Assembly: GCA_015055975.1 (NCBI GenBank)
Contig: SVHF01000001.1
Coordinates: forward strand, 70,752-134,751
Direction of reading: 5' to 3'
From: Clostridiales bacterium
Lineage (GTDB): Bacteria > Bacillota > Clostridia > Christensenellales > UBA3700
DNA length: 64,000 bases
The notes under the pieces are model-generated. The model saw only the letters and a list, made by a program, of their open reading frames with translations. It was not told the DNA's origin and did not search any database. Shown piece by piece: positions 1-64,000 of the stretch; the first letter of the stretch is position 1; each line of letters opens with the position of its first letter. The position numbers were made by a program, and so were the translations under genes.

Positions 1-230
1 AATTTGAATTATTCCGTGCAATCACAGGATACGATGGAAGCACAGATTATTTCTATAATATGACTAATAATGGAAGGGATCCTGATTTCTTAAACACTTT
101 ATATAAAGCTTTATTAGCAATTGATCGCGATGCTCATTCGAGCTTGTTGCTATTCGGAATTATTATTACTGCAGCAGATGGAACTATTTCTAGTGACGAA
201 ATAACTTTAATTGAAGCAATGTCAAGCTAA
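1..230 (+). CDS. C-terminal fragment of an unidentified protein (TerB-like tail)
   Basis: The window opens inside a reading frame that runs from base 3 to a TAA at 228-230, giving about 75 residues. The end reads ADGTISSDEITLIEAM, a helix-turn-acidic pattern seen in TerB-like and EF-hand-like helical domains, so a TerB-type C-terminus is possible. I cannot identify the parent protein from this fragment. The frame stays open to the left edge and is missing from the ORF track because its start lies outside the window. Confidence 0.55.
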   Translation, partial: FELFRAITGYDGSTDYFYNMTNNGRDPDFLNTLYKALLAIDRDAHSSLLLFGIIITAADGTISSDEITLIEAMSS

Positions 231-254
231 TATATATCTTATGAGGAGAAGAAA

Positions 255-1681
255 ATGGAAGAAGAAATTAAGGTTGCAGAACCAGCAGCTGAAGAAAAGC
301 CTGCGTTCAAACTAAACTACAAAAGAACATTTACAATCGGATTCGCGTTCTTTGGTATCTTGCTACTTTGGCAAGTATACGACACTTGGTGCCCAACATT
401 CTTAACAGAATTGTTTAAATCGGCATTCAATAAAGAAAGTGATCAAGATGTACAATACCTAGTTGGTGTTATGATGGCGCTAGATAATTTGGCAGCGCTA
501 ATCTTATTGCCAATATTCGGAAGGCTTTCAGATAAGACAAAATCGCCTTTAGGAAAGCGTATGCCATATATTTTGGTTGGTACGTTTGTTTGTGCTGTTG
601 CATTCCCATTTATACCAGTATTTTTCCATAACAACAATCTTGTTGGAACTATCGCTATGATGGCAATTGTGTTGGTTTTTGCGATGATGTATCGAAATCC
701 AGCGGTTGCTTTAATGCCAGACATGACTCCAAAGCCACTTCGTTCTAAAGCAAATGGTATTATTAATATCATGGGTTATATTGGTGGTGCTTTTGCAACT
801 GTTGTTGGTATGATTTTTGTTTTAAGCAAATACTTAAAAGCTCTATTGAAGAGCGTAGCATTTGGACAATTGAAATTCCATTCTTGGTAGGCTCTGTTTT
901 AATGCTTATTTCAGCTCTTGTTTTATTCTTCACAATCAAGGAAAACAAGATTGCAGAAGAAGTTAAAGATGAGATGGCTAGAGGTGAAGCAGAATCTGAA
1001 GCTGCAGATAAATTAGCAGTTGATGATGAAGGCCCAATGACTCCAGCAAATAAGAGAATGTTATGGTTTATCTTAGCTGCTGAATTCTTCTGGTTCATGG
1101 CAGATAATGGTATTGGAACATTCTTAAATAACTACGTTATCTATAACCTAAATGGTTCAAGTGCATCAACAGCTATCATGGTATTGGTATCTGGTGTAGG
1201 ATCGGTTATCGGTTTTGCAACAGGTGGTATTATTGCATCTAAAATTGGACGTAAATGGACAATCGTTTCAGGCTTAGGCGCAACGCTTTTAAGTTATGTG
1301 GTATGGATATTATTAACATTTACTGTTGGCTTTAGTGGAAGTTCGGTTCCAGCATGGTTATATGTAATTTGGTTCATAAAGGGTGTAGGTATGTCTCTTG
1401 TACACGTTAACTCTTACCCAATGGTTGTTGAATTATGTTCTAGCAAGAAAATTGGTGCATTCACAGGATATTACTATGCAGCATCAATGGCAGCTCAAAC
1501 AACAACACCAGTACTTCTAGGTTTGTTATTGCTAGCTCCAGCATTCAACTGGGATATCCTTCCAGTTTATGCAACGATATGTTTAGCAGCTTCAACGGCA
1601 ATCTTCTTCTTCATTAAAAACGTAAAGTCTAAAAAGACCGAATTTAAGAAAGGATTAGAAGCATTAGACGTAGACGACTAG
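255..1681 (+). pseudogene. MFS sugar transporter (SLC45/GPH-like), broken by one frameshift
   Basis: Two adjacent ORFs, 255-890 and 884-1681, together make one roughly 475-residue, 12-helix permease. The first half carries the loop motif SDKTKSPLGKR between helices 2 and 3, typical of SLC45/GPH-type sucrose or glycoside cation symporters. The second half supplies the C-terminal six helices. The second frame can be read upstream through EIPFLVGSV with no ribosome site of its own, so it is not a separate gene. Restoring one A in the AAAA run near 836-839 would join the frames as KYLKSSIEERSIW. A Shine-Dalgarno (AGGAGAA) precedes 255. The lesion could be a real pseudogene, an assembly error or, less likely, a -1 frameshift site. 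Substrate is unknown. Confidence 0.75.
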
Positions 1682-1700
1682 TAAATTATTAAAAGCAAGA

Positions 1701-1728
1701 AAAGTGGCGCCGCTTGGCGCCATTTTTC
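1701..1728 (+). terminator. Intrinsic terminator after the MFS gene
   Basis: TGGCGCC (1705-1711) pairs with GGCGCCA (1716-1722) around a GCTT loop and is followed by five Ts. Confidence 0.85.
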
Positions 1729-1948
1729 GTTTACTTAGAATAGGATTTAATTATGAAAAAAAGTTTTATTAGTTATTAGGTTGTTTATCTTATAGGCACG
1801 TCCTCCTTATCTTTACACCTATATATTACGAGTCGAAACTAAATGTTAATTAAGTTAAAACTAAAGTTTGATTAAAAATTATGCTGTTTTTATCGCAATT
1901 GTAAATATTTTTAGTTTTTAGCCGTTTTATTATATATAACTTTTGATA

Positions 1949-1954
1949 TATAAT
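1949..1954 (+). promoter_or_regulatory. -10 box of the MMPL gene, very close to the start codon
   Basis: A perfect TATAAT ends nine bases before ATG 1964. No convincing -35 or Shine-Dalgarno is visible. The rest of the 1729-1948 gap is AT-rich and I see no gene in it. Transcription from this box would start within a base or two of the AUG, so the message would be essentially leaderless. Confidence 0.5.
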
Positions 1955-1963
1955 AAGTATGTT

Positions 1964-4327
1964 ATGAAAAAATTTGCGAGTTTTGTAGTAGATAAGAGAT
2001 ATTGGATATTCTCAGTATTTGTAATACTGGTTGTTTTATCTGTTGTCGCAATCTTTTTCGTAAATGTTAATTCAGATATCATGTCATATCTTCCAGAAAA
2101 AGCCGAAATGACTCAAGGCCTTCATTTCATGCAAGGCACATTTAATATGCAAGGTGATGCTGAAGTCGGTGTAGATAATGTCGACTTTGTTCAAATGAAT
2201 GAAGTTATGAAGAAAGTTGAGGCACTCGTTGCGGAAGAATCTTCAGAAGGTGTTGCTAAAGGCAGAGCTATTTGGATTGGTACAATCCTTAGTATGAAGG
2301 ATATGGATCCATCAATGAAGGCAATGGCAAAGAGCCTAGCTGGTATTGATATAGACGCGATGGCTGATGATATGAAGACTAATCAATCTCTTCTAAATAT
2401 TTTCTATCCAAACCCACAAGAAGATGGAACAATTGTATTTGACGAAAATGTTCAAGCTAAGTATTTGTTTATGTTGCAATTAAATGTTCCTGCATCTTCT
2501 GATGAAGCAATGAATTTGCTTGGCGATTTAGATAAAATTTTAAAAGATTCAGGTTATAGATATTCTATTGGTGGTTCAACTCAAATGGTTAAAGATATCT
2601 TTGATTCAACCATCAATGAAATGTACAAATATATTTTAGTTGCTGTGCTTGTCATGTTTATCGTTTTATTCTTAACGACAACATCATTTATTGAGCCAGT
2701 AATATTCATGTTAACAATTGGTATTTCAATTATTGTTAATATGGGTTCTAACATATTGTTTGGGGAAGTGTCTATTGTAACGTTTGCTTGTTCTGCAGTA
2801 TTACAATTAGGCCTTTCTATGGACTATTCTATTTTCTTAATGCACGCATTTGCAGAAGAAAAGAAAAAGAATCCATTTGATGAAAAGCTTGCAATGAAAA
2901 ATGCTATACCAAAAACCTTTGCAACCGTTACTGCATCTGCTTTAACAACAGTTGGAGGCTTCTTGGCGCTATTTGTAATGCAATTTGAAATTGGTGCCGA
3001 CTTAGGTAAGGTTCTTGCTAAAGGTGTATTCTTAAGCTTAGTTACCGTTATTTTATTACAACCATGCTTAATGCTTATGATGTCAAAGTGGACAGAAAAA
3101 GCTGAACACAGAATTTTGTTGCCAAAATTCAAGGGCGCTGGTAAGTTTGCTATTACTCATAGATATATAATCGTTATTATTGCGATTATCATATTGGTTC
3201 CATCAATTGTTCTTCAAACACTTCAAGGCAACAATCTTTCTTATTTGAAATTCGTTGAGACTCCAGAAAGAGAACCTGGTTCTATTGAAGAAACAGTAGA
3301 TACATTATCTAACTCGGTTATCGTAATGGTTCCAGTTTATGATAGAACTAAAGGAGCAACAAAGAAAGATTACAGTGAAGAAAATTTTGGATTCTGTGAA
3401 GACTTAAAGAAGCTTTCTGAAGAAACAGGCAATGTTACAGCATACATGAGTATGTATACAATGCTTGGAGATAAAGCCCCAGAAATGATTGAAAAATTAA
3501 CTACAAAAGCAATCCAAGATATGCTTGTAAAATACCCAGAAGCGGGCATGATTACAGGCTTTATTAATAAAGATGAAAACGGCAAGTATTACACGCTTTA
3601 TGAAATAATGATAAATTGTCCTGCAGAATCAGATGATGCGGCGTATATTATTAATAAAGTTAACGAATCGCTAGCAAATAGATTCGGGCCAAACGAAGAA
3701 ACTCATATCCACTATACAACTGGTATGTCGCAAGCAGTATTAGATTTGAAGGATATTACTCCAAGAGATAATCAATTGGTTTCAATTATTTCTATATTGG
3801 TAATCTTAGTTATCTTGATTATTACTCAAAAGTCTATAAAACTTCCAATTATATTAATTGGTCTTATCGAATTTGGTATATTTATCAACTTGTCGCTATG
3901 CTATATATTCGGAGAAGATATCAACTTTATGTGTTATATCATCCTAAGCTCAATTCAATTGGGATCAACTGTAGACTACGCGATTTTGTATACAGATAAA
4001 TATCAAAAGAACTTAGAGTTCATGAGTGCAAACGAAGCTGCATATAAGGCGCTTAGGGATAGTGCGTTCTCAATTTTGACATCTGTTGCTATTATGGCAG
4101 GCTGTACATTGTCAGTAACCATCGTTGCTTCAAATACGATTGTTAAACAAATCACTTGGTTAATCGCCCGTGGTTCAATAATTAGTGGATTCTTGACCAT
4201 TGTTGTATTGCCAGCGCTTTTAGTTGTATTTACGGGCAATAAGAAGCTTAAAAAGCGTGGTAGACAAGAGGCCAGACTTCTTAAACTTGTTGAAAAGACA
4301 AAGAAAAAGCAAGAAGCAGCAAAATAG
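1964..4327 (+). CDS. MMPL/RND-family membrane exporter
   Basis: This is a 787-residue MmpL-like RND transporter with two repeated halves. Each half has one leading helix, a large extracellular domain and a five-helix bundle. The first helix is near residues 12-32 and the clusters lie around 215-380 and 630-770. GLSMDYSIFLMHAF in the first half and GSTVDYAILYTDKY in the second match the helix-4 motif of proton-driven RND pumps, including the buried Asp. Such proteins export lipids, amphiphiles or antibiotics; the substrate here is unknown. The ORF track starts at TTG 1943, but that codon overlaps the probable -10 box. I therefore choose ATG 1964, followed by KKFASFVVDKRYW, which looks like a natural N-terminus. 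Confidence 0.85.
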   Translation: MKKFASFVVDKRYWIFSVFVILVVLSVVAIFFVNVNSDIMSYLPEKAEMTQGLHFMQGTFNMQGDAEVGVDNVDFVQMNEVMKKVEALVAEESSEGVAKGRAIWIGTILSMKDMDPSMKAMAKSLAGIDIDAMADDMKTNQSLLNIFYPNPQEDGTIVFDENVQAKYLFMLQLNVPASSDEAMNLLGDLDKILKDSGYRYSIGGSTQMVKDIFDSTINEMYKYILVAVLVMFIVLFLTTTSFIEPVIFMLTIGISIIVNMGSNILFGEVSIVTFACSAVLQLGLSMDYSIFLMHAFAEEKKKNPFDEKLAMKNAIPKTFATVTASALTTVGGFLALFVMQFEIGADLGKVLAKGVFLSLVTVILLQPCLMLMMSKWTEKAEHRILLPKFKGAGKFAITHRYIIVIIAIIILVPSIVLQTLQGNNLSYLKFVETPEREPGSIEETVDTLSNSVIVMVPVYDRTKGATKKDYSEENFGFCEDLKKLSEETGNVTAYMSMYTMLGDKAPEMIEKLTTKAIQDMLVKYPEAGMITGFINKDENGKYYTLYEIMINCPAESDDAAYIINKVNESLANRFGPNEETHIHYTTGMSQAVLDLKDITPRDNQLVSIISILVILVILIITQKSIKLPIILIGLIEFGIFINLSLCYIFGEDINFMCYIILSSIQLGSTVDYAILYTDKYQKNLEFMSANEAAYKALRDSAFSILTSVAIMAGCTLSVTIVASNTIVKQITWLIARGSIISGFLTIVVLPALLVVFTGNKKLKKRGRQEARLLKLVEKTKKKQEAAK

Positions 4328-4345
4328 TATAAATTATTGGAATAA

Positions 4346-4382
4346 AACAAAACAAGTGGCGAAAATCGCCACTTGTTTTGTT
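4346..4382. terminator. Bidirectional terminator between the MMPL gene and serA
   Basis: A perfect 17-bp inverted repeat (AACAAAACAAGTGGCGA and its complement) surrounds an AAA loop. T runs on one side and A runs on the other let it stop transcription from both convergent genes. Confidence 0.9.
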
Positions 4383-4406
4383 GTTTATACGTCTATTTGT
4401 TTAAGA

Positions 4407-5552
4407 TTAAATCATTCTTGCTTTTACGAACTTATCGTTTAGAGCTAATAATGTTTCTTTAGGAATCTTCTTATCTGTATCGAAGATGATATATGTTAAG
4501 TTACCTCTTATAGCACTATTTGTAGCAAGGATAACAACATCCTTACCAACGATAGCCGTAGCTTCTTCAATAGCGTTTTCTGTATTTGCTAAAACTGTAA
4601 CTCTTTCACCATTTCTTGGAGCCTTTAAGTTAGGGAAGTTTACTGAATTGATAACGTTACCATTTTCAATAAATTCCTTTAATTCATTTGCTGCCATAAC
4701 TGCACAGTTATCTTCGGCTTCTGGAGTAGATGCACCAAGGTGAGGGAATGTAACAATGTTTTCATTTCCTGTTAGGTTCTTATTTGGAAGGTCAGTAATT
4801 ACTCTAGCAACTTTACCAGAATTTACAGCGTCTAACAAATCTGCATCGTTGAATAATTCGCCACGTGCACAGTTGATGATAACAACGCCATCTTTCATCT
4901 TAGCAATTGAATCTTTATTGATTAATCCTTTTGTGTCATTTGTTGCTGGAACGTGAAGTGTAATGTAATCTGAAGCAGCATAGATAGCATCTAGATTATC
5001 TACAACTTGAACGTTTGGATTTAATTGAGCTTTTGCAGCATCTGTTAAGAATGGATCGTATCCAATAATCTTCATTCCAAGAGCGATAGCTGAATCAGCA
5101 ACTAATCTACCAATAGCGCCAAGACCAATAATACCTAAAGTTTTACCAAAGATTTCTGGTCCGATGAAAGCTTTCTTGCCTTTTTCTACGGCCTTTGGAA
5201 GTTCATCATTCTTTTCTAGGCCTTGTACCCATGAAATAGCGTTATAAATTCTTCTTGAGCCTAATAGAAGGCCACAAATAACAAGTTCTTTAACAGCATT
5301 TGCGTTAGCACCTGGTGTGTTGAAAACGCAGATACCTTTTTGTGTCATTTCTGGAATAGGAATATTGTTTACGCCAGCACCAGCTCTAGCTACAGCAATA
5401 ACTGAATCTTGAACAGGGTATTCGTGCATAACGAAACTTCTGACCAAAATAGCGATAGGATTTGGGCTGTTATCTACGATAGCATAATTATCGCTTGTTA
5501 AAATATCATTTACTTTTGAACTAATAGGGTTTAATTTTACGATGTCTTGCAT
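4407..5552 (-). CDS. serA: D-3-phosphoglycerate dehydrogenase
   Basis: This enzyme oxidises 3-phosphoglycerate to 3-phosphohydroxypyruvate with NAD, the first step of serine synthesis in the cytoplasm. The 381-residue protein has a 2-hydroxyacid dehydrogenase fold. The nucleotide-binding motif GLGAIGR lies near residue 143. The catalytic Arg sits in INCARGE and the catalytic His in FPHLGAS. The last ~65 residues look like a short ACT domain, suggesting allosteric control by serine, as is known for related SerA proteins. It follows serC on the same strand with nine bases between them and its own Shine-Dalgarno (AGGAGG), so the two form an operon. Confidence 0.93.
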   Translation of the reverse strand: MQDIVKLNPISSKVNDILTSDNYAIVDNSPNPIAILVRSFVMHEYPVQDSVIAVARAGAGVNNIPIPEMTQKGICVFNTPGANANAVKELVICGLLLGSRRIYNAISWVQGLEKNDELPKAVEKGKKAFIGPEIFGKTLGIIGLGAIGRLVADSAIALGMKIIGYDPFLTDAAKAQLNPNVQVVDNLDAIYAASDYITLHVPATNDTKGLINKDSIAKMKDGVVIINCARGELFNDADLLDAVNSGKVARVITDLPNKNLTGNENIVTFPHLGASTPEAEDNCAVMAANELKEFIENGNVINSVNFPNLKAPRNGERVTVLANTENAIEEATAIVGKDVVILATNSAIRGNLTYIIFDTDKKIPKETLLALNDKFVKARMI

Positions 5553-5561
5553 AATTGCCTC

Positions 5562-6644
5562 CTATTTGTGAGCGATTTCAAACTTCTTCATGAATTCGAT
5601 CAAATCTGTAATACCAGATAATGGCATTGCGTTGTAGATAGAAGCTCTCATACCACCAACAAGTCTATGACCCTTGATAGATACGAAACCGTTAGCTGCA
5701 GCTTCTTTTACGAATTCAGCATCTAAATCAGCGTTAGGACTTACGAATGGAACGTTCATCATAGATCTATCTTCTTTATTAACCTTATTAGAATAGAAGT
5801 CAGAATTATCGATGAAATCATATAGAAGCTTAGCTTTGTATTCGTTGAACTTTTGTTGTTCCTTAACGCCACCATTCTTCTTTAAGTGTCTTAAGTTTAA
5901 CATTGCCATGTAAATGCTAAAGCATGGAGGTGTGTTGTATAAGCTGTTAGCTTCTACTTGAGTCTTCCACTTTAACATTGTAGGGCAGATCTTTAATCCA
6001 TCAGAGATTAAATCATTTCTAACGATAACGATTGTTACGCCAGCTGGAGCAACGTTCTTTTGTGCCCCTGCGTATAGAACACCATACTTAGATACATCAA
6101 TTTCTTCAGATAAAATTAGAGAAGAAATATCTGCTACTAGTGGGATGTTTGTCTTTGGTAACTTATCCTTTGTATATCTTGTACCAAAGATTGTATTGTT
6201 TTGACAAATGTGAACATAATTTGCATCTTCACGGATATCAAATTTGTCTGGAATATATGTGAATGTCTTATCTTCAGATGAAGCAGCTAGGTGAATATCA
6301 CCATATTTCATAGCTTCTTTGTAAGCCTTCTTAGCGAAGTTACCTGTAACGATGTAATCAGCCTTTAGGTTATCTTCCTTTAATAGGTTTAGTGGAACTG
6401 CTTCAAATTGAGTAGAACCGCCGCCTTGAACTAGGATGATAGAGTAGTTTTCAGGAACGTTCATAAGTTCTCTGATAAGTGCTAAACATTCGTTGTTAAT
6501 AGCGTCGTATTGCTTGCTTCTGTGAGACATTTCGCAAACGCTCATGCCGCATCCTTGATAATCTACGAAATCCTTTTGTGCTTCTTCAAGAACTTCTAGT
6601 GGTAGCATTGATGGGCCAGCAGAGTAGTTGTAAATTCTGTTCAT
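5562..6644 (-). CDS. serC: Phosphoserine aminotransferase
   Basis: SerC converts 3-phosphohydroxypyruvate and glutamate to phosphoserine, using pyridoxal phosphate. From ATG 6644 the protein has 360 residues, the usual family length, and begins MNRIYNYSAGPSMLP, the typical SerC N-terminus. GAQKNVAPAGVTIV contains the PLP-binding lysine and GHRLVGGMRASIYNAM is the conserved C-terminal signature. The ORF-track start at 6677 adds eleven residues and lacks a ribosome site; a GGAG sits ten bases before 6644. It is the first gene of the serC-serA operon. No serB is visible in the window. Confidence 0.93.
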   Translation of the reverse strand: MNRIYNYSAGPSMLPLEVLEEAQKDFVDYQGCGMSVCEMSHRSKQYDAINNECLALIRELMNVPENYSIILVQGGGSTQFEAVPLNLLKEDNLKADYIVTGNFAKKAYKEAMKYGDIHLAASSEDKTFTYIPDKFDIREDANYVHICQNNTIFGTRYTKDKLPKTNIPLVADISSLILSEEIDVSKYGVLYAGAQKNVAPAGVTIVIVRNDLISDGLKICPTMLKWKTQVEANSLYNTPPCFSIYMAMLNLRHLKKNGGVKEQQKFNEYKAKLLYDFIDNSDFYSNKVNKEDRSMMNVPFVSPNADLDAEFVKEAAANGFVSIKGHRLVGGMRASIYNAMPLSGITDLIEFMKKFEIAHK

Positions 6645-6710
6645 AATGTGTATCTCCATTAAATATTTATTTATCAATTTATTAGTCTTGATTTAATAAT
6701 CGACACGCCC

Positions 6711-6739
6711 ATTATAAACAACAAAATAAGAAAAAGCAA
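6711..6739 (-). promoter_or_regulatory. Promoter of serC-serA
   Basis: On the reverse strand, TTGCTT (6734-6739) and TATAAT (6711-6716) are separated by 17 bases. This gives a leader of about 60 nt before the serC start. Confidence 0.65.
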
Positions 6740-6756
6740 GCGATTTTTTGCCCTAT

Positions 6757-6961
6757 GTTAATTATTTAACAAAGTTTTAGGCAAAAAAGGTTCAAAATTG
6801 AGGTAGTTTATGGACGATATTTAAAAATATATGCACAAAATATAAATGCATATTTTAGTGTGATTATTCAGTGTGACAACAAAAAATAAAGCAAATATCG
6901 AATAATTATAAAAAGTGTGACAACTAATATTTTGGAAAAATCACATTGTTAAATAATTAAC
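6757..6961. repeat. Inverted repeat and short direct repeats between serC and rnj
   Basis: The 469-base gap between the divergent serC and rnj genes holds no gene. GTTAATTATTTAACAA at 6757-6772 recurs as its exact reverse complement at 6946-6961, and each copy is itself nearly palindromic. Between them AGTGTGACAAC occurs at 6870-6880 and 6914-6924, with a shorter AGTGTGA at 6857. These look like protein-binding sites, but I do not recognise the regulator. Confidence 0.55.
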
Positions 6962-7057
6962 GAAAAAATTTTATAAAATATTGAAAATTTTACATTTCGT
7001 GGTTCAAAGAGGCATTTTAGTAAAAGTGGGTATGAGGTCTTTATTTTGCGCGAGCAC

Positions 7058-7087
7058 TTGATATATATACGCAATTTATAATATAAT
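7058..7087 (+). promoter_or_regulatory. Promoter of the rnj operon
   Basis: TTGATA (7058-7063) and TATAAT (7082-7087) are 18 bases apart. A second TATAAT overlaps at 7077-7082. A Shine-Dalgarno AAGGAG follows before ATG 7114. Confidence 0.65.
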
Positions 7088-7113
7088 ATTAAAGATTTTT
7101 ATGAAGGAGTGTT

Positions 7114-8796
7114 ATGGCAAAGAAATATAATCCGCTATCAATAGTATTTTTGGGTGGTGTCGGTGAAATCGGCAAAAACTTGACTGCAATTAAATATGGA
7201 GAAGAAATCCTAATTGTTGATTGTGGTTCATCTTTTCCAACACAAGATACACCAGGCGTTGATTTAATTGTTCCAGACTTTTCATATCTTGAAGAAAACA
7301 AAGATAAGATTGTCGGCCTTGTTATAACTCACGGACATGAGGATCACATTGGCGGTATACCATTTTTATTAGCAAAGATTCCAAACATTCCAATTTATGG
7401 TTCAAATCTTGCGATTGCTTTAATAGAGCACAAGCTAAAAGAAAAGAAAGTAAATACTGCAGAATTAAATGTAGTTGAAGCTGAAGATAAAATACAACTT
7501 GGTTCATTTACGGTTGAATTTATTCAAGTTGCTCACTCAATTATTGGGGCATTTGCGCTTGCTATTACAACTCCACGTGGACTAATTTTCCATACTGGAG
7601 ATTTCAAGATTGACTATACCCCTATTGGCAATTCTAAGCCTGTAGATATTTCTTCTTTTGCAAGAATTGGAAATAGAGGCGTTTTATTGATGCTTGGAGA
7701 ATCTACAAACGTAGAAAAGCCAGGTACTACTATTTCTGAAAAGCACGTTGGAAAGACTTTAGATAAAATCTTTATGGCAAATCCGGATAAGCGAATTATC
7801 ATTGCTACATTTGCATCAAATGTAAATAGAGTTCAACAAATCATATCTATTGCAGAAAAGAGCGGAAGAAAAGTAGCTTTTTCTGGACGATCAATGATTA
7901 AAATCTGCGAAATGGCTTTAGATATGGGCTTAATTACTATGGATAGAGAAAACCTCGTAGAGGTTGAACATATAAAAGATTATCCACCAGAAAAGACTTG
8001 TATTATATCAACGGGTTCTCAAGGCGAACCAATGAGCGCATTGACAAGAATGGCAAATGGCGTAGATAAAATCAAAGTTCAAGATGGAGACTTAATTGTA
8101 ATTTCTTCTTCAGCAATTCCGGGAAATGAAAAAGCAATTTACACAGTTATAAATAATCTTTATCGTCAAGGAGCTAAAGTTATGTATGGCTCACTTGAAG
8201 AATTACACGTATCTGGCCACGCATGTCGTGAAGAGCTTAAGATGATGTTATCTCTAATTCGTCCAAAGTTCTTTATTCCAGTTCATGGTGAATATAGACA
8301 TCTAAAGCAACATGCAAAGCTTGCTCAAGATTTGGGCATTCCAAAAGAGCATATTGAAATTGCTGAAATTGGCGATGTAATAGAGATTAAGACAAAGAAG
8401 ATGCAACATAACGACAAAGTTAAAGCTGGCGCATTATATGTAGATGGCTTGGGACAAATATCTCACGAACTTGTAAAAGAGAGACGTCAACTATCTAACG
8501 AAGGCCTTATAGTTGTTGTTTGCAAAGTAAATAAGACACATAAGATTCTATCTGATGATTACATCATTGATACACGTGGTGTAGATTTAAGAGACGAAGA
8601 TATGGAAGAAATTAAGATTTGTATGCAAAAATCATTTGTACAAGTTGATGTTGCAAATAAACCATTTGATAAAACTCAATTCGAACAAATTGCTTCTAAA
8701 AAGGTAGCAAATAGAATAGCAAAGCTTACAACTCAAAAGCCACTTGTTGTTCCTGTTGTAGTATTTGAAGATGAAATAAAGGATATGTATGAATAG
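7114..8796 (+). CDS. rnj: Ribonuclease J
   Basis: RNase J is a metallo-beta-lactamase/beta-CASP nuclease that combines endonuclease and 5'-exonuclease activity in mRNA decay and rRNA maturation in Firmicutes. The 560-residue length fits the family. The zinc-binding motif HGHEDHIGG is near residue 71, followed by a conserved His in VAHS and HTGDFKID. ESTNVEKPG and HVSGHA belong to the beta-CASP region and PVHGEYRHL gives the last metal ligand. The C-terminal domain is present. Only one RNase J is seen here, so J1 and J2 cannot be told apart. It heads a tight operon and overlaps the next gene by eight bases. Confidence 0.93.
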   Translation: MAKKYNPLSIVFLGGVGEIGKNLTAIKYGEEILIVDCGSSFPTQDTPGVDLIVPDFSYLEENKDKIVGLVITHGHEDHIGGIPFLLAKIPNIPIYGSNLAIALIEHKLKEKKVNTAELNVVEAEDKIQLGSFTVEFIQVAHSIIGAFALAITTPRGLIFHTGDFKIDYTPIGNSKPVDISSFARIGNRGVLLMLGESTNVEKPGTTISEKHVGKTLDKIFMANPDKRIIIATFASNVNRVQQIISIAEKSGRKVAFSGRSMIKICEMALDMGLITMDRENLVEVEHIKDYPPEKTCIISTGSQGEPMSALTRMANGVDKIKVQDGDLIVISSSAIPGNEKAIYTVINNLYRQGAKVMYGSLEELHVSGHACREELKMMLSLIRPKFFIPVHGEYRHLKQHAKLAQDLGIPKEHIEIAEIGDVIEIKTKKMQHNDKVKAGALYVDGLGQISHELVKERRQLSNEGLIVVVCKVNKTHKILSDDYIIDTRGVDLRDEDMEEIKICMQKSFVQVDVANKPFDKTQFEQIASKKVANRIAKLTTQKPLVVPVVVFEDEIKDMYE

Positions 8797-9376
8797 CACG
8801 CTTGAAGAGATAAGAAAATTATCTGAGATAGAATTTTTGCCAATTTTATCTAAAGAGTGCGAAAAGGTCTTAATAGACCTTATGGAAAAAGAAAAGCCAA
8901 CAAAGATTTTAGAGATAGGAACTTGCGTTGGGTATTCATCAAGCATAATGCTACTTAATTCTTCGGCTTCAATTGATACAATTGAATTGGATGAAGAAAG
9001 ACAAAAGGTAGCAAAAAATGTTTGGAAAGCGCAAAACTTGCAAGATAGAGTAACAGCTTATCTTGGAGATGCAAATGTAATTTTAAAAGATGTAGTTAAG
9101 AACAAGGAATATGATTTTGTGTTCTTAGATGGACCAAAGTCAAGATACCTTGAACATTTGAATATAGTTTTGCCATTTGTAAAAAAAGGCGGAATTATAC
9201 TTGCGGATGACGTGTTGTTCTTTGGACTTGTGAAGGGCGAAGAGCATGTGGCGCATAAGCATAGAACAATAGTTAGACATTTGAGAGAATTTCTACAAGA
9301 TGTAGAGAATCGTAAAGATGTCGAAATGGAATTAATAAAAGAAGGAAATGGCATAGCCATAATAAGGAAAAAATGA
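8789..9376 (+). CDS. trmR: SAM-dependent O-methyltransferase, TrmR-like
   Basis: This 195-residue class I methyltransferase has motif I ILEIGTCVGYSSS near residue 39 and the metal/SAM segment DFVFLDGPKSRY. It belongs to the caffeoyl-CoA-type O-methyltransferase fold. In Bacillus subtilis the homologue TrmR (YrrM) methylates 5-hydroxyuridine at the tRNA wobble position and sits beside TrhP U32 proteins. The next gene here is a U32 protein overlapping by four bases (ATGA), so the context supports the TrmR role by analogy. The start overlaps the end of rnj, indicating translational coupling. Confidence 0.78.
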   Translation: MNSTLEEIRKLSEIEFLPILSKECEKVLIDLMEKEKPTKILEIGTCVGYSSSIMLLNSSASIDTIELDEERQKVAKNVWKAQNLQDRVTAYLGDANVILKDVVKNKEYDFVFLDGPKSRYLEHLNIVLPFVKKGGIILADDVLFFGLVKGEEHVAHKHRTIVRHLREFLQDVENRKDVEMELIKEGNGIAIIRKK

Positions 9377-10590
9377 TTGAATTATTAGCACCAGCTGGAG
9401 ACTTGAACAAATTAAAAACTGCAATTCATTTTGGAGCAGACGCTGTATATGTAGGCGGCAGCGCGTTTTCTTTACGCGCAAACGCGAAAAATTTTGGCGA
9501 AGAAGAATTACTAGAAGCTGTAAAGTATGTACACGATGCAAAAAAGAAGATTTATGTTGCTGTAAATATTTTTGCATTTAATGACGATTTTGATGAATTG
9601 AAGAAATATTTTGTATTTTTGCAAAAGGCAAACGTTGATGCTGTAATCATTTCAGATCCAGGTGTAATTTGTGTATGCAAAGAAGTTGCCCCAGGTCTTG
9701 AGATTCATTTATCTACTCAAGCAAATACTACAAACAAGTATGCTGCAAAATTCTGGGCAGATAATGGTGTAAAGAGAATTGTACTTGCTCGCGAAACAAA
9801 ACTTGAAGACATCAAGGGTATTAGAGAATATTTACCAGATGATGTTGAAATAGAGGCATTTGTTCATGGTGCTATGTGCATTTCATATAGTGGAAGATGT
9901 TTACTTTCAAATGCGCTAACAGGTCGTTCTTCAAATAGAGGCGATTGTGTACAAGCATGCAGATGGGAATTTGAATTCTATGAAAAAAATAGAAAAGGAA
10001 GTCCTTTAACTATTGGTGAAGATGGAAGGGGTACTTATATCATGAATTCAAAAGACTTGAACATGATAGAGCACATAGATAAATTAATTGAAGCTGGCGT
10101 TTATTCTTTCAAAGTTGAAGGAAGAATGAAGTCTCCATATTATGTAGCAAGCGTTATAAACGCTTACAGAAAAGCAATAGATCTTTACTACAAAGATCCA
10201 AAGAATTATAAGCCATCTCAAGCGCTTATTGATGAACTTTTCAAAAACAGCCATAGAGATTACACAACAGGATTCTATTTTGGAGAAAAAGATTCAGTAT
10301 GCTTAGAAACATCTCAACCAAAGTGCGATTATGAATTCATTGCTGAAGTTAGAGGCTATGACGAAGGAAAAGGAATGCTTTTAGTTGAAATGAGAAATAG
10401 ATTCCAAAAGGGAGATGTATTAGAAATTCTTTCTAACAACGACGAATATTGGAATAAGCAATTGAAAATTGAAGAAATGTATGACGAGAAAGGCAACCCA
10501 ATTGATGATGCTAAACTTGTTCAACAAAAGATATACATAAAAACAGACATGAAGCTAACAGAAAGAGATATTTTAAGAAAGAGGGTTTAA
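9373..10590 (+). CDS. trhP: U32-family protein, probable tRNA hydroxylation protein TrhP
   Basis: The 405-residue protein carries the U32 signature EAFVHGAMCISYSGRCLLS near residue 163 and further cysteines in RGDCVQACRW that could bind an iron-sulfur cluster. KVEGRMKSPYYVA is the other family hallmark. U32 proteins were first called collagenase-like peptidases, but TrhP members make 5-hydroxyuridine in tRNA and RlhA acts on 23S rRNA. Its position directly after a TrmR-like methyltransferase mirrors yrrM-yrrN-yrrO in Bacillus. Only one U32 gene is present here, so a single subunit may do the work of TrhP1 and TrhP2. Confidence 0.8.
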   Translation: MIELLAPAGDLNKLKTAIHFGADAVYVGGSAFSLRANAKNFGEEELLEAVKYVHDAKKKIYVAVNIFAFNDDFDELKKYFVFLQKANVDAVIISDPGVICVCKEVAPGLEIHLSTQANTTNKYAAKFWADNGVKRIVLARETKLEDIKGIREYLPDDVEIEAFVHGAMCISYSGRCLLSNALTGRSSNRGDCVQACRWEFEFYEKNRKGSPLTIGEDGRGTYIMNSKDLNMIEHIDKLIEAGVYSFKVEGRMKSPYYVASVINAYRKAIDLYYKDPKNYKPSQALIDELFKNSHRDYTTGFYFGEKDSVCLETSQPKCDYEFIAEVRGYDEGKGMLLVEMRNRFQKGDVLEILSNNDEYWNKQLKIEEMYDEKGNPIDDAKLVQQKIYIKTDMKLTERDILRKRV

Positions 10591-10591
10591 G

Positions 10592-11917
10592 ATGAAAAAG
10601 ACAGTAGTTGTATTCTACTCAGAAGGGTATTGTGATCAAGTTGCTTTAGCACTTAACGAATACTACAGCACTATTGCTGATGAAGTATCTGTGCTTTTGA
10701 TTAACGAAAAACAATATACATCTTTTGGAGCTAGAAAGTTTAAAGACAATATGTACAAATTTTCTATGAGATATTTCCCAAGTATCAATAGATTCGGGGG
10801 TTTTATTTCATATCAGTACAACGAAAAATTTAAAAACAAGTTCTCAAAGAATGCTAAGGAAACTGAAGTTGAAGATGAGCAACTACCAGCTGAAGTTAAG
10901 GAAGAATCTTTCAAAGGTGTTAAGATGCACTTTAGAAAGATGGATAACATACTACTTCGTTTTAACCCTGACGTTGTTGTATGTACAACCCCAGTATCTC
11001 TTGAAAAAGCACTAAAGGCTAGAGAAAGATTAAGATCTTCTGTGCAAATTTGCGTAGCAATTACAGATTATTGTACAAATAGAGGTATGATTAACCACGG
11101 TGTAGATAAATACATCGTTCAAAACTCTAGCATCAAACAAACTTTAATTACATTTGGAATTAAAGAACAAGTTATTAAAGTTGCTGGAACTCCAATTTGT
11201 GCATCTATCACGGAAAAGTTTGATAGAGCTAAGGTTTTAGAGGAGTTTAACATAGTTAATAAAGACATCCCAAATGTCATGATAGTAGCAGGAAGATGTG
11301 GATGCGCAAGAGTAATTGATGCATTTAAAGATCTAGCAACATATTCAAATGAAATGAATTTGTTTGTATTTGCAAATGATTCTCAAAATATTCATTCATT
11401 CGTAAAGACATATGTTAAAGCTGCAAAGCAACAAGAAAATATTTACGTTATTGACGAAGTCAACAATATGGCAAAGATATATTCAATTATGGATGTCATT
11501 GTTACATCGCCAACAGCAGCAATTACATACGAAGCATCTGTAAGAGGAATTCCAACCGTTCTTTTAAAGCCTGCTAATCAATTAGAAGAAGGGAACTACA
11601 CATATCTTTCAACAAACGGGTATTCATTCATTGGAGAAAAGACATCTCACCTAGTGCCAACAGTTCTTGCATTGACAAAGGGTGAGAATTTAGATGGAAC
11701 AAAGCTTAGCGTTAAAACTTCATCAGCAAATAACGCAAAAGAATATGGCGATACAATTCTTGCTATGGTATCTGAAGATATGCAATTAAAGAAACAACAA
11801 AAGGCAGCTTCAAAGAAAGCTAAGCAAGAAAAACAAGCTGAAGAAACTAAGCAAGCAGAAGAGAACAAAAAGGAAGAAAAGCCTAAAAAGGCTACAAAGA
11901 AAAAGAATAATGGCTAA
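10592..11917 (+). CDS. MGDG-synthase-like glycosyltransferase (GT28/MurG fold)
   Basis: This 441-residue protein resembles processive diacylglycerol glucosyltransferases and MGDG synthases. It has an N-terminal region with FNPDVVVCTTPVS, then ITDYCTNRGMINHGVDKYIVQN, which matches the D-x-W-x-Y stretch of that family. The C-terminal domain has VAGRCGCARVIDA and VTSPTAAITYEASVRGIPTVLLKP, the nucleotide-sugar site. The usual glycine-rich GGSxG loop reads AGRCGCA, so the donor site is unusual. The last 45 residues are a Lys/Glu/Ala-rich charged tail. A role in glycolipid or envelope synthesis is likely; donor and acceptor are unknown. It overlaps the next start by eight bases. Confidence 0.65.
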   Translation: MKKTVVVFYSEGYCDQVALALNEYYSTIADEVSVLLINEKQYTSFGARKFKDNMYKFSMRYFPSINRFGGFISYQYNEKFKNKFSKNAKETEVEDEQLPAEVKEESFKGVKMHFRKMDNILLRFNPDVVVCTTPVSLEKALKARERLRSSVQICVAITDYCTNRGMINHGVDKYIVQNSSIKQTLITFGIKEQVIKVAGTPICASITEKFDRAKVLEEFNIVNKDIPNVMIVAGRCGCARVIDAFKDLATYSNEMNLFVFANDSQNIHSFVKTYVKAAKQQENIYVIDEVNNMAKIYSIMDVIVTSPTAAITYEASVRGIPTVLLKPANQLEEGNYTYLSTNGYSFIGEKTSHLVPTVLALTKGENLDGTKLSVKTSSANNAKEYGDTILAMVSEDMQLKKQQKAASKKAKQEKQAEETKQAEENKKEEKPKKATKKKNNG

Positions 11918-13196
11918 AATCGTAGAAATAGACGATAACTCAATACTTCTAGAACTTGGAGTTGAAGTTGGAGATGAGATATTGGGCTTCAATGGCGAAC
12001 CTATTGAAGATATCTTAGATTACGATTACTATGATGGCCAAAATGAATTTACTATAAATATGCGCTCAAAACAGGGCGATAAAGTGGATTTGGAAATTGA
12101 AAAATTAGATACAGAAACAATGGGAGTAACATTAGACGATTCTGTCTTTTTGACACCTATCCATTGTAGAAATAAATGTGCATTTTGCTTCGTGGATCAA
12201 TTGCCAAAAGGCTTGAGAGAAACTCTATATGTAAAAGATGACGATTATAGATTGAGTTTTGTGTGTGGTAACTTTGTTACTTTAACAAATGTATTTGAAC
12301 ATGAACTTAATAGAATTGTGAAATATCATCTATCGCCACTATACATATCTGTACATGCTTCAACTCCTGAGATGGTAAAAAAGCTTGTTGCAAATCCAGA
12401 AGCCACAAAGACTATCGATAAGATTAAGTTCTTGGCGAAAAATGGAATAAAGATGCACACGCAAATTGTTATGTGCAAAGGATATAACGATGGAGAAGAA
12501 CTTCAAAAGACAATGGAAGAACTATTCAAGGTATATCCACAAGTTCAAACTCTAGCTATAGTTCCTGTTGGATTGACAGAATATAGAAATGATGTTGAGC
12601 AGCTTGCACAAATAGATAAAGAAACAGCTATAAAAACAATTGAGCAAGTAGATAAATTCAATAAAGAAAAAGGCGTAACTTTTGCATATTGTTCAGATGA
12701 ATTCTATGTAAAGGCAGATGTTGAAGTTCCAAATTATGAATATTATGGCGACTTTGCTCAAATAGAAAATGGCATTGGCCTTTGCAGAGTGTTTATGGAT
12801 GGCATCAAAGATGCCATTAAAAAAGCAAAAGGCTCTCAAAATAAGGCAACAATTGGCCTTATTACTGGGCAATCTTTTAAGGGCTATCTAAAGACGGCCG
12901 TTAAGATGATAAATGAAAAATATCCAAATGTTGAGTTTATAATTTACGACATTATAAACAACTTCTTTGGAAAAACTATTACAGTTGCTGGATTGATTAC
13001 TGGAACGGACATTGTAGCACAAGTTACAAATCCACCAAAAGATGTAATAATTCCTGCGACAATGCTAAGAGAATTTACAGACACAATGCTTGATGGAATG
13101 TCTGTAAAAGAACTAGAACAAAAATTGAACGCAAAGGTACATGTAAATCATGGACCAGAAGACTTAATAAAAATAGTAGGTGAGATAAGTGAGTAA
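11910..13196 (+). CDS. DUF512 radical-SAM-like protein with an N-terminal PDZ domain
   Basis: The 428-residue protein starts with a PDZ-like domain (residues ~3-65, DEILGFNGEPIEDILDYDY). Next comes a cysteine motif CRNKCAFCFVDQLPKG near residue 85, resembling the CxxxCxxC cluster ligand of radical SAM enzymes. A DUF512 domain follows. This architecture is widespread in Clostridia and commonly stands directly upstream of der, as here. Its biochemical function is not established. Start and stop both overlap the neighbouring genes by eight bases, which supports an operon. Confidence 0.82.
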   Translation: MAKIVEIDDNSILLELGVEVGDEILGFNGEPIEDILDYDYYDGQNEFTINMRSKQGDKVDLEIEKLDTETMGVTLDDSVFLTPIHCRNKCAFCFVDQLPKGLRETLYVKDDDYRLSFVCGNFVTLTNVFEHELNRIVKYHLSPLYISVHASTPEMVKKLVANPEATKTIDKIKFLAKNGIKMHTQIVMCKGYNDGEELQKTMEELFKVYPQVQTLAIVPVGLTEYRNDVEQLAQIDKETAIKTIEQVDKFNKEKGVTFAYCSDEFYVKADVEVPNYEYYGDFAQIENGIGLCRVFMDGIKDAIKKAKGSQNKATIGLITGQSFKGYLKTAVKMINEKYPNVEFIIYDIINNFFGKTITVAGLITGTDIVAQVTNPPKDVIIPATMLREFTDTMLDGMSVKELEQKLNAKVHVNHGPEDLIKIVGEISE

Positions 13197-14514
13197 AATA
13201 CCTTTAATTGCCATCGTCGGAAGACCAAATGTAGGGAAAAGTACGCTTTTCAACAAAATAGTTGGAAAGAGAATTTCTATTGTTGAAGATTTCGAGGGTG
13301 TAACTAGAGATAGAGTATATGCAGATGCGGAGTGGTGCGGAAAAGCATTCACTTTGATAGACACAGGCGGCTTAGATATAAAGAGTGAAGATGTAATGTG
13401 GTCCCATATAAGAGCACAAGCTGAACTTGCTATAGATTTAGCTGATGCTATTATCTTTGTTGTTGACGGGAAAAGTGGCCTTACAGCAAACGATCATGAA
13501 GTAGCAGCATTTTTGAGAAAAACATCAAAGCCAATAGTTATTGCTGCAAACAAGGTAGATAATAACGAATTAGATAACGTTTATGACTTCTATGAATTGG
13601 CGCTAGGAAATGTAATTCCAACTTCAGCAGAACATGGTATTGGCGTTGGAGATTTATTGGATGAAGTTCTTTCGAACTTTGATTATTCAAAGATAGACGC
13701 ACAAGAAGATGTTCTAAAGATAGCAATAGTTGGAAAGCCAAATGCCGGCAAGAGTTCTTTGACAAATAGAATCTTAGGAAATGATAGAGTTATTGTATCC
13801 GATATCGCAGGAACAACACGTGATGCTATAGATACTCCTTTTGATTTCAAAGGAAGACATTGCAGAATCATAGATACTGCAGGTATAAGAAAGAAAGCAA
13901 GCGTAGAAGAAGGTATAGAACAATATTCAGTTCTAAGATCACTTGCTGCTATTCGTGAAGCTGATGTTGTACTTGTAGTTGTTGATGCATCTGAAGGCTT
14001 AACAGAACAAGATATAAAGATTTGCGGATATGTTCATGAGCAATTGAAACCATCTGTTATTGTAATGAACAAATGGGATGCAATCGAAAAAGATACATTC
14101 ACAGTAGATAAGTTTAATGCTTATTTGAACCAAGAATTAAATTTCATGGACTACTATGTACCAATCTATATCTCAGCAAAGACTGGTCAACGTGTAGAGA
14201 AGGTATTAACAACAGCACTTGAAGTTTACGAAGAAGCTTCAAAGCGAGTTCAAACAGGAATCTTGAATGATGTGCTTGCAGATGCTATGGTAGCTGTTGA
14301 ACCACCTTCAACTCACGGAAGAAGATTGAGATTGTATTATGCAACACAAGCGCAAACAAACCCACCAGTATTTCTACTATTTGTTAACGATGCATCTTTG
14401 ATGCATTTCAGTTATCAAAGATATCTAGAAAATACATTAAGAAAAGCATTTATCTTCAAAGGAACGCCAATAAAGATTATTGCACGTTCTAGAGAGGACG
14501 AAGAAGAAAAATAA
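13189..14514 (+). CDS. der: Ribosome-assembly GTPase Der (EngA)
   Basis: Der is a tandem-GTPase protein required for 50S subunit assembly. Two G domains are visible. The first has GRPNVGKST near residue 11 with DTGG; the second has GKPNAGKSS near residue 183 with DTAG and NKWD. The C-terminal KH-like domain contains PPSTHGRRLRLYYATQ. The length of 441 residues is standard. It overlaps the DUF512 gene by eight bases and continues the same transcript. Confidence 0.96.
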   Translation: MSKIPLIAIVGRPNVGKSTLFNKIVGKRISIVEDFEGVTRDRVYADAEWCGKAFTLIDTGGLDIKSEDVMWSHIRAQAELAIDLADAIIFVVDGKSGLTANDHEVAAFLRKTSKPIVIAANKVDNNELDNVYDFYELALGNVIPTSAEHGIGVGDLLDEVLSNFDYSKIDAQEDVLKIAIVGKPNAGKSSLTNRILGNDRVIVSDIAGTTRDAIDTPFDFKGRHCRIIDTAGIRKKASVEEGIEQYSVLRSLAAIREADVVLVVVDASEGLTEQDIKICGYVHEQLKPSVIVMNKWDAIEKDTFTVDKFNAYLNQELNFMDYYVPIYISAKTGQRVEKVLTTALEVYEEASKRVQTGILNDVLADAMVAVEPPSTHGRRLRLYYATQAQTNPPVFLLFVNDASLMHFSYQRYLENTLRKAFIFKGTPIKIIARSREDEEEK

Positions 14515-14561
14515 GAATAACCCACGTTAGTGGAAATTTTGAATATATTTGGAGATGTAAA

Positions 14562-15836
14562 ATGAATTATTTAGAATTGAACAAAGAAAAGTTAGAACAA
14601 CTTTTAGATGCAGCAAATGATGAGTTCAAGCAAATCAGAGCAAAAGGCTACAATGTAGATATTTCTCGTGGTAAACCTTGTTCTGAACAATTAGATTTCG
14701 GTATGGAAATGTATAATCTTGGAGATTCTCTAAAGCATATGCCAAAGAATTATAGAAACTATGGTATGCTTGATGGTATTCCTGAAATGAAGCAATTATT
14801 CGGAGATATGCTAGGATTAAATGCTGACGAAATTATTGTATGTGGTAACAGCTCTTTGAATTTAATGTATGATACTGTTCAACGTAATTTACAATTTGGT
14901 GTTTGTGGAATGACTCCATGGAATCAAATTAAAGCAAAATTCATTTGCCCAGTTCCTGGATATGATAGACACTTCGCTATATGCGAACATTTTGGAATTG
15001 AAATGATCTCTGTTCCAATGGATGAACATGGCCCAGTTATGGATATCGTAGAAAAGCTAGTTGCTTTAGATGATACTATAAAGGGTATTTGGTGTGTTCC
15101 TAAATATTCTAACCCAACTGGCGTTACATATTCTGATGAAGTAGTTGAAAGACTAGCAAAGATGCCAACAAAGGCAAAAGATTTTAGAATTTTCTGGGAT
15201 AACGCATACTGCGTTCATGATTTAGCGGATGAAACAGATCCATTATTAAATATCATGGAAACAGCTAGAAAATATGGCAACGAAGATAGAATCTACGAAT
15301 TTACATCTACATCTAAAATTACATTAGCAGGCGGCGGTGTTTCTTGTATAGGATGTTCAGAAACAAACAAGAAAGACATCTTATCTCATTTAACATATCA
15401 ATGCATAAGCTATGACAAGGTATCTCAATATATTCATTACATATACATGAAAGACATGAACCATTTAAAGGAAATCATGAATAAACATAAGGCTATCATC
15501 AAGCCAAAGTTTGATAAATTCCAAAACGCTTTCGACGAAGCATTTAGTGTAGATAGCCATATTGCTAAATGGACAAAGCCAAACGGAGGTTACTTCATCA
15601 CACTTGATGTATATAAAGGATGTGCAAACAGAGTATATTTGCTTTGCAAAGAAGCAGGATTGACTCTAACAAAGGCAGGAGCTCCATTCCCATATGGACA
15701 AGATGATGCGGACGCAACACTACGTATCGCTCCAACATTTACATCTGATACTGACATCGATATCGCAATAAAGATTTTGGTATGCTGTGTAAAGAAGGCA
15801 TGTCTAGAAAAATTAATCGAGGAATACAATAAATAA
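14562..15836 (+). CDS. Aspartate aminotransferase-like PLP enzyme (AspT / Aminotran_MocR type)
   Basis: The 424-residue fold-type I aminotransferase begins with DISRGKPCSEQLDF, typical of the AspT subgroup described in Corynebacterium. YSNPTGVTYS is the conserved substrate/PLP segment, WDNAYCVHDL contains the cofactor-contacting Asp and Tyr, and STSKITLAGGG contains the Schiff-base lysine. The expected reaction is transfer between aspartate and 2-oxoglutarate, though substrate range is not certain from sequence. A GGAG precedes the start. Its stop overlaps the next ATG. Confidence 0.82.
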   Translation: MNYLELNKEKLEQLLDAANDEFKQIRAKGYNVDISRGKPCSEQLDFGMEMYNLGDSLKHMPKNYRNYGMLDGIPEMKQLFGDMLGLNADEIIVCGNSSLNLMYDTVQRNLQFGVCGMTPWNQIKAKFICPVPGYDRHFAICEHFGIEMISVPMDEHGPVMDIVEKLVALDDTIKGIWCVPKYSNPTGVTYSDEVVERLAKMPTKAKDFRIFWDNAYCVHDLADETDPLLNIMETARKYGNEDRIYEFTSTSKITLAGGGVSCIGCSETNKKDILSHLTYQCISYDKVSQYIHYIYMKDMNHLKEIMNKHKAIIKPKFDKFQNAFDEAFSVDSHIAKWTKPNGGYFITLDVYKGCANRVYLLCKEAGLTLTKAGAPFPYGQDDADATLRIAPTFTSDTDIDIAIKILVCCVKKACLEKLIEEYNK

Positions 15837-16372
15837 TGAAATTATTCATTGCATCAGATATTCATGGATCAAAATACTATGCTCAAAAGCTAGTTGAAAG
15901 ATTTGAAAAAGAAAAGGCAGATAAACTTATTCTTTTAGGGGACATATATTATCATGGGCCAAGAAATCCACTTCCAAAGGATTATGCGCCAATGGAAGTT
16001 GCAAATCTTTTAAATCCTATGGCAGATAAATTAATTGTTATACAAGGAAACTGTGATAGTGAAGTTGATCAAATGATTTCTAAATTCCATTTTGTTAAAG
16101 AATCAATGATTCTTTTGGATGGGAAAAAGATTATGCTAACACATGGTCATATCCTAAATAAAGACAATTTAGAAAAGGGCGCATATGACGTTTTAGCATA
16201 TGGACACTTCCATATAAATATGATGGAGAAAAAAGATGGAGTTTTGATTATAAATCCAGGCTCAGTATCTTTACCAAAAGAAAATTCAATATCTGGGTAC
16301 ATCACAATAGAAAACAACATAGTAAAGCAATTTGATATTGAAGGGAACATAATACAGCAAGAACAAATTTAG
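15836..16372 (+). CDS. YfcE/MJ0936-type metallophosphodiesterase
   Basis: This 178-residue calcineurin-like phosphoesterase has the metal-binding motifs DIHGS near residue 8, GDIYYHG, GNCDSEVD, THGH and GHFH in order. Family members hydrolyse phosphodiesters such as bis-p-nitrophenyl phosphate in vitro; the natural substrate is not settled. It shares one base with the aminotransferase gene (TAATGA), indicating translational coupling. Confidence 0.88.
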   Translation: MKLFIASDIHGSKYYAQKLVERFEKEKADKLILLGDIYYHGPRNPLPKDYAPMEVANLLNPMADKLIVIQGNCDSEVDQMISKFHFVKESMILLDGKKIMLTHGHILNKDNLEKGAYDVLAYGHFHINMMEKKDGVLIINPGSVSLPKENSISGYITIENNIVKQFDIEGNIIQQEQI

Positions 16373-16404
16373 TCGCATAATTGGGTATAAAGTGCGCTAA
16401 ATGT

Positions 16405-16441
16405 GCGCGTATTTGCATAAACGCGCGATAAATTATATAAT
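16405..16441 (+). promoter_or_regulatory. Promoter of the LRR gene, with an inverted repeat across the -35
   Basis: TTGCAT (16413-16418) and TATAAT (16436-16441) are 17 bases apart. GCGCGT (16405-16410) and ACGCGC (16421-16426) flank the -35 box symmetrically, as an operator might. Confidence 0.65.
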
Positions 16442-16479
16442 TAAAATATAAAAGGCTTATAAGCAGAGGGGGCTTATAT

Positions 16480-17763
16480 ATGAAAAAATATGCTGTTGTA
16501 ATTTCTATCGTTGCAGTATTTGCGATACTTTCTTTATCTATCGCAGTAGTCCCAACTTATCAAAATACAGATAATGCTGTATTGAATACGTTTGATTTGG
16601 ACCCAGTAATTGAAGCTGCAATAGAAAATGACGTTAATAATGCACTAGAAGGCAATATTGCTAGTTCTACTTTAGAAGAAAACGTTGTAAATGAAGTTGA
16701 ACCAGAAGTAATTGGAGCATCTTCAAGCGTTGATCTTCCAAAAGAAACTATTAATGGTGCTGATTTAATATTAAAAGATGTAGGTGGGAAAAGAAAGGTT
16801 GTTGGGTATAACTCAATTGGAGATACACTAAAACTTGGCAACTATGGCGACACTTCAGACGATTTTATTGAAATCGGAGAAGGTGCATTTAGAAATTGTA
16901 AATCATTAAAGACTGTAGATTTAGAAGATGCAATCTATCTTGAAAAGATTGATATGGCAGCTTTCTATGGTTGTACAAATTTAACTACTGTAAAAATTCC
17001 TGCATCCGTAAATGTAATCGGGGGATATGCTTTTGCAAATACTCCATGGTTAAAGATCCAAAGGGGCGGTGAAGGAACAGAAACACAATTAGTTAAAGTA
17101 AACGATATTATTATTGATGGCGTAAAAGCTATTGGTATAAACGGGAAAATTGAAATAGGCACAAATGTTAAAAAGATTGCACCATATGCATTCGCATATA
17201 ACTATAAGATGACAGCTTTAGTTATAAATGCAAGAACAGACTTATTAGAAATACCATATAGAGCATTTGCAAATTGTACAAAACTTTCTGCAGTATCTAT
17301 AGAAGGTGTAAGATCAATAGCTGCTAGTGCATTTGCTGGATGTACTGCATTGACTGAAGTTAAGAAATTCTCTAATGTATTTACAGGATTTGGCGATGGA
17401 GCATTCTCTGGATGTACAGCGCTTGCATCTTGTGATTATTCTACATGCAGCGGTGGTGATTCATTTACAATCGGAAATCAAGCATTTATGGATTGTAAGT
17501 CATTAACAACTATTTCATTCCCATTAAAATTGGGAAGCATAGGAACTTCTGCATTTATGCGTTGTGAAGCTTTAACTTCAATTGAATTTGGAGGAACAGA
17601 CACACGTACAATTACTTTGGCACAAGCAGCCTTTAAGGATTGCAAGAAACTTGCAACAGTAACAAAAGGAGAAAATATTACTTTGAAAGCAGGCTCAGGT
17701 ATCAATGATTCACAAATCATAGAGAATGTTTTCAGAAATACAAAAGTAACAAGTATTAGTTAA
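16480..17763 (+). CDS. Secreted BspA-like leucine-rich-repeat protein
   Basis: The 427-residue protein starts with a signal peptide (MKKYAVVISIVAVFAILSL) and then an Ala/Glu-rich linker. From about residue 125 it has BspA/TpLRR repeats such as IGEGAFRNCKSLKTV, IDMAAFYGCTNLTTV and GDGAFSGCTALAS. These repeats are common in surface proteins of gut Firmicutes, Bacteroidetes and protists and mediate binding. No sortase motif or C-terminal anchor is visible, so it may be released or attached non-covalently. A strong AGAGGGGG ribosome site precedes the ATG. The next gene starts right at its stop. Confidence 0.82.
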   Translation: MKKYAVVISIVAVFAILSLSIAVVPTYQNTDNAVLNTFDLDPVIEAAIENDVNNALEGNIASSTLEENVVNEVEPEVIGASSSVDLPKETINGADLILKDVGGKRKVVGYNSIGDTLKLGNYGDTSDDFIEIGEGAFRNCKSLKTVDLEDAIYLEKIDMAAFYGCTNLTTVKIPASVNVIGGYAFANTPWLKIQRGGEGTETQLVKVNDIIIDGVKAIGINGKIEIGTNVKKIAPYAFAYNYKMTALVINARTDLLEIPYRAFANCTKLSAVSIEGVRSIAASAFAGCTALTEVKKFSNVFTGFGDGAFSGCTALASCDYSTCSGGDSFTIGNQAFMDCKSLTTISFPLKLGSIGTSAFMRCEALTSIEFGGTDTRTITLAQAAFKDCKKLATVTKGENITLKAGSGINDSQIIENVFRNTKVTSIS

Positions 17764-18728
17764 TGGATCGAAAATATCAACTTAGACACTCGCTATATTT
17801 ATTTATAGCAGCAGTAGTCTGGGGGATTTCATTTGTATCGCAAAGATCCGCCATGCAAACAGAGCTTGGCGGATTTACATTTAACGGGATAAGGCTAATG
17901 ATAGGATCTCTAGCCCTTATTCCTGTTGTTTTATTTCTTCGTCACAAAGAAGGAGTAAATAAATGGGAGCCAGAAAAGAAAAAAGTATATAATAAATATA
18001 CTTTAATTGGCGGTATCATTTGTGGCCTTATATTGTGCTTAGCATCAAATCTTCAACAATTCGGAATAAAGGGAATATCTGCAGGTAAAACTGGATTTAT
18101 TACAGCAATGTATATTATCGAAGTTCCAATTATAGGGTTGTTTTTAAAAAGAAAAACATCTTGGCTTTTAGCACTTGCCGTACCACTTGCTGTTGGCGGT
18201 ATGTTCCTTTTGTGTATGGTTGGCGAATCGTTTTCATTTGGAACAAGTGAACTATTAGTATTAATGTGTTCTTTTGTATATAGTTTGCATATTATGGTCA
18301 TAGATTATTATGCGCCAAAAGTTGATTGTGTTTTAATGTCTTGCATCCAATTTGCTGTAGCTGGTGTAATATCATTGATATTAATGGGAATATTTGAAAC
18401 TCCAAAAATGGATGCAATTTTAAATTGTTCTGTAGAAATATTGTATGCAGGTATCGGTTCATGTTCAGTTGCATACACACTTCAAATAGTTGGACAAAAG
18501 AATATGAATTCAACAGTGTCTGCTTTGATATTATCTTTAGAATCAACAGTATCTGTTTTATCTGGTTGGATAATATTGCACGAAAGCTTATCTATATACC
18601 AAGCATTTGGATGTGTGTTAATGTTTATAGCAATCGTTATCGCACAACTACCAAGTGAATGGATATCTAAAATATTTAAACCTAAAAAAGTAGAAGAAAA
18701 AGAGGAAGAAAAATGCGAGCAGCAATAG
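17763..18728 (+). CDS. EamA/DMT-family permease
   Basis: The 321-residue protein has ten predicted membrane helices in two EamA repeats. It opens with LFIAAVVWGISFVSQRSAM, the usual first-helix signature, and the second repeat has YTLQIVGQKNMNSTVSALILSLES. DMT permeases export or import amino acids, metabolites or nucleotide sugars; the substrate is unknown. It ends in a short charged tail and overlaps the start of the thiamine pyrophosphokinase gene, which hints at co-expression but does not prove a thiamine-related role. Confidence 0.85.
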   Translation: MDRKYQLRHSLYLFIAAVVWGISFVSQRSAMQTELGGFTFNGIRLMIGSLALIPVVLFLRHKEGVNKWEPEKKKVYNKYTLIGGIICGLILCLASNLQQFGIKGISAGKTGFITAMYIIEVPIIGLFLKRKTSWLLALAVPLAVGGMFLLCMVGESFSFGTSELLVLMCSFVYSLHIMVIDYYAPKVDCVLMSCIQFAVAGVISLILMGIFETPKMDAILNCSVEILYAGIGSCSVAYTLQIVGQKNMNSTVSALILSLESTVSVLSGWIILHESLSIYQAFGCVLMFIAIVIAQLPSEWISKIFKPKKVEEKEEEKCEQQ

Positions 18729-19309
18729 TTCTTAATTCAAAAGGGAATATAGCAAAAATTGAAGAAGATTATATTATAGCTACCGATGCTGGATATAAAG
18801 AGGTTTTGCTACAAGGCAAAAAGCCTAATATCGTCATTGGTGATTTTGATTCTTCAGATATGCCTAAGGATTTGGACGTTATAAAACTTCAAATCGAAAA
18901 GGATGATACAGATGGCCAAGCTGCTATTGAGTATGCAAAAGAGCATAGCATCGATGAAATTGTCATCTATGGAGTAACAGGCGGTAGATTGGATCATGAG
19001 CTTTGTAATTTATCTTTACTTGCAAAAGCACACTCTTATGGAATTAATGCGAGCGCAAAACAGCCCGATGTGACGATTTTCTATAAAGAGACGGGTAAAG
19101 TTACGTTTGATATAAATAAGGGCGCCACATTCTCTATTATTGCCTTTGGCGATGAATTAACTATTACAAATGGTAAAGGATGTAAATATCCAATAAATAA
19201 TTTAAATATTTCAAAATATGATTTAGGTCGTTCTATATCTAATATAGCGCTTGATGATAAAGTATCTTTTGAAATAATAAAAGGATCGTGTTTAATATTT
19301 AAATATTAA
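18713..19309 (+). CDS. thiN: Thiamine pyrophosphokinase
   Basis: The enzyme transfers pyrophosphate from ATP to thiamine, giving the cofactor TPP. The 198-residue length is typical. ATDAGYKEVL, IGDFDSSD and YGVTGGRLDHELCNL match the conserved substrate and metal sites. The C-terminal half forms the thiamine-binding beta domain ending in KGSCLIFKY. It converges on the thiamine transporter gene thiT, so uptake and activation of thiamine lie side by side. A GAGGAAG ribosome site lies within the end of the upstream permease gene. Confidence 0.92.
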   Translation: MRAAIVLNSKGNIAKIEEDYIIATDAGYKEVLLQGKKPNIVIGDFDSSDMPKDLDVIKLQIEKDDTDGQAAIEYAKEHSIDEIVIYGVTGGRLDHELCNLSLLAKAHSYGINASAKQPDVTIFYKETGKVTFDINKGATFSIIAFGDELTITNGKGCKYPINNLNISKYDLGRSISNIALDDKVSFEIIKGSCLIFKY

Positions 19310-19313
19310 AAGG

Positions 19314-19345
19314 ACAGCTCCCAAGGCGGGAGCTGTATTTGATTT
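19314..19345. terminator. Terminator between convergent thiN and thiT
   Basis: ACAGCTCCC (19314-19322) pairs with GGGAGCTGT (19328-19336) around AAGGC. Moderate T runs on both sides suggest it works in either direction. Confidence 0.8.
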
Positions 19346-20577
19346 TAGTTGTTAGTTGTATCAGTAGCTTGTTGCTTAGGTGCTTCAGTAGTTTTTTCTA
19401 CTTCTTCACCATATAGTTCTGTAAGTGAAACTGTTGCAGCTTTTGCTTTTGTATATTTAGCAAGGGCTCTTGCAAAATTCTTTGAAGATAATAATAAAAC
19501 TCCAGCAACTAACGCGATAGCAATATCTACAAATACAAATGAGTTGTAAGCTGTAGAGTATAAGAATAAGTTATCAACTCCAGCATCTTTTGCATATGCA
19601 CCAAATGCAAATACACCAGATAATACGTGAGCGATAAATCTACCTAAAGATGCAATGATTGCGCTTAGAGCGAATTTAACTTGTGGTAATTTTTCTAATA
19701 TATTAACATCCTTTAGACATCCAGCAAGGCTGATGAAAGCAAATGCGATTGGGTAGTCTAATAGGAATTGTGCTGGGTGAATAATAAATGGATCTTGAAT
19801 AGCTTGTAATAATCCATAGAATACTCCAACGATAAGACCTTTTTTAGAACCATAAACATAAGCAAATAGCATGATTGGAACTAATGATGCAAATGTAACT
19901 GTACCACCTTGAGGCAATTTAAATAGTGCGATATAAGATAGAGCAAATGATAGGGCAATTGAAATTCCTGCAAAAGCAATTGATCTTGTATCAAACTTTA
20001 AATCACCTTTTCTATCTGCAAAATAAGCAATTGCGATAAGACCTATAACTAAAGCTGCAGCGCTTACATATAGATTTACATTATTTAATTGACCATATTC
20101 GCCTGTGTAATATCCATCGCCTTCGATATTTCTAGAATAGAAAATAGCTGTTGTAACAATAGTTGTAATAATAGAAGCTACGATTAATGCGCCACTAGCA
20201 ATTCCTGCAATCTTTAGGGATTTAGATTTTTTGCTAGATAAGAACATCAATAGAGATGCGCTTAACAATATAATAACTAATGTTATTAAACCTGGGATAA
20301 ATACATAATATGTAATATCCTTGCTTACCCAATTATCTTCAAGATATTGAGCATTGTAGTGTTTAGCAATGTCTAAAGATAACATCAATATTCCTACAAC
20401 TACTGCATATAGTAGAATTCCGATTGATGCTGGCTTTAAAGCTTTGATAAACAATTCTTTTTTTGTAAAGTACAACACGATGCCGGCAATAACTAATAAA
20501 CCAGCAAGAGCTATTGTTGTCCATTTTACGATTGGCTCTGCAGTATCTACTGCATAAGCAGATAATAAATAAAACAT
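19345..20577 (-). CDS. thiT: ThiT-like thiamine ECF S-component with an extra N-terminal membrane domain
   Basis: Residues ~198-370 form the six-helix ThiT fold, with SYIALFKLPQGGTVTFASLVPIMLFAYVYG and GVFYGLLQAIQDPFIIHPAQ as typical thiamine-binding segments. ThiT alone is about 180-190 residues. This protein has 410, with about five extra helices in the first 190 residues and a Lys/Thr-rich cytoplasmic tail. A TPP riboswitch directly upstream confirms the thiamine link. ThiT needs a shared ECF energising module, which is not in the window. The role of the N-terminal extension is unknown. The start codon follows a seven-base U run of the riboswitch terminator. Confidence 0.85.
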   Translation of the reverse strand: MFYLLSAYAVDTAEPIVKWTTIALAGLLVIAGIVLYFTKKELFIKALKPASIGILLYAVVVGILMLSLDIAKHYNAQYLEDNWVSKDITYYVFIPGLITLVIILLSASLLMFLSSKKSKSLKIAGIASGALIVASIITTIVTTAIFYSRNIEGDGYYTGEYGQLNNVNLYVSAAALVIGLIAIAYFADRKGDLKFDTRSIAFAGISIALSFALSYIALFKLPQGGTVTFASLVPIMLFAYVYGSKKGLIVGVFYGLLQAIQDPFIIHPAQFLLDYPIAFAFISLAGCLKDVNILEKLPQVKFALSAIIASLGRFIAHVLSGVFAFGAYAKDAGVDNLFLYSTAYNSFVFVDIAIALVAGVLLLSSKNFARALAKYTKAKAATVSLTELYGEEVEKTTEAPKQQATDTTNN

Positions 20578-20603
20578 AAAAAAACTCCTTTGGCTAAGGA
20601 GAA
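20578..20603 (-). terminator. Riboswitch expression platform: terminator that also masks the ribosome site
   Basis: On the reverse strand CTCCTT, AGCCA and AAGGAG form a hairpin followed by seven Ts, then the ATG of thiT. The 3' arm AAGGAG is also the only Shine-Dalgarno, seven bases before the start. Confidence 0.8.
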
Positions 20604-20617
20604 CTGTGTGTTAAGTA

Positions 20618-20700
20618 TTGATAACTTCCTTTCGCAAGTATTACCTTGTTACAAGTTCAAAGGGTATATCTCAGCCTTTATGGCACCCCTAGCCATCAAA
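20618..20700 (-). promoter_or_regulatory. TPP (THI-box) riboswitch
   Basis: Read on the reverse strand, the leader has the TPP aptamer hallmarks in order: AGGGGTGCC, GGCTGAGATA, ACCTTTGAACTTG and GCGAAAGGAAG. The helix P1 arms TTGAT and ATCAA close it. It binds thiamine pyrophosphate and turns off thiT when the cofactor is abundant. Confidence 0.95.
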
Positions 20701-20701
20701 T

Positions 20702-20731
20702 AATATAAGGCTTTGGCAAGGTGTTGTCAAT
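20702..20731 (-). promoter_or_regulatory. Promoter of thiT
   Basis: On the reverse strand a consensus TTGACA (20726-20731) and TATATT (20702-20707) are 18 bases apart. Transcription would begin at the base of the riboswitch. Confidence 0.65.
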
Positions 20732-20759
20732 TGAAATAAATACCAATTTAGCATATAAT
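20731..20759 (+). promoter_or_regulatory. Divergent promoter of the ABC-ATPase gene
   Basis: TTGAAA (20731-20736) and TATAAT (20754-20759) are 17 bases apart. The -35 box abuts the thiT -35 on the other strand. The start codon is only seven bases after the -10. Confidence 0.75.
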
Positions 20760-20766
20760 TATTTAG

Positions 20767-21621
20767 ATGGAAAATTTAGATTTGAAAGTTCAAGATTTAT
20801 ACCTAAAATATTTTGGTGGCTACCTAGGGGTTGACATGGTTTCATTTGAAACAAATGACTCTATTGCAATCCTTGGAAAATCTATGTCAGGAAAGACATC
20901 GCTTTTAAGATGTATTGCAGGCCTTGAAAAATATGAAGGAATTATTACTTCAAATGCTCAAAACCTTGCTTTTACTTTTGATTTAAATTCTCTTAAGAAA
21001 AATAAAAGCGCAAAAGATAATATTGCGTATCCATTAGTATTAAGAAAAGAAACAAATATTGATGATAAAGTTTTAAATATTGCAAAGCGTTTTAAAATCC
21101 AAGATATTCTTGATTTACCTATATCTAAATTAACAGATGCTGAAAAAAGATTAGTAATACTTTCTCGAACATTTGTTAGGGATGCAGATTTGTATCTATT
21201 AGATGATCCATTAAAAGATGTTGAAAATAGAGAAGAATATTTCAAGATATTGATGGATGTAATTAAGGATAAGAAAGTTATTTATGCAACAACAAATGTT
21301 GATGAAGCATTAAGCTTTAAAAACATACTTTGCATGGCATATAAAAAGGCTATTGGATTTGGAACAAAAGAAGAAATATTATTGCGTCCAAAAACAATAG
21401 ATGTTTTAAAACTATTTGGTGATATAAAAACAGTAAATATTGAACTTAAAAAAGATGGAGATAAATATTATATTGAATATGAAAATATTAAATATGATGT
21501 AAAAGCTCCAATAAGTGATATTTATCTAAATAGAGAAGTAGTGTTTGTTTTGGATGATAAAAAGCCAAAATTGGACATGTATTTTGATAAATCAACAGAA
21601 TATATAATATCGAGGGCATAA
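20767..21621 (+). CDS. Divergent ABC-transporter ATPase with a degenerate signature motif
   Basis: The 284-residue protein has an ABC ATPase domain (residues ~1-220) and a small MalK-like C-terminal extension. Walker A is intact (GKSMSGKT). The signature LSGGQ is replaced by LTDAEK, and Walker B reads LYLLDDPL, with Asp in place of the catalytic Glu. Either change usually weakens hydrolysis. No permease or binding-protein gene is adjacent on this transcript. It may be a regulatory or non-transport ABC protein, or it may pair with a distant partner. There is no ribosome site before the ATG, and the -10 box position implies a leaderless message. Confidence 0.75.
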   Translation: MENLDLKVQDLYLKYFGGYLGVDMVSFETNDSIAILGKSMSGKTSLLRCIAGLEKYEGIITSNAQNLAFTFDLNSLKKNKSAKDNIAYPLVLRKETNIDDKVLNIAKRFKIQDILDLPISKLTDAEKRLVILSRTFVRDADLYLLDDPLKDVENREEYFKILMDVIKDKKVIYATTNVDEALSFKNILCMAYKKAIGFGTKEEILLRPKTIDVLKLFGDIKTVNIELKKDGDKYYIEYENIKYDVKAPISDIYLNREVVFVLDDKKPKLDMYFDKSTEYIISRA

Positions 21622-21622
21622 A

Positions 21623-23110
21623 ATGGACGACAATAAGATTGATGTTTTTCAAGATGAAGACACAAAACAAAAAGATATTTTTGTAGATTATTCTAATGAA
21701 CCTAAGAACCCAAAAGAAGTATCAACAAAAACGGCAGTGATTGCTATTGTTGCTACGTTCATAGTTTTGTTAATTATAGGCGCTGCATTTACTGCAGGAT
21801 TCTTTACTGCAAAATCAACAGGAATCGAAGGTGATATGCCACTTTTGGAAAAGGCTTATGAATATGTAAAATACTATTATTATCAAGATATTTCATTTAG
21901 CGAATTTCAAGAAACAGCATCTCTATATATGGTAAGCGCGTTAGATAAATTCTCAGGAGCTACATATGCACAAGTGCCAGCCGGAGAATATACATTTGGA
22001 TATGCAGAAAGTACAACGGATTATAATGAACATATTATAGCTAAAGTTGTTCAATCATCTCCTATGCAAGAGGCTATCGCAAAAACTAAGTGCTCAAGTC
22101 CAACATATACGCAAGGATCTTTATATAAATATGTTGAATATGCTGTTCAAGAAAATGTAGAAGAAAGCAAAATTAAAGTTGGAATAGGGGATAAATTAGT
22201 AGCTATAAGTTTTAATGGACTACAACCAATTTTTGTGGAAGGCTTATCAACTGATTCTATTAAATCTTTATTCTCTAGTGCAGATACAGATACATTTACG
22301 TTCTATTTTGCCCCATCTGACGGTGAAGGACATTATCCATATGATTATGTATATAAATATATTGTCACAAGAAGATTTGTAACAACAAAACATGCGTTTT
22401 TATATACTCCAGAAGAAATCGGGGATACAACAGGAACTACTGCCATGATAGTATTTGATTCATTCTCAGGATCTGCAATTAAAGACTTCCATGATTGTGC
22501 TCAAGCCTTCGTTGATGCGGGATACACAAAACTTATTTTAGATTTAAGAGCTAATGGCGGTGGAGACGAAGCTATATTGCAATATTTAGGTGGTTGCTTA
22601 ATTAAAGGCGCAGAAAAAGATGATAAGGATATAATAAAATATGTTAAGAATTCAGGAAAAGGTAAATTCGTAACTGAATATGTTAAATCGACAAAGGCTG
22701 GTACATTCGAAAGCGATGAAGAGGTAACGACATATAATGCAGTAAATCTTCCAGCTTTAGTTGAAGGATTTAATATGACTATTCTTTGCGATGGACATAC
22801 AGCATCTTCATCTGAAGCATTAATTGGAGCTTTGATGTATTACAATAATGCAGAAATTATAGGACGCACTACATATGGCAAGGGCGTAGGACAAGTTGTT
22901 ATTCGTTTTACAGAAAAATATGACTTGCTAATAACAAATGGTAAATACTATATTCCAACAGATTCAAATGGTGACGGAATAATAGAATGGGATACATGTA
23001 TTCATGGTGTTGGATTTATTCCAAAAGAAGAAAATACAATAGATAAAGTCGTTAGACCAATATCTACAGATAAAGCTATTAAAAGAGCGTTGACACTTTT
23101 AAATAGCTAA
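21623..23110 (+). CDS. Membrane-anchored S41-family serine protease
   Basis: The 495-residue protein has a cytoplasmic N-terminus, one membrane helix at ~35-58, and an extracytoplasmic part containing a degenerate PDZ-like region (KVGIGDKLVAISFNG). The C-terminal-processing peptidase domain follows. The catalytic Ser lies in GHTASSSEAL and the Lys in TTYGKGVGQ, both intact. LILDLRANGGGDE is the conserved strand before the active site. Such proteases trim envelope proteins or activate signalling proteins. It begins one base after the ABC-ATPase stop, so the two are co-transcribed. Confidence 0.88.
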   Translation: MDDNKIDVFQDEDTKQKDIFVDYSNEPKNPKEVSTKTAVIAIVATFIVLLIIGAAFTAGFFTAKSTGIEGDMPLLEKAYEYVKYYYYQDISFSEFQETASLYMVSALDKFSGATYAQVPAGEYTFGYAESTTDYNEHIIAKVVQSSPMQEAIAKTKCSSPTYTQGSLYKYVEYAVQENVEESKIKVGIGDKLVAISFNGLQPIFVEGLSTDSIKSLFSSADTDTFTFYFAPSDGEGHYPYDYVYKYIVTRRFVTTKHAFLYTPEEIGDTTGTTAMIVFDSFSGSAIKDFHDCAQAFVDAGYTKLILDLRANGGGDEAILQYLGGCLIKGAEKDDKDIIKYVKNSGKGKFVTEYVKSTKAGTFESDEEVTTYNAVNLPALVEGFNMTILCDGHTASSSEALIGALMYYNNAEIIGRTTYGKGVGQVVIRFTEKYDLLITNGKYYIPTDSNGDGIIEWDTCIHGVGFIPKEENTIDKVVRPISTDKAIKRALTLLNS

Positions 23111-23119
23111 GACTATAAT
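23090..23119 (+). promoter_or_regulatory. Consensus promoter inside the end of the protease gene
   Basis: TTGACA (23090-23095) and TATAAT (23114-23119), 18 bases apart, are both perfect hexamers. They would start transcription near 23126, just ahead of the structured leader. Confidence 0.8.
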
Positions 23120-23125
23120 ACTTAT

Positions 23126-23246
23126 GACCTATTTAGGGATTTATTCCTAAATCGGCCTTGAAAATATGACTAAATCGATGAGGATTCGGAGAGTAAGTAA
23201 GATCAATATTCTGACTTATAACTCCGCTTTTGGCGGAGTTTTTTAA
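23126..23246 (+). promoter_or_regulatory. Unidentified structured leader with antiterminator and terminator
   Basis: This leader shows the layout of a transcriptional riboswitch or attenuator. ATTTAGG (23131-23137) can pair with CCTAAAT at 23146 or, less fully, with a second CTAAATCG at 23170. CGGAG (23187-23191) plus GTAAGT can pair with ACTTAT plus CTCCG (23222-23226), forming an antiterminator. That pairing would break the terminator AACTCCGC/GCGGAGTT (23220-23240) and its T run. I found no match to riboswitch classes I know, including TPP, THF, glycine, purine, SAM and T-box. Confidence 0.65.
23220..23244 (+). terminator. Leader terminator upstream of the TM1266-type gene
   Basis: AACTCCGC and GCGGAGTT form an eight-pair stem around TTTTG, followed by a run of Ts. 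It lies before the gene it would control, as in an attenuator. Confidence 0.88.
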
Positions 23247-23262
23247 TCCTAAGGAAGGCAAT

Positions 23263-23514
23263 ATGAGAAGAATTGGCGTAATTGGAATTGTTCTTAAAAA
23301 CAAAGAACATGTAAGCGAGGTAAACAAGCTTTTATCTGAATATTCAGATATCATCTTCGGTAGAATGGGAGTTCCAGATAAAGAATCAGGAATTAATACC
23401 ATTTCAATTATGGTTAAGGGAACTAATGAAGAAGTATCAGCTTTAACTGGAAGATTAGGAAGGCTTGATGATGTTTATGTAAAAAGTGCTTTAACAAGCA
23501 TGGAGGTTTTATAA
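23263..23514 (+). CDS. TM1266-family (iron-only hydrogenase system) putative regulator
   Basis: The 83-residue protein reads MRRIGVIGIVLKNKEHVSEVN and ends in LGRLDDVYVKSALTSMEV. This matches the small ferredoxin-like/ACT-like proteins called TM1266, found next to [FeFe]-hydrogenase maturation genes. Their ligand is unknown. I choose ATG 23263, with AAGGAAGG before it; the ORF-track start at 23230 lies inside the terminator. No hydrogenase gene is nearby, and the next three genes form an ABC importer. Confidence 0.8.
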   Translation: MRRIGVIGIVLKNKEHVSEVNKLLSEYSDIIFGRMGVPDKESGINTISIMVKGTNEEVSALTGRLGRLDDVYVKSALTSMEVL

Positions 23515-24513
23515 ATGAAAAAGGTTTTAATATCTTTATTAGTAGTTTTAGTAATACTAACAACAGTATTTGCATTTGCTTGCAATACAGAGAAAAAGCC
23601 AGAAGGTGAATACACAATCGTTTCTCCAGATGGCGCACCAGCTTTTGCGCTAGCATCATTTTTTGAACAACCAAATTCTGATGCAACATTTAAAGTAATA
23701 CCATCAATTGTTTCATCAACTTTAATTAAGGCAGAAGCAATTAAAGCAGACTTTGCTATCGTTCCTGCTAATATGGCAGCAATTTTATACAATCAGGGCG
23801 CTGAATATAAGATGGTAGCATCAGTTACAAACGGAAATATGTTCTTTGTATCAAATCATGAGAACACAACGTTTACGCTAAATGACTTAAAGGGTCATGT
23901 CCTATATTCAATCGGACAAGGTTCTGTTCCAGCATTCATTATGTTAAACATTCTTACAAATGCAGGAATTGAATGCGAAGTATCTGAAACTCCAGTTGAA
24001 GGCAAGGTTGCAATTCAATATGTAGCAGATGGCCCAGCATTAATTACAAAAGTTAAAACAGCAACAGGAACAGTATATGGAAATCTAGCTGAGCCTGCAG
24101 TTACAACATTTATGTCAAAGGGAGGATATAGAGTTGCTGATGTGCAAGAATTATGGAAAGAATCAACAGGATCTTCTATAAAGGGATTTGCTCAAGCTGT
24201 TTTAATTGCAAAGAAATCTATTTGTGATGAAAAGCCAGAAGTAGTAGATGCTGTTATAAATTCAATTAAGGGAAGCGAAACATTTATTGTTGAACACGCA
24301 GAAGAAGTAAGACAAGATATAAAGTCATATTATGAAGAAACATCTTTAAAGAATCCAATTACATCAGAAGTTGTACAAAACTGCAACGTTCATATATACA
24401 AAGCATCAGAAAACATTGACTACATTTTAGCAACTCTAAATGCAGCATATGCAATAAATTCACAATCAGTAGGAGGTAGCGTTCCAGCAAAGGATAGCGG
24501 ATTCTATTATTAA
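23515..24513 (+). CDS. ABC importer substrate-binding lipoprotein (NMT1/ThiY-like)
   Basis: The 332-residue protein has a lipoprotein signal peptide ending in FAFAC, so it should be anchored outside the membrane. The mature part begins YTIVSPDGAPAFALASFF and has the two-lobe NMT1/THI5-type periplasmic-binding fold, including LKGHVLYSIGQGSVPAFI. Family members bind thiamine precursors, taurine, nitrate, riboflavin or other small molecules. With thiN and thiT a few kilobases away, a thiamine-precursor ligand is possible but unproven. It forms an operon with the permease and ATPase that follow. Confidence 0.85.
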   Translation: MKKVLISLLVVLVILTTVFAFACNTEKKPEGEYTIVSPDGAPAFALASFFEQPNSDATFKVIPSIVSSTLIKAEAIKADFAIVPANMAAILYNQGAEYKMVASVTNGNMFFVSNHENTTFTLNDLKGHVLYSIGQGSVPAFIMLNILTNAGIECEVSETPVEGKVAIQYVADGPALITKVKTATGTVYGNLAEPAVTTFMSKGGYRVADVQELWKESTGSSIKGFAQAVLIAKKSICDEKPEVVDAVINSIKGSETFIVEHAEEVRQDIKSYYEETSLKNPITSEVVQNCNVHIYKASENIDYILATLNAAYAINSQSVGGSVPAKDSGFYY

Positions 24514-25274
24514 TGAACAATAAGTCGATAAAGTATTTGGATATATTATTGCCATTTATAGCTCTAGGGATAGTAGTAGCCCTATGGGCTATTGTGGCTG
24601 CAGCTGTTGGCTCGCAGATAGTATTTCCATCACTTTTATCGACTCTAAAAGCATTATTTAATTTATTTGGCGAAGGGTCATTTTATGTATCTATTGGCAA
24701 TTCGCTACTTAGAGTTTTGATATCGTTTGTAATTTCATTTTTATTTGCTCTTATATTTGCAATCCTTTCTTCGCTTTTAAAAAATGTAGGGAAGGTTGTA
24801 TCAATACTTACATCAATAATGAGAACGATACCAACAATGTCAATAATTCTATTGGCGCTTATTTGGCTATCTACTTTAAATGCGCCAATGTTAGTTGCTA
24901 TTTTAGTAATCTTCCCATTGCAATATGCAGGACTTTTAAATGCAATTGTAAATGTTGATCCAAGATTGATTGAAATGGCAAAAATCTACAATGTTCCAAT
25001 TAAAAAGCAAATTCTAAATCTATATTTACCAGAAGCAGCACCTAGTGTATTTAGCACAATAAAATCAACAATATCTTTAAATGTGAAGTTAATTATAGCT
25101 GCTGAAGTTATGGCACAAACAAGAGCTTCTATGGGACTTCAAATGCAGCAAGCATCTATGTATCTTGAAATGGATGTATTATTTGCTTGGACTATTATTG
25201 CTGTTGTATTAGGACTTATTTTAGAAGGAATTGTAACTTTGGTCGAAAAACTAACAATAGGAGGCAAGAGATGA
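24513..25274 (+). CDS. ABC importer permease
   Basis: This 253-residue BPD_transp_1 permease has about six helices. The EAA loop reads LPEAAPSVFSTIKSTISLNV, the contact site for the ATPase. It overlaps the binding-protein stop by one base and the ATPase start by four bases (ATGA). It resembles the SsuC/TauC/ThiX group, matching the NMT1-type binding protein upstream. Confidence 0.88.
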   Translation: MNNKSIKYLDILLPFIALGIVVALWAIVAAAVGSQIVFPSLLSTLKALFNLFGEGSFYVSIGNSLLRVLISFVISFLFALIFAILSSLLKNVGKVVSILTSIMRTIPTMSIILLALIWLSTLNAPMLVAILVIFPLQYAGLLNAIVNVDPRLIEMAKIYNVPIKKQILNLYLPEAAPSVFSTIKSTISLNVKLIIAAEVMAQTRASMGLQMQQASMYLEMDVLFAWTIIAVVLGLILEGIVTLVEKLTIGGKR

Positions 25275-25942
25275 AGATTCAGAATCTAAAAGTATCTTTT
25301 AAAGACGTAAAAGTCTATGAAGATTTTTCAATAGATTTAGATAATAAAAAGATCACTTGTATCCTAGGGCCTTCGGGATGCGGTAAGACAACACTTTTGA
25401 ATGTATTAGCAAACAATGTTAAATTTGAAGGAAATGTATCCGATTTGGGAAAATTCGCATATGTTTTCCAAAATCCACGCTTAATTGAGTCAATAAGTGT
25501 TGAGGAGAATTTAAAATTCGTGCTAAATCCTCAAGATTATTCAAAGATTGATAAAGTGCTTGAAGATTTGGAAATTTTGGATTTAAAGAGTAAATATCCA
25601 GCTCAATTATCTGGTGGGCAAGCAAGTAGAGTAGCTATAGCTAGAGCTATTGTTTATAATCCTCAAATAATTCTTATGGATGAGCCATTTAAAGACTTAG
25701 ATATAATGCTTACAAAGAAACTTTTAGAATTATTTAGAGATTTAATTATCAAAAACGATTTAGGTGCTGTATATGTAACACATAATGTCGACGAGGCATT
25801 ATCTATTGCAGATAGAGTAATCGTTTTATCAAATTCTCCAGCAAATATTTTGTTGGATCTTCAAATTGATTCAGATCATAAAGATTTATCTTCAAAAGAG
25901 TTAAACGACGCAAGACAAAAAATATATAGTGCGCTATCTTGA
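25271..25942 (+). CDS. ABC importer ATPase
   Basis: The 223-residue nucleotide-binding subunit starts at ATG 25271 (MKIQNLKVSF), where a GGAGGCAAGAG ribosome site lies inside the permease gene. The ORF-track start at 25187 is a frame extension. Walker A GPSGCGKTT, the signature LSGGQASR and Walker B IILMDEP are all intact, as is the H-loop histidine in VTHNVDEAL. It energises the import system encoded just upstream. Confidence 0.93.
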   Translation: MKIQNLKVSFKDVKVYEDFSIDLDNKKITCILGPSGCGKTTLLNVLANNVKFEGNVSDLGKFAYVFQNPRLIESISVEENLKFVLNPQDYSKIDKVLEDLEILDLKSKYPAQLSGGQASRVAIARAIVYNPQIILMDEPFKDLDIMLTKKLLELFRDLIIKNDLGAVYVTHNVDEALSIADRVIVLSNSPANILLDLQIDSDHKDLSSKELNDARQKIYSALS

Positions 25943-25976
25943 AATTTGATATAATTTCAATAGAGAGGGCATTATT

Positions 25977-26696
25977 ATGAAAGGATGTTTAATAACATTA
26001 TTAGTTATTTTAATTATTTTAATGATTCTGGTAACAGCAGCAGTTGTTGTGTTTTTCGGATTTGAAAAAGATATTCCAGAAGGTTTAGCACAAACAATTA
26101 GAGATGAGATTGCGGGAATGGGTAGTACAACGTTTAACGTTGATTATAATCTCGTTAACGAATTCGGCGATGTAAATTGCGTTGCCACAAATACAATATC
26201 TAACGCATCTGGTGAAATTGAATTCTATGGCAAAGTTGCAATGTCAAGAACTGGAAAAGACGCTACTTTAGTTGTTGATGCCAAGTTCTATGATAAAGAT
26301 GGAAATTTTGAAGAAGAACAAAAATATTATATTGAAGATGGAAAATATATGTTCTTATATAACGAAGAAAAATATGAAGTGTCAGAAGAAGAATGGAAAT
26401 ATAATATGCCAAAGTTCTTTGCACAATACATGCCATTTGAAGAGCAAGTAGACGAATCATATAAATTAGAAGGTGGCGAGTATTTAGAAAAATTCTCAAG
26501 AATCACACAAAAGGGTATGAATGTTAAGGTATTTGCTTATAATGGCGATGATGAATATGTAATGTCTCTAAGCTTAAAGACTGGATATACAGAATCTTAC
26601 AAGATGACATTATATACAAAAGAAGATGACAAAGTAGTTAGTAAGCAAGTTTTAGAATATGCGATTGATTTAGATTTATCTAAATTTGCTAAATAA
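25977..26696 (+). CDS. Hypothetical membrane-anchored protein
   Basis: I do not recognise this 239-residue protein. It has one N-terminal helix (residues ~4-30, LITLLVILIILMILVTAAVVVFF) and then an extracytoplasmic domain rich in acidic and aromatic residues (NFEEEQKYYIEDGKYMFLYN). The fold is probably beta-rich, like lipoprotein-type domains. GAGAGGG precedes the start and a TATAAT lies at 25950-25955, so it may have its own promoter. Confidence 0.7.
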   Translation: MKGCLITLLVILIILMILVTAAVVVFFGFEKDIPEGLAQTIRDEIAGMGSTTFNVDYNLVNEFGDVNCVATNTISNASGEIEFYGKVAMSRTGKDATLVVDAKFYDKDGNFEEEQKYYIEDGKYMFLYNEEKYEVSEEEWKYNMPKFFAQYMPFEEQVDESYKLEGGEYLEKFSRITQKGMNVKVFAYNGDDEYVMSLSLKTGYTESYKMTLYTKEDDKVVSKQVLEYAIDLDLSKFAK

Positions 26697-26719
26697 ATAT
26701 AAAATATTAAAAATTATAT

Positions 26720-26747
26720 TTGCACATTTATAACTAAGTGTTATAAT
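26720..26747 (+). promoter_or_regulatory. Promoter of asnA
   Basis: TTGCAC (26720-26725) and TATAAT (26742-26747) are 16 bases apart. AGGAG follows before ATG 26779. Confidence 0.7.
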
Positions 26748-26778
26748 ACTAGCAGTTGTTTTTAGGAGTGATAAAAAT

Positions 26779-27786
26779 ATGTCATTAGTTATACCAAAGT
26801 CTTATAAAAGCGCTCTAGACATTAGAGAGACAGAAAAGGCTATTAGAATTACAAGAGAATTATTCAAGGCTACACTTTGCAAAAAGTTAAATCTTGAAAG
26901 AGCTTCAGCTCCATTGTTTGTAAAAGCTGGTACAGGTATAAATGACGACTTAAACGGTATTGAAAGAGCAGTTGAATTTGATATTCTTCACATGCCAGGT
27001 GTTACTGCTCAAATCGTTCACTCACTAGCTAAATGGAAGAGAATCGCTCTAAAGAATTACGGATATAAAGTTGGCGAAGGTATTTATACTAACATGAATG
27101 CAATTCGCCGTGACGAAGAAACAGATAACCTTCACTCAATTTATGTTGACCAATGGGATTGGGAAAAAGTAATTGCAAGAAAGGATAGAACTCAAGATTA
27201 TTTGAAAGAAACAGTAAAGACAATCGTAGATATTGTTTGCGATGTTCAAGAAGAAGTTCAAAAGCAATTCCCAGCTTTAAAGAGAAAGTTAACTAGAGAA
27301 GTTACATTTATTACATCTCAAGAACTAGAAGATTTATATCCAGATCTAACACCAAAAGAAAGAGAAAATGCTTTTGCAAAAGAGCACAAGACAATCTTTA
27401 TTATGGAAATAGGTGATGTATTAAAGAGCGGTGAACCACATGATGGTAGAGCTCCAGATTATGACGATTGGAAGTTAAATGGAGATATTATCTTCTACAA
27501 TGAAATCCTAGATGAAGCATTTGAATTGTCATCAATGGGTATAAGAGTAGATGAAGTATCACTTCGTGAACAATTACAAAAGAGCGATCATGAAGATAGA
27601 TTAATGCTTCAATATGATAAGATGCTTGTAAATGGTGAATTGCCATTAACAATCGGTGGTGGTATTGGACAATCTAGACTATGTATGTTACTTCTAGAAA
27701 AGGCACACATCGGTGAAGTGCACGCATCAATCTGGCCAGATGAAATGGTTAAGACCTGTAAAGAAGCTGGCATCAACTTACTATAA
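26779..27786 (+). CDS. asnA: Aspartate-ammonia ligase
   Basis: AsnA makes asparagine from aspartate, free ammonia and ATP via an aspartyl-AMP intermediate, and resembles class II aminoacyl-tRNA synthetases. The 335-residue protein aligns by eye along its whole length with E. coli AsnA. Shared segments include VHSLAKWKR, YVDQWDWE, RAPDYDDW, DEAFELSSMGIRVD and IGGGIGQSRLCMLLL. It is a single-gene transcript with its own promoter and terminator. Confidence 0.96.
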   Translation: MSLVIPKSYKSALDIRETEKAIRITRELFKATLCKKLNLERASAPLFVKAGTGINDDLNGIERAVEFDILHMPGVTAQIVHSLAKWKRIALKNYGYKVGEGIYTNMNAIRRDEETDNLHSIYVDQWDWEKVIARKDRTQDYLKETVKTIVDIVCDVQEEVQKQFPALKRKLTREVTFITSQELEDLYPDLTPKERENAFAKEHKTIFIMEIGDVLKSGEPHDGRAPDYDDWKLNGDIIFYNEILDEAFELSSMGIRVDEVSLREQLQKSDHEDRLMLQYDKMLVNGELPLTIGGGIGQSRLCMLLLEKAHIGEVHASIWPDEMVKTCKEAGINLL

Positions 27787-27792
27787 TAATCA

Positions 27793-27820
27793 AGGTGCAG
27801 TTCGCTGCACCTAATTTTTT
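27793..27820 (+). terminator. asnA terminator
   Basis: AGGTGCAG and CTGCACCT pair around TTCG, followed by six Ts. The T run ends three bases before the next start codon. Confidence 0.9.
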
Positions 27821-27822
27821 AT

Positions 27823-28359
27823 ATGGCATATATATTTAAAACAAATCCACACTATACTGCGTTAATAAAAAAGTGCATTTATGAATTAGATGCATTAAAT
27901 ATCCCTATATCTAAAGATATTTTGTTTAAAACCAATACAGGTTTTTCAAAATATGGGTTTTGTAAGAAAACTCCAAGAGGGGAAACCAATTTTGTTATTG
28001 CAATAAATAAGTGGTTTGAAAATGATTTGGATATTGAAGAAACTATAATGCATGAACTTGCACACACAATCGATGGTTGTTATAACCATGGTGCAAAATT
28101 TAAGCATTATGCAGAAATTATTAACCAAGAATATAACTTAAATATAACCGTTGTTGGAAGATATAAGCTAAACGAAAAAGCCTATAAAAACAAAGGTTCA
28201 AAAAGAAAGGTTTTTGAGCCAAAAGAACTAGATCCTAAAACAATGGTTTTAATGTATTGTCCAGGATGTCATAGACAATTTGTAATCAAAAAGACAGCTA
28301 TTAAATTCAATTCAAGATGGGTATGCAAAAGGTGTAACAAAAAACTTCTTTATGTTTAG
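27823..28359 (+). CDS. SprT-like zinc metalloprotease-fold protein
   Basis: The 178-residue protein has the HELAHTIDG zinc motif near residue 86 and a C-terminal zinc ribbon (CPGCHRQF with CKRCNKK), the SprT-like layout. Eukaryotic SPRTN cleaves DNA-protein crosslinks; bacterial members are poorly characterised. The start ATG follows the asnA terminator immediately and has no visible Shine-Dalgarno. Expression may depend on read-through. The next in-frame Met is too far downstream to preserve the domain. Confidence 0.8.
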   Translation: MAYIFKTNPHYTALIKKCIYELDALNIPISKDILFKTNTGFSKYGFCKKTPRGETNFVIAINKWFENDLDIEETIMHELAHTIDGCYNHGAKFKHYAEIINQEYNLNITVVGRYKLNEKAYKNKGSKRKVFEPKELDPKTMVLMYCPGCHRQFVIKKTAIKFNSRWVCKRCNKKLLYV

Positions 28360-28440
28360 GCAAAAATAGGTATTTAATTTTACTAAATTAAGTAGTAGAA
28401 TTATATCGAAAGGGATAAATAAACTATAAGGAGGGAAATT

Positions 28441-29694
28441 ATGAGTTACAATGCATATGACAATTTTATTGCAGTTGTAGACAAGGCGGCTAAGGCCGTT
28501 GGTATGGATGAACAAGACTATATCCTGGTCAAGTATCCAGAAAGAGAGCTAAAAGTTTCAGTTCCAATTAAAATGGACGATGGCTCAGTTAAAGTTTTCG
28601 AAGGCTATAGAGTACAACATAGTTCTTCTCGTGGCCCATGTAAGGGCGGTATCAGATATCACCAAGATTCAGATATCAATGAAGTTAGAGCACTTGCTGC
28701 TTGGATGAGTTTTAAGTGTGCGGTTGTTAACATCCCATATGGTGGTGCTAAGGGCGCAATTAAAGTTGATCCAACCAAATTATCTAAGGGTGAATTAGAA
28801 AGATTGACTCGTAGATATACCGCAAGTATCCTACCAATTATCGGACCAGAAAAAGACATTCCTGCTCCAGATGTAAACACAAACGCTCAAGTTATGGACT
28901 GGATTATGGACACTTATTCAATGATGAGTGGCTATACTGTTCACGGAGTTGTTACAGGTAAGGATTTGGAAGTCGGTGGTTCTGTTGGTAGACCAGAAGC
29001 TACTGGTCGTGGAGTAACTATTATTACTTTACAACTTTTGAAGAAATTAAAATTAGACCCAAAGAATGTATCTGTTGTCATTCAAGGTCTTGGTAACGTT
29101 GGTGCTGCAGCAGCTAAATTCTTGCACGAAAATGGATGCAAGATTGTAGCAGTTTCAGATGTGTCTGGCGGTATTAGATGTGAAAATGGTCTAGATATTC
29201 CAAAGGTTTTGGCATTTGTCGATGGCAAAAAGAATCTTTTGAAAGATTATAAAGAGGATGGAGTGGAGCATATTGATAACAAAGAATTACTTGTGACAAA
29301 ATGTGACGTCCTTATCCCAGCTGCTATGGAAAACCAAATTACTAAGGATAATGCAAACGATATACAATGTAAATACATTGTAGAAGCAGCAAACGGACCA
29401 ACAACAGCAGAAGCTGATGAAATCATTGCAAAGCGTGGAATAATCTTAGTTCCAGATATCTTAGCTAACGCCGGTGGTGTTACAGTGTCATATTTTGAAT
29501 GGGTACAAAACCTACAATCTTTGACATGGGAATTAGAGGATGTTAACAAGATGCTAGAAAAGGTTATGATCAAAGCTTGGAATGAATTGGATTCTAACGC
29601 TACAAAGTGGGGATTAAACTATAGACTTGCAGCTTATGTTGAAGCTATAGAAAGAATCTCTAAGGCTAAACATTTAAGAGGAATGTTCCCTTGA
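28441..29694 (+). CDS. gdhA: Glutamate dehydrogenase
   Basis: The 417-residue hexameric-type enzyme interconverts glutamate and 2-oxoglutarate plus ammonia. KGGIRYHQDSD and the catalytic-lysine segment GGAKGAIKVDP are intact. IQGLGNVGAAAAKFL is the dinucleotide site. Length and the final AKHLRGMFP fit clostridial NAD-type enzymes, though cofactor preference cannot be fixed by eye. A strong AAGGAGGG precedes the ATG, and a weak promoter TTTACT-17-TATATC lies at 28379-28407. Confidence 0.95.
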   Translation: MSYNAYDNFIAVVDKAAKAVGMDEQDYILVKYPERELKVSVPIKMDDGSVKVFEGYRVQHSSSRGPCKGGIRYHQDSDINEVRALAAWMSFKCAVVNIPYGGAKGAIKVDPTKLSKGELERLTRRYTASILPIIGPEKDIPAPDVNTNAQVMDWIMDTYSMMSGYTVHGVVTGKDLEVGGSVGRPEATGRGVTIITLQLLKKLKLDPKNVSVVIQGLGNVGAAAAKFLHENGCKIVAVSDVSGGIRCENGLDIPKVLAFVDGKKNLLKDYKEDGVEHIDNKELLVTKCDVLIPAAMENQITKDNANDIQCKYIVEAANGPTTAEADEIIAKRGIILVPDILANAGGVTVSYFEWVQNLQSLTWELEDVNKMLEKVMIKAWNELDSNATKWGLNYRLAAYVEAIERISKAKHLRGMFP

Positions 29695-29713
29695 TTTAGT
29701 TTAGCAAATCATT

Positions 29714-29770
29714 AATAACAATTTGATCCCTTGATTGTTATTTCGGCGCTCAAAAAAATGGGCGCCGAAT
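29714..29770 (+). terminator. Two hairpins ending gdhA
   Basis: AATAACAAT/ATTGTTATT (29714-29742) is followed by TTCGGCGC/GCGCCGAA (29742-29769) and a T-rich stretch. The second hairpin is the probable terminator. Confidence 0.75.
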
Positions 29771-29784
29771 TTATATTTATTTAG

Positions 29785-29813
29785 TTGCAATGGGATTATT
29801 TAGTTGCTACAAT
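29785..29813 (+). promoter_or_regulatory. Promoter of the ncRNA
   Basis: TTGCAA (29785-29790) and TACAAT (29808-29813) are 17 bases apart, placing the start near 29820. Confidence 0.7.
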
Positions 29814-29818
29814 ATGTT

Positions 29819-30034
29819 GAACACTAGAGGAAGTTTGCGGAAAACAATCGCAAGATTGGCCTACGAGGTAATACTTTCTGGCACGTGAAAACGCTAATGA
29901 CCGCAAATGGATAGGACTCTGGAGATATCTATCGATAAGGTGGAACCTGAAGGTGTAGACGTGGCATAACAGCACGAAATCTCTCAAGGAAAAAGACAGA
30001 GGTGTTCATGGCGGAGCAATCCGCCATTTTTTTT
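29819..30034 (+). ncRNA. Unidentified structured non-coding RNA, about 215 nt
   Basis: The region has a promoter, a compact GC-richer body and a strong terminator, but no ORF or Shine-Dalgarno. GAACAC (29819-29824) pairs with GTGTTC (30002-30007) to close the molecule. TTTGCGG (29834-29840) pairs with CCGCAAA (29901-29907), enclosing the hairpin CAATC-GCAA-GATTG with a GNRA loop. GGATAG pairs with CTATC, and ACCT with AGGT. The multibranched layout differs from the long rod of 6S RNA. I do not see RNase P, SRP, tmRNA or known riboswitch cores. A TGGAACC resembles part of a T-box, but no gene follows on this strand. Confidence 0.65.
30008..30034 (+). terminator. Terminator of the ncRNA
   Basis: ATGGCGGA and TCCGCCAT pair around GCAA, followed by eight Ts. 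The T run covers the stop codon of the convergent gene. Confidence 0.92.
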
Positions 30035-30305
30035 AGAAGTCAACTAAGCCTTCTGCGATTTTTGCAGCAATAAAGAATATTGCAATTCCAAATAATCCAA
30101 CGGTAATACAAGATACAATAAATGATAGTATTAGGTAGCTGAATGACTTTGCATATTTCATTCGACGTTCATTTGATTTGTCTTTTGCGTGAATGAAAGC
30201 AAATACCCAACCAATTATAGGAATACAATATAAAAAAGTAAGCAATATTAAATTGCCTACTTTTAACTTAGATTCAGTTGTATTGTTATTTATTGAAGAT
30301 TCCAT
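30033..30305 (-). CDS. Small two-helix membrane protein
   Basis: The 90-residue protein has two hydrophobic segments (LILLTFLYCIPIIGWVFAFIHA and ILSFIVSCITVGLFGIAIFF). It shares the plan and the IPxxGWxxAFxHA motif with the protein encoded just upstream on the same strand, so the pair are tandem paralogues. The two genes overlap by 20 bases in different frames. Function is unknown. Confidence 0.72.
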   Translation of the reverse strand: MESSINNNTTESKLKVGNLILLTFLYCIPIIGWVFAFIHAKDKSNERRMKYAKSFSYLILSFIVSCITVGLFGIAIFFIAAKIAEGLVDF

Positions 30306-30600
30306 TTATAAGTGAAGGGAAATCAACGGCCCAATTACCAACGATTATTGACCAAACAATAAATGCAATAGCTGCGATTGCGCAAACAATCAAGAATATG
30401 CAAACAACTTGGAAAAAGCTTTGAGCATATCGTTTTCTTGCGATGTTCTTGTTGCTAACAGCATGGAAAAATGCAACTAACCATCCCAAAAATGGGATGA
30501 TATACAAAATAGTTAATAAAACATATATCCCTGTAGATAGCTTTTGTGGATTTTCTTCAACAACAGATTGTGAATCATTAATTAATACTTTAGTAGTCAT
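30286..30600 (-). CDS. Small two-helix membrane protein, paralogue of its neighbour
   Basis: From ATG 30600 (MTTKVLINDS) the protein has 104 residues. AAGGGG lies ten bases upstream, whereas the ORF-track start at 30660 has no ribosome site. The hydrophobic segments YVLLTILYIIPFLGWLVAFFHA and VVCIFLIVCAIAAIAFIVWSII match the paralogue. Function is unknown; the pair probably arose by duplication. Confidence 0.72.
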   Translation of the reverse strand: MTTKVLINDSQSVVEENPQKLSTGIYVLLTILYIIPFLGWLVAFFHAVSNKNIARKRYAQSFFQVVCIFLIVCAIAAIAFIVWSIIVGNWAVDFPSLINGIFNK

Positions 30601-30697
30601 ACTTATAATACCCCTTTTCCTTATTAAATATATCAATTTTAAACCGTAAAGTAAAGACAAAAATTTGAAATGCTATTAAAAATGCGCGCAAAAATTA

Positions 30698-30726
30698 TTT
30701 ACATACTGCGCAAAGTTATATATAAT
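30698..30726 (+). promoter_or_regulatory. Promoter of the CNNM/CorC gene
   Basis: TTTACA (30698-30703) and TATAAT (30721-30726) are 17 bases apart. A palindrome TGCGCGCA lies just upstream at 30683-30690 and TGCGCA lies in the spacer. Confidence 0.7.
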
Positions 30727-30740
30727 TTATTTATATTATT

Positions 30741-30770
30741 AAAGGAGTAGATCCCTGTCGGGATATAAAA
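30741..30770 (+). promoter_or_regulatory. Ribosome site with a hairpin between Shine-Dalgarno and start codon
   Basis: AAAGGAG (30741-30747) is 23 bases from ATG 30771, too far for normal use. ATCCC-TGTC-GGGAT (30751-30764) lies between them. Folding it out leaves nine bases, an ideal spacing. No closer ribosome site or alternative in-frame start is present. Confidence 0.65.
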
Positions 30771-32093
30771 ATGGACCTGTTTTACATATTAGCAATATTT
30801 GCACTTGTTATTTTATCAGCGTTTTTCTCTGCAGCAGAGACCGCTTATTCATCAATTACAAGAGTTAGATTTAAAGCTATGGCTGAAAGCAAAAGTAAAC
30901 GTCAAGTTTGGGCTGCTGCATTAGGCGAAAATTTTGAGAAATTAATCACTACAATTTTAATCGGAAACAACATTGTAAACATTGGTGCAGCTACGCTTGC
31001 TACTTTATTTTTTACGCGCGTAATTGAAGATGCTACAATCGCCGGTACTGTTTCTACGATAGCAATTACTCTTATCGTGCTATTTGTTGGTGAGGTAGCA
31101 CCAAAGACTTTAGCTAAGAGAAACCCAGAACCAATTGCAATTTTCTCAGCACCATTAATTTTGTTCTTGTACTATTTATTCTATCCAATGAACTGGATTT
31201 TAGGATTATGGCAAAAACTATTAACTAAGATTTTCAAAAAGAAGGGAGATACTGCAATTACAGACGAAGTGCTTATCACATATGTTGATGAAGCTGAAGA
31301 TTCCGGTGAAATCGATGCTGAAGAATCAGAACTTATCAAATCAGCTATTGAATTTGATGACTTAACGGTTGAAGATGCATTAACACCTCGTGTAGATATC
31401 GTAGCTGTTGATGTAACAACTCCAGTAGATAAAGTTTTGGATATATTTAGAGAAACAGGTTATTCTCGTATTCCAGTATATAAGGGAAATATTGATAACA
31501 TTATCGGAATTTTAAACGAAAAAGATTTCTATAAGCTTTATATGGATGGGCAAAAGAAGATCAGAAATATGATGTCAAAGGAAGTGGTTTTAGTTCCACC
31601 ATCAACAAAGATTTCAGATTTATTAAAAAGACTTCAAAAGGGTAAGATGCACATCGCCATCGTTATTTCCGAATTTGGTGGCACAATGGGTATCATTACA
31701 CTTGAAGATATATTAGAAGAATTAGTTGGTGAAATTTGGGACGAACACGACGAAATTGAAGAGCCAGTAAAGAAGATTTCAGATACAGAATATGAAATTG
31801 CTGGTCAATATTCAGTTGACGACTTTTTCGATTTATTCGAAATAGATAGAGATCCAGATGATTATGATTCAGTAACAATTTCTGGATTTGTAGGAGAAAT
31901 CCTAGATAGAACACCACAAGAAAATGATACTTTGAGCTTTGATAATTTATTTATTAAAGTTTTGAAAGTAGAATATAACAGAATTGCTAGCATTTATGTA
32001 AAAGTAAATAAAAAGCAAGAAGACGAAGAATTAAACGAAGGTCTATTACTAAGAGGGTTAAAGAGTAGTAGCGACGAAGAATCGGAGGAATAA
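30771..32093 (+). CDS. CNNM/CorC-family (HlyC/CorC) membrane protein
   Basis: The 440-residue protein has a DUF21/CNNM membrane domain (residues ~1-180, with SAFFSAAETAYSSI). Two CBS repeats follow (~200-325, LTPRVDIVAVD and VPPSTKISDLL), then a CorC_HlyC transporter-associated domain with YEIAGQYSVDDFFDLF. Such proteins are linked to magnesium or cobalt efflux and sometimes annotated as hemolysins. It precedes ileS by four bases and probably shares its transcript. Confidence 0.9.
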   Translation: MDLFYILAIFALVILSAFFSAAETAYSSITRVRFKAMAESKSKRQVWAAALGENFEKLITTILIGNNIVNIGAATLATLFFTRVIEDATIAGTVSTIAITLIVLFVGEVAPKTLAKRNPEPIAIFSAPLILFLYYLFYPMNWILGLWQKLLTKIFKKKGDTAITDEVLITYVDEAEDSGEIDAEESELIKSAIEFDDLTVEDALTPRVDIVAVDVTTPVDKVLDIFRETGYSRIPVYKGNIDNIIGILNEKDFYKLYMDGQKKIRNMMSKEVVLVPPSTKISDLLKRLQKGKMHIAIVISEFGGTMGIITLEDILEELVGEIWDEHDEIEEPVKKISDTEYEIAGQYSVDDFFDLFEIDRDPDDYDSVTISGFVGEILDRTPQENDTLSFDNLFIKVLKVEYNRIASIYVKVNKKQEDEELNEGLLLRGLKSSSDEESEE

Positions 32094-32097
32094 ATAT

Positions 32098-35000
32098 ATG
32101 TACGACAAAGTTGACTCAAATATGAACTTTATTGACAGAGAAAAGAAAGTCATTGAGTTCTGGAAGGAAAACAATATCTTTGAAAAGAGTATTGAACAAA
32201 ATGAAGGCAAAGAGGAATTCTCTTTCTATGATGGCCCACCAACAGCTAATGGTAAGCCACACATCGGCCACATTTTAACTCGTGTAATGAAAGATATTAT
32301 TCCTAGATATAAAACAATGAAGGGATACCATGTATTAAGAAAAGCTGGTTGGGATACACACGGCCTTCCTGTTGAACTTGAAGTTGAAAAGCTTTTAGGT
32401 ATGGACGGAAAGGAAGAAATCGAAAAATACGGTATTGAACCTTTCATTAAAAAGTGTAAGGAAAGCGTATGGAAATATAAGGGTGAATGGGAAAAGATGT
32501 CAGACAGAGTAGGATACTGGGTTGACATGGACCATCCATATATCACATATGATGATAACTATATTGAATCAGTTTGGTGGGCTTTAAAGACTATCGCTGA
32601 TAAAGGTTTGTTATATAAAGGATATAAAATCGTTCCATACTGCCCAAGATGTGGAACAGCACTAGCTTCTCACGAAGTTGCTCAAGGATATAAAGATGTT
32701 AAAGAAACATCTGTATTTGTTAAATTCAAGAGAAAGAACAATGATGGTTACTTCCTAGCTTGGACAACAACTCCATGGACACTTCCATCAAACGTAGCTC
32801 TATGTATGAATGCTGATGAAAACTATGTTGAAATCAAAGCAAACGATGAAATCTACGTTATGGCTGAAGCACTTGTTTCTTCATTATTTGAAGATTACGA
32901 AGTAATTTCAACAAAGCTTGGTAAAGAATATGAAGGTGAAGAATACGAACCACTATACAATACATATTCAGGAAATAAGAAAGCTTACTATATTACAAAC
33001 GATTCTTATGTAACACTAACTGATGGTACTGGTATCGTTCATATCGCTCCAGCATTTGGTGAAGATGACTCAAACGTTGGTAAGAAATATGATTTACCAT
33101 TTGTTCAAATGGTAGACGACAGAGGTAGAATGAAGCAAGAGACTCCATTTGCCGGTATGTTCTGTAAGGATGCAGATAAAGAAGTTATTAAGGATTTATT
33201 CAATAGACATCTTCTATTCAAGGAATTCCAATTTGAACACAGCTATCCATTCTGCTGGAGATGTGACACACCACTTCTATATTATGCAAGATCATCTTGG
33301 TTTATTAAGATGACAGCCGTTAAGGATAATCTTCTAAAGAACAACGCAACAGTTAATTGGATGCCTCCAACAATCGGAACAGGTCGTATGGGTAACTTCC
33401 TAGAAAATGTAATTGACTGGGGTATTTCTCGTGAAAGATATTGGGGAACACCACTTCCAATTTGGGTATGTCCAGATTGCGGCGAAATCCACGTTGTAGG
33501 TTCTAGAAAAGAATTAAGAGAATTATGTGGTCTTGATCATGATATCGAACTACATAAACCATATATCGATGAATTAACAATGAAATGTCCTAAGTGCGGT
33601 GGCACAATGAAGAGAACTCCAGAAGTTTTAGATTGCTGGTTTGATTCTGGTTCAATGCCATTTGCTCAATTACATTATCCATTTGAAAATAAGGAATTAT
33701 TTGAAAAGCATTATCCAGCTGACTTTATTTCAGAAGCGGTTGACCAAACAAGAGGATGGTTCTATACATTACTTGCTATTTCAACACTTATCTTTGATAA
33801 AGCACCATTTAAGAACTGTATCGTATTAGGTCACGTAAATGATAAAAACGGTATCAAGATGTCTAAGCATAAGGGTAACGTTGTAGACCCATGGTCAGTT
33901 TTGGACGTACAAGGTGCAGATGCTGTTAGATGGTATTTCTATTCATCTTCAGCTCCATGGCTACCATCTAGATTCAGTGCAGATAACGTTTCTGAAGTTC
34001 AAAGAAAGTTTATGGGTACACTTTGGAACACATATTCATTCTTCGTTCTATATGCAAATATTGATAAATATGACCCAACTAAGTACAATCTAAAAGATTG
34101 TAAGTTGTCTCATATGGATAAATGGATTCTATCTAATCTAAATACACTTGTAGATACAATCGACAAGAACTTAGAGCAATATAAGATCACAGAATCTGCT
34201 CGTGCTATCCAAGATTTTGTTGATGTTTTATCTAACTGGTATATAAGACGTGGTAGAGAAAGATATTGGGGTAAGGATATGACAGATGATAAGATCGCTG
34301 CATATACAACTCTTCATACAGTTTTAGTTACATTATCTAGAGTTTTAGCTCCATTTACACCATTTATGTCAGAGTGCATTTATAGAAACCTAGTTTGCAA
34401 CTTTGATAAATCTGCTCCTATTTCTGTTCACTTAACAGAGTTCCCAAAAGCAGACATGTCTATGGTAAATAAAGAATTAGAGCAAGATATGGACTTCGTT
34501 CTAAATGCAGTATTCTTAGGAAGAGCTGCAAGAGCTAAGGCTAATATCAAGAATAGACAACCTCTATCAGCTCTATATATTCAATCTCAAAAGAAAGTAT
34601 TCGACGAAAATATCTTAGGCCTTGTTGCTGAAGAAATTAACGTAAAGAATGTTGAACTTGTAAAAGATGATTCTAAGTTCGTTACATATGAATTAAAGCC
34701 ACAACTAAAGACAGTTGGTCCAAAGTATGGTAAAGCTTTAGGCGGAATTAGAGCATATTTACAAAGCGTATCTTTAACAGAAGCTGCAACAAAGATTGTT
34801 GCTGATGTAAATGAAGGTAAGGCTTTAACATTTGATGTTAATGGCGAAACAATTGAATTGAAAAAGGACGATTTATTAATCGCTCCAATGAATAAGCCAG
34901 GATATGCTCTTGAAGCAGATAACACAATGAGCGTTGTTATCGATACAAACCTAACTGACGATTTAATCAAAGAAGGTATTGCAAGAGAATTAACATCTAA

Positions 35001-35214
35001 GATTCAAGCAATGAGAAAAGATGCAGGATTTGAAGTTGTTGATCATATCGTAGTTGGATACGAAGGCGAAGGAAAGGCTATTGATGTTCTAAAGACATCA
35101 AATCAAGTACTTGCTGGCGTTCTTGCAGATAAGCTTGAAGCAAAACTTGATAGCTTTACACAAGAATGTGATATCAATGGAGAAACAGTTAAGTTATCTG
35201 TTAAGAAAATATAA
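32098..35214 (+). CDS. ileS: Isoleucyl-tRNA synthetase, eukaryote-like type 2
   Basis: The class Ia synthetase has the HIGH motif in PHIGHILTR and KMSKS as KMSKHKGNVVDPWSVLD. At 1038 residues it is longer than the ~930-residue bacterial type 1 and follows the eukaryote-like type 2 pattern, a group often less sensitive to mupirocin. The editing domain and anticodon-binding region are present, and CPRCGTA and CPKCGG suggest internal zinc knuckles. It has a GGAGG ribosome site four bases after the CNNM gene and no T-box leader of its own. Its stop overlaps the next start. Confidence 0.95.
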   Translation: MYDKVDSNMNFIDREKKVIEFWKENNIFEKSIEQNEGKEEFSFYDGPPTANGKPHIGHILTRVMKDIIPRYKTMKGYHVLRKAGWDTHGLPVELEVEKLLGMDGKEEIEKYGIEPFIKKCKESVWKYKGEWEKMSDRVGYWVDMDHPYITYDDNYIESVWWALKTIADKGLLYKGYKIVPYCPRCGTALASHEVAQGYKDVKETSVFVKFKRKNNDGYFLAWTTTPWTLPSNVALCMNADENYVEIKANDEIYVMAEALVSSLFEDYEVISTKLGKEYEGEEYEPLYNTYSGNKKAYYITNDSYVTLTDGTGIVHIAPAFGEDDSNVGKKYDLPFVQMVDDRGRMKQETPFAGMFCKDADKEVIKDLFNRHLLFKEFQFEHSYPFCWRCDTPLLYYARSSWFIKMTAVKDNLLKNNATVNWMPPTIGTGRMGNFLENVIDWGISRERYWGTPLPIWVCPDCGEIHVVGSRKELRELCGLDHDIELHKPYIDELTMKCPKCGGTMKRTPEVLDCWFDSGSMPFAQLHYPFENKELFEKHYPADFISEAVDQTRGWFYTLLAISTLIFDKAPFKNCIVLGHVNDKNGIKMSKHKGNVVDPWSVLDVQGADAVRWYFYSSSAPWLPSRFSADNVSEVQRKFMGTLWNTYSFFVLYANIDKYDPTKYNLKDCKLSHMDKWILSNLNTLVDTIDKNLEQYKITESARAIQDFVDVLSNWYIRRGRERYWGKDMTDDKIAAYTTLHTVLVTLSRVLAPFTPFMSECIYRNLVCNFDKSAPISVHLTEFPKADMSMVNKELEQDMDFVLNAVFLGRAARAKANIKNRQPLSALYIQSQKKVFDENILGLVAEEINVKNVELVKDDSKFVTYELKPQLKTVGPKYGKALGGIRAYLQSVSLTEAATKIVADVNEGKALTFDVNGETIELKKDDLLIAPMNKPGYALEADNTMSVVIDTNLTDDLIKEGIARELTSKIQAMRKDAGFEVVDHIVVGYEGEGKAIDVLKTSNQVLAGVLADKLEAKLDSFTQECDINGETVKLSVKKI

Positions 35215-36074
35215 TGATAAAAGTAGCTAGTGGTTGGAAAGATTACGAAATAATCGCAACTGGCGATGGTGAAAAACTTGAAAGATGGGGCAAGCTAGTA
35301 TTGCTTCGCCCAGATCCACAAGTTATTTGGCACGCTAAAACTCCACTAGCACAAAATCCTAAAATAAACGCAATATATCATAGAAGCTCAACAGGCGGTG
35401 GTGGCTGGCAATTTAAGGGAAATGTTCCATCTAACTTCGTTATTGAGCGAAATGGCCTAAAATTCTCGCTTAAATTAATGGGCTTCAAGCACACCGGTTT
35501 ATTCCCAGAACAAGCAGTTAACTGGGATGCAATGCAAGAGCTTATTAAAAAGGCAAATAGAGAAATAAAAGTTTTAAATCTATTTGCTTACACTGGAGGT
35601 GCTACAGTTGCTTGTGCAAAAGCAGGCGCACACGTAACACACGTAGATGCAGCAAAAGCTATGGTAGAGAGAGCTAAGGAAAATGTGTCATTATCTAATG
35701 TAGATACAACACATGTAAGATATATTGTTGACGATTGCTTGAAATTTATTCAACGTGAAATTAAGCGTGGTAATAAATATGATGCAATTATCATGGACCC
35801 ACCAAGTTATGGAAGAGGCGCAAACGGAGAAGTTTGGAAGATTGAAAACTCAATTCATGATTTGGTATTAAAATGTAGAGAAGTTTTATCTGATGATCCA
35901 TTATTCTTCTTGATAAACTCTTATACAACAGGATTACAACCAACAGTAATGGAAAATATACTACAAATGTCTCTAAAGGGCTTAGGAGGGCGATTCGATG
36001 CATATGAAGTTGGATTGCCAACAAACGAGGGAATTAACCTTCCTTGTGGCTGTAGCGCTTTGTGGACAAAATAA
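35214..36074 (+). CDS. SAM-dependent RNA methyltransferase (RlmI/RlmK-like)
   Basis: The 286-residue class I methyltransferase has VLNLFAYTGGATVACAKAGA as motif I near residue 120 and the catalytic IMDPPSYGRG. Both are typical of the PF10672 group of 23S rRNA methyltransferases. There is no N-terminal PUA domain, unlike the second RlmI-like protein at 50.9 kb. The exact target base is unknown. It overlaps ileS by one base and the pseudouridine synthase reading frame downstream. Confidence 0.85.
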   Translation: MIKVASGWKDYEIIATGDGEKLERWGKLVLLRPDPQVIWHAKTPLAQNPKINAIYHRSSTGGGGWQFKGNVPSNFVIERNGLKFSLKLMGFKHTGLFPEQAVNWDAMQELIKKANREIKVLNLFAYTGGATVACAKAGAHVTHVDAAKAMVERAKENVSLSNVDTTHVRYIVDDCLKFIQREIKRGNKYDAIIMDPPSYGRGANGEVWKIENSIHDLVLKCREVLSDDPLFFLINSYTTGLQPTVMENILQMSLKGLGGRFDAYEVGLPTNEGINLPCGCSALWTK

Positions 36075-36082
36075 AGGCAAAT

Positions 36083-36859
36083 ATGGAAAAGTTTAGTTAC
36101 AAAGATTTAGTAGTTTTATACGAGGACAATCATATCATTGTGGTTTTAAAACCACAAAATGTTCCATCACAACAAGATGAAACAAGAGATATGGATATGC
36201 TAACAGCAGTTAAAGAGTACATCAAAGTTAAAGCAAATAAGCCAGGAAATGTATATGTTGGATTAGTTCATAGATTAGATAGACCAACAGGTGGCGTAAT
36301 GGTATTTGCAAAAACATCTAAAGCTGCAGAAAGATTGTGCGAACAAATTAAGAATGGAGAATTCGAAAAAGAATATCTATGCATTACTTGTGAAACTCCA
36401 AAAGAAAAGAGCGCAACTTTAGTTAATTATTTAAGAAAGGATGAAAAGAATAATATTGTAGAAGTAGTCCCAATGGCAACTGATGGAGCAAAAAAAGCAA
36501 TACTTCATTATGAAGTTAAAGAAACTGTTTCTGGATATGCATTATGCAAAGTTATATTAGGAACCGGAAGAAGCCATCAAATTAGAGTTCAAATGTCTCA
36601 TATAGGATGTCCATTATATGGAGATCAAAAATATGGTGGCAAGAAAGAAACATTCTCAAGACCTCTAGCTTTATGGGCTGTAAGATTAACATTTACTCAC
36701 CCAGTCACAAAAGAAAGACGCACATTCTTTATTTATCCACCAACAGAGGATGCTCCATGGAAAGCATTTGAGGTTTCAAGATTCTTATCTGTTGGAACAA
36801 TTTCAACTCCATATTCGCTAATAAAAGAGCAGTTGAAAGAGATTCAAGTAGACGAATAG
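36083..36859 (+). CDS. RluA-family pseudouridine synthase
   Basis: The 258-residue enzyme carries VHRLDRPTGGVMVFAKT, with the catalytic Asp in RLD, and GRSHQIRVQMSHIGCPLYGD, the RluA C-terminal motif. It isomerises uridine in rRNA or tRNA; the site is unknown. There is no S4 domain. I prefer ATG 36083 (MEKFSYKDLVV) with AAAGG before it over the GTG at 36062 in the ORF track. Confidence 0.9.
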   Translation: MEKFSYKDLVVLYEDNHIIVVLKPQNVPSQQDETRDMDMLTAVKEYIKVKANKPGNVYVGLVHRLDRPTGGVMVFAKTSKAAERLCEQIKNGEFEKEYLCITCETPKEKSATLVNYLRKDEKNNIVEVVPMATDGAKKAILHYEVKETVSGYALCKVILGTGRSHQIRVQMSHIGCPLYGDQKYGGKKETFSRPLALWAVRLTFTHPVTKERRTFFIYPPTEDAPWKAFEVSRFLSVGTISTPYSLIKEQLKEIQVDE

Positions 36860-36875
36860 TTAAGAGCCAGCAATA

Positions 36876-37270
36876 TGATATGCACCCCGAATGTTGGACA
36901 AACATGAGGAGGTGCATATTTTTATGGCAAAGAAGGGACAAAAGCAAAGACAGCAATTAATGGTTCTTTATAGTAAAGAATGGTGACGAATTAAAAGAAG
37001 ATTATCAGATGATTGTTAAAGAGATGCTTAGTAAATAGTATAAATTAAAATTAAAGAATAACTAATGAGTATTATGAATAAACGGAAAATAGTTTTGAAG
37101 AGATACTAGATAGATTATCAAGATACAAAAAAAGTACATACTAATATTATTAGGCGCAATAAAAGAGTGGGTTTATTTAAACAATTTTAATTATGAGTTA
37201 GAAAGATATCGGGGCTACTAAAATAAAGGCAAATATATTAGACGACATTAACAAAAGGCAGTTCCCAAAA
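36876..37270 (+). mobile_element. Decayed IS3-family (IS150-like) element, left end plus remnants
   Basis: TGATATGCACCCCGAATGTTGG (shortened: TGCACCCCGAATGTTGGACA at 36881-36900) is a typical IS3-group left end. Next come GAGGAGGTG and a start codon at 36924 encoding MAKKGQKQRQQ, the usual OrfA N-terminus, which stops after 20 residues. Further short open pieces (DELKEDYQMIVKEMLSK and AIKEWVYLNNFNYELE) may be eroded transposase. No intact transposase remains. The region from 36860 to 37379 holds no other gene. Confidence 0.65.
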
Positions 37271-37379
37271 GATGACGCTAATAAATAGAGACAAATCATT
37301 GCGGGACAACGATTCTAAAACAGTCATTAATATTAATAGAAAACAAATGTTTTGTACAGAGCGTATTATGGAGGGATTT

Positions 37380-37583
37380 ATGAATACTCAACAAGCAACA
37401 ACGGCATATTCTCCTGTAACATATGTGCATTTATGCTATTATGTAAATGGGATGTTATCTATACCAGAGCTTGTCTTTAATGCATTTAATGGGCAATGCT
37501 TAAAGATAGCAATAGGTAAGGGAAAAACAATATTACAAGAGATTCAGAATCTATTGAATAGATATATGGGTTTCTTTGAATAA
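37380..37583 (+). CDS. Small hypothetical protein
   Basis: A 67-residue product begins MNTQQATTAYSPVTYVHLCYY, with GGAGGG six bases upstream. The ORF-track start at 37272 adds 36 unlikely residues. I do not recognise it. No signal peptide or membrane helix is evident, and the C-terminal half is amphipathic (ILQEIQNLLNRYMGFF). It lies between the IS remnant and an LRR lipoprotein and may be part of that cargo. Confidence 0.5.
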   Translation: MNTQQATTAYSPVTYVHLCYYVNGMLSIPELVFNAFNGQCLKIAIGKGKTILQEIQNLLNRYMGFFE

Positions 37584-37595
37584 GGAGGGTTATTT

Positions 37596-39605
37596 ATGAA
37601 GTGGAACAGATTAATTATTTCGATAATTATAGCATTATTGTGCGTGGTGGTTTTTATAGCATGTGAGTCAACAAATAACCCAAATCCCGATAAAGGACTA
37701 AAGCCAAGACCAGAAGGAGGGGGCGAAATAGATCCAGCTACTTATACTGTTGACGAAACACAATGGAAGCAAGCATTGAATATTAACAGTAATATTTATG
37801 ATGGATGCATTGCCAAAGTAGTAATAGAAAAGGACTCTATTAATCAAAAAACCGGTGTTATTAGAAAAAAGAATGAGATGTATTCTGAAACATGGGTTGA
37901 CAAACAGAATAATGATACAAAGACTATAACCATATATGACGGTGAATATGCATATAATTATTTACAAAGAACAGATGAATATTATGTTAGTAAATCAAAA
38001 GGGTTTGTGTTGCCAGAATGGTGGGATTCAATAAGGAATTTGTATCAAAAGTTTTCGTTTGATGAAATAGAGCATAAATATAGTTTTAGCAATTCGGATG
38101 ATGATAGCATTGGGTTATATGGAGACATTAGCATTTGGATAGAAAACAATTCTATTATGAAAATGATTTGTATATTTGAAGAAGAAACAATAGCAATAGA
38201 AATGACATATAATAATCCATATCCAATAAGTTTACCAACAGAGTTTAAAAGTTCTGAAGACTTCACGCTTTCAGTGTATTTTATTGATGGGCAACAAGAA
38301 ATCGCAATAACAGGAGTTGTAGACAAAAATGTTGCTGAGTTGACAATTCCAAACTATGTCAGCATTATTGCACCTAATGCATTAAGAGATTTATATAATT
38401 TAGAAGTGGTAAATATGTCATCAAACATTAAATATATTGGAGAGTATGCATTTTCTGATGATAGAAAATTAAAGACAATAGTATTACCAGAAGGATTATC
38501 TGAAATTAAAGATAGTACATTTTCGGCGTGCGAGAAATTAGAAACAATTAATATCCCACAATCTGTTGTTAAAATAGGCAAAAACGCGTTCAATTCGACA
38601 GGAATTAAAAGCATTTATATTCATAAGGGCATCCAGGAAATAGGTGATTATGCGTTTTCTAATAATAAGTTTATAGAAACAATTAGTGTGGATTCAAATA
38701 ATGAAAGATATGATTCCCGAAACAATTGTAATGCGATTATAGAAACTTCAACTAATACATTAGTAAGAGGTTGTAAAAACACAATCATCCCAAATGATGT
38801 TGTTAAAATAGGGGATAGTGCATTTAATTTTTGCCAAGGAATAAGTAGCATAGTTATCCCAAATGCAGTCAAAACGATAGGCGAAACTGCATTTTATAGG
38901 TGCGGCTTAGCAAATGTTACAATACCAAATAGTGTCGAGAAGATAGGAAGATTTGCATTTGGAGGCAATCAATTGCATTCTATAAATATTCACGAATCCG
39001 TTTCAAAAATAGGCTATAGAGCTTTTGATGCTAATCCGTTAGAGACAATAATTGTAGATGCAAATAATGAAAAATATGATTCTAGGAATGACTGCAATGC
39101 GTTAATAGAAACCGAAACAAATACTTTGTTATGTGGGAGCATTAATACAATAATACCAAATAGCATAACAGAAATTGAAGAATATTCTTTTTGCGGACTA
39201 GATATTACAAGCGTAAATATACCAGACAGCGTAAAAGTAATAGGGTTTGGTGCTTTTATGGATTGCCACAATTTAGAGAGCGTCACATTCGGTAATGGGC
39301 TAGAACAAATAGATGGGTTTGCGTTTGCTTATACAAAAATAACAGAAGCTTTCTTTGGCGCCAATATTAAAACGATAGAGTGGGGTGCATTTGCATATTG
39401 TAAGGAATTAACAGAAATAGAACTACCTAGTAGCCTAGAAACAATTGGCGATATCGCATTTGGCGCTTGCTTAAAACTTGAAACAATTACATACGATGGA
39501 AACGTCGAAGACTGGAAGTTAATAGAATTAGGCTATCAAAGTTTCAGCGGGGTTAAATCAACAACGGTTAACTGCTTAGATGGAGAATGCGAATTGACAG
39601 ATTAG
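37596..39605 (+). CDS. BspA-like leucine-rich-repeat lipoprotein
   Basis: The 669-residue protein has a lipoprotein signal ending VVFIACEST. An N-terminal domain of ~200 residues follows (TWVDKQNNDTKTITIYDGEYAYNYL). From ~225 it has TpLRR repeats such as IGEYAFSDDRKLKTI and IGRFAFGGNQLHSI. Two segments, VDSNNERYDSRNNCNAIIET and VDANNEKYDSRNDCNALIET, are near-duplicate repeat blocks. It is probably displayed on the outer face of the membrane. It sits inside the IS-bounded island, upstream of a sigma factor gene. Confidence 0.85.
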   Translation: MKWNRLIISIIIALLCVVVFIACESTNNPNPDKGLKPRPEGGGEIDPATYTVDETQWKQALNINSNIYDGCIAKVVIEKDSINQKTGVIRKKNEMYSETWVDKQNNDTKTITIYDGEYAYNYLQRTDEYYVSKSKGFVLPEWWDSIRNLYQKFSFDEIEHKYSFSNSDDDSIGLYGDISIWIENNSIMKMICIFEEETIAIEMTYNNPYPISLPTEFKSSEDFTLSVYFIDGQQEIAITGVVDKNVAELTIPNYVSIIAPNALRDLYNLEVVNMSSNIKYIGEYAFSDDRKLKTIVLPEGLSEIKDSTFSACEKLETINIPQSVVKIGKNAFNSTGIKSIYIHKGIQEIGDYAFSNNKFIETISVDSNNERYDSRNNCNAIIETSTNTLVRGCKNTIIPNDVVKIGDSAFNFCQGISSIVIPNAVKTIGETAFYRCGLANVTIPNSVEKIGRFAFGGNQLHSINIHESVSKIGYRAFDANPLETIIVDANNEKYDSRNDCNALIETETNTLLCGSINTIIPNSITEIEEYSFCGLDITSVNIPDSVKVIGFGAFMDCHNLESVTFGNGLEQIDGFAFAYTKITEAFFGANIKTIEWGAFAYCKELTEIELPSSLETIGDIAFGACLKLETITYDGNVEDWKLIELGYQSFSGVKSTTVNCLDGECELTD

Positions 39606-39640
39606 AAATAAGTGCTACATTCATTAATTAGTATAAATAT

Positions 39641-39688
39641 ATTCTCGGGAACAAACTCTTTAATATGTCCCCGAGAATGATTTTAAAA
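39641..39688 (+). terminator. Possible terminator after the LRR lipoprotein
   Basis: ATTCTCGGG (39641-39649) pairs with CCCGAGAAT (39670-39678) around a 20-base loop, followed by GATTTTAAAATT. The large loop makes this less certain. Confidence 0.5.
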
Positions 39689-39716
39689 TTAACACTGAGC
39701 CGCATAAAACACAACA

Positions 39717-39745
39717 TTGAAACAGGAGATTAAGTTTAGTATAAT
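39717..39745 (+). promoter_or_regulatory. Promoter of the sigma factor gene
   Basis: TTGAAA (39717-39722) and TATAAT (39740-39745) are 17 bases apart. The predicted leader is under 12 nt and includes AAAGGG. Confidence 0.75.
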
Positions 39746-39760
39746 ATTCCAAAGGGTAAA

Positions 39761-40330
39761 ATGAATTTTAAAGAAAAGTTAGAAATTAATAATTGTATAA
39801 GAAGAATAAAGCAAGGAGATAAAGATAAAGCTGTTACAGAGCTTTACTACGCCATAAATGGTTTATTAAAATTCAATGCATTGAAATATTTCGATAATGA
39901 GCAAGATATACAAGATGTCGTTTCTGATTTTTGGTTAAATATAATAAACTATTGTTTTAAAATTCAACTTGTAGATAATGGGCGAGCCTATTTATTAAAA
40001 TGCTTTGAGAATTTATGTTTAGAAAAAATACGAAAAGATAAAAAGCATAGAGAGGTTTTGTCGCTAGATCAAAGTATTGCTATTTTAAACAAATGTAGCA
40101 CATTTGCTGATGATGAAGATTTAGACAATAAAATTATAATAGAATCAGCGCTTAATGCTTTGGAAGAAGTTGAAAGAAATATTGTATATAAAATAGATTA
40201 TATTGAGTATACAACAAGGGAAGTTGCGCAGCAGTTAGGCATTTCAAAATCGCAAGTATCTAGGATTCATAAAAGAGCATTAGATAAAATTGGCAAATTT
40301 TTAGATAACAGTGGGACAAACAAAGGCTAG
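39761..40330 (+). CDS. ECF-type RNA polymerase sigma factor
   Basis: The 189-residue protein has sigma region 2 (ELYYAINGLLKFNALKYFDNEQDIQDVVSDFW) and region 4, with a helix-turn-helix (YTTREVAQQLGISKSQVSRIHKRALDKI). There is no region 1 or 3, as expected for group 4 (ECF) factors. It directs polymerase to a dedicated set of promoters, which I cannot define. The next two ORFs, a 59-residue protein and a single-helix membrane protein, suggest a sigma/anti-sigma unit. Its own promoter is housekeeping-like. Confidence 0.82.
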   Translation: MNFKEKLEINNCIRRIKQGDKDKAVTELYYAINGLLKFNALKYFDNEQDIQDVVSDFWLNIINYCFKIQLVDNGRAYLLKCFENLCLEKIRKDKKHREVLSLDQSIAILNKCSTFADDEDLDNKIIIESALNALEEVERNIVYKIDYIEYTTREVAQQLGISKSQVSRIHKRALDKIGKFLDNSGTNKG

Positions 40331-40362
40331 TTAGCATTGTTTATATTAGAAGGTATATATTT

Positions 40363-40542
40363 ATGAGAGTGCGTACAAATCAATATAGACAAATAACATA
40401 TTATAATAGTTCTAACAACGTAATAAGGACGGACTTATTATTAAAAGAGTCTACAGGATCCCAATCGCCAAAGAGTGAATGGTTATTATTAGGGGCAAGT
40501 GGTACGACTCTTGATGATGCATTAGCTGTTAGTATTTATTAA
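40363..40542 (+). CDS. Small ORF between the sigma factor and its probable anti-sigma factor (59 aa)
   Basis: This frame is too short for the ORF track. It encodes MRVRTNQYRQITYYN through to LGASGTTLDDALAVSIY, preceded by AGAAGG at a suitable distance and eight bases before the next start. The first half is basic and polar. I do not recognise it. Its tight packing between two genes favours a real product, perhaps a small regulator of the sigma unit. Confidence 0.5.
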   Translation: MRVRTNQYRQITYYNSSNNVIRTDLLLKESTGSQSPKSEWLLLGASGTTLDDALAVSIY

Positions 40543-40550
40543 AGGATATT

Positions 40551-41231
40551 ATGAAACAAAAAGATGCGATAAAAAGATTAAAAAATCATAGGAGAATGTT
40601 CATCGGAGATCCGGATGTTGATTTGCATGCATATCGCGAATCATGTCAAACAGGAAATCAACAAGCGATGATTAATTATTCTAGCAGAAAGTCGATCTGG
40701 ATGATGGCCGGGGCATTAGCTGTAATAGTATTAATAGCGACAATAGTTCCTATAACGATAGTGTTGCTTCAGCCAAATCTCAATGAGAACGTTGAACAAC
40801 AGAGTTTTTATTGTTCAAGCGAAGATGTAAATAATGAAATTATAGATGATATAGAGAGTTATTTAGCTCAAAACAATTACAATATTAAATCAATTAATAG
40901 CAATGTGTTCTTTGCTGGGTATGTTCAATTGCTTTATAAAGAAGCCAATAAGCCAATAGGAATTATGGCAGAAGTTCTAGTGTTTGACGAAGATTTAGAA
41001 GATGCGGATGTAATATCCTATATTGACAACTATATTATTGATAATCCAAAATTCAATGACCTTGATAATGTAGAAATAATCAACGGCATTGAGTATAAAT
41101 ATCACGTTTTTCATGAATCCGAAATAGTGTATGCCATTGAATTTAAAGAAAATGGTATTTTATATAGGATAGAAGCAACAGCCTCGCAAGAAATGGAGAT
41201 ATCTAAAATTATATCTAAATTGTTTAATTAA
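40551..41231 (+). CDS. Single-helix membrane protein, probable anti-sigma factor
   Basis: The 226-residue protein has a ~47-residue basic cytoplasmic N-terminus (MKQKDAIKRLKNHRRMF), one helix at ~50-73 (IWMMAGALAVIVLIATIVPITIVLL) and an acidic ~150-residue outer domain. This topology and its position after an ECF sigma gene fit an anti-sigma factor. I see no zinc-binding HxxxCxxC motif, so it is not a ZAS-type anti-sigma. The outer domain has no match I recognise. AAAGG precedes the ATG. Confidence 0.6.
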   Translation: MKQKDAIKRLKNHRRMFIGDPDVDLHAYRESCQTGNQQAMINYSSRKSIWMMAGALAVIVLIATIVPITIVLLQPNLNENVEQQSFYCSSEDVNNEIIDDIESYLAQNNYNIKSINSNVFFAGYVQLLYKEANKPIGIMAEVLVFDEDLEDADVISYIDNYIIDNPKFNDLDNVEIINGIEYKYHVFHESEIVYAIEFKENGILYRIEATASQEMEISKIISKLFN

Positions 41232-41249
41232 TTTGTTGGCGTCCTAAGT

Positions 41250-41294
41250 GATATGCTGCATCTCCTTCTTGTCCAACAATTGAGGTTCATAGCA
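41250..41294 (-). mobile_element. Inverted second IS3-like end
   Basis: Read on the reverse strand, TGCTATGAACCTCAATTGTTGGACA matches 20 of 25 bases of the left end at 36876. An AAGGAGATG follows, like the OrfA ribosome site and start. It faces the first end, so the two bracket 4.4 kb. The element body is gone. Confidence 0.6.
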
Positions 41295-41359
41295 AGACGC
41301 TGGCTTCTTTTTTTGCCAATTTATGTTTAATTTAATAATGATGCTTTAACTTAAAGTTG

Positions 41360-42400
41360 ATGGTTATTCAAAATAAGAAACTAACGGTTATTTTATTCTT
41401 GCTTGTTGCAGTATTTATTATTGCATTATTTATTCCTAGCGAAAGCGTGTATGCTGATTTTGGGCCTAAGTCTACAACGAAGATTTATCTTGAAAATATG
41501 CCAGAATCTCATTATATCTGCGCACTTTTAGGCGAAAAAGTATTTCCTTATGAAGGATTTGTTGCACCAAATATTCCAACAGAAAGAGAGCATTATCACG
41601 GCGATTTAAGCGATGAAGAATATGAAGAATACGTTCAAAGCTTACCAGAAATAAGTCAAAGAAGAATTAGTTATGTAGAAAAGCTTATTGAAAGATTAAA
41701 TAAAGAATCATTTACTTATAAATTTGATTTTGATTCTACTTCTGAGTATTCGATTGATGGAAAAGTTACTATGGTAGAATATACTGATGGATATTATCCA
41801 CCAGATAAGTTTATCGCAGTGGTATATGATATAGATAATGATATCTTATATTATTCAAATCCTATACAGAGATATGTATTTAGGGATCAATATTCAGCAG
41901 ATTATTCAGCTGGTTTTACAAAGGTTAATGATAATACTTATACATTTGAACCAACATTAACTGTTATTATGAAGGAATCGCCTGGAATGGATTGGGCAGA
42001 GCGTAATGAACTAAATCCAGTTATTCAAACAGTTTGGTATAACGTTGTAATGTTTATAGGCCGTATTATTATTACCGTTGGTGTTGAGCTATTGATTGCA
42101 TTAGCATTTAAATTTACAAAGAAGTCTTATGGCATAATAGCTATAACTAATGTTGCTACGCAAATTCTTTTAAATGCTATCATTTTGATATCTATGTTTT
42201 TCGGAGGCTCATATTGGATTAGCTACGAAGGACTTTTAGTAGGGGAAGCTGCTGTATTTATAATTGAGCCTATAGTATATTGGAAAACTTGTGAAAGATC
42301 AGATGGAACTAAAAAACATATTGTTTTGTATGCATTAATTGCAAATATAGTAACACTTGCTTTAGGAATTGGAATTAATTTATTACAAGAACTATTGTAG
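41360..42400 (+). CDS. Envelope protein with signal peptide and C-terminal four-helix domain (paralogue 1)
   Basis: The 346-residue protein has an N-terminal signal segment (LTVILFLLVAVFIIALFIP) followed by ESVYADFGPK, where cleavage is plausible. A ~180-residue extracytoplasmic domain comes next, then four helices from ~225. The C-terminal block (ELLIALAFKFTKKSYGIIAITN) is shared with the next gene. I do not recognise the family. The ORF track starts at TTG 41357; ATG 41360 is preferred. There is no clear ribosome site. Confidence 0.72.
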   Translation: MVIQNKKLTVILFLLVAVFIIALFIPSESVYADFGPKSTTKIYLENMPESHYICALLGEKVFPYEGFVAPNIPTEREHYHGDLSDEEYEEYVQSLPEISQRRISYVEKLIERLNKESFTYKFDFDSTSEYSIDGKVTMVEYTDGYYPPDKFIAVVYDIDNDILYYSNPIQRYVFRDQYSADYSAGFTKVNDNTYTFEPTLTVIMKESPGMDWAERNELNPVIQTVWYNVVMFIGRIIITVGVELLIALAFKFTKKSYGIIAITNVATQILLNAIILISMFFGGSYWISYEGLLVGEAAVFIIEPIVYWKTCERSDGTKKHIVLYALIANIVTLALGIGINLLQELL

Positions 42401-42423
42401 GAGTTTCTCTGGGAGGGGGGAGA

Positions 42424-43353
42424 ATGACTATTTCAAACAAGAAGTTAACAATTATTTTATTCTTGCTTATTGCAGTATTTATTATTGCATTATTTATCCC
42501 TAGTGAAGAAGTATACGCAGACATGGGTCCAAAGCCAACAATTCAAGTTAAAGTTGATGGCTTGCCAGAGTCTAAATATATAGTTTCTATTATTACTAAT
42601 CAATCTAGTCCAGGTGGAGGAGGCGAAATATATAAATTTGACATCCACTATATGGCTAGAGAAGATCAATTGTTTATAAAAAGATTAAGAAAAGAAGAAG
42701 TTCAATACGAATTTTTAGGGCCAATTCTCAATTATTCATTGACAACTTCTGTAGATTATTTTTGGAAATATTATGCGCCTTCAAAATTCGCAATAGTTAT
42801 ATACGATGTAGATAACGATATATTATATATGTCAGAAGAATGTCAAAAGTATGTTTATAATAAAGTCTACTCAATAAAATATGAAGATTTTGAACCAATA
42901 AACGAAAACACATACACATTTAGCACAAATGGCATCATAGTTTATGCTCCATTAGGAGATAATAGTATTGGTGGTTCTATAGCTGTTAATGTATCTATGT
43001 TTATATTGCGTATGGTATTAACAATAGCAATAGAGCTTTTGATAGCACTTTGTTTTAAATTTACAAAAGAATCTTATAAAGTAATCGCAATAACAAATGC
43101 CATAACGCAGCTTGTCTTAAATGCCGTGATAATTTTATGGGGATTGTTTAGCGGAGCATTATTTGGGCCGTTTGTTGGTCTTATAATTGGCGAGGTAATA
43201 GTCTTTATAGTTGAGCCAATTGTGTACAAGAAAAAGTGCTTAAGAGAAGATGGAACAAAAAAGTATATTGTTCTATATGCAATTCTTGCTAACTTTATAA
43301 CGCTTGCGGCAGGATTTGGATTAAATATATTAGAAATATACTTATTGTCTTAG
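42424..43353 (+). CDS. Envelope protein with C-terminal four-helix domain (paralogue 2)
   Basis: The 309-residue protein repeats the plan of its neighbour: a near-identical signal segment (LTIILFLLIAVFIIALFIPSEEVYAD), an extracytoplasmic domain of lower similarity, and the ELLIALCFKFTKESYKVIAITN membrane block. The two arose by tandem duplication, with the outer domains diverging most. GGGAGGGGGG precedes the ATG. Function is unknown. Confidence 0.75.
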   Translation: MTISNKKLTIILFLLIAVFIIALFIPSEEVYADMGPKPTIQVKVDGLPESKYIVSIITNQSSPGGGGEIYKFDIHYMAREDQLFIKRLRKEEVQYEFLGPILNYSLTTSVDYFWKYYAPSKFAIVIYDVDNDILYMSEECQKYVYNKVYSIKYEDFEPINENTYTFSTNGIIVYAPLGDNSIGGSIAVNVSMFILRMVLTIAIELLIALCFKFTKESYKVIAITNAITQLVLNAVIILWGLFSGALFGPFVGLIIGEVIVFIVEPIVYKKKCLREDGTKKYIVLYAILANFITLAAGFGLNILEIYLLS

Positions 43354-43374
43354 AAGTGGTAAATAAACTAACGA

Positions 43375-44157
43375 TTAAAAATCGTCATCAGATGTCATAT
43401 TTGGATTAGCTTTTTTAACTTGCTTTTTCTTAAATGGATTATAGATTAATAAAACTACTACTACGCAAACAACACAAATAACAATAAAGAATATATTTCT
43501 TCTTAACTTATTTTGAGCTGTTTCAATATCTTTAGCGTTCTTATCATCTTTAGCTTGTTGAGAATCTGGATTGATAGGAATCAATTGTGGATCAAATTCA
43601 GAAGATAAAACATCTGAAGCTTTAACATATGCAGGTGTTGTAGATGTTGTACCCATTATTGTATATGTTGCATTTACTAAGAAATAATAAATATCTTCAT
43701 GCTTTACGTATCCGATAAAAATAATTGAAGAACAAGGTAGAGCTAGCTCTTCAGTGTAGTCAAAATTATATAATTGAATTGCTGTAGATGGAGCATTTAG
43801 TGCCATAGTATAGTATGGACCTTGTTGAAAATCAGAAATTGTCTTATATGATGTTAATCTAACATCTCCATCTGGAACATTTTCAGCAATATATAAATCG
43901 TCTTTATTATTGTATGAAATCTTGTAATAACCATCTTTTGGCGATTGAGTTACTTTAAAGAAATAAGAATATGGAATTACAATGCTTGCTTTATATGTAA
44001 CTCCATCAAGAATATATGCTTGTAATCCATTTTGATTAGTAACTTCATAGAAGCATTCATCTGGTACAACATTTGTCCACGCAAAACAAACTCCCGTGAA
44101 GGTTAAACAAATAGATAAAGCAAGTACTAATACTAAAAGTAACGCAATCTTTTTCAT
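43375..44157 (-). CDS. Hypothetical type I membrane protein
   Basis: The 260-residue protein has a signal peptide (MKKIALLLVLVLALSICLTFTGVCFA) and an outer domain to ~215. One C-terminal helix (IFFIVICVVCVVVVLLIY) and a short Lys-rich cytoplasmic tail complete it. I do not recognise the family. The outer domain is rich in Tyr and Asp and may be SH3-like or beta-rich. There is no Shine-Dalgarno; the -10 box lies nine bases before the ATG. Confidence 0.72.
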   Translation of the reverse strand: MKKIALLLVLVLALSICLTFTGVCFAWTNVVPDECFYEVTNQNGLQAYILDGVTYKASIVIPYSYFFKVTQSPKDGYYKISYNNKDDLYIAENVPDGDVRLTSYKTISDFQQGPYYTMALNAPSTAIQLYNFDYTEELALPCSSIIFIGYVKHEDIYYFLVNATYTIMGTTSTTPAYVKASDVLSSEFDPQLIPINPDSQQAKDDKNAKDIETAQNKLRRNIFFIVICVVCVVVVLLIYNPFKKKQVKKANPNMTSDDDF

Positions 44158-44166
44158 AACAAGTTA

Positions 44167-44194
44167 ATTATACTATATTTTTATATTTTTACAA
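44167..44194 (-). promoter_or_regulatory. Promoter immediately before the reverse-strand gene at 44157
   Basis: On the reverse strand TTGTAA (44189-44194) and TATAAT (44167-44172) are 16 bases apart. The ATG follows nine bases after the -10, implying a leaderless or near-leaderless message. Confidence 0.65.
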
Positions 44195-44224
44195 TTAAGA
44201 AAATGATGTATTATTAGTATGTGA

Positions 44225-44299
44225 GCACCTATAGCCTAATGGATAGAGCACTCGCCTCCGGCGCGAGCGATTGTGGTTCGACTCCACATAGGTGCACCA
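44225..44299 (+). tRNA. tRNA-Arg (anticodon CCG)
   Basis: The cloverleaf is complete. GCACCTA pairs with TAGGTGC in the acceptor, and a D arm starting GCCTAATGGATAGAGC follows. The anticodon stem CTCGC/GCGAG holds CTCCGGC, giving anticodon CCG. The T arm is GTGGTTCGACTCCAC, and CCA is encoded. It decodes CGG, a rare codon in AT-rich genomes. Confidence 0.95.
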
Positions 44300-44307
44300 A
44301 AGGATTT

Positions 44308-44874
44308 ATGGAAAACATTTTAAATATCACATCAAGAAAAGAATTTAGAAAGTGGCTTGAAGAAAACTCTTCAAGTGAAGTTGAATGCTGGATCGCTATA
44401 AAACGTGCAAAACCACAAGATGATGGCACGCTTTATTATTTAGATGCAGTTGAAGAAGCTTTATGTTTCGGATGGATAGATAGCACTTTAAAAAGTGTTG
44501 ATGGCAAATCTTTGCAAAGATTTTCAAAAAGAACTCCGAATAGTCCTTGGACAGAAAAGAACAAAGAAAGAGTAAGGCGATTAGAAAAGCTTAACTTGAT
44601 GACAGATAAAGGAAGAGAAGTGTTACCAGATATGGATGTAACACATTTTAAAATAGATAAAGATGTTGCAAGCGCATTAAAGGAAGCTAGGGTATATTCA
44701 AAATTTAAAACGTTTCCTCCGCTTTATCAAAGAGTTAGAGCATACAATGTGGCGTTCTATAAAAAGCTAGATTATAAAAAATTTAAAGCAGCACTATCTC
44801 GCTTGATTGAACAAACAAAATTAGGCAAGATGTATGGCGAGTGGACCGATTATGGCCGACTAATCGACTATTAA
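44308..44874 (+). CDS. YdeI/OmpD-associated family protein
   Basis: The 188-residue protein has EVECWIAIKRAKPQ, EALCFGWIDSTLKSVDGKS and RFSKRTPNSPWTEKNKERVRRLEKLNLM, the hallmarks of the YdeI family. Its biochemical role is not established. The ORF track begins at 44221, inside the tRNA, which is not possible. ATG 44308 lies eight bases after the tRNA CCA, with AAAGG overlapping the tRNA end as the ribosome site. Confidence 0.88.
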   Translation: MENILNITSRKEFRKWLEENSSSEVECWIAIKRAKPQDDGTLYYLDAVEEALCFGWIDSTLKSVDGKSLQRFSKRTPNSPWTEKNKERVRRLEKLNLMTDKGREVLPDMDVTHFKIDKDVASALKEARVYSKFKTFPPLYQRVRAYNVAFYKKLDYKKFKAALSRLIEQTKLGKMYGEWTDYGRLIDY

Positions 44875-44935
44875 TGCCATATAAATAATAATCGAACACA
44901 TTGTTTTGTATGTATATTTTTTTTGTAGAATAATA

Positions 44936-44941
44936 TATAAT
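44936..44941 (+). promoter_or_regulatory. -10 box upstream of the membrane protein gene at 44960
   Basis: A TATAAT hexamer lies 18 bases before the start codon. The -35 is not obvious. Confidence 0.45.
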
Positions 44942-44959
44942 ATTAGATGTTAGGGCACT

Positions 44960-46330
44960 ATGGAAAAAACTTCAAAGAGAAAACAGAACCAAGACTTAAA
45001 AGCAATTAAGAAAGAATTAGCCATGCTTCTATCTGAACAAAAGGAAGCAAATAATGCTTTATTGCCATCAGAAACCGTTCAGAGCGAGCCAGAAGTTCAA
45101 GATACTCCAATTGTTCAAAATACAGACGTTGGTGCTGCTAGTGTTGCTATAGATAATCAACAAGATCAAGTATCTTTACATAAGCCAGTTAAGGGATACA
45201 CTAAAAAAGAATTAAGAAAAGTAAGACTTAAAAACAGATTAATTAAACCAAACGACATTAAGTATAGAGGCATTTTCTCATATAGATATTTAAGAGCATT
45301 TGCTTGGATTTCTATTGCTATTTCGCAAATAGTACTTTTGCATAGTGCAAGCGAAGCTGCATATTCATGGTTATATTGGGGAACTGGTAGTCAATTAGTA
45401 TTGCGCGAGTTTGCGGATATGTCAATGCCACTATTTTTAGTTGCTACATTTGCATATATTTTGAATCGGCAAAAGACCCATGCTAATATGCTCATATTCT
45501 ATTTTGCTTCATATTTCGGCATTGCCATCCTTGAAGTATTTATGTTTAGAAGATATGCAATATCTATAATGTCGGCGATGGGTGTTGAGTCCAAAATTAC
45601 AGCGGAACTTTTAGGAGCATTAGCAGGGCAAAAAGTACAGGTTAATGTCTTTTCAGATTTAGCTGTTTTAACGGCATTTAATTTCTTCATAAACTACACC
45701 CCAAAAAAACACTTCCAAGGAAAATATCTAAAATGGTTTAGGGTGATGTGTATTATTCCTATCCTTATATCTATAACTTCATATGTTGTTCGTTGGTTAG
45801 GAGTTAACGAAGAGATCACTCTTCCTATTGATGTATATCCATTCTTAACGACAAAGTCACCTTATGTACATATTATTTTCATCATAATATCATTATGGAT
45901 TAAATATAGAGAGCAACTATTCTTAAAATTTGGAGCAACTTCTGATGAATATGAGAAATTCTTAAAAACGAGAAGAAACTCGCTATCTTTTTCTATTCAA
46001 GTAAGCAAGCTATTTGCACTCTTTTCTTTAATAGACTTTTTGACATTGTTCACATTCCTAGTTGTAGGTGGTATCCAAGGATATGAATCGGAGTTAGTGC
46101 TTGCATATGCACAATCTATTGGTATTGGGCAATGTACAGGTTTGTTCTTTACAATTCCAATTGTATTGTTATTCTCATATACAAAGTCACACAAGTATCA
46201 AAGTATTGATATAATTCTTCCAATGGTAGGGGTTGCGTTGTTTGTATTAGTATACATAGAAGGCGCATATGAAATAGCTTTAAATCTTATAAAAACAGCA
46301 GAGACAGCAATAGCAAGTGCCGGGGTGTAG
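44960..46330 (+). CDS. Polytopic membrane protein of unknown function
   Basis: The 456-residue protein has a charged, coiled-coil-prone N-terminus (residues ~1-90, KRKQNQDLKAIKKELAMLLSEQKEA). About nine or ten helices follow from ~110. I do not recognise the family; the helix density is loosely like membrane acyltransferase or lipid enzymes, but no catalytic motif is visible. Its stop codon lies within the tRNA-Pro gene, so the last three residues are encoded by tRNA sequence. Confidence 0.75.
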   Translation: MEKTSKRKQNQDLKAIKKELAMLLSEQKEANNALLPSETVQSEPEVQDTPIVQNTDVGAASVAIDNQQDQVSLHKPVKGYTKKELRKVRLKNRLIKPNDIKYRGIFSYRYLRAFAWISIAISQIVLLHSASEAAYSWLYWGTGSQLVLREFADMSMPLFLVATFAYILNRQKTHANMLIFYFASYFGIAILEVFMFRRYAISIMSAMGVESKITAELLGALAGQKVQVNVFSDLAVLTAFNFFINYTPKKHFQGKYLKWFRVMCIIPILISITSYVVRWLGVNEEITLPIDVYPFLTTKSPYVHIIFIIISLWIKYREQLFLKFGATSDEYEKFLKTRRNSLSFSIQVSKLFALFSLIDFLTLFTFLVVGGIQGYESELVLAYAQSIGIGQCTGLFFTIPIVLLFSYTKSHKYQSIDIILPMVGVALFVLVYIEGAYEIALNLIKTAETAIASAGV

Positions 46331-46396
46331 CGCAGTTGGTAGCGCGCTTGGTTCGGGACCAAGAGGTCGGAAGTTCAACTCTTCTCACTCCGACCA
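46321..46396 (+). tRNA. tRNA-Pro (anticodon CGG)
   Basis: CGGGGTG pairs with CACTCCG in the acceptor. The D arm is GCGCAGTTGGTAGCGC. The anticodon stem CTTGG/CCAAG holds TTCGGGA, giving anticodon CGG. The T arm is GGAAGTTCAACTCTTC, and CCA is encoded. It decodes CCG. Its first ten bases overlap the end of the upstream CDS. Confidence 0.95.
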
Positions 46397-46466
46397 ATTT
46401 TTATTTTTCAAAATTTAACTAATATTTAAGTTCGCCAAAGAAAATATAGCTAAGAGGTGAGAGCAC

Positions 46467-48200
46467 ATGAAAAAAATTAGTGTAATAATCTTAGCAATTT
46501 TATTAATATCAATATTTATTATGGTTGGATGTAGTTCAACTAAAAACACATCGCAAAGTACATCGTCTACAAAATCTTCTATTACATCTTCTGATGTTCA
46601 AGGCAGCACTCAAAATATAGAAATCGAAGAAGATGATATAACAACAAGTTTTACATTAGTCGATGAAAACGGAAATGAAGTTTTGCCATCCGTAGATAAT
46701 GTTTACACAATTACTGAAGCTGGTACATATACAGCATCTGGGAAATTAACAGATGGGCAAATATATGTAAATGCGCCAGGTGTTGAAGTGGAGCTTGATT
46801 TAGAAAATGTTTCAATTTCAAATTCAAGTGTATCTCCAATCTTTGTTGAAGATTGCGATAAATTCACGCTTAAAGCCGTTAAAGAAACTGTTAATTATAT
46901 CTACGACACAAGAACAACAGATTATTCGGATACAACAGATGAGACAATTGGTGATTCTGCAGTATTTGTTAAAAATGGTAACCTAAAGGTTAGTGGCAAG
47001 GGAACATTAACTATAACTTCAACAAATAATAGCGGTATTCACTCAAAAGACAATGTAACAGTTAAAAATCTTACATTACTTATAAAGGCCATGGATAATG
47101 GTATTAAAGGCAATGACAAAGTAACTATTGAAGAAGATCCTACAATTGGTATAGTATGTGGCAACAATGGAATTAGGACATCAAACTCAGAAATAAGTTC
47201 AAAGGGTAATCAACAAGGATACATTTACATCTTAGGAGGAACGATTACAATTAACTCTTATGGTGATGGCATAGATGCTGCTTATGCAGTTGAGATTGCA
47301 TCATCTCAAGATGAGGAAGGAAATACTTATACACCAATAATTGATATCTACACAAATATTTACTCTTCATATTCATCTACATCTTCTTCAACAGCATCTA
47401 CATCATCATTATCTATGGCTGGTCCTGGAATGATGGGACCTGGTATGGGCGGAGGCTTTAATGGCGGTGGATTTAGCGGAGGAACTTCAAAAGCTGCTAA
47501 AGCAGAAGATAGCGCTAAAGGTATTAAAGCAAATGAATATATAAAGATTTCAGATGGTGTTATATTTACATATACATATGATGATGGATTGCATACAAAT
47601 AACGACACTTTAGATACAGGTGTAACAGCTAGCGCAACTATCTATATTGAGGGAGGCACACTAAAGATTAAAGCTAGTGATGATGGAATCCATTCAGACG
47701 GAACTTTAAATATATCTGGAGGTACTGTATATGTATCTGAATCTCACGAAGGAATTGAAGGTAAAATCATTAATATTACAGGAGGAGATACAACAGTATT
47801 TGGAAGCGATGATGGCGTAAATGCTTCTTCACAAATCAATATATCTGGCGGAAGATTGGATGTAACAGTATCTTCAAGTGGCGATACAGATGGAATCGAT
47901 TCAAATGGAACTATCACAATTTCTGGCGGAACAGTTATAACTCGTGGCCCAAATCAAGAAATGGCAGCACCGATTGATGCAGATGGCACAATTACAGTTA
48001 CAGGTGGAACAGTTATCGTTATTGGATATTTCTCAAGCTCAATTAAATGTTCTGCTATGACAAAAACAACATCATCAACAGGAACATCAGCTGGAGATCA
48101 TACAGTAACAATCGGTTCAGCAACGATTACATACAATAACACAACCTCATATTCAGGAAGTGTAACAGTATTAGGAAGTGGAAGTGCAACTATAAAGTAA
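46467..48200 (+). CDS. Carbohydrate-binding (Cthe_2159/DUF4353-like) lipoprotein
   Basis: The 577-residue protein has a lipoprotein signal ending FIMVGCSST and a Ser/Thr-rich linker. Repeated beta-helix rungs follow, such as GSDDGVNASSQINISGG, ASDDGIHSDGTLNISGG and DTDGIDSNGTITISGG. These match Cthe_2159-type proteins, which bind cellulose or acidic plant polysaccharides through a calcium-binding parallel beta-helix. A Gly/Met-rich segment (GPGMMGPGMGGG) interrupts the middle. It is probably surface-anchored. GAGGTGAG precedes the ATG. Confidence 0.85.
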   Translation: MKKISVIILAILLISIFIMVGCSSTKNTSQSTSSTKSSITSSDVQGSTQNIEIEEDDITTSFTLVDENGNEVLPSVDNVYTITEAGTYTASGKLTDGQIYVNAPGVEVELDLENVSISNSSVSPIFVEDCDKFTLKAVKETVNYIYDTRTTDYSDTTDETIGDSAVFVKNGNLKVSGKGTLTITSTNNSGIHSKDNVTVKNLTLLIKAMDNGIKGNDKVTIEEDPTIGIVCGNNGIRTSNSEISSKGNQQGYIYILGGTITINSYGDGIDAAYAVEIASSQDEEGNTYTPIIDIYTNIYSSYSSTSSSTASTSSLSMAGPGMMGPGMGGGFNGGGFSGGTSKAAKAEDSAKGIKANEYIKISDGVIFTYTYDDGLHTNNDTLDTGVTASATIYIEGGTLKIKASDDGIHSDGTLNISGGTVYVSESHEGIEGKIINITGGDTTVFGSDDGVNASSQINISGGRLDVTVSSSGDTDGIDSNGTITISGGTVITRGPNQEMAAPIDADGTITVTGGTVIVIGYFSSSIKCSAMTKTTSSTGTSAGDHTVTIGSATITYNNTTSYSGSVTVLGSGSATIK

Positions 48201-48225
48201 GTTTCATAAATACTCTTAAGGATTA

Positions 48226-48255
48226 GAGCGGGCACAAAAAGTCCGCTCAATTTCT
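48226..48255 (+). terminator. Terminator after the carbohydrate-binding protein
   Basis: GAGCGGGC (48226-48233) pairs with GTCCGCTC (48241-48248) around ACAAAAA, followed by a T-rich stretch. Confidence 0.75.
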
Positions 48256-48320
48256 ATATTTATTTTTATTTTCGCGTGTGTTAAAATAAAAAAGGTAGGT
48301 ATACCAAAGGAGATTCAATT

Positions 48321-48845
48321 ATGAAATTAATTATTAGAAACAAGTGGTTTTCACCTTTTAGACAATCATCTTATGTTAGAGACGAAACAGACACTAAAGA
48401 TGTAATGCAAGTAGAGGGCAGATTCTGGACTTTAACATCAAAGAAGTATATTAAAGACATGGACGGCAATGTTAAATACATGGTTAGAAATAAGTTCTGG
48501 AAGATATTTATTCATAGAGCTTTCGTATTTGACGCAGAAGGAAATAAGATTTGTACGGTTAGAAGAAAATTCTGGTCACTACATGATAGATACTTTGTAG
48601 AAGAATGTTCTTTGGGTAACATAGAAATTATGGGTAATATTTTACAATTTGACTACAATATTACACTTGATGGAAAACAAATCGGTCATATTATGAGAAA
48701 GATATCTTTAAGAGACTCATTTGTTTTGGATGCATCTGACGAATATGAGCCAGAGTTTTTAGTAGCTTTAGTTATCGCAATTGATAACATTACGGATAGA
48801 AAATCAGCTGAAGGCTCATCAGTATCATTTGGTTCAAGCGACTAA
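48321..48845 (+). CDS. LURP-one/YxjI-family protein
   Basis: The 174-residue protein has the LOR domain pattern, with repeated strands such as EGRFWTLTSKKYIKDMDGN, VRNKFWKIFIHRAFVFDAEGN and VRRKFWSLHDRYFVEE. This Tubby-like 12-stranded barrel is found in Bacillus YxjI and plant LURP1; the function is unknown, possibly lipid or membrane binding. AAAGGAG precedes the ATG. It is monocistronic, with a strong terminator. Confidence 0.85.
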   Translation: MKLIIRNKWFSPFRQSSYVRDETDTKDVMQVEGRFWTLTSKKYIKDMDGNVKYMVRNKFWKIFIHRAFVFDAEGNKICTVRRKFWSLHDRYFVEECSLGNIEIMGNILQFDYNITLDGKQIGHIMRKISLRDSFVLDASDEYEPEFLVALVIAIDNITDRKSAEGSSVSFGSSD

Positions 48846-48860
48846 TTAAATAGAATATTT

Positions 48861-48893
48861 AAGGCGCGGAAATTGCCGCGCCTTATTTTTTTT
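48861..48893 (+). terminator. Terminator after the LURP-one gene
   Basis: AAGGCGCGG and CCGCGCCTT pair around AAATTG, followed by eight Ts. Confidence 0.93.
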
Positions 48894-48943
48894 CTTTAAG
48901 TAAAATTTAACTTTAGTTTCTATACTAGACGTGTGAGGTGGAC

Positions 48944-49615
48944 ATGAAACTATTATTAGCAGAAGACGAAAAAGACTTATCTAATACAATAAAAAAAGTT
49001 TTGGAATTAAACAAATTCGACGTTGATCAAGCATTCGATGGCGAAGAAGCATTAGAGTATGCCGAATATGGAGAATATGACGGTATTATTCTTGATGTTA
49101 TGATGCCAAATATGGATGGATATACTGTCGTTAAAAAATTAAGAGAAAAGAACAATCATACTCCAGTTTTGATATTAACTGCAAAAGCAGAAATTGATGA
49201 TAAAGTATTTGGACTTGATTCTGGAGCAGATGATTATTTAACAAAGCCTTTTGTTGTAAAAGAATTATTGGCAAGAATAAGAGCTTTAGTTAGAAGAAAA
49301 GGCGATATTGCAACAAATTATGTAATTGGGAATACAACTCTAAATCCAAATACATTCGAACTATCTACCGATAGTGGTGTAATTAGATTAACGGGCAAGG
49401 AATATAAATTAATGGAACACTTAATGCGTAATCAAGGTGTAGTTTTATCCACAGAAAAGATTATGGAAAGTGTTTGGGAATTTGATACTGAAGCCGAAAT
49501 TAACGTTGTTTGGGTATTTATCTCATCGTTAAGAAAAAAGCTTGAGGCAATACAATCTAATTGTCAAATTAAGGCAATGAGAGGCATAGGTTATAGATTA
49601 GAAGAGAAAAAATAA
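48944..49615 (+). CDS. OmpR-family response regulator
   Basis: The 223-residue protein has a receiver domain with the acidic pair in LLLAEDEKD, the phospho-acceptor Asp in IILDVMMPNMDG and the Lys in DDYLTKPF. A winged-helix DNA-binding domain follows (LTGKEYKLMEHLMRNQGVV). I choose ATG 48944 (MKLLLAED), with GAGGTG just upstream, over GTG 48938. It overlaps its cognate kinase gene by one base. Targets are unknown. Confidence 0.93.
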   Translation: MKLLLAEDEKDLSNTIKKVLELNKFDVDQAFDGEEALEYAEYGEYDGIILDVMMPNMDGYTVVKKLREKNNHTPVLILTAKAEIDDKVFGLDSGADDYLTKPFVVKELLARIRALVRRKGDIATNYVIGNTTLNPNTFELSTDSGVIRLTGKEYKLMEHLMRNQGVVLSTEKIMESVWEFDTEAEINVVWVFISSLRKKLEAIQSNCQIKAMRGIGYRLEEKK

Positions 49616-50883
49616 TGGTAAACGCACTTAAAAAGAAATTTATTATCATAACAATTATCTCGGTAGTAATAGTATTTGCCGTAATTTTGGGCGTTATAAA
49701 TATTATTAACTATTCTCGTGTTGCAAAAGATGCAGATAATGTAGTTAGCTTTTTAGCAATGAACGATGGTAGATTTAATACTCCAGGTGAAGGTGAATTG
49801 CTACCTCCAGGCGAAGGCGAGGGGGAATTACCTCCTGATAAAGGGAATAGAGATGATTTTGATAAATCACTTGAAGAATATAAGTTAAATAAAGAAACTC
49901 CATATTCTACAAGATTCTTTTCAGTAAGATTTAATCCAGACGAATCTACAACTTGCGATTTAAAACAAATTGCAGCTATATCTCAAGAAGAAGCTATATC
50001 TATGGCAAATGAAGCTGTATCTTCAAATAAAGATTCTGGATATATCGGAAATTATAGATATAAGGTTGTAAACGATGGAAGCATGGTTATTTTTGTTGAT
50101 TGCACTCAACAATTAGATTATGCTCAAAACTTCTTCTTAATAAGTATGATTGTTGCGTTTTCAGCAATTGTAGCAATCTTTGTTTTGATATTACTAATTT
50201 CAAATAAGGTTGTAAAACCAATAGCAGAAAGCTATGAAAAGCAAAAACAATTCATAACAGATGCATCTCATGAATTAAAAACTCCATTAACAATTATTTC
50301 TGCAAACAATGAAATAGAAGAAATGGAGCATGGGGAAAGTGAATCAACAAAAGCTATTTCAAAACAAGTAAACAAAATGACTTCAATGGTTAAGAACCTT
50401 ACAGCGCTTGCAAGATTAGATGAAGCAAGTGCAATTGAAAAGGCGGAATTAGATTTATCTAATATAGTAAATGATGCCATTGAATTGTTTAGACCAGCAA
50501 TTACATCAAATGAAAGATTATTTGATTATTCTGTAGAAGATGGCATAAAGATTCAAGGAGACGAAAAGCTTATAAAAGAACTTATCTCTATAATCCTTGA
50601 AAACGCCTCAAAATACGCAAAGACTAAGACGAACTTTAAGTTATCAAGACAAGGACAGAAAATCGCTATATTGGCCCAAAATGACGCCGATGGAATTAAA
50701 GAAGAGAATATGGATGCTTGCTTTGAAAGATTCTATAGATCAGCTGACGCTAGAGCAAGCGGAAAAGAAGGAAGTGGAATCGGACTTTCTATTGCGCGCG
50801 AAATAGTCTTAAGACACAAAGGGACAATTACAGCCTTTGGAGATAATCAAGGAATGTTCAATATTAAAATTATTCTTCAATAA
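49615..50883 (+). CDS. Sensor histidine kinase
   Basis: The 422-residue protein has helix 1 at ~10-30 and an outer sensing region. That region contains a Pro/Gly/Glu low-complexity stretch (GEGELLPPGEGEGELPP). Helix 2 lies at ~177-200. The H-box FITDASHELKTPLT carries the phospho-accepting His. The ATPase domain has ILENASKYA (N-box) and GSGIGLSIAREIV (G-box). Its stop lies 14 bases inside the convergent methyltransferase gene. Confidence 0.92.
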   Translation: MVNALKKKFIIITIISVVIVFAVILGVINIINYSRVAKDADNVVSFLAMNDGRFNTPGEGELLPPGEGEGELPPDKGNRDDFDKSLEEYKLNKETPYSTRFFSVRFNPDESTTCDLKQIAAISQEEAISMANEAVSSNKDSGYIGNYRYKVVNDGSMVIFVDCTQQLDYAQNFFLISMIVAFSAIVAIFVLILLISNKVVKPIAESYEKQKQFITDASHELKTPLTIISANNEIEEMEHGESESTKAISKQVNKMTSMVKNLTALARLDEASAIEKAELDLSNIVNDAIELFRPAITSNERLFDYSVEDGIKIQGDEKLIKELISIILENASKYAKTKTNFKLSRQGQKIAILAQNDADGIKEENMDACFERFYRSADARASGKEGSGIGLSIAREIVLRHKGTITAFGDNQGMFNIKIILQ

Positions 50884-52039
50884 ATAAAACAAAGTATTTT
50901 AAATATTGAGTTTCGTCTGCACACAATAAAGATGGATGATCAGGTGCTTGGGATTTAATCTCAACGCACCTAACTTTTTTCTTAGATTCCTTTGCAGCAT
51001 CAATAAGCATTTTCTCAAACAAATTAAATGTCATGTAGTGAGAGCAAGATGAGGTTACAAGATAGCCTCCATCTTTTACAATTTTCATGCCTAAGATATT
51101 TATGTCTTTATATCCACGATATGCATCTTTAACTTCGTTTTGAGATTTGCAAAAAGCAGGTGGGTCTAAAACTACAACATCGAACTTTTCGCCGCTTTGT
51201 TTGTATTGTCTTAATATCTCAAATACGTCACCGCATTTTGTAGTAACATTCTTAAATCCGTTTAGTTCAGCGTTGCGCTTTACGTTATCTAAAGCAAGGG
51301 AAGAGATATCTACGGAAATTACTTCTTTTGCGTTTGTCGCGGCATTCATCGAAAAACCACCAGAGTTGCAGAAACAATCTAAAACGGTTGCATCTTTTGT
51401 ATATTTTCTTAAAGCAAGTCTATTTTCTTTTTGATCCAAAAAATATCCTGTCTTTTGGCCATGCTTTACATCAACAGACATCTTAAGTCCATTTTCTTCA
51501 ATTATGATTTCATCTGGAACATCGCCATATAAAAGACCTGTTGATTCTTCTAATCCTTCTTTTAATCTAGCTGCAACATCTGAACGTTCATAAATACCTT
51601 TTGGATTGAATACTTCTTTTAGTGCATCGATTATTAAATCCTTTCTTTGATTGATACCTAAAGACAATAATTGAACAACTAAATAATCTGCATACTTATC
51701 TACGATAAGACCAGGTAAGTTATCTGCTTCAGAAAATACAACTCTATATGCGTTTGTATATCCTAGTTTTTGTCTATAATTGTTGGCTTTTTGGATACGT
51801 TCTATATATAGTTCTTTAGAATCTTCTTCATCATCACGAATAAAGATACGAACAAGAATTTTAGATAAATGATTGATATATCCTTTTCCTATAAAACTTT
51901 TATCAAAAGTGTATACAGAAGCTAGACTTCCGTTTTTGTCTTTGCCTTCGATTTTTGCAACTTCGTTAGCATAGACCCAACTATGTCCTGCAATTATTCT
52001 TTTTTCTTCGCCTTTTTTCAAATAAATATCGTATCCCAT
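50870..52039 (-). CDS. rlmI: RlmI-like 23S rRNA (cytosine-5) methyltransferase
   Basis: The 389-residue protein starts with a PUA domain (residues ~1-75, GEEKRIIAGHSWVYANEVAKI), then an EEHEE-type middle region. A Rossmann methyltransferase follows, with VLDCFCNSGGFSMNAA and VVLDPPAFCKS. This order is that of E. coli RlmI, which makes m5C1962. I start at ATG 52039 (MGYDIYLKKG), preceded by GAGGTG; the ORF track extends 43 residues upstream without a ribosome site. It may also act on another rRNA position. Confidence 0.82.
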   Translation of the reverse strand: MGYDIYLKKGEEKRIIAGHSWVYANEVAKIEGKDKNGSLASVYTFDKSFIGKGYINHLSKILVRIFIRDDEEDSKELYIERIQKANNYRQKLGYTNAYRVVFSEADNLPGLIVDKYADYLVVQLLSLGINQRKDLIIDALKEVFNPKGIYERSDVAARLKEGLEESTGLLYGDVPDEIIIEENGLKMSVDVKHGQKTGYFLDQKENRLALRKYTKDATVLDCFCNSGGFSMNAATNAKEVISVDISSLALDNVKRNAELNGFKNVTTKCGDVFEILRQYKQSGEKFDVVVLDPPAFCKSQNEVKDAYRGYKDINILGMKIVKDGGYLVTSSCSHYMTFNLFEKMLIDAAKESKKKVRCVEIKSQAPDHPSLLCADETQYLKYFVLFIEE

Positions 52040-52126
52040 AACGCACCTCATAAAGATTCTAAATGAAAACAATTTAAAACACAAAAGAAAATATAAACAA
52101 ATTTTCGAACAATTATTCGTAAAGGG

Positions 52127-52217
52127 TGACATTTTTGTCATGCTGGGTCGAAATTGGGACATCTGCATTGAATATATGCAAATTGTTGTTGCATTATCTA
52201 AAAAACATGATATTAAT
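52127..52217 (+). promoter_or_regulatory. Palindrome and promoter upstream of the WYL regulator
   Basis: TGACA-TTTT-TGTCA (52127-52140) is a perfect inverted repeat in the divergent rlmI/WYL gap. The promoter TTGCAT (52189-52194) with TATTAAT (52211-52217) follows. The palindrome could be the operator of the WYL protein. CGAA-CAATTA-TTCG lies just before it. Confidence 0.5.
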
Positions 52218-52237
52218 AGAGATGAGAGGTGACGAAA

Positions 52238-53227
52238 ATGACATGTGATAAAAAGTTTTCAATTATTGCGATTTTGAAAATCCTTGAAGATAAGACGGAT
52301 CCAAATCATCCACTAACTTATGATAAAATTGGGGAACTTTTAGAATCGGATTATAACATCAAATTAGAAAGACGTGCTATAGCAAGAAACGTTAAAGTTT
52401 TGATGGATAATGAATATGACATTGAAGTTGGACATGATGGTACGTATATTGTTTCAAAAGAGTTTGACGATTCAGAATTAAAGCTTCTTATAGATAATGT
52501 ATTATCTAATAAATTCATTACAAAGACACATACAGATGGTTTAATTAAGAAATTAATGAAACAAGCTTCTCAATCTTTAAAAAGGCACATTAGCTATGTT
52601 GAACAATCAGAAAAGTGGAGCAAAACTACAAATAGCGATGTATTTTTAAACGTTGAATTAATTGATGAAGCTATTGCTAAAAACAAGCAAATTCAATTTG
52701 ACTATATGGAATATGATCAAAACCGTAAATTAGTTCCAAAGCATCCTGAATATAAGTCAGTTGTATCTCCATATAGAATGCTTGTTAAAAATCAAAGATA
52801 TTATTTGATGTGTCAAAATACATCTAAACATCGTCTTTCATATTACAAAATAGATAAGATACAAAATATTGAAATACTAGATGCAAATTCAGACGATATA
52901 AATGATCTTCCATCATTTTCACATGGTGTAAATAATGAGGTATTATCTGACTCGCTTCCTTATGTATTTTCAGATCCACCACAAATCGTAAAAATTGAAT
53001 GCAAAGATGACAATTTTATAGACACAATCTATGATTGGTTTGGAACAAAGGTTAGGGTTTATAGAGGAGAAAACGGAAAGCTTATAGCTGAAGTGAAGTC
53101 ATCACTAAACGCAATGAAATACTGGGCTTTGCAATATATTGATGCAGCAAGAGTAGTAGCTCCAATTGAGCTTGTGCAAACAGTAAAAAATGAACTAAAA
53201 CAAGGGCTTGCTTATTACGAAATGTAA
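52238..53227 (+). CDS. WYL-domain transcriptional regulator
   Basis: The 329-residue protein has an N-terminal helix-turn-helix (LTYDKIGELLESDYNIKLERRAIARNVKVL). A WYL domain (~140-225, QFDYMEYDQ, VSPYRMLVKNQRYYLMC) and a C-terminal WCX-like region follow. WYL proteins sense nucleic acids or small ligands and often control defence or stress genes. I see no defence genes nearby. GAGAGGTG sits before ATG 52238, which is preferred over GTG 52229. Confidence 0.88.
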   Translation: MTCDKKFSIIAILKILEDKTDPNHPLTYDKIGELLESDYNIKLERRAIARNVKVLMDNEYDIEVGHDGTYIVSKEFDDSELKLLIDNVLSNKFITKTHTDGLIKKLMKQASQSLKRHISYVEQSEKWSKTTNSDVFLNVELIDEAIAKNKQIQFDYMEYDQNRKLVPKHPEYKSVVSPYRMLVKNQRYYLMCQNTSKHRLSYYKIDKIQNIEILDANSDDINDLPSFSHGVNNEVLSDSLPYVFSDPPQIVKIECKDDNFIDTIYDWFGTKVRVYRGENGKLIAEVKSSLNAMKYWALQYIDAARVVAPIELVQTVKNELKQGLAYYEM

Positions 53228-53255
53228 TTCTTTCATATATCATTCATCCTTTAAT

Positions 53256-53333
53256 TTTTGGGCTGTCGGGTGCTCCGATGGCCCAAAATCTTGTGGATTT
53301 AGACAAAGTTTGACCACAATATCTTGTGTGGTC
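53256..53333 (+). promoter_or_regulatory. Hairpins upstream of the alpha/beta hydrolase gene
   Basis: TTTTGGGC (53256-53263) pairs with GCCCAAAA (53281-53288) and encloses a smaller GTCGG/CCGAT stem, probably ending the WYL transcript. GACCACA (53312-53318) and TGTGGTC (53327-53333) form a palindrome four bases upstream of the next -35. Confidence 0.55.
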
Positions 53334-53336
53334 GTA

Positions 53337-53365
53337 TTGAAAATATTAAAAATATATAGTATAAT
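53337..53365 (+). promoter_or_regulatory. Promoter of the alpha/beta hydrolase-parE-parC operon
   Basis: TTGAAA (53337-53342) and TATAAT (53360-53365) are 17 bases apart. Confidence 0.75.
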
Positions 53366-53390
53366 ATTTAAGGTTTCGGGAGGGTAAATT

Positions 53391-54293
53391 ATGGAAATTA
53401 AATTTAAAGCTTATAACGATTATGAATTAAATGTTTATGTTTGGGATGAAGTTAAATCTCCAAAAGCAGTAGTGCAAATCGCTCATGGTATGGCAGAAGA
53501 TGCTGCAAGATATGAAGACTTTGCTAAATTCTTAAACAAGAATGGTTATATCGTTCTTGCAGATGATCATAGAGCTCACGGAAAAACTGCTCAAGGAAAA
53601 TTGGGTATTGTACCTGATGGAGATTGCTATTTCGACACAATCGAAGATATGGCGCTTTTGACAGACTATGCAAAAGATAAATATAAAGTACCAGTAATTT
53701 TATTTGGACACTCTTATGGTTCATTCTTATCTCAAGGATATATTGAAAAGCATTCAGATAAAATTGTAGCTTGTGTTCTATGTGGCTCAGCTAAGATAGA
53801 TACATCAGATGCAAAACTTGGTGGTATGGTTGCAAATCTTCAAACAGCTTTGTTTGGAAAAGATAAGCCAGCTAAGTTTATTGCTAATCTATCTTTTGGT
53901 AATTATGAAAAACCATTCAAGCAAGATGGTAAAACAAATGCTTGGTTAAATAGAGATATGGCAGAAGTAGATAAGTATAACGCTAACCCAATGTGTGGAT
54001 TTATCTTATCACTAGGTTTCTATAAATCATTCTTCCATGGGTTAAAGCAAATCTATGGAGATGCGCCAAAGCAAATAAGAAAGGATTTACCTATCTTTAT
54101 CATCTCTGGTGATCAAGATCCAGTAGGTGGAATGGGCGTACTTGTAAAGAACCTATTCGAGATGTACAAAGATTTCGGTTTTAATGTTGACATTAAGCTA
54201 TATGAAGGTGCACGTCACGAAATACTAAATGAAATAAATAAAGAAGAAGTTTATAATGATGCTTTAGCATTTTTTGAAGCTCATAATAAATAA
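53391..54293 (+). CDS. Alpha/beta hydrolase (monoacylglycerol-lipase-like)
   Basis: The 300-residue Hydrolase_4-type protein has IAHGMAEDAARY (oxyanion region), the nucleophile elbow FGHSYGSF near residue 108, the Asp in GDQDPVGG and the His in GARHEILNE, so the Ser-Asp-His triad is complete. It probably cleaves lipid or small carboxylic esters in the cytoplasm; there is no signal peptide. It is eight bases upstream of parE and likely shares its promoter. Confidence 0.88.
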   Translation: MEIKFKAYNDYELNVYVWDEVKSPKAVVQIAHGMAEDAARYEDFAKFLNKNGYIVLADDHRAHGKTAQGKLGIVPDGDCYFDTIEDMALLTDYAKDKYKVPVILFGHSYGSFLSQGYIEKHSDKIVACVLCGSAKIDTSDAKLGGMVANLQTALFGKDKPAKFIANLSFGNYEKPFKQDGKTNAWLNRDMAEVDKYNANPMCGFILSLGFYKSFFHGLKQIYGDAPKQIRKDLPIFIISGDQDPVGGMGVLVKNLFEMYKDFGFNVDIKLYEGARHEILNEINKEEVYNDALAFFEAHNK

Positions 54294-54301
54294 GGAATAA
54301 A

Positions 54302-56275
54302 ATGGCAGCAGATAGTTATGGAGCAAAAGACCTTGAGGTTTTAGAAGGTCTAGAGCCGGTCAGGGAAAGACCGGGTATGTATATCGGAACCACTGGTTCA
54401 AAAGGTATGCATCATATACTTTGGGAAATCGTAGACAACAGTATTGATGAAATATCTAATGGATTTGGTGATTCAATCGATATTGAAATATTTGAAGATA
54501 ATTCTATTTCAGTTCAAGATAACGGTAGAGGAATTCCAGTAGATATTCACCCTAAGTACAAAGTGCCGGGTGTATATCTTGTTTTCACAAAATTACACGC
54601 AGGTGGTAAGTTCAACAATAAAAACTATAGTTTTTCTGGCGGACTTCATGGCGTAGGTGCCTCTGTTACAAACGCATTGAGCGCATGGACAAAGGTCCAA
54701 ATTTGGAGAGATGGTAAAGAATACCAAGTAGATTTCTATTCTCCAGAAGTAAATGGCAAAGTTAAAAGTGGTATTATCAAGCATGAATTAACATCAAAGC
54801 CATGTCCAGATAAGAAAAAGAAAGGAACAAAAGTTACTTTCTTGCCTGATGAAAGAGTATTTAAAGCTGAAAAGTTTGACTTCGAAGTAATTAGAAAGAG
54901 AATTAAGGATTTAGCGTTCTTAAATGCTGGATTAAAGATTTCAGTTACAGATCATAGACAATTAACAGATTCTGGAAAACCAAAGACAAAAGCATATTGC
55001 TATAAAGGTGGTTTAACAGATTTCGTTCAATATCTAAATGAAGGAAAGAATGTTTTATATCCTAATCCTATAACAATTGAGAAAAAACAAGATAATTTCT
55101 ATGTTTCTATTTCAATGCAATTAACAGATACATACAATGAAAATATTTTCAGTTATGTAAACAACATTCCAACTACAGAAGGTGGTACACACGAAGTTGG
55201 ATTTAAATCTGCATTGACTAAAGCTTTAAATGATTTTGGTAGACAAAAGAACATTATTAAAGAAAAACAAGAAAACTTTATCGGTGAAGATTTCAGAGAA
55301 GGATTAACAGCAGTTTTATCTATAAAGATGCAAAATGTTCAATTCGAAGGACAAACAAAGACAAAGCTTGGAAATCCAGAAGCAAGAACAATTGTAGAAA
55401 ATCTTTTAACTGATGCAATTAAAGATTTCTTGAATAATAAAGCTAAAAAAGATGTTATTGATGCAATATTTGCAAAAGCTGCACTAGCTTTAAAAGCTAG
55501 AATAAAATCTGCTGAAGCTAAAAATATCGCAAGAGCAATAAAGTCTAATACATCATCACTTGTTGGAAAACTTGCAGGATGCTCAGGCAAAAAGCCAGAA
55601 CTTAATGAATTATTCATAGTTGAGGGTGATTCAGCCGGTGGTTCAGCAAAGATGGGTAGAGATCCAAAGATTCAAGCAATTTTACCTTTAAAAGGTAAAC
55701 CGCTAAACGTTGAAAAGTGTAGAGTTGCGGACATCGTTAAAAACGATGAGCTTATCTCACTTATCAATGCATTAGGCGCTGGTTTTGATAAAGACTTCAA
55801 TGTTAAGAATCTAAAGTTCCATAAGATTATCATTTTGGCCGATGCCGATGAAGATGGTGGTCACATTAGATCAATCCTTCTAACATTCTTCTTTAGATAC
55901 ATGAAGGAACTAATCACAAATGGATATCTATATGTTGGTATGCCACCACTATATAGAATTACAGATAAGCAAGGAGTTAGATATGCCTATGATAATGTTG
56001 AGCTTCAAAAGCTATTAGAAACAGCATCAAAGGGATATACATTAAATAGATATAAGGGATTAGGTGAAATGAATCCATCACAACTTTGGGAAACAACAAT
56101 GGATCCAAAGAGACGTGCTTTAATGAGAGTTACAATTGAGGATGCAGCTGAAGCTGACCACTTAATTTCAACGCTTATGGGTGAAGAAGTTGGACCTAGA
56201 AAAGAATATATCTATGAGTATGCTAACTTCAACAAACAAGATGAATTTAAAGATATTATCAACAAGAAGGGATAG
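54302..56275 (+). CDS. parE: Type IIA topoisomerase subunit B (ParE, or GyrB)
   Basis: The 657-residue ATPase subunit has the GHKL motifs EIVDNSIDE, DNGRGIPVDIHPKYK and GGLHGVGASV. The Toprim motif is IVEGDSAGGSAKMGRD with DADEDGGHI, and the C-terminal LNRYKGLGEMN is present. With the adjacent subunit A it forms a DNA-passing tetramer that decatenates or supercoils DNA. Pairing with a subunit A lacking a clear GyrA box favours topoisomerase IV. No dnaA or recF neighbours are present, as would be usual for gyrB. Confidence 0.85.
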   Translation: MAADSYGAKDLEVLEGLEPVRERPGMYIGTTGSKGMHHILWEIVDNSIDEISNGFGDSIDIEIFEDNSISVQDNGRGIPVDIHPKYKVPGVYLVFTKLHAGGKFNNKNYSFSGGLHGVGASVTNALSAWTKVQIWRDGKEYQVDFYSPEVNGKVKSGIIKHELTSKPCPDKKKKGTKVTFLPDERVFKAEKFDFEVIRKRIKDLAFLNAGLKISVTDHRQLTDSGKPKTKAYCYKGGLTDFVQYLNEGKNVLYPNPITIEKKQDNFYVSISMQLTDTYNENIFSYVNNIPTTEGGTHEVGFKSALTKALNDFGRQKNIIKEKQENFIGEDFREGLTAVLSIKMQNVQFEGQTKTKLGNPEARTIVENLLTDAIKDFLNNKAKKDVIDAIFAKAALALKARIKSAEAKNIARAIKSNTSSLVGKLAGCSGKKPELNELFIVEGDSAGGSAKMGRDPKIQAILPLKGKPLNVEKCRVADIVKNDELISLINALGAGFDKDFNVKNLKFHKIIILADADEDGGHIRSILLTFFFRYMKELITNGYLYVGMPPLYRITDKQGVRYAYDNVELQKLLETASKGYTLNRYKGLGEMNPSQLWETTMDPKRRALMRVTIEDAAEADHLISTLMGEEVGPRKEYIYEYANFNKQDEFKDIINKKG

Positions 56276-56278
56276 AAT

Positions 56279-58735
56279 ATGCCAAAAAAGAAAATTGATG
56301 AACAAGTAGAAGATACATCAAAGATGCTTGAATGTACTGTTGAAGAAGTACTTCATAATTCTATGATTCCATTTTCTGAACACGTAATCATGGATAGAGC
56401 TATCCCAAGAATTGAGGATGGCTTAAAGCCAGTTCAAAGAAGAATTTTATATACAATGAATCAACTAGGCATCACTCCAGATAAGCCTTTTGTAAAGAGC
56501 GCTAGAGTCGTTGGAGATTGCTTAGGTAAATACCATCCACACGGAGATAGTTCAGTTTATGATGCAATGGTTAGACTTGCACAATCGTTTAACGTAAGAA
56601 TGCCACTTGTATCTGGACAAGGAAACTATGGATCTGTTGATGGCGATGGTGCAGCTGCTATGCGTTATACAGAAGCAAAGCTTGCGCCACTTGCTATGGA
56701 ACTTTTAAGAGATCTAGATAAAAATACCGTTAAGATGGTTTTAAATTTCGATGATACTTTGGAAGAACCAGACTTGCTTCCAGGTAGATTCCCAAACTTA
56801 TTAGTTAACGGCTCATCTGGTATCGCCGTTGGTATGTCAACAAACATCCCAACCCATAACTTAGGCGAAGTAATCGATGGCGTATGTGCATATATCGATA
56901 ATCAAAAGATTACTTTAGATGAGATGATGAACTACATCCCAGCTCCAGATTTCCCAACAGGCGCTCTTATTATTAAGAGCGAAGGCATTCGTGAAGCTTA
57001 TGAAACAGGTAAGGGAAAAGTTATCATGCGAGCTAAAGCTTCAATTGAAAAGGATGGAGATAAAGAATCTATTGTTATTACTGAAATTCCATTCCAAGTA
57101 AATAAAGCTGAACTTCTAAAGAGAATTAACGCACTTAGAGAAACAAAGAAAGATTTGTATGGCGGAATTCAAGATATCAACGATGAATCAAATAGAGATG
57201 GTATTCGTTGTGTAATTAGAATCAAGAAAGAAGCTAACGCAAAGAGAATTCTTGCAGGTTTATATAAATCAACTCAACTAGAATGTGCTTTCAATGTAAA
57301 CATGATGGCCATTGCTGATGGAAAGCCAGAACAATTATCTTTACTTGGTTACATATCTAGATATGTAGAATTCCAAAGAGAAGTTATATTTAGACGTTCT
57401 GAATATGATTTAACAGCAGCTTCAAATAGAGCACACATCTTAGAAGGTTTATTGATAGCAGTAAACAACATTAGACGTGTTGTAGATATTGTTTTATCTT
57501 CTCCTACATATGAAGAATCAAAAGAGACATTACGCAAAGAGTTTAATCTAACAGATAAGCAAGCAACAGCTGTTTTAGATATTCCTTTAAAGAGATTAAA
57601 TAGACTTGATGTTCATAAGATGGAAGAAGAGCTTGAAAATCTAAAGAAAAAGATTGCTGAACTTCAATCAATTCTTGAATCTAAGAAAAAGCAATTGAAC
57701 ATCGTCAAGAAGGAACTTCTTGAGATTAAAGATAAATATGCGACTCCTCGTATAACTCAAATCGTAGATGAACAAGAACATCCACAAATGATAAAAGCTG
57801 AAGAAATTATTGAAGCTCATCTTGTTTCTGGATACGTTCTTCTAAACTACATGGGCACATTGAGATTCATGACAGATAAGGCATATAAGATGGCTCAAAA
57901 GAATATCGTTAATTGCTCAGTAAATGAACTTGTAAAGAGAGCAATTAAAGTAAATGGCGACGAAAAACTTATTGCTTTGACAAAGAATGGCCAAGCTTGT
58001 GTATTTAGCGTAGATATGTTAACAGAGGATAAGTGGAAGTCAAAGGGAACCACAATTAATAAGCTTGGAAAACTAGATTCTGACGATGCAATTGTAGCTA
58101 TATTTGGCGAAGATGAATTAAAGGGAAAAGAATTATACTTTGCTACGCAAAACGGTATGATTAAAAAGACACCAGCTTCTGAATATCCAATGGATAAAAA
58201 AGCAACATATCCTGCAATTGTTCTAAAGGATGACGATAAAGTAATCAACGTTGAAATTGTAGATAAAGATGCAGAATTTATTGTCTTTGTAACAGAGTTA
58301 GGTAACATCCTAAATGCATATGCTGATGTACCTGAACAAGGAAGACGTTCAGCAGGCGTTAAGGGTATCAAGTTAAACGACAATGATAAGGTTAAATATT
58401 GCGCACAAAACAAGAACGAAGGAGAGATTGTTGTAATCCTTGCAAATGGTACTGCAAAGCGTGTCATTTTACCTTCAATTGATCCAAAGAATAGATACGG
58501 AAAGGGTGTAACCCTTTGTGAAGTAAATAAGCCAAAAGATTTAGCCTTCGTAGGACTAGTAACACAGCCATATGATTTTGCTATATTCTTTGTAGATGGC
58601 GATTTAGTTGCTGTAAGCACAGATGATGTTGATATCGAGGCTAGAACATCAAAAGGAAAGAATCTTCTAAAGAAGGTTGCTAAAAAGAAATACGAATCAG
58701 TTATCTATGCAATTTATGCACATAATTTGATTTAG
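56279..58735 (+). CDS. parC: Type IIA topoisomerase subunit A (ParC, or GyrA)
   Basis: The 818-residue protein has the winged-helix/tower core. The DNA-cleaving Tyr lies in [11 protein letters not shown]. The quinolone-resistance region reads [12 protein letters not shown], with Ser and Asp at the usual sensitive positions. The C-terminal beta-pinwheel has [10 protein letters not shown] where gyrases carry QRRGGKG, which argues for ParC. It starts three bases after parE. Confidence 0.85.
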
Positions 58736-58772
58736 TTTATTTGAGTTAGTATTTCAAATATTGGGCGAAGAT

Positions 58773-58804
58773 AGGTGGTTTTATAACCACCTGTTTTCTT
58801 TTTG
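58773..58804 (+). terminator. parC terminator
   Basis: AGGTGGTT and AACCACCT pair around TTAT, followed by GTTTTCTTTTT. Confidence 0.9.
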
Positions 58805-58814
58805 TAGAATAATA

Positions 58815-58856
58815 TTTACAATTGTGGTAAAATCAATCTATAAGTAAATTATAGAT
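58815..58856 (+). promoter_or_regulatory. purL promoter overlapping an inverted repeat
   Basis: TTTACA (58815-58820) and TATAAG (58839-58844) are 18 bases apart. ATCTATAA (58836-58843) and TTATAGAT (58849-58856) form a perfect inverted repeat across the -10 and start region. Confidence 0.5.
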
Positions 58857-58870
58857 TTATTGGGATAAGA

Positions 58871-61800
58871 ATGATAAAAAGAATATATGTTGAGAAAAGA
58901 CCTGAATATTCTGATGCTTTTTCAAGAGTAAAGCATGTTTTTAATTACTTAGATATTGAGGTTGAAGATTTTAGACAATTTGTTAGATATGACATAGAAA
59001 ACATGACAGAAAATGTTTTCGATATTGCAAAAACTACAATTTTTTCAGATACAGCGACTGAGATAGTTTATGATAAATTCCCAGCAGGAAGAAATTATTC
59101 AACTATTGTTGTTGAATCAGTAGATAGTTCATACAATAATAAACTTGCAGATATTTACTCAAATCTAGTTCTTATTACAGATTCTCATCCAATTATAAAG
59201 ACAGCAACTGTTTATGCAATTGCAGGTATTAATCAAGAACAATTATTAAAATTAAAAGATTATTTTATCAATAAAAGATTCAACCAAGAAGGCTCAATGG
59301 AGATTCCACTTACATTAACCGAAGAGGAAGAAGAAGTTGAAGATTCATTTGATGCGACAGGATTTACTAAATTTACAGATGAAGAAATGCTTCAATTTAT
59401 AGAAGCTAATTCGCTTCAAATGGATTTAGATGATGCGCTTGAGATTAAAAACTACTTTATCGAAGAAGAAAGAGAACCATCTAATTTTGAATTAAAAGTG
59501 TTAGATACGTATTTATCAGATAGAGTAAGACATACTGCATTTAATACAAAACTTACTAAGATAAAAATCGAATCAGAAAACCCACATATTCAAAAGGCGC
59601 TAGATATCTATAAAAAATTGAAAGAAAAAGATACACAAAAGAATGCGTCTTTAATGGATATTGCAACAATATTAAAAAAAGTTCAAATAAAGAAGGGTAA
59701 TCTAAAAGAATTAGAAACTTCAGAGGAAGATCACTCATCTACAATAGGCTTAGATATAAAAGTTAATGACAAGCCTCAAAAATGGTGGATTTCGTTTAAA
59801 AACGAAACGGATAACACACAAACAGAAGGTGAGCCATTCTCAGGAGCATCAACATGTGTTGAAGGCGTTATGAGAGATCCAATTTCAGAGCGTGCTTATG
59901 TATATCAAGGTGTTAGAGTCTCAGGAAACTCAGACCCAAGATTTAAAGATAGTGATATTCCTGGAAAGCATTCTCCATTTACAATTTCAAGAACATCAGC
60001 AAAAGGCGCTGCAGCTGCAGCAAACCATACAGGTGTTCCTTTTGGAATAGTTCATGAATTATATCATAGAGGATATAGAGCAAAGCATTTAGAGTGTGCT
60101 TGCGTTGTTGGCGCTGCAAATCAAGAAGACGTTGCTCGTGATAAAGAAGTTAAAGACGACGTAGTTGTAATTGTTGGTGCTAGAACCAAAAAGGAAACAA
60201 GAATTAGAAAGGGCGATCCATTAACTTTAAAAAAGCTACAAAGATTGTTCTTTAATAAAGAAGCTACAAAAATCATTAAAAAAGCTTATGATATCGGCGT
60301 TGGTGGTATAGTTTGTGCACTTGCAGAAATGATAGATCAAGGCGTAGATATTAACCTTGAATATGTGCCAACAGTTCAAGATAGTATAAGTGGAGAAGAT
60401 ATAGCAATATCTGAAACTCCAAATAGATTCTTAGTTTTGTTGTCTAAAGATGATGTAGCAAAGTTCATTGCGCTTGCAAATGATGAAAATCTAGAAGCAG
60501 CCGCTATTGCTACAATTACAACAACAAGACGTATCAAAATGTATTATGATAACAAGTGCTTGTTAGATATTAAAAAATCATTCTTTAAAGAAAACACTCA
60601 AGTTAAAGAAAAAGCAATTGCAAGAATTACAGATCCTGTAGTTCAAGACTTCTTTGAAAATCCATATAAAGATACAATGACATTGTTTGAAGATGGAGAT
60701 TTTAAGTCTGCGCTTTTAAATGAACTAAAGAGACTTGAAGTATGTTCTCAAAAAGGTCTTAGTGAAATTTTTGATTTCTCTATGGGAGCAGGAACTGTTT
60801 TGGCGCAAAATGGCGGTAGATTCCAATTAACGCCAGCTAACGCAACAATACAAAAACTTCCAGTAAATGGAGTTACAGATACAGCAACAGCTGTAACATT
60901 TGGTTGTGTTCCAAATCTTTTAGAGCGTTCTCCATTTATTGGTGCTATGTATTCAATAATATTATCTGTATCTAAACAAGTATCTGTCGGCGTTGATGTA
61001 GATAATGTATATTTATCACTTCAAGAATATTTCAAAAAATTAAGAACAGAAGAAGATAGATGGGGCGAAGCTACAAGTGCAATGCTAGGCGCAATGTATG
61101 CTCAAGATAAGTTAGGCATTTACGCAATTGGCGGAAAAGATTCAATGAGCGGTTCGTTTGAAGATTTGGATGTCCCACCAACTGTTATTTCATTTGCGCT
61201 TGGAATTACTTCAGCTTCGAAGACAATATCTAATGTATTTGCAAATTATAAAGATGAAGAAGAACTAAACCATATTTATCATATACCGCTAAAGAGAGAT
61301 GAATATGGCGTTCCCGACTTCAAATATTTAAAGAGTTTATATAAGGCATTAAATAGAGCAATAATAACAGGTGGAGTTAAAGCTTGCAATGTAGTTGAAG
61401 AAGGCGGTGTAATATCTTCTGTATTTAAGTCTTGTATGGGTAACAGATTAGGTACAACTTGGGAAGAGATCTTTGAAAGTTCGTATGCGCCACTTTTAGG
61501 CGACTTCATTATTCAAGGAGATGACTTATCTGAGCTTGCTTCATTTGATATGAAGCATATAGCCACAATCAATGGAACGCACACGTCAGAGTTATGCGGA
61601 GCAGAATTTAGAATGAGTGATGCTGTTGATGCATATGTCGACCCACTAGATCCAATTTATCCAGTTCGTTCTAAAGAATTTGGAAACGCTGGGAATTTGA
61701 TATGTTGTGCAAAGCAAGAAGAAAGAGTATCTCCAAACATAAAACCAACAGTATTGATTCCAATTTTCGATGGAACATTATCTGAGCGTGATTTAATGTC

Positions 61801-62524
61801 TGCATTCTATGATGCGCAAGCAAATGTAGAAACTTTTAGATTTAAGAACATGACACACGATGATGTTTTAGATTCTATTGGGGAGTTTGCAAAGAAGATT
61901 CAAAACGCTCAAATATTGGCTCTTCCTGATGGTATTAGAAATTTGAGTAAGCAAATATCTATTCTATTTAGAACAGAAGAAATATCTGATGCTGTAATGG
62001 AACTTTTAAACAAGCGCGATGGCTTAATTTTAGGTATCGGTAGCGGCTTTAAGGCGCTATTAGATTTAGGATTATTACCTTATGGTAAAATTTTGCAAGA
62101 AAAGCCAATAAACGCGCCAACTCTTGCAACAAACATTATTCCAAAGCATATTTCATCAATTGCAAGAATAAGAGTAGCTACAAATAAGACTCCATGGCTA
62201 TATGCGGATAGATTGAGTGAACAATTCTTAGTTCCTGTATCTCATAAAGAAGGAAGGTTTGTAGCTCAAAACGAAGTAATAGAGCAGTTAATTAAAGATG
62301 GGTTAATTGCTACACAATATGTAGATAGTATTGGTAATGCTACAATGACAGCTCCATTTAATCCAAATGGTAGTATGTATGCCATTGAAGGCTTAATATC
62401 TCCAGATGGTAGAGTATTTGGTAAAACTGGTAACGCAGAAAGATGCGGAAGGGATTTGTATAAGAATCTAGAGGGTAATCTAGATATGAAGATATTTGAA
62501 AGCGGAGTTAAGTATTTCGAATAA
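58871..62524 (+). CDS. purL: Full-length PurL homologue (FGAM synthase, clade II) with lost active-site signatures
   Basis: PurL uses glutamine and ATP to turn FGAR into FGAM in purine synthesis. This 1217-residue protein follows the long single-chain PurL from end to end, with an intact GGKDSMSGSFEDLDVPP. Several hallmarks are changed, however. The usual WSDHCRHTTF is LSDRVRHTAF. NETHNHPTEIEPFGGA, which holds the catalytic His, is NETDNTQTEGEPFSGA. In the glutaminase domain GICNGFQ reads GIGSGFK, so the nucleophilic Cys is Gly. GHSER near the end reads GNAER, so the His is gone, and the GGFSxGDEPDGS loop is absent. The frame is uninterrupted, so it looks like a maintained pseudoenzyme or a protein with a new role. 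No other purine gene adjoins it; it overlaps recX by one base. Confidence 0.8.
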   Translation: MIKRIYVEKRPEYSDAFSRVKHVFNYLDIEVEDFRQFVRYDIENMTENVFDIAKTTIFSDTATEIVYDKFPAGRNYSTIVVESVDSSYNNKLADIYSNLVLITDSHPIIKTATVYAIAGINQEQLLKLKDYFINKRFNQEGSMEIPLTLTEEEEEVEDSFDATGFTKFTDEEMLQFIEANSLQMDLDDALEIKNYFIEEEREPSNFELKVLDTYLSDRVRHTAFNTKLTKIKIESENPHIQKALDIYKKLKEKDTQKNASLMDIATILKKVQIKKGNLKELETSEEDHSSTIGLDIKVNDKPQKWWISFKNETDNTQTEGEPFSGASTCVEGVMRDPISERAYVYQGVRVSGNSDPRFKDSDIPGKHSPFTISRTSAKGAAAAANHTGVPFGIVHELYHRGYRAKHLECACVVGAANQEDVARDKEVKDDVVVIVGARTKKETRIRKGDPLTLKKLQRLFFNKEATKIIKKAYDIGVGGIVCALAEMIDQGVDINLEYVPTVQDSISGEDIAISETPNRFLVLLSKDDVAKFIALANDENLEAAAIATITTTRRIKMYYDNKCLLDIKKSFFKENTQVKEKAIARITDPVVQDFFENPYKDTMTLFEDGDFKSALLNELKRLEVCSQKGLSEIFDFSMGAGTVLAQNGGRFQLTPANATIQKLPVNGVTDTATAVTFGCVPNLLERSPFIGAMYSIILSVSKQVSVGVDVDNVYLSLQEYFKKLRTEEDRWGEATSAMLGAMYAQDKLGIYAIGGKDSMSGSFEDLDVPPTVISFALGITSASKTISNVFANYKDEEELNHIYHIPLKRDEYGVPDFKYLKSLYKALNRAIITGGVKACNVVEEGGVISSVFKSCMGNRLGTTWEEIFESSYAPLLGDFIIQGDDLSELASFDMKHIATINGTHTSELCGAEFRMSDAVDAYVDPLDPIYPVRSKEFGNAGNLICCAKQEERVSPNIKPTVLIPIFDGTLSERDLMSAFYDAQANVETFRFKNMTHDDVLDSIGEFAKKIQNAQILALPDGIRNLSKQISILFRTEEISDAVMELLNKRDGLILGIGSGFKALLDLGLLPYGKILQEKPINAPTLATNIIPKHISSIARIRVATNKTPWLYADRLSEQFLVPVSHKEGRFVAQNEVIEQLIKDGLIATQYVDSIGNATMTAPFNPNGSMYAIEGLISPDGRVFGKTGNAERCGRDLYKNLEGNLDMKIFESGVKYFE

Positions 62525-63141
62525 TGGCAAAAATCACTAAAGTAGAACCACAAAAGAGAAATCCAGAAAGATGTAATCTATATTTAGATGGCGAATTTGT
62601 ATGCGCCATGTCTATGCTTGTTGTTGTTCAAAATCAACTACTTCCAGGTAAAGAAATAACTCAAGAAAAGCTTTTGGATATGGTTTTTAAATCTGAAAAA
62701 GAAAACGCATTTAATTATGCTGTTGATTATATCTGTAAATATGTTCCATCACAAAAGCAAATGACACATAAACTATATGATAAAAAATACACAAAGCGTG
62801 TTGTTGATTATGTTATAGAAAAGTGCAAAAGCTATGGATATATAGATGATGAAAAATATGCACAAAGCTATGTTTTCCAAAACAGAAAATTAAAAGGGAA
62901 AATAAAATTAAAGCAAGAATTAATGCTTAAAGGCATTAACCAAAAAATTATTGATGAAGTTCTTCAAGATTATGATGAAGAAGATGGATGCTTAATTTTG
63001 GCTAGAAAGAAAGCTTTAAATAAAGATTTGGATGATCCAAAAGTATATGCTCAATTGGTTAGATTTTTACAATATAGAGGATACGATTGGGAACAAATTA
63101 AATCAGCTATAGATAAGGTTAGAGCAAACGAGGACAATTAA
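62524..63141 (+). CDS. recX: RecX-family regulator of RecA
   Basis: The 205-residue protein has the three-helix RecX repeats: VDYICKYVPSQKQMTHKLYDK, VIEKCKSYGYIDDEKYAQSYV and FLQYRGYDWEQIKSAID. RecX binds RecA filaments and limits strand exchange. The N-terminal ~60 residues form the small domain common in Firmicutes. The start overlaps the purL stop by one base. recA is not in the window. Confidence 0.88.
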   Translation: MAKITKVEPQKRNPERCNLYLDGEFVCAMSMLVVVQNQLLPGKEITQEKLLDMVFKSEKENAFNYAVDYICKYVPSQKQMTHKLYDKKYTKRVVDYVIEKCKSYGYIDDEKYAQSYVFQNRKLKGKIKLKQELMLKGINQKIIDEVLQDYDEEDGCLILARKKALNKDLDDPKVYAQLVRFLQYRGYDWEQIKSAIDKVRANEDN

Positions 63142-64000
63142 TGGAAAGATGTGTTAGCATTGATGAAATGAAATTATTTGATGCGACCGAAATAGAAAAA
63201 GTTGGCTCTACAACTTTAATGCAAAGAGCTGCAAAAGCTGTTTATGAAGAAATCTCAAATAAAAAAGCAAAGATATATATAATATCAGGTGGCGGCAATA
63301 ACGGCGGCGATGGTATTGCGCTTTTAGAACTATTTTTAAACGATGGTTATGAACCAAAATTGTTCTTAACTTCAAATAAGTTATCTAAAGATTCAGAATA
63401 CTTTTATAATAGAGTAAAAGACTATGCCAACATCTTTGATGTTGAAAAGTGTGATTACGATGCAGATATAATAATTGATTGCATACTTGGAACCGGATTT
63501 AAAGGCGAAGTTAAAGACAATATAAAAGATGTTATAAATAAGATTAATCAATCAAGCGCATATGTTATATCTGTAGATATTCCAAGTGGACTTTCTGGTC
63601 AAAGCGGAAAGGCAAGTGTAGCCATAAAAGCCGATAAAACTATTGCTATTCAATTTGCAAAATATGGACACTATTTAATTGATGGTAAAGATCATATAGG
63701 AGAATTAATTGTGAAAGATATAGGAATTCCAGCAATAAAAAATACAGCTTATATAATTGAAGATAAAGACATAGTTTTTAATCAAAGATTAAATAATACA
63801 AATAAAGGGTCTTTTGGAAAGGCAACAATAATTGGCGGATGTATAAATTATGTAGGTGCAATTAAGATTGCAAACATGGGCGTATCGGCACTAAGAGTTG
63901 GCGCAGGATTAAACACAATAGCAATTCCAAAATCCATATATGATGCTGTTGCTTCAAGTGTAGTTGAAAGTACTATCACTCTTTTAAAAGATGAAGATGG
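63141..64000 (+). CDS. nnr: NAD(P)HX epimerase/dehydratase (Nnr), truncated by the window end
   Basis: The frame starts at ATG 63141, overlapping the recX stop by one base, and runs open to the right edge (~286 residues). It is absent from the ORF track for that reason. The YjeF_N epimerase domain is clear: MERCVSIDEMKLFDATE, then ISGGGNNGGDGIALL and DIPSGLSGQSG. The dehydratase (carbohydrate-kinase-like) domain begins with GSFGKATIIGG. The bifunctional protein repairs hydrated NADH and NADPH. Confidence 0.92.
   Translation, partial: MERCVSIDEMKLFDATEIEKVGSTTLMQRAAKAVYEEISNKKAKIYIISGGGNNGGDGIALLELFLNDGYEPKLFLTSNKLSKDSEYFYNRVKDYANIFDVEKCDYDADIIIDCILGTGFKGEVKDNIKDVINKINQSSAYVISVDIPSGLSGQSGKASVAIKADKTIAIQFAKYGHYLIDGKDHIGELIVKDIGIPAIKNTAYIIEDKDIVFNQRLNNTNKGSFGKATIIGGCINYVGAIKIANMGVSALRVGAGLNTIAIPKSIYDAVASSVVESTITLLKDED

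Follow-up and report, generated by a model that had tools for sequence, protein, structure and literature searches.

Several described RNA systems resemble the leader analysed here. Like the transcription-terminating OFF riboswitches (TPP, SAM-I and PreQ1-I), it has a conserved domain and an antiterminator with a common strand, ligand binding would tip it towards termination, the genes downstream serve import or biosynthesis, and a version acting at the ribosome-binding site is found elsewhere. With the HMP-PP (thiS) riboswitch (PMC6478431) it has in common a small aptamer-like element in close overlap with a terminator, in a context of cofactor supply. Tandems of the Moco/Wco RNA motif have been found before hydrogenase genes (PMC9481103), and both the metal-cofactor context and the tandem arrangements recur here. 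Ribosomal-protein leader hairpins show the same autoregulatory position before a small-protein gene and the same tandem-GA loops. The literature searched contained no match to the hairpin described below (the 224-motif set of 2017 was compared only indirectly, via Rfam), no relevant paper on TM1266 and no description of a regulator of H-cluster biosynthesis, and hydrogenase is unmentioned in the structured-RNA discovery papers PMC8632094, PMC6429828, PMC7266159, PMC11109978 and PMC2864571.

Architecture of the leader and its operon

The locus lies in a stretch of 64,000 nucleotides of DNA from a Clostridiales bacterium, the whole of which is called the window. Its features are the following:

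23090-23119 (+), sigma-70-type promoter TTGACA-18-TATAAT, 12/12 consensus match
23128-23155 (+), hairpin P1 (MFE fold), variable yet paired in relatives
23169-23198 (+), conserved hairpin P2, aptamer-like, putative anti-antiterminator (covariation; match to model R2 of 44.4 bits)
23187-23198 (+), antiterminator 5' strand CGGAG(A)GTAAGT, made up of the same nucleotides as the P2 3' strand
23214-23226 (+), antiterminator 3' strand ACTTAT(AA)CTCCG, overlapping the terminator 5' arm
23220-23246 (+), intrinsic terminator AACTCCGC-TTTTG-GCGGAGTT (stem-loop 23220-23240), then a T run
23263-23514 (+), TM1266-family gene (TIGR03959, PF21699), putative iron-only hydrogenase system regulator (TIGR03959 E = 2e-29)
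23515-24513 (+), NMT1/THI5-like substrate-binding lipoprotein (SBP)
24513-25274 (+), ABC importer permease
25265-25942 (+), ABC importer ATPase

A preliminary description of this locus had proposed a perfect promoter, a structured region with an 11-pair antiterminator and an overlapping terminator, and a downstream TM1266 gene with an ABC importer, and our analysis recovered each of these elements. The -35 (TTGACA, 23090-23095) and -10 (TATAAT, 23114-23119) boxes are separated by an 18-nt spacer, the 12/12 promoter is unique within 19-27 kb of the window and transcription is expected to start near 23126. The leader is structured (folding z = -2.76) and all 11 antiterminator pairs, including one G-U, were found between 23187-23191 plus 23193-23198 and 23214-23219 plus 23222-23226. 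Because antiterminator and terminator both use 23222-23226 they are mutually exclusive, although the GTAAGT-ACTTAT half of the antiterminator is compatible with the terminator in the MFE fold. The terminator ends 22 nt before the ATG of the TM1266-family gene, and the operon order was confirmed. The conserved AUG of AUCGAUGA might have opened a short leader peptide, but several relatives lack it and this reading was discarded.

An S41 peptidase gene (21623-23110) ends just upstream of the leader, and in family f31 (two loci) an apparent S41-type frame ends directly before a leaderless TM1266, which suggests that this adjacency is an old synteny. The window also carries a glycine riboswitch at 29909-30009 (+), with 43 bits.

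A conserved, covarying hairpin

The aligned leaders consist of a variable P1 and a strongly conserved core, P2, the switching element, which the preliminary description had not defined. In the window P2 reads (A)CU-AAA-UC-GA-UGA-ggat-UCG-GA-GA-GUA-AG(U), with two purine-rich internal loops, and its consensus in the aligned leaders is 5'-nCY-NRA-UC-RA-UGA-loop-UCG-GM-GA-GYA-RGn-3'. Among 66 distinct leaders, 78.0% of the P2 cells were paired, compared with 69.6% after shuffling (reached in 0/500) and at most 55.6% in slid alignments, and covariation was 0.226 versus 0.117 (0/500). The compensatory changes include U-A to A-U (family f3) and to C-G (one leader) at columns 14/36, U-G to A-U, C-G and U-A at columns 18/32, and U-A to C-G at columns 10/40. 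Conservation of pairing in homologous loci, whose absence the preliminary description had named as refuting it, holds far beyond chance, and both the P2 structure and its role in cis-regulation are well supported.

P1 behaves differently from P2. It was seen only in the window's family, is absent in families f3 and f24 and gives way to unrelated stems in genera other than the window's. Where further families of the order lack P1, transcription is expected to start close to P2. P1 may be a decayed first copy of the motif. The repeat of CTAAATCG that had been noticed in the leader does exist. Nevertheless, the idea that its two copies vie for one upstream partner did not survive, as copy 1 is the 3' side of P1 and is not conserved outside the genus; copy 2 is the 5' strand of P2, and its pairing with GGAGAGTAAG is what competes with the antiterminator. 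A pairing of the P1 loop with the core was likewise rejected because it is not preserved outside the genus.

Distribution of the hairpin and the genes behind it

R2, a covariance model of the f1/f3/f24 sub-type (the P2 type), gave matches for this sub-type that were confined to the order, and all the convincing ones lay upstream of TM1266, mostly in the arrangement TM1266-SBP-permease-ATPase. Matches outside the order were inside genes or without a plausible operon and were judged to be chance. In other families a related hairpin, CCU-GA(A)-NNN(N)-AA-AGn...nCU-GA-N'N'N'-(N)AA-AGG, was read by eye 5' of TM1266. A structural descriptor detected the hairpin in 26 of the 67 TM1266 leaders of the order (mean of 0.6 and maximum of 3/67 in shuffled leaders, 0 on the reverse strand) and, for other orders of the class, in 8 of 30 leaders (0.1 when shuffled). 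The shared architecture comprises a CY/RG closure, a purine internal loop, 2-4 variable pairs, an RA/GA internal loop and an upper stem. A 22-sequence alignment (A5) showed covariation of 0.737 versus 0.205 shuffled and 96% pairing, values that are inflated because its rows were picked by eye for pairing.

The general model built from A5, R3, recovered copies outside its training set in six further leaders and second copies in three others. R3 gives no score to P2 of the window; the link between the sub-types rests on architecture, position, gene and intermediates. The R2 copies form a divergent sub-type whose middle helix has only 2 bp, leader L115 scores 25.4 bits with R2 and 17.7 bits with R3, L150 is matched by both models (neither leader was used to train either), and L024 is intermediate in sequence. 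With some reserve, we consider the two sub-types to be one class. An R3 match at 23208-23260 of the window is unconserved in L002 and L003 and was judged to be chance. Tandem copies occur in five leaders of family f3 and also in other families (L155, L181, L186, L197, L152, L028/L158 and L021), including before TM1266-HydE. In four of the f3 leaders the apical loops of tandem copies are complementary (GUCCC/GGGAC, GCCUC/GAGGC, GUCGC/GCGAC and CCCU/AGGG); kissing between them is only suggestive, with single p values of 0.035-0.15 and some cross-pairings equally good.

TM1266 is single-copy in 41 of 46 genomes of the window's family. What follows TM1266 at the various loci is HydE, HydG, HydF, an ABC importer of NMT1 type, an ECF S component or a FecCD permease. 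Across the class Clostridia, the two covariance models and the descriptor placed hairpins before TM1266-HydE, TM1266-HydG, HydF and HydG and at the HydE-HydG junction. When R3 was run on 41 genomes of the class, copies without TM1266 directly behind them were found as well: directly upstream of hydF (one locus), upstream of hydG (two loci) and between hydE and hydG (L229), with identities assigned by NCBIfam (HydF 533 bits, HydG 480-919 bits); the low-scoring remainder of these matches lay inside unrelated genes. At the hydE-hydG junctions (L028, L115, L130, L151, L158, L170, L180/L229 and L186) and at hydF, the start codon is 7-12 nt past the hairpin, a spacing that brings the hairpin's 3' strand onto the Shine-Dalgarno sequence. 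Taken together, these associations tie the class strongly to H-cluster maturation genes.

An unassigned ECF-type S component gene follows TM1266 at eight loci (with a Pfam match in some), and at one further locus a FecCD-type permease takes its place. These are possible alternative importers of the same compound.

This distribution bears on whether the hairpin is a protein site instead of a metabolite aptamer, most simply one through which TM1266 autoregulates its own operon. Almost all copies have TM1266 as the nearest gene behind them, whatever comes next (HydE, HydG, HydF, SBP, ECF S component or FecCD), proteins commonly bind at tandem-GA internal loops, and TM1266 is a small ferredoxin-like/ACT-like domain of solved structure (2NZC). 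On the other hand, the copies before hydG and hydF and in hydE-hydG junctions have no TM1266 directly behind them, many TM1266 genes have no such leader, and one genome (G333) has a copy before hydG while TM1266 was not found at 97% completeness, a single case with an R3 E value of 0.06. We regard such a protein site as rather unlikely.

A model for switching

P2 and the antiterminator draw on one strand, CGGAGAGUAAG, which is the 3' strand of P2. Owing to this common strand P2 would serve as an anti-antiterminator, and its formation would mean termination. In relatives the register of the pairing shifts (CGGAG:CUCCG, AGAGUA:UACUCU, AAGACG:CGUCUU) and the complementarity is kept. For duplexes between the P2 3' strand and the terminator 5' arm of the same locus, the energy averaged -11.07 kcal/mol, compared with -9.22 kcal/mol (sd 0.31) for shuffled arms and -10.01 kcal/mol (sd 0.25) for arms swapped between loci; the P2 5' strand gave -4.13 kcal/mol. 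As in riboswitches, a covarying structured domain in a 5' leader is thus combined with an expression platform exclusive with that domain, as judged from strand identity, complementarity and ribosome-binding-site overlap. At the level of sequence, the structure and covariation of P2, the common strand and the gene associations are directly documented.

In the proposed mechanism, CGGAGAGTAAGT would pair with ACTTATAACTCCG to form the antiterminator when no effector is bound, allowing read-through into the TM1266-ABC operon. Binding of the effector would stabilise P2 and sequester its 3' strand, the terminator would form and transcription would stop. At other loci the hairpin would cover the ribosome-binding site of hydG or hydF, providing a translational outlet, and this translational version supports the OFF direction of the switch. 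The effector, most likely a small molecule and less likely a protein, would signal the supply of the [FeFe]-hydrogenase H-cluster. In the window's lineage the RNA would govern the importer in place of HydE/HydG. In this scheme we infer the ligand-dependence, the OFF direction, the effector's link to the H-cluster and the importer's cargo. ViennaRNA favours the antiterminator in the nascent RNA (-25.6 kcal/mol, versus -14.5 kcal/mol with P2 forced, a gap of about 11), which implies either that P2 needs an effector or that non-canonical stacking is missed by the energy model; the program scores the non-canonical pairs of the P2 internal loops poorly.

It could be argued that the leader is only a constitutive attenuator, a terminator with fortuitous alternative pairings and no sensing, given that terminators and alternative pairings are commonplace and that MFE alone predicts the terminator. 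Such a leader would explain neither the covariation and the conserved internal-loop bases nor the complementarity to the terminator that is kept while its register shifts, nor the reuse of the hairpin at ribosome-binding sites, and we consider this reading very improbable.

Hydrogenase maturation and the importer

Among 40 relatives, HydG was absent from 23 of the 23 genomes with TM1266-ABC (E <= 0.001) and above the cut-off in 6 of the 17 without the importer (Fisher p = 0.003, kinship ignored), the HydG-bearing ones including three f1 genomes of genus g6. HydE is apparently absent from the 23 importer genomes too, none of which has the secondary HydE matches seen alongside HydG in other genomes. 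All 23 encode the [FeFe]-hydrogenase domain (PF02906), and HydA of the window's genome has all H-cluster motifs intact (TSCSPAW, MPCVAKKFE and EIMSCPGGCVNGGG). Furthermore, in one genome (G332) only a few bases separate the RNA-TM1266-SBP operon from the end of a HydA gene of group A6 upstream of it. These data are suggestive, but no proof, of an importer that provides something needed for the H-cluster where HydE/HydG are missing; in the window's lineage it may replace HydEFG (HydE and HydG being the maturases scored). Missing HydG must have other answers besides the importer, since about ten genomes of the order encode HydA but lack both.

Import of an H-cluster precursor is speculative. The predicted SBP model (pLDDT 94) resembles many NMT1-type binding proteins, and its nearest neighbours in the fold search were too varied to name a ligand. 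The boldest version, in which the operon imports a ready-made H-cluster building block so that hydrogenase matures despite the loss of HydE and HydG, and the RNA would be the first known sensor of H-cluster supply, seems to us unlikely.

The cargo could instead be an ordinary nutrient, with P2 an aptamer for a metabolite or ion that correlates with hydrogen metabolism (iron, tyrosine, glycine or a redox cofactor). Three unrelated importer types (NMT1-like ABC, ECF S component and FecCD) behind TM1266 would be expected for a nutrient, and the proteins nearest to the SBP in fold are binders of taurine analogues, PQQ, thiamine and sulfonates. Against this, genome-wide R2 and R3 searches gave no convincing copies before genes of other pathways, the convincing ones all being hyd- or TM1266-linked, and the importer genomes have HydA but no HydG. 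An ordinary-metabolite aptamer is a tentative possibility, one that we take seriously while judging it short of probable.

The ligands suggested in the preliminary description (thiamine, HMP, flavins or metals) found no support; the neighbouring genes point to [FeFe]-hydrogenase cofactor assembly. No TPP riboswitch was detected upstream of TM1266-ABC, where a ThiXYZ-type thiamine/HMP importer would have one; the TPP riboswitch of the window, at 20610-20700 (-) with 64 bits, precedes a ThiT-like ECF substrate component gene (19345-20577, -). That riboswitch and gene are divergent from the neighbouring ABC ATPase.

Discussion

The Rfam 15 search of the window leader returned nothing at gathering score (the best match, RsmY with E = 0.15, being chance), in agreement with the early impression that the leader belongs to no recognisable riboswitch class. 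In 59 related loci, gathering and permissive thresholds gave chance matches only, with none at the hairpin reaching threshold. The explanation that we consider probable is a class of OFF-switch cis-regulatory leaders, undescribed in Rfam and in the literature searched, whose effector reports H-cluster supply and which here controls an importer. A widespread, uncatalogued leader tied to hydE, hydF, hydG and TM1266 would constitute a new class of riboswitch-like RNAs centred on hydrogenase and, if true, open a way to study the sensing of H-cluster biosynthesis by cells. In addition, the co-occurrence of HydA and TM1266-ABC without HydG, and apparently without HydE, poses a concrete and testable question about [FeFe]-hydrogenase maturation.

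Compared with the known systems, the leader differs from ribosomal-protein leaders in that genes besides TM1266 also have copies in front of them, and one copy belongs to a genome in which no TM1266 was detected; the L10-leader gave weak matches in two loci, below threshold. The Moco motif is included in Rfam. It was undetected at the present leaders in the Rfam search, and the Moco/Wco RNA has an unrelated architecture. In contrast to the HMP-PP (thiS) riboswitch, which serves other genes and has no Rfam match here, the aptamer-like hairpin lies before the terminator and competes through the antiterminator. Lastly, in contrast to the OFF riboswitches, the present RNA matches no Rfam model, and it is a single hairpin of ~30 nt with 2x2 and 2-3x3 internal loops whose gene set is that of H-cluster maturation.
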